From positions 1 through 11,300 of the forward strand of contig JAIRPS010000134.1 of assembly GCA_031256885.1 (NCBI GenBank): a DNA stretch of 11,300 nucleotides, written 5' to 3'. Shown piece after piece: positions 1-11,300 of this stretch (positions within the stretch are counted from its first letter, which is position 1; every line of letters begins with the position of its first letter). The notes beneath the pieces were generated by a model. It searched no databases and was not told the DNA's origin. It saw only the letters and a list, made by a program, of their open reading frames with translations. The position numbers and the translations under genes were made by a program. Source of the DNA: Bifidobacteriaceae bacterium (GTDB taxonomy: Bacteria > Actinomycetota > Actinomycetes > Actinomycetales > WQXJ01).

Positions 1-1148
1 CGGTTAGCCACAACCCGCAGGGCTAACGCGGTTACCCCGCTGATGAACGCTAACGTTGCTCCGGCGCAAATGAGCGCCAGCAGGGCTGCCAATGCTGGGT
101 CGCTGCGAAACAATTGATAGTAAAGGGCATTGGCCGCAATGATCAGGCAAATCACACCACCGGCTGGCCACCGCGCGGCTGCTTTAACCTGCGGGTGAGG
201 TCTGGGTGTGTTCACTGAATTCAGGCGTTGTCGATGTGTGAACATGGCCATGCCGCAGCCAATCACTGTGGCTAAGCTGGCAGCCAGCGGCACCAGCCAC
301 AACCATGGCCGTAAATCACCACCAACCAGGTAAAAGTGCAGTCCAGGCAGCCGCCAGGTCGTTAAACTGGCCAACCCACTCAAAACTGTGGCAGTGCCGG
401 CACCCCACAAGACTGGCGGCAGAACTTGCGCTAACACCACTCGGCGCACCTGTCCGGGTGTGGCACCTAAAGACCGCAGAACGGTTAGGCGAGCTTGTCG
501 CCGTTCAATGTCTAGCTTGATTGTGCTGGCATAGAGCAGCAAACCTGGTATCAAACCGAATACGAGTATTCCAACCAGTATGTTCATTTCGCGTTGTTGG
601 TACAAGGCGGTGCCAAAGTAGCCGGTATCGCTGCTGGTGCGGCTTTGGCCAAAACCCGCAATTGGATAAGCCCGGTCTGCCGACATACCTACCCGCCCCA
701 CGTAAGCTAACCGCTCACCAGGGTCAGCCAGGGCATTAACAGCAATCATCCCAGCCAACCTGCCATATCTGGCAACAAAGTTGTCTGATCCTGTCATGTT
801 CGCCAGTGCAGCAGAGACAAACACCTCCCCAGCTTCAGGCCACCGGTCTATGCCAACAGGCGGCGGCGCAACTGGATCAGTGACATCAAATGCCATAACC
901 TCAACCGGTACTAGAGCCGATTCTTCGGTGCGCCAATGAAACCAGGCAACCTGTGAACTATCACCAACCTCAACAAAGACCGGGCAGCGAGCGGCGTCCC
1001 TGACCTGCCGGCCAACATAACTGGCGTGCGCCGCCACCAGCATCACCAACACCACTGTGGTCAAAAAACAAGCGCACCCCATTGCCCATCGCCAAACTCT
1101 TGAGCAGGCCGCACTGTCACCCAAAAGTCGCGGAATAACGCCATTCAT
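1..1148 (-). CDS. FtsX/MacB-type ABC transporter permease (partial, 3' end outside window)
   Basis: An open frame of 382 codons runs from an ATG at 1148 to the window edge without a stop. The ATG overlaps the ATPase stop codon (ATGA), which implies translational coupling. Visible order: a membrane segment at about residues 21-40, an extracytoplasmic stretch to about 187, a membrane segment starting at M188, then the cytoplasmic coupling region KLDIERRQARLTVLRSLGATP, which is the hallmark of FtsX-like permease domains. At least three more hydrophobic segments follow (around VVLAQVLPPVLWGAG, WLWLVPLAASLATVIG and GGVICLIIAANAL). With the adjacent ATPase it should form an ABC complex of the LolCDE/MacB/BceAB superfamily, which extracts or expels substrates or senses peptides rather than importing them. 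Substrate unknown; the small secreted protein at the head of the operon is the natural candidate. Family call is firm, function is inference. Confidence 0.86.
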   Translation of the reverse strand, partial: MNGVIPRLLGDSAACSRVWRWAMGCACFLTTVVLVMLVAAHASYVGRQVRDAARCPVFVEVGDSSQVAWFHWRTEESALVPVEVMAFDVTDPVAPPPVGIDRWPEAGEVFVSAALANMTGSDNFVARYGRLAGMIAVNALADPGERLAYVGRVGMSADRAYPIAGFGQSRTSSDTGYFGTALYQQREMNILVGILVFGLIPGLLLYASTIKLDIERRQARLTVLRSLGATPGQVRRVVLAQVLPPVLWGAGTATVLSGLASLTTWRLPGLHFYLVGGDLRPWLWLVPLAASLATVIGCGMAMFTHRQRLNSVNTPRPHPQVKAAARWPAGGVICLIIAANALYYQLFRSDPALAALLALICAGATLAFISGVTALALRVVAN

Positions 1149-1879
1149 AAAACGCTGCCAGCAAACGGAACCAATTTACCCTCGCTCATGTTGTAGATCT
1201 TGTCGGCTTTACCAGCAATCATGAGGTCGTGAGTGACCACCAATAATGCCCTGTCGTTATCCGCTCCGCGCGAAAACAACAGGTCAGACACCTCACCTCG
1301 CGTGTCCGCATCAAGCGAACCAGTTGGCTCATCCGCAATCAGCAACGACGGACGATTGATTAATGCCCGTGCTAGGGCAGTGCGCTGCCGCTCGCCTCCC
1401 GATAATGTATTGGCCGCGCGATTCTCAGTGGGAACACCAACTGACGCTAAAAGCTCACGCGCCCACGACTCAGCCGTTTGCCACAATACACCATCAAGCA
1501 CCGCCGGGAGCGCTACGTTTTCTACTGCTGTGAGACCTGGCATTAATTCTCCGTCCTGGAAAACAACACCAAGTGCTGTTCGCCGTAATTTGGCCAATTG
1601 TCTTGCACTAAGGTTTGCCAAATTAGTACCATTCCAGAAAACTACCCCTTGTTTGGGCCGAAGTAACCCCATTACACAGGCCAACAGCGTTGATTTACCA
1701 CTGCCTGTCTTCCCAACAATTGCCACCTTTTCACCAGCCGTAACCTCAAGGGAGGCACCGCCAATTATCCGGTGCCCCCCCAGAGAAACACAAACCCCGT
1801 CCACAAGCAGTCTCACTGAGGAGGACCGCTGCGGGCTGGTCTGATCAGTTGCTGCAGCAACTGCGTTCAACCTGCTCAC
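1145..1879 (-). CDS. ABC transporter ATP-binding protein (LolD/MacB type)
   Basis: A 244-residue nucleotide-binding subunit with all ATPase motifs: Walker A GKTGSGKST (56-64), Q-loop at Q108 (VVFQDG), signature LSGGERQRTALARAL (159-173), Walker B LLIADE (179-184), D-loop SLD (188-190) and H-loop H217 (VVTHD). Sequence around the signature and the segment ELMPGLTAVENVALP match the LolD/MacB/SalX subfamily, which works with FtsX-like permeases. The start is GTG, three bases after the stop of the upstream small secreted gene; a GGAAG stands roughly 12 bases before it, so translation probably depends partly on the upstream gene. The first 20 or so residues precede the conserved domain and are Ala/Ser/Thr-rich, so an internal GTG at V22 is a possible alternative start. 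The stop overlaps the permease start. Confidence 0.93.
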   Translation of the reverse strand: MSRLNAVAAATDQTSPQRSSSVRLLVDGVCVSLGGHRIIGGASLEVTAGEKVAIVGKTGSGKSTLLACVMGLLRPKQGVVFWNGTNLANLSARQLAKLRRTALGVVFQDGELMPGLTAVENVALPAVLDGVLWQTAESWARELLASVGVPTENRAANTLSGGERQRTALARALINRPSLLIADEPTGSLDADTRGEVSDLLFSRGADNDRALLVVTHDLMIAGKADKIYNMSEGKLVPFAGSVL

Positions 1880-1882
1880 TGT

Positions 1883-2236
1883 TTAGAGTGTCTTCCAAAC
1901 TGAGCAAGTGTTAGCGTCGAACGGATTGTTGTTTACCGTACACGCTTGAATTGTTGCAATAGTCGTGCCGGATGGTGATGTCGCGGTGGAGCCGTTGCCA
2001 GCATCTGCCTTGACTTTCTGCGTAGCTGCGCTGGCATTGCCTCGCTTGTAGCGAGTTTCCGCTGCGAAGTTGTCAGCTTTCGTGTCGGTGGCTTTCGCCT
2101 TGGCGCGGCTGCTGATGGTTTCAGCTTTTGCCCCTGTTACCGAAATGGTGATTTCAGCCGCGTGAGCTGCTACGACACCTGAACAGGCAAGCGTAAACCC
2201 GGCGGCTACAGCAATAAATTTTGTCTTTGCTTTCAT
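1883..2236 (-). CDS. small secreted protein heading an ABC transporter operon
   Basis: 117 residues, not recognised as a named family. The N-terminus has lysines 2, 4 and 6, then a hydrophobic stretch from F7 to about A24 ending AHAAE, a good signal peptidase I site near 26/27. T-L-A-C at 15-18 faintly resembles a lipobox but lacks the usual aliphatic residue at -3. The predicted mature part is Ala/Lys/Thr-rich and polar, with a basic patch YKRG (63-66). The last 20 residues hold two cysteines, C99 and C111, flanking TVNNNPFDANT, so one disulfide loop is likely. The ATPase gene begins three bases after the stop. That arrangement resembles bacteriocin or secreted-peptide loci (for example lactococcin 972-type), but that family's Trp/Gly-rich mature sequence is absent, so I give no function. 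Alternatives are a signalling peptide or a surface protein sensed by the transporter. Confidence 0.8.
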   Translation of the reverse strand: MKAKTKFIAVAAGFTLACSGVVAAHAAEITISVTGAKAETISSRAKAKATDTKADNFAAETRYKRGNASAATQKVKADAGNGSTATSPSGTTIATIQACTVNNNPFDANTCSVWKTL

Positions 2237-2250
2237 GAGGAAATCCTCTC
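2237..2250 (-). promoter_or_regulatory. ribosome binding site inside a small hairpin
   Basis: Reading the minus strand, GAGAGG lies 8 bases before the ATG at 2236, a good Shine-Dalgarno site. The sequence GAGGATTTCCTC between it and the start codon is self-complementary (GAGG/CCTC with an ATTT loop), so the ribosome site can fold back on the bases touching the ATG. The stem is short and may be weak in vivo. Confidence 0.55.
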
Positions 2251-2447
2251 AATCACAGGCCAGCGGCTCAGACCGTTAACCCTCTACTTAATCTAACGGA
2301 AATCATGCTACCGGGACCTACTCGCATTGTCTATTTGACAGTGTGTCTCACGTAATTTGGGCACAAAACACCTCCAGTGATGCAGCCATGTTTGATTTGG
2401 AAACCAGAGCGGGCAAACCTTGCCCAGTTGGGTGGTGTGGGAATTCT

Positions 2448-2497
2448 GCGCGAGGTTTGTTTCATAAAACAGCCCAAAAAGGAAACAAACCTCGCGC
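2448..2497. repeat. 16-bp perfect inverted repeat with 18-base spacer
   Basis: The left arm GCGCGAGGTTTGTTTC (2448-2463) and right arm GAAACAAACCTCGCGC (2482-2497) are exact reverse complements, separated by 18 bases (2464-2481). After one T-T mismatch, three further pairs (TTC/GAA) extend it to 2444-2501. There is no T-run on either side and no gene ends into it, so it is not an ordinary terminator. Its right arm merges into the first unit of the tandem repeat. It could be a palindromic repeat element, part of a non-coding RNA, or a mobile element remnant. Confidence 0.85.
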
Positions 2498-2643
2498 TGA
2501 ACTTGAAGACCGCACGGGTACGCACGCTGAACCCAGAAGACCACACGGGTACGCGCGCTGAACCTCGAAGACCACACCGGGTACGCACGCTGAACCCAGA
2601 AGACCACACGGGTACGCGCGCTGAACCTCGAGGACCGCACCGG
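2493..2643. repeat. five-copy tandem repeat, about 31-bp unit
   Basis: The units are 2493-2520, 2521-2551, 2552-2583, 2584-2614 and 2615-2643. All share CGCTGAAC, then GAAGACC or a one-base variant (GAGGACC in the last unit), then CACGGGTA or CACCGG. Units 2 and 4 are identical over 31 bases; units 3 and 5 differ at two positions over 29 bases. The real period is therefore a 63-bp dimer (unit 2 + unit 3) that was duplicated. It sits between divergent transcription units and is not a CRISPR array, because there are no unique spacers. Confidence 0.9.
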
Positions 2644-2690
2644 ACAGCGGCCGGTGGCTACACCACTTGTGCTGCGGGGGCGGGCGAGAG

Positions 2691-2709
2691 TTGGCCCGCA
2701 GCGGGCCAA
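2691..2709. promoter_or_regulatory. 19-bp perfect palindrome next to the metYX -35 box (operator candidate)
   Basis: TTGGCCCGCAGCGGGCCAA is a perfect dyad of 9-bp arms around a central A. It ends two bases before the -35 hexamer (2711), the usual place for a regulator that blocks or recruits RNA polymerase. No T-run follows, so a terminator is unlikely. It does not match the corynebacterial McbR site (TAGAC-N6-GTCTA) as I remember it. The regulator is unknown. Confidence 0.6.
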
Positions 2710-2710
2710 G

Positions 2711-2739
2711 TTGACTTAACCGGTGGGTTGTCCTATAAG
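2711..2739 (+). promoter_or_regulatory. sigma-70-type promoter of metYX
   Basis: A -35 box TTGACT (2711-2716), a 17-base spacer and a -10 box TATAAG (2734-2739) give a near-consensus vegetative promoter. Transcription should begin near 2746, leaving a leader of about 195 bases before the metY ATG, long for a simple biosynthetic operon. Confidence 0.78.
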
Positions 2740-2745
2740 ATTCAT

Positions 2746-2942
2746 CTCGTGTTGAGCCGCCGAATGTGCCTGTAACCCAGACGCCGTTCGCTTCTTGCTG
2801 CGCTCAACCGCTCTAACTGATCCTTTGATCTCGGGTTACCCGGCTGTTCACCGCACGCCAGCGATTCGCGTTTGGCTGGCGACACAGTCCGCACAGCTGC
2901 ACTTTAACCCTCCAACCCTTGATCCACTACAAAGGAGCAATC
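2746..2942 (+). promoter_or_regulatory. structured metYX leader, candidate translational riboswitch
   Basis: By eye the leader can fold in two incompatible ways. Fold A: GUUGAGC (2751-2757) pairs with GCUCAAC (2802-2808); inside it CGAAUG (2761-2766) pairs with CGUUCG (2785-2790); and the enclosed GUAACCC (2772-2778) pairs downstream with GGGUUAC (2833-2839), making a pseudoknot. Fold B: GGGUU (2833-2837) pairs with AACCC (2914-2918), AUC (2828-2830) with GAU (2921-2923), and UCCUUUG (2821-2827) with CAAAGGA (2930-2936), which buries the metY ribosome site. A stable hairpin CGCCAGC/GCTGGCG (2856-2862/2875-2881) lies between. There is no poly-U terminator, so control would be of translation. 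I do not recognise the SAM-I, SAM-IV or T-box core sequences. Pairings are seen directly; the switch function is inference. Confidence 0.5.
2931..2937 (+). promoter_or_regulatory. metY ribosome binding site
   Basis: AAAGGAG lies five bases before the ATG at 2943 and fixes that ATG as the start; an in-frame TTG at 2919 is upstream of this site and cannot use it. Its first six bases (with C2930) are complementary to UCCUUUG at 2821-2827 in the leader. Confidence 0.85.
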
Positions 2943-4262
2943 ATGAGCGACAACTGGTCTTTTGAGACACGTCAAATCCATGCCGGGCAAAACCCCGACC
3001 CCACCACTGGCGCACGCGCCCTGCCAATTTTCCAAACCACCTCCTATGTCTTTGACGATGCCGAACAAGCTGCCCGCCGTTTTGCGTTGGCTGAGCTTGG
3101 CCCCATCTACACGCGCCTAACCAACCCAACTCAGGAAGTCGTCGAAAACCGCGTTGCTGCCCTGGAAGGCGGGGTAGGTGCGTTGCTGACGGCATCGGGC
3201 GCCAGTGCTATCACTTTGGCAATTTTGAACATTCTGGGCGCGGGCGACCACATTGTTTCTTCTGCCTCACTGTACGGCGGAACCTACTCACTGTTCCGCA
3301 ACACTTTGCCTAAATACGGCATTGAAACCACTTTTGTTGACGACCCCGGTGACCCTGCCGCTTGGCGGGCAGCGATCCGTCCTAACACCAAACTGTTGTT
3401 TGGCGAGACCATCCCTAACCCGAAGATCGACATTTTCGACATCGAAACTGTGGCGCAAATCGCTCACGAGGCTGGCTTGCCGCTGTTTGTTGACTCAACC
3501 GTTGCCACACCCTACCTGATTCGTCCCATCGAATGGGGAGCTGACGTGGTAATTCACTCGGCGACCAAGTATCTTGGCGGACATGGTGCGGCGCTTGGTG
3601 GCGTGATTGTTGACTCCGGACGCTTTGACTACACCACCACACCTGGGCGCTACCCTCAGTTCACTGAACCGGACCCTGCCTATAACGGCCTGGTTTTTGG
3701 TGAAGCGCTTGGCCCCAACAGTGCGTTTGGTGCCAATGTGTCTTTCATTATCAAAGCTCGCGCCCAGTTGTTGCGTGACATTGGCCCAGCCATTTCGCCT
3801 TTCAACGCTTTCTTGCTCGCGCAGGGCATTGAAACCTTGTCTTTGCGGATTGAAAGGCATGTTGCTAATGCTGGGCGGGTGGCCGCATACCTAGCTGGCC
3901 GTCCCGATGTTCAGCAAGTTCACTATGCTGGCTTGCCCAGTTCGCCGTACTACGAGTTGGCGCAGAAGTATTGTCCTAAGGGTGCGGGCGCTGTTTTGGC
4001 ATTCGAGTTGGCTGGCGGTGCTAAGGCTGGTCAAGCGTTTGTTTCAGCGCTCAAACTGCATTCCAATGTGGCCAATATTGGCGATGTTCGTTCCTTGGTG
4101 ATTCACCCGGCTTCAACCACCCATTCGCAGCTTTCGCCAACTGAGCAGGCCTTGTCTGCTGTGACGCCAGGCCTGGTCCGGTTGTCGGTTGGTTTGGAAG
4201 GGATTGACGATATCCTGGCTGACTTAGAGCTTGGTTTCCAAGCCGCCCAAGCAGTCGCCTAG
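2943..4262 (+). CDS. metY: O-acetylhomoserine sulfhydrylase (aminocarboxypropyltransferase) MetY
   Basis: A 439-residue PLP enzyme of the Cys/Met metabolism family, cytoplasmic. It joins O-acetylhomoserine and sulfide to give homocysteine and acetate. Visible marks: FETRQIHAGQ.PDPTTGARA.PI.QTTSYVF at the N-terminus, the YTRLTNPT block (Y56, R58), the SGASAIT segment, DSTVATPYL.RPIEWGADVVIHSATKYLGGHG with the PLP lysine at K209, and the C-terminal GDVRSLVIHPASTTHSQLS...RLSVGLEGIDD. The length of about 430-440 separates it from the shorter cystathionine gamma-synthases (about 380-400), as do the insertion around YPQFTEPDPAYNGLVF and IKARAQLLRDIG. metX follows 16 bases after its stop, supplying the substrate. 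Start chosen by the AAAGGAG site; control is likely through the palindrome and leader upstream. Confidence 0.95.
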   Translation: MSDNWSFETRQIHAGQNPDPTTGARALPIFQTTSYVFDDAEQAARRFALAELGPIYTRLTNPTQEVVENRVAALEGGVGALLTASGASAITLAILNILGAGDHIVSSASLYGGTYSLFRNTLPKYGIETTFVDDPGDPAAWRAAIRPNTKLLFGETIPNPKIDIFDIETVAQIAHEAGLPLFVDSTVATPYLIRPIEWGADVVIHSATKYLGGHGAALGGVIVDSGRFDYTTTPGRYPQFTEPDPAYNGLVFGEALGPNSAFGANVSFIIKARAQLLRDIGPAISPFNAFLLAQGIETLSLRIERHVANAGRVAAYLAGRPDVQQVHYAGLPSSPYYELAQKYCPKGAGAVLAFELAGGAKAGQAFVSALKLHSNVANIGDVRSLVIHPASTTHSQLSPTEQALSAVTPGLVRLSVGLEGIDDILADLELGFQAAQAVA

Positions 4263-4278
4263 TCAAACGGAGTGTACG

Positions 4279-5523
4279 ATGCCGCAGCCCGGCCTTGGTC
4301 AGACCACACCAGTTTCGCAACCAGTCGCTTTGCAGGCAGCCAGCAAGCTGGCTGCGGGTGGGCAACCTGGTTTTGAGGGTCGTTCGCCAAGGCCGGGCGA
4401 CCGGATTCCAGCTTCCGGTGCGTGGCGTCAAGGTGACCCGGTGGGTGACCGTCTTTTTGCCAATCTTGGTTCGCTCAAGTTAGAAACCGGTGGTCAGTTA
4501 CCTGTCACTTTGGCTTACGAAACTTGGGGGAAGCTTAACCGTGCTGGTGACAATGCGGTGCTGGTTTTGCATGCACTGACCGGTGATTCTCATATTCGCG
4601 GACCGGCTGGGCCTGGGCATCCGACTGCCGGCTGGTGGTCGGCTTTGATTGGCCCTGGCGCGCCGGTTGACACTGACCGGTTTTTTGTGATTGCACCTAA
4701 CGTTTTAGGCGGTTGCCAAGGTTCTACCGGCCCGGCTTCGGCCGGGCCGGATGGGCAACCTTGGGGTTCGCGTTTTCCGTACTTGACCATTCGTGATCAG
4801 GTGCAAGCTGAGATTGCGCTGGCTGACCATCTGGGTATTTCGCAGTTCGCTTTGGTGATTGGCGGATCGGCTGGGGGTATGCGCGTGTTGGAATGGGCGA
4901 TCATGGCACCTGACCGGGTGGCTGCGATTGTGCCGGTTGCTACTACGGCGCATAGCAGTGCTGATCAGATTGCTTGGGCGCACGCCCAACTGTTGGCTAT
5001 CCGCGCTGATCACTATTTCCTGGGTGGTGATTATTACAATCAACCTCCTGGTCACGGGCCGCATGTTGGTTTGGGTATTGCCCGGCAGATTGCGCACACA
5101 ACCTACCGGTCTTCTTTGGAATTGGATCACCGGTTTGGCCAGACACCGCAGGGTGATGAGAATCCTTTTGGTGGGGGTGGCCGTTTTTCGGTGCAGTCAT
5201 ATTTGGAGCATCATGGGGCAAAATTGGCTTTGCGTTTTGACGCTAACTCTTATGTGGTGCTGACTGAAGCGATCTTGTCGCATGATGTGGGCAGGGCTCG
5301 CGGTGGTGTGGTTGCGGCGCTTGGTGGTGTCAAAGCGCGCGCTTTGGTGGTGGCGGTTGATTCGGACCGTCTTTATCTGCCAGAGCAATCGCAGGTCATT
5401 GCTGCGGGTATTCCTGAAGCTGAGCCTGTTCATACGGTTCACTCTGATTATGGCCATGATGGTTTTTTGATTGAGTTTAAACAGCTTGCTCCGGTGATTC
5501 GGCGTTTTGCAGAGCAGGCGTAG
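4279..5523 (+). CDS. metX: homoserine O-acetyltransferase MetX
   Basis: A 414-residue alpha/beta-hydrolase-fold acyltransferase that transfers acetyl from acetyl-CoA to homoserine, making the substrate of MetY. The core begins at PASGAWRQGDPVGDRLFANLG and shows LAYETWGKLN, HALTGDSHI, the nucleophile elbow GGSAGGMRVLEWA with Ser197, and the other triad members Asp363 (SDRLYLPEQ) and His393 (YGHDGFLIE). The usual elbow in this family is GGSMGG or GGSLGG; alanine after the serine is a small deviation. Start at ATG 4279 is supported by GGAG six bases upstream, which leaves about 40 Pro/Gly/Ala-rich residues before the conserved core, a loose N-terminal extension. Because some family members are homoserine succinyltransferases, acyl specificity is inferred from metY linkage. 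The last 47 bases overlap the oppositely oriented sterol-carrier-like gene. Confidence 0.95.
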   Translation: MPQPGLGQTTPVSQPVALQAASKLAAGGQPGFEGRSPRPGDRIPASGAWRQGDPVGDRLFANLGSLKLETGGQLPVTLAYETWGKLNRAGDNAVLVLHALTGDSHIRGPAGPGHPTAGWWSALIGPGAPVDTDRFFVIAPNVLGGCQGSTGPASAGPDGQPWGSRFPYLTIRDQVQAEIALADHLGISQFALVIGGSAGGMRVLEWAIMAPDRVAAIVPVATTAHSSADQIAWAHAQLLAIRADHYFLGGDYYNQPPGHGPHVGLGIARQIAHTTYRSSLELDHRFGQTPQGDENPFGGGGRFSVQSYLEHHGAKLALRFDANSYVVLTEAILSHDVGRARGGVVAALGGVKARALVVAVDSDRLYLPEQSQVIAAGIPEAEPVHTVHSDYGHDGFLIEFKQLAPVIRRFAEQA

Positions 5524-5953
5524 CATCGGCCACTGCCTTGGTTACTTGCCAGAGTGGCAGCTGGGTTGCTAATTCTTCTGCTCGGCTGCCGGATGCACTG
5601 ACTAAACGGTCAGATAATGCCTGCGTCCAAGTTAAACGCCCTGTTATCAAGGCCAGCCAGGTTGGCGCTGACATTTCCACGACATTTGGGGGAGTGCCGC
5701 GAGTGTGGCGTGGGCCGCGCACCGCTTGGACTGCGCCAAAGGGCGGCACTCTCACTTCAACTGCGTTGCCTGGTTGTCTGGCTGCTAACTCTTCAAGCCC
5801 GTAGCGTGTGGCGGTTGCCAAGACTGCGCGGTCAGGCTGGTTTGGTGTATTGGTTATTGCGGTGGCCTGGCTGTCTAGACTGTCCAAACTGGTCAGCCAG
5901 GCCACTATTGCCGACTGTCCGTCGGCGACTGCGATTCGTCGCCGTGAGGCCAT
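5477..5953 (-). CDS. sterol carrier family (SCP2-like) protein
   Basis: 158 residues, cytoplasmic, no signal peptide. The segment from RAVLATATRYGLEELAAR through NAVEVRVPPFGAVQAVRGPRHTRGTPPNVVEM to WLALITGRLTWTQAL and RLVSASGSRAEELATQLPLW matches the actinobacterial proteins annotated as sterol carrier family protein, related to SCP2-fold domains found with mycothiol-dependent enzymes. The biochemical role is not established; SCP2 folds bind hydrophobic ligands. ATG at 5953 begins 10 bases after the stop of the secreted gene at 5964, suggesting one transcript, but I see no good ribosome site in front of it. The conserved part ends at LPLW, and roughly the last 15 codons are read antisense to the end of metX, so the tail looks like a recent extension. 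Confidence 0.82.
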   Translation of the reverse strand: MASRRRIAVADGQSAIVAWLTSLDSLDSQATAITNTPNQPDRAVLATATRYGLEELAARQPGNAVEVRVPPFGAVQAVRGPRHTRGTPPNVVEMSAPTWLALITGRLTWTQALSDRLVSASGSRAEELATQLPLWQVTKAVADATPALQNAESPEQAV

Positions 5954-5963
5954 GCTGTCTGCT

Positions 5964-7109
5964 TTAGAGGTGGCAGTTATTTGACAGGATTTGCTTCAAG
6001 CTGAGGCCGTTGGCGGCTTTGAAAACATCTTTGATTTGCGCTTTGCTGGCTTTTTTGTAAAGACGTTTGATGCTCTTGGGTATTGCATCGCTCTTGGCTG
6101 AGGTTAAGGTGATCACTTGCTTTGACCAGGGCTTACCCGCTCGCCATGTCACAGCCTTGTTGTTGCTGCGTATACCCACTTGGCATTGGGCTGACAGTTT
6201 TGATAAATCCCGGGTGAAAACTACCACCTGGTTGCCGCGCTGCTGCACCACCGCAATCTGGCCGGTGTATCCAAAACGTGAGGCATCAGTTTCTTTGAGG
6301 TGCCGCACCCAGTAGGTGGTCACAGTTTTTTGACCTTTCACATCACTTGGTTTCAATACTGCTGACCAGGGTACTTTCCCAACCACTACCGGGCAGGTGC
6401 CGAAGGCTTTGACACCGTTGAACCAGACAGTCACACCGGTTGGGCTAACCATCCAACCGTTGGGGGTACGTAACGGCGGAGCAACTTTACGGAGCGCTTT
6501 TTTCTTGCAGGTTGGGTTGTTGCTGGGCAGTGACTTGGCGATCGCCGCGTCAAACTGTTGGCCGTTGTCTAAAGCAAAATCTGTCAGTTTGAGCGTTTTG
6601 GCATGGTCAAGATCAACCGTGATGCTGCTGACTGTGCCAAAGTCACGGTTGGCGCAGTAGGGCCGCGCCCGCTCTATCACCAGGCCAGCGGATGCATACT
6701 GTCCAGCATAAACCGCTGCTTGGGCAGTGATTTTCAGCCAACCGTTGGCATATTTGGCGGTTGTGGTGGTTTTCTTGCACGGAGCAGCTTTGCTGAGGGA
6801 TTGCTCAGCCGCAGCCACCAAGGCGTCAATTCGTTTGGTGAATAATGCCCGTCCCGCTTCTGGTCCACCACTCAACACGGGCAGGCTGTAGTCAGCTTCA
6901 ATGGTGATTTTGCCGGTCTTGTTGCCTTTAAAAGTTGTTGTGGTGATGCTTGGTGCGGGCACGGTTGTGCTGGGTGCAGACGCATCTGGTGTTGGGGTGG
7001 TGGCCGAGGCGCTGGGGGTTGGTGTTTCCTCAGCAACCGCTGCAACTGTTCCGCTAACCAGCGCGCCGGTCAGAACAACTGCCAGGCAAGTGCGAACAAT
7101 CTGACGCAT
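5964..7109 (-). CDS. secreted protein with RsiV/DUF3298-like region
   Basis: 381 residues from ATG 7109, which has GGAG eight bases upstream (an in-frame TTG at 7112 lacks support). Residues 1-26 form a signal peptide ending AVA before EE. A Ser/Thr/Pro/Ala-rich linker covers about 27-58. The body contains ITVDLDHAKTLKLTDFAL followed by GWMVSPTGVTVWFNGVKAFGTCPVVVGKVPWSAVL, which resembles the pattern in the C-terminal domain of RsiV and related proteins (DUF3298: a strand with a leading 'l.dlf', then a 'gl.f.f...y..g...v.ipw..l' block). Six cysteines in the mature part (APC, PYC, PTC, GTC, AQC, NNC) would allow three disulfides, fitting an exported protein. In RsiV this fold binds lysozyme and controls a sigma factor, but no anti-sigma or membrane segment is present here. 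Function unknown; family assignment is by eye. Confidence 0.72.
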   Translation of the reverse strand: MRQIVRTCLAVVLTGALVSGTVAAVAEETPTPSASATTPTPDASAPSTTVPAPSITTTTFKGNKTGKITIEADYSLPVLSGGPEAGRALFTKRIDALVAAAEQSLSKAAPCKKTTTTAKYANGWLKITAQAAVYAGQYASAGLVIERARPYCANRDFGTVSSITVDLDHAKTLKLTDFALDNGQQFDAAIAKSLPSNNPTCKKKALRKVAPPLRTPNGWMVSPTGVTVWFNGVKAFGTCPVVVGKVPWSAVLKPSDVKGQKTVTTYWVRHLKETDASRFGYTGQIAVVQQRGNQVVVFTRDLSKLSAQCQVGIRSNNKAVTWRAGKPWSKQVITLTSAKSDAIPKSIKRLYKKASKAQIKDVFKAANGLSLKQILSNNCHL

Positions 7110-7359
7110 CAAAACAACTCCAAGTCTTGTCAGTCGGGTGATGGACCGATGTTACCCGCTTGGCGAGCGCCTGGCTACTCGAAGGCAGCACCTACTCAAA
7201 ACATCCACATTCTGTTCACTTTTGCTGCTGGCTTGTTTGCCTGCCCATGCCTGCCTTGGTCGCAACCCAATAGTTGGCTTGGCGACTGCCTTGTTGTTCT
7301 GCCAGCCCCACAGCATGCCGATCAGCGACTACTATTTCAGCGTCAAAAGGAGGTTGATG
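7110..7359. other. intergenic region between divergent genes
   Basis: The leftward secreted gene and the rightward rlmB are separated by 250 bases. The frame continuous with rlmB is open from 7138, but its translation (short hydrophobic stretch, no conserved block) is unlike any RlmB N-terminus. I see no box pair good enough to call a promoter in either direction, though both genes need one here. Confidence 0.5.
7345..7353 (+). promoter_or_regulatory. rlmB ribosome binding site
   Basis: AAAAGGAGG is a near-perfect Shine-Dalgarno sequence. It lies 3 bases before ATG 7357 and 6 bases before GTG 7360; the better spacing and the conserved MAGNS beginning favour the GTG. Confidence 0.8.
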
Positions 7360-8355
7360 GTGGCAGGAAACTCGTCTCGCCGCGGTGCTGTGCGCAAACC
7401 CGGCACTAAGAAAGGTCCCAGCAAAGGCAGTGGTGGTAAGGGCCGCCGTGCGCTGCGCGGGCATGGACCCACGCCTAAAGCAGAGGACCGCCCTTACCAC
7501 CCCGCTGCTAAACGTAAAGCGGCTGAACAACCTGGGTATCGTGTTGAAGGTCGGGCAGCTGGTCCGGTTGGTCGCCCTAAGCAGCGGGCTTTCCCGCAGC
7601 GTCCAACCGATGAGAATTTGGTGGTTGGCCGCAATCCTGTGCTGGAGGCGTTGCGGGCTGAGGTGCCAGCTAGTCGTTTGGAGATTGCTGATTCGCTTGA
7701 TGCCGATCCGCGCCTTAGCGAAATCCTTGAACTGGCCAACAGTCAAGGTTTGATCATCAGTGAGGTGCCGATTCGGCAGATTGACCGTCGCAGCACTACC
7801 CGGCATCAGGGTGTGGCTTTGACTACTCGGCCTTACCGTTACAGCAAGTTGGATAGCTTGCTGCAATCCGGTCGCACTGCGCGTCAGCCTGCCTTGTTGG
7901 TGGCTTTAGATTCGGTAACCGACCCGCACAATCTTGGTGCGGCAATCCGTTCGGCTGCCGCTTTTGGGGCTACCGGGTTGATTATTCCGGAACGCCGGGC
8001 GGCGGCTGTGGGGCCTGGTGCTTGGAAGGCTTCCGCTGGCGCTGCGGCGCGTCTGCCAATTGCGCGCGTCACTAACCTGGTGCAAGCTTTACGCCAATGT
8101 CAACGTTCTGGTTGCACTGTGGTTGGTTTGGCTGCCAGCGGTGTTGAAACGGTGGACAAGTTGGATGTTTTGACTCAACCGGTGGTTTTAGTGACCGGTG
8201 GTGAAGGGCGCGGTCTTGGCCGTTTGGTTCAAGAAACTTGCGATTTGATTGCGCGCATTGATATCAGTGCAGCTACCGAATCTCTCAATGCTTCGGTAGC
8301 TACTGGGATTGCTTTGTATGCTGCTGCCATTCAAAGACGTGCTTTACGTGCTTGA
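7360..8355 (+). CDS. rlmB: 23S rRNA (guanosine-2'-O-)-methyltransferase RlmB
   Basis: 331 residues from GTG 7360. It methylates the 2'-O of G2251 (E. coli numbering) in the 23S rRNA P-loop with S-adenosylmethionine. Order: a basic disordered N-terminal tail of about 80 residues (AGNSSRRGAVRKPGTKKG, GPTPKAEDRPYHPAAKRK) typical of actinobacterial members; a substrate-binding domain starting NLVVGRNPVLEALRA; then the SPOUT knotted domain with motif 1 DSVTDPHNLGAAIRSA (184-199), motif 2 TGGEGRGLG (279-287) and motif 3 SLNAS (308-312). All catalytic-domain motifs are intact. Other actinobacteria often place it after cysS; here it stands alone behind a divergent secreted gene and ends in a strong hairpin. 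Confidence 0.95.
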   Translation: MAGNSSRRGAVRKPGTKKGPSKGSGGKGRRALRGHGPTPKAEDRPYHPAAKRKAAEQPGYRVEGRAAGPVGRPKQRAFPQRPTDENLVVGRNPVLEALRAEVPASRLEIADSLDADPRLSEILELANSQGLIISEVPIRQIDRRSTTRHQGVALTTRPYRYSKLDSLLQSGRTARQPALLVALDSVTDPHNLGAAIRSAAAFGATGLIIPERRAAAVGPGAWKASAGAAARLPIARVTNLVQALRQCQRSGCTVVGLAASGVETVDKLDVLTQPVVLVTGGEGRGLGRLVQETCDLIARIDISAATESLNASVATGIALYAAAIQRRALRA

Positions 8356-8386
8356 TTTTGAATATTCCTGGTTCTACAGCTGAACC

Positions 8387-8430
8387 ATTTCGGTGGCTGG
8401 TTTTACTGTAAAACCAGCCACCGAAATTTT
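8387..8430 (+). terminator. Rho-independent terminator after rlmB
   Basis: A 19-bp uninterrupted stem (8387-8405 with 8409-8427) closes a three-base loop CTG and is followed by TTTT, 31 bases after the rlmB stop. It also lies 19 bases after the stop of the leftward gene ending at 8446; in that direction no T-run follows, so termination there would rest on the stem alone. Confidence 0.9.
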
Positions 8431-8445
8431 GAGCGTTGGTTTACC

Positions 8446-8985
8446 TTATGGTTTGACACGAACCGATTTGGTAAACTTGGCAAGATTGCTGGTGCCTAGG
8501 AAAGCCACCTTAGCTTTGGTTGCTTTCGTCAGTTTTGGTAATTTAACGGAAGCCACGCCCTTGGTGTTGAGCTTCGCTTTGATTACTTTTTTACCAACCG
8601 TCACTTTGATTAGCGTCTTACGGGCTGTCGCCTTGCTAAGACCAGTTGTTGGTGTAATGGCTATACGTAATGTGCGGCCATTTTGGGTGATCTTGGTAGA
8701 TACTTTAGTGGGTTTGATGGTTGAAATATACATACAGCCATGCGGCAATTGAGTATCGAAATACTCAGTTACGCCTTCAGCTTCACCGCATAATGAAACT
8801 GTTTTGGCGTGGCCTTTAGGATATGCGCAGCCAACCGGCAATCCTGTGGTTTCAGACTTAACAACCCAACCACCTGCTTGGCAAGTTTGCGGAGTTGCTG
8901 AGGTTTCAGCTTGCGCTGAGAATGGGACAGCGAGTACAAGCGTACTAACTAATCCGAGAATAACAGATAGGCGAATAGTTCTCAT
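8446..8985 (-). CDS. small secreted protein with Ig-like C-terminus, coupled to matrixin protease
   Basis: 179 residues from ATG 8985, just one base after the protease stop (TAAGATG), so it is almost surely co-translated; a further-upstream in-frame ATG at 9048 lies deep inside the protease gene and would spoil the signal peptide. Residues 1-26 are a signal peptide ending AQA before ET. A first part (27-86) has four cysteines (C35, C53, C66, C84) and two similar blocks, LPVGCAYP and LPHGCMYI, suggesting a small disulfide-bonded domain. The rest, STKITQNGRTLRIAITP...KTLIKVTVGKKVIKAKLN..GVASVKLPKL...AKVAFLG, has the strand rhythm of bacterial Ig-like (Ig-3 or Ig-5 type) domains and many lysines. 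Not recognised as a named family. Its position suggests an inhibitor, chaperone, targeting subunit or substrate of the protease. Confidence 0.78.
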   Translation of the reverse strand: MRTIRLSVILGLVSTLVLAVPFSAQAETSATPQTCQAGGWVVKSETTGLPVGCAYPKGHAKTVSLCGEAEGVTEYFDTQLPHGCMYISTIKPTKVSTKITQNGRTLRIAITPTTGLSKATARKTLIKVTVGKKVIKAKLNTKGVASVKLPKLTKATKAKVAFLGTSNLAKFTKSVRVKP

Positions 8986-8986
8986 C

Positions 8987-10042
8987 TTACAACATCCCAT
9001 ACAGCTCACGAATGCCGCGGAGGTCACCACGGCCAATGCGACGATCAAAAGTTGCGCAATGTCCTCTTGCAGCAGAATTCATGACCTGGTTGTAGCTGTT
9101 ATAATGCCCAAGACCAAGTGCGTGTCCCCATTCGTGGACAGCAACTGCTCCCAGATCCCATGCGCTACCAGAACACGCGGTCTCAGAGATACCTGAGTAC
9201 CAAGTGAAACTTGAATTGAATGCAATAGCAAATCGAGTATTTGACCATCTGCAAGTGGCACCTAAAACGCCACTAGCAGTTCCCCATGCCCCCCAACCAA
9301 AAGTATTTACACTAGGCTGGGTAATGCAACTTGTTGCATTCATTCCAGGACTTTGACTCGTTTGTCCGATGTAATAAGTGTAAAGATTCGGTAGGCCGAC
9401 ATCAAGATTGCAAGAATTGTCAAACAATTCCCAAGCATCTGCGGCTGCTTCGATCCGAGCACGGTGGTTTGCGGACGTGAAATTTGATGGTTGTCCTGCC
9501 GTGTTATAGTAATAATTAACATCACCAATAAGCCGGGAAGCTGCAGCAACATATTGTGCACTGTCAGAACACTTATTTGCAGGTGAGCCATCAACAGCTG
9601 TGGTTGCTGGAACAGGAACTACGGGTTGTGGATGATTCTCATTCCCAATCATCTCCACGATGTCGCTGGCAACATCGCTTTCAGATAGAGCACTAAGAGC
9701 CTGCGGAGTGCCGTTGGCTTCGCCGTTCAAGACAGCAGCAATTTCGCCATCGGCAGATTGGAAGACAGCAACTTCGACGGAATCAAGCGGTTCTAGTGCG
9801 TCAAAGAATCCCTGAACCCACTCGCCTGGTTCAGGAAGTGCCATAGTGATGTTGTCGTCAAAAACGACAAAATCGGTGGTTGTTGCGCATTGCACCTGGT
9901 CATATGTGTCAAGTTCTTCAAACTCAACGGTAGATGTGCAGGGTTGCGGAGTCTTGGCAGCATCGGCAGTGCTTGCCAAGACGGATGTAGGTATAGCTAT
10001 CCCGGCAAGTGCGAGGATAGCCAGTGTTTTCTTGATTTGCAT
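8987..10042 (-). CDS. secreted matrixin-like zinc metalloprotease
   Basis: 351 residues from ATG 10042, with AAAGGA seven bases upstream. Residues 1 to about 28 are a signal peptide (ADA before AK). The zinc site HEWGHALGLGH (303-313) gives ligands H303, H307 and H313 and catalytic E304; the Met-turn is QVM with M321, eight residues after the last histidine, as in metzincins. The C-terminal DLRGIRELYG resembles the end of matrixin catalytic domains (DDI.GIQ.LYG), which supports family M10 over reprolysins or snapalysin. The stretch from about 30 to 150 is acidic and may act as a propeptide, but I see no PRCG.PD cysteine switch. Eight cysteines in the mature part suggest disulfides. It should act outside the cell; target unknown. 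First gene of a two-gene unit. Confidence 0.9.
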   Translation of the reverse strand: MQIKKTLAILALAGIAIPTSVLASTADAAKTPQPCTSTVEFEELDTYDQVQCATTTDFVVFDDNITMALPEPGEWVQGFFDALEPLDSVEVAVFQSADGEIAAVLNGEANGTPQALSALSESDVASDIVEMIGNENHPQPVVPVPATTAVDGSPANKCSDSAQYVAAASRLIGDVNYYYNTAGQPSNFTSANHRARIEAAADAWELFDNSCNLDVGLPNLYTYYIGQTSQSPGMNATSCITQPSVNTFGWGAWGTASGVLGATCRWSNTRFAIAFNSSFTWYSGISETACSGSAWDLGAVAVHEWGHALGLGHYNSYNQVMNSAARGHCATFDRRIGRGDLRGIRELYGML

Positions 10043-10077
10043 TTGAAAATCCTTTCAACAGGTGACACTCGGATATG

Positions 10078-10106
10078 ATGTAGGTTGTCGTGTCAGCAAC
10101 CAACAT
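10078..10106 (-). promoter_or_regulatory. hairpin at the predicted 5' end of the protease mRNA
   Basis: ATGTTGGTTG and CAACCTACAT (minus strand) pair over 10 positions with one T-T mismatch around a nine-base loop. It begins where transcription is expected to start, so it could protect the 5' end of the message. Confidence 0.45.
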
Positions 10107-10112
10107 AAGGTC

Positions 10113-10121
10113 ACTATAGCA
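10113..10121 (-). promoter_or_regulatory. extended -10 promoter of the protease operon
   Basis: On the minus strand TGCTATAGT combines the extended element TGN with a -10 hexamer TATAGT (five of six consensus). No good -35 box stands 17 bases upstream, which is common for extended -10 promoters. Transcription should start near 10106, about 64 bases before the ATG. Confidence 0.55.
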
Positions 10122-10341
10122 CTCTGCACCTTCAATGCTCGAAAAAATTTGAAAATATTCTTAAAACATTTGGTGAGGTGCTTGGATCAGGATTTTGCGG
10201 CTGCTGCCTGGTGTTTTGCAAGTAGTCTGGGGATGTTTACCATGCCCCCGCCGCAAGGTGGCCGTCAAGCATTGTCGCCGGCCTGGATTTGGGATATGTG
10301 GGGTGGCATCCTTGCTTTGTCCGACTCTAGCGGTTTCAGAA

Positions 10342-11300
10342 TCAGTCGCCGTTTTGGTCGCTGAGGCCTAGGAAACGGTCGAGGAAAGCCGTCAATTTGT
10401 TTATAACTCGTTGTTTCCGGGCGGCGTGGTCGCCACCGCCGGCTGCGAAACGGGAAGCTGGGGGCAAAATGCTGGTTATGTCGGTGCCGCCGGTGGCCAA
10501 TTGGCCGTTGCGGAAGGCGGACTCTACGAAAGCGCGGGTCTCGTCTGGGCGCAGGGTTTCTTCGGCAATGATCGTCTCCAGTTCGGCTTCCCGCCGGGCG
10601 GTAATGAACGCCGTCCATTCTTGGTCAACCTGGGCGTCGACTGACAGGCTGGCGACGAAGGCTTCTACCAGGTCGCGTTTATTACGCAGGGTGGGGCTGG
10701 CTTGGACGGCGCGGTCGATTTCGGCGCGCAGTTCTATATCTTCGCCATCGCCGTGGAGTTCGCGGTGCTGCTGGACCAGCATCAAAATGTAGTCAACGTT
10801 GATTTCGACCTGTTTGATCAGTTCGATCTCAAAGATCACGTCTTGTTCAATGCGTTCTTTTTCGGCTGCGCGGTCTTGGCGAAACTGTTCGTACAGGTCC
10901 AGGTAGATGCTGCGGTAGTCCTGGATTTGCCGTTCGGTCAGCTGTTCTTGGCCGGCGAAGTCGTCGAATGATGCCAAAATGTTTTGCAGTTGCAGTATTG
11001 TCCCGAACAGTTTAATGAACTCAATTTGCGCCGCCTCCCCCACAATCGGCTGGCCGAGCGGGAAGCTACCCAGCAGTTCAGCAACCTTGGCTTGGTAGTC
11101 ACCTAGGTAGTTGGCGAAGGGTTTTAACAGTACGATGCCGCAGGCTTCCTTATTCCCGAACAGCGCGATCGCGTCGTTGGTGGCTTGTTCTAGGTCGCGG
11201 AAGCTAACAATATTGCCGTAGGTTTTGACCGAGTTCAAAATCCGGTTGGTGCGGGAGTAGGCCTGCAAAAGGCCGTGGGCGCGCAGCGGCTTGTCCACGA
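10342..11300 (-). CDS. hsdR: type I restriction enzyme subunit R, C-terminal part (partial)
   Basis: 318 full codons are visible up to the right edge, where the frame continues; the first GTG near 11298 is only an internal valine (VDKPLRAHGL). The segment LRAHGLLQAYSRTNRILNSVKTYGNIVSFRD is the end of the helicase core: QAYSRTNR is the motif VI of HsdR translocases, and the NIVSFRD strand follows as usual. The remaining 280 or so residues are the mostly helical, charged C-terminal domain (VVxx-poor, rich in Glu, Gln, Arg, for example QDYRSIYLDLYEQFRQDRAAEKERIEQD), which contacts the methylase core. HsdR uses ATP to translocate and cleave unmethylated DNA together with HsdM and HsdS, expected beyond the window. 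No frameshift is seen, so it appears intact here. Confidence 0.92.
   Translation of the reverse strand, partial: VDKPLRAHGLLQAYSRTNRILNSVKTYGNIVSFRDLEQATNDAIALFGNKEACGIVLLKPFANYLGDYQAKVAELLGSFPLGQPIVGEAAQIEFIKLFGTILQLQNILASFDDFAGQEQLTERQIQDYRSIYLDLYEQFRQDRAAEKERIEQDVIFEIELIKQVEINVDYILMLVQQHRELHGDGEDIELRAEIDRAVQASPTLRNKRDLVEAFVASLSVDAQVDQEWTAFITARREAELETIIAEETLRPDETRAFVESAFRNGQLATGGTDITSILPPASRFAAGGGDHAARKQRVINKLTAFLDRFLGLSDQNGD

Follow-up and report, generated by a model that had tools for sequence, protein, structure and literature searches.

Among the matches listed in the literature searched, the closest described system was metL of Streptomyces lividans TK24, a predicted leader peptide before metNIQ (PMC8079986). 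The sections of that paper dealing with metL describe a leaderless frame that ends in RCMCRRMCAF* (asterisk, stop codon), with RRMC near the stop, and precedes a methionine gene, no classical terminator having been found. The leaderless cysteine uORFs of mycobacteria (PMC4633059; also Canestrari et al. 2020, as represented in citing papers) are likewise short and lie before sulfur genes, with a cysteine codon near the end. For Mycobacterium, Propionibacterium acnes and Bifidobacterium longum (cbs), PMC1262725 also predicted cysteine leader peptides; these actinobacterial peptides lack obvious terminators, and the paper says that its authors observed no conserved RNA structures ahead of methionine operons. 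The uORFC-8-2 motif before cysS in Rhodobacterales is presented in PMC8632094 as an attenuator operated by the ribosome, its Cys codons lying in a uORF that takes part in the pairing.

The window (the whole stretch of 11,300 nucleotides analyzed here) carries metY and metX behind a leader of about 195 nt. The preliminary description had proposed that this leader is regulatory, which was supported in that it is under selection in relatives, and had read the controlled genes as methionine biosynthesis genes, which agreed with the family models for metY (NF005872) and metX (NF047917). Like metL, the leader contains a uORF ending close to RRMC, and this uORF is predicted to be leaderless. Whereas metL, in the sections cited, has 29 residues and precedes a Met importer, the uORF found here encodes 7-9 residues in most leaders and precedes metY or metX; PMC8079986 also presents metL, in those sections, without conserved alternative pairing and not as a family. 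The mycobacterial uORFs described in PMC4633059 contain clusters of Cys codons, and the peptides outlined in PMC1262725 contain runs of them; in contrast, there is one Cys as a rule here, with an invariant CGA-AUG before it, together with methionine genes and the pairings 1:2 and 2:3 described below. The uORFC-8-2 motif of PMC8632094 differs in that it carries a tandem pair of Cys codons as well as an intrinsic terminator, and it belongs to another phylum and another gene. We did not find this uORF element described in the literature searched, and no Rfam family covers it in the loci examined. From its features, the element would work like known ribosome-mediated attenuators, yet we class it as a separate variant, since the Cys codon cluster of the mycobacterial uORFs is absent (the window uORF has one Cys codon).

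A known riboswitch was rejected as an explanation. The Rfam 15 search returned no family, riboswitches and T-boxes included, at gathering score in the window, in agreement with the preliminary description, which had recognized no known SAM riboswitch core; with the leader stretch alone (2650-2960), the sole hit was to NiCo and is ascribed to chance (E 7.6), and the uORF-bearing relatives examined gave no match. SAM-IV (RF00634) occupies the same place before metY in loci L070, L072, L077 and L078, but neither the window nor any of the examined relatives that have only the uORF matched it. In the metY leader of L072, SAM-IV (1234-1339) is followed about 10-60 nt downstream by the Cys-rich uORF MCCCLRMPRR*, possibly as two sensors in series. 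A lysine riboswitch (RF00168, 95.6 bits) was also observed at 6845-7017 in L032, downstream of metY.

The features of the window are as follows.

2711-2716, + strand: predicted promoter -35 box TTGACT, by sequence reading
2734-2739, + strand: predicted promoter -10 box TATAAG, by sequence reading (or TAAGAT, 2736-2741, in the register of the relatives)
2749-2775, + strand: uORF, predicted to be leaderless, GTG TTG AGC CGC CGA ATG TGC CTG TAA, VLSRRMCL*
2759-2790, + strand: predicted hairpin 1:2, pairing CGAAUG 2761-2766 with CGUUCG 2785-2790 and CUG 2770-2772 with CAG 2778-2780
2777-2792, + strand: region 2, CCAGACGCCGUUCGCU, which pairs with region 1 or region 3
2860-2875, + strand: region 3, AGCGAUUCGCGUUUGG, alternative partner of region 2
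2932-2937, + strand: Shine-Dalgarno sequence (SD) of metY, AAGGAG, from the sequence
2943-4262, + strand: metY, O-acetylhomoserine/O-acetylserine sulfhydrylase (NF005872, 738.6 bits, cut-off 703)
4231-5523, + strand: metX, homoserine O-acetyltransferase (NF047917, 509.9 bits, cut-off 475), given as the longest ORF with a putative start

The predicted promoter has the spacing TTGACT-17 nt-TATAAG, and TAAGAT lies 7 nt upstream of the uORF GTG. A sigma-70 pattern scan of 2650-2960 listed no promoter; its rule accepts only those -10 hexamers that end in T, so the promoter given here was placed by reading the sequence. Upstream of it, we observed a tandem array at 2493-2643 (unit of 31, or 63, bases, GAAGACCACACGGGTACGCACGCTGAACCCA, 3.9 copies). 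An inverted repeat at 2444-2501 (20-nt arms, 95% complementary, 18 nt apart) sits between the divergent gene and this array and is possibly a terminator.

The upstream reading frame

The window uORF lies directly downstream of the -10 box and consists of eight codons and a stop. We collected 80 metY loci from named genomes, which made 81 with the window (further loci were added later), and found the uORF ahead of metY in 72 of the 81, window included. This search accepted any Arg codon before Met-Cys; CGA preceded ATG in 72 of 72, and it is rare in the metY genes themselves (81 genes with 1593 Arg codons, 21 of them CGA). The nine loci without the uORF comprised L003, L007 and L076, which have less than 300 nt upstream, the SAM-IV-bearing loci L070, L072, L077 and L078, and L017 and L075, in which neither uORF nor SAM-IV was seen.

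A larger set of 159 metY and metX leaders was reduced to 151 non-redundant ones, of which 138 had the uORF (130 metY, 8 metX); separate metX genes thereby carry a copy of their own. The 13 others were L003, L007 and L076, cut by contig ends, and L017, L070, L075, L077, L078, L112, L223, L224, L228 and L233. The criterion was CGAATG with RTG 5-21 nt upstream in any frame, so that the constancy of CGA-ATG in the 138 leaders is partly built in, and CGA is more freely tested in the set of 72 loci. The start codon (ATG in 136 leaders, GTG in 2) shared the frame of CGA-ATG in every one of the 138, at a distance from CGAATG of 9, 12, 15 or 18 nt in 119, 17, 1 and 1 leaders, respectively. The motif TANNNT was present 5-9 nt ahead of the start in 131 of 138, the script favoring starts with such a box. 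The codon after ATG was TGT in 98 leaders, TGC in 35, CGC in 3, CCC in 1 and CGA in 1; a Cys codon follows Met in 133. Along a tree built from 72 MetY proteins, at least 10 changes fell on this codon and at least 23 on the one preceding CGA, and the best MetY identity to the window among relatives was about 81%.

Comparison of the leaders shows the predicted uORF, its reading frame and its place behind the -10 box. Judged by comparison only, from the frame kept in every leader and the exchange of synonymous Cys codons, the uORF appears to be translated. The usual peptide in relatives is M(S/T/QT)RRMC(R/C/S), with RMCR in 94 of 138 leaders, and MLSRRMCR of L108 has the architecture nearest to that of the window.

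Competing helices in the leader

Comparison of the leaders also shows a predicted 1:2 hairpin, in which region 1 is the end of the uORF, and a competing 2:3 helix; the two are mutually exclusive and one contains the uORF, a feature of attenuators. The 1:2 hairpin is part of the minimum free energy (MFE) fold of the window leader and has an extra outer stem in which GUUGAGC 2751-2757 pairs with GCUCAAC 2802-2808. The homologous hairpin was 90.3% paired in 66 aligned leaders (alignment A1, 66 of 71 prepared rows; L032, L055, L057, L064 and L110 were excluded for divergent or long loops). Because it is nearly invariant, covariation support for this hairpin is weak, and conservation is what mainly argues for it.

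In the 2:3 helix of the window, CCAGACGC 2777-2784 pairs with GCGUUUGG 2868-2875, and UCGCU 2788-2792 pairs with AGCGA 2860-2864. This helix comprises 13 pairs with an energy of -19.6 kcal/mol, equaled by 4 of 500 shuffles (3 of 100 for an automatic version). It is absent from the MFE fold with nothing covered and appears once region 1 is covered, as evident from folds of 2777 to 2880, 2890 or 2945, the last without the first 2:3 pair.

For the relatives, regions 2 and 3 were analyzed in 125 of the 138 leaders. The region 2 core starts 1-8 nt after the stop in 121 of the 125 (full range, 1-39 nt), and region 3 is usually CGTGCGC, exact in 93 of the 125 versus 3.5% in shuffles. An exact 2:3 complement of at least 7 nt was found in 61 of 74 leaders (74 of 78 examined), and partners swapped among leaders paired worse, with 1 of 1000 reaching the observed mean. 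Matched changes occurred in 7 of 28 rows with a non-consensus region 2, against 1.05 expected; an altered region 2 was matched by an altered region 3 in L031, L200/L201, L202/L204 and L207/L210. Altered pairs were still complementary in L012 and L040, and Luteimicrobium L055 and its kin L212 showed a complementary 2:3 with a displaced region 2. The remaining 21 of the 28 were without an exact complement, region 2 having been misplaced by the script in some. An energy test of 2:3 gave a modest result, with 28 of 138 leaders at p<=0.05 versus 6.9 expected. We also observed a moderately conserved G+C-rich block (~CCGCGGG.CGG.cg.cG.c.GC) between region 3 and the SD in metY leaders of the Cellulomonas group.

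The preliminary description had expected competing folds, and these were borne out, though the conserved helices are two others than those it named. Its sequences are all present in the window: GUAACCC (2772-2778), GGGUUAC (2833-2839), AACCC (2914-2918), UCCUUUG (2821-2827) and CAAAGGA (2930-2936). The proposed pseudoknot of GUAACCC with GGGUUAC can pair in the window, and the proposed SD-masking helix is part of the window leader MFE, but neither is conserved in relatives. The uORF had been overlooked, and GUAACCC includes its stop codon. The leader MFE has a z of -2.09 against shuffles (equal or better in 5 of 200). Shuffled leaders contain a mean of 0.9 complementary 7-nt pairs, and 51% carry at least one; the window leader contains 4, reached by 3.6% of shuffles, and the chance of a 7-nt complement to the SD is 2%. 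Across the 138 leaders, the stop-codon region had a complete 7-nt complement in 6 (mean longest 4.09 nt versus 3.88 in shuffles) and the SD block had one in 10 (4.60 versus 4.28), the SD block being misplaced in some rows, including L108 and L113. In L108, whose uORF is closest to that of the window among the relatives, complements reached no more than 3 nt (stop-codon region) and 4 nt (SD). On these values, the pseudoknot and the SD helix were rejected as conserved parts.

Several candidates for the output step were examined. An intrinsic terminator was rejected, as the pattern scan of 2650-2960 gave none. A general region 3:4 helix was rejected as not above chance; a common region 4 scored 16.4 versus 16.3 in shuffles (58 of the 78 leaders tested). 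SD access in relation to ribosome position rose in 13 and fell in 7 of 78 leaders; it rose in 18 and fell in 6 in a set of 119 of the 138 (Wilcoxon p 0.23), which left out rows with no SD found or with a leader below 70 or above 260 nt. In the window, the SD was freer at the Met stall than at the stop when the fold ended at 2942 or 2945 (0.43 versus about 0.1) and was not freer in folds ending at 2950-2960, so that SD masking by folding depends on the cut point. SD unmasking as a family-wide output was not supported by the folding of the 78 and 119 leaders.

Probable ribosome-mediated attenuation and the alternatives

We think that the metYX leader is probably a ribosome-mediated attenuator, most likely sensing the charging of Met (and/or Cys) tRNA. 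The metYX transcript would begin at or beside the leaderless uORF with its conserved end Arg(CGA)-Met-Cys-x-stop. A ribosome with AUG in its A site would cover the RNA roughly as far as the stop codon extends, so that region 2 stays free, whereas one with the stop codon in its A site would cover region 2. When methionyl- (and/or cysteinyl-) tRNA is scarce, the ribosome would halt at AUG or UGY, covering region 1; region 2 would stay free, 2:3 would form and metYX would be expressed. With the amino acid plentiful, the ribosome would reach the stop and, since region 2 begins 1-8 nt behind it, block 2:3, and expression would fall. If no ribosome is present, 1:2 would form and likewise exclude 2:3. 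The 2:3 helix may free the SD or prevent (Rho-dependent) termination, and with 2:3 as the ON state the switch would respond in the direction that a biosynthetic attenuator should. The uORF ahead of metY/metX has both a Met and a Cys codon; counting against attenuation, each is a single codon, unlike the classical runs. An attenuator relying on one methionine codon would test the minimum stalling that such a switch needs.

The same attenuator could instead respond to cysteine as a sign of sulfur status, like the mycobacterial leaderless cysteine uORFs, and we regard this as possible but somewhat unlikely. It is favored by the 133 leaders, of 138, that carry the Cys codon, and by Cys-rich variants such as RMCC, RMCCC and RMCCY, CRMC in many leaders and MCCCLRMPRR* in L072. 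However, 5 of the 138 have no Cys after Met: three metX leaders (L132, L197 and L198, all MTRRMRS*) and the metY leader L209 (MARRMRMFS*) have no uORF Cys at all, and in L072 the Cys codons precede Met. Met is present in 138 of 138, though the search required it. Because L132, L197, L198 and L209 lost Cys and kept or, in L209, doubled Met, Met seems favored over Cys as the signal, on the small basis of four leaders. It is also conceivable that the nascent RRMC-x peptide arrests the ribosome on a metabolite (SAM or Met) and that tRNA charging is not what is read; we judge this unlikely. Most leaders place exactly one Met and one Cys in a constant setting close to the stop, CGA is preceded by Arg or Cys in 125 of 138, and the identity of the CGA codon is kept, but CGA may be kept for pairing instead, the position following Cys is free to vary (R, C, S, A, L, Y, T, H) and the peptide has no more than 7-9 residues in most leaders.

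The readings that dispense with the ribosome fared worse. A DNA operator formed by the CGAA...TTCG palindrome, bound by a repressor just downstream of the promoter, is very improbable: an inverted repeat near the promoter is indeed made by region 1 together with the 3' portion of region 2, but the distance from stop to region 2 ranges over 1-39 nt, none of the 138 leaders departs from the frame, and each of the 133 with TG after the ATG has T or C as its next base, although that base is unpaired in the model. The ligand-binding riboswitch of the preliminary description drew on competing folds, and SAM-IV does stand at the equivalent place in four relatives. It found no support, with no Rfam match in the window or the uORF-bearing relatives examined, and we consider it the most improbable reading of all: the conserved core is a reading frame, the putatively leaderless uORF ending Arg-Met-Cys-x-stop, accompanied by two competing helices other than those first named. 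That guess gives way to a putative ribosome-read sensor with a defined eight-codon part. Going beyond attenuation as such, the 7-9-codon CGA-AUG-UGY uORF could be a dedicated methionine sensor before metY/metX, working through a single methionine codon that follows a constant, seldom-used arginine codon, possibly with an arresting RRMC peptide; we offer this tentatively and rather doubt it. If true, the uORF of the Cellulomonas group and Bifidobacteriaceae would do what SAM-IV does before metY in other actinobacteria. The metY relatives carry the uORF, SAM-IV or both (L072), so that metabolite and tRNA sensing could be compared side by side.

Distribution among relatives

A model of the uORF and hairpin (R1), built from 66 sequences, matched 180 of 200 genomes of the Cellulomonas-centered family (E<=0.01) and 13 of 18 genomes of the family of the Bifidobacteriaceae metagenome-assembled genome (MAG) with locus L001 (E<=0.1), whose MAGs presumably come from termite guts. 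In 45 loci from these two family searches, metY was downstream in 40; in L168 a piece of metY on the opposite strand is all there is, the sequence of L172 ends early, and L186-L188 are weak matches elsewhere. Thirty lower-scoring family matches, chosen for inspection, lay before metY (20), before metX (7) or elsewhere (3). Of the 20 family genomes without an R1 match, 16 have a metY-like gene, and these 16 loci showed a uORF in 8, none in 5, a truncated upstream region in 2 and a distant paralogue only in 1.

Over 296 genomes of the class, R1 matched 25, mostly weakly. A strict uORF pattern was found in 16 of 394 class genomes versus 3 for the reversed control; 15 of these lie outside the Cellulomonas center, and the five inspected were chance-like or unclear. 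A wide spread in the class was rejected on these few, weak or chance-like matches. In genome G384, contig C12 carries two inverted uORF matches (520821-520878 and 522035-522092) 1.2 kb apart, perhaps an assembly artefact. Four class genomes (L119, L120, L121 and L123, near 1500) have a short uORF, MCCRMC(R/S)*; the gene 170-240 nt downstream of it looks, from its sequence, like a winged-helix regulator. On the reverse strand of L186, from a genome of the L001 family, a uORF MCCRMCGQQA* near 1500 is followed after about 120 nt by genes for the ATPase and permease of an ABC transporter, which by eye resemble an importer of the sulfonate/nitrate type.
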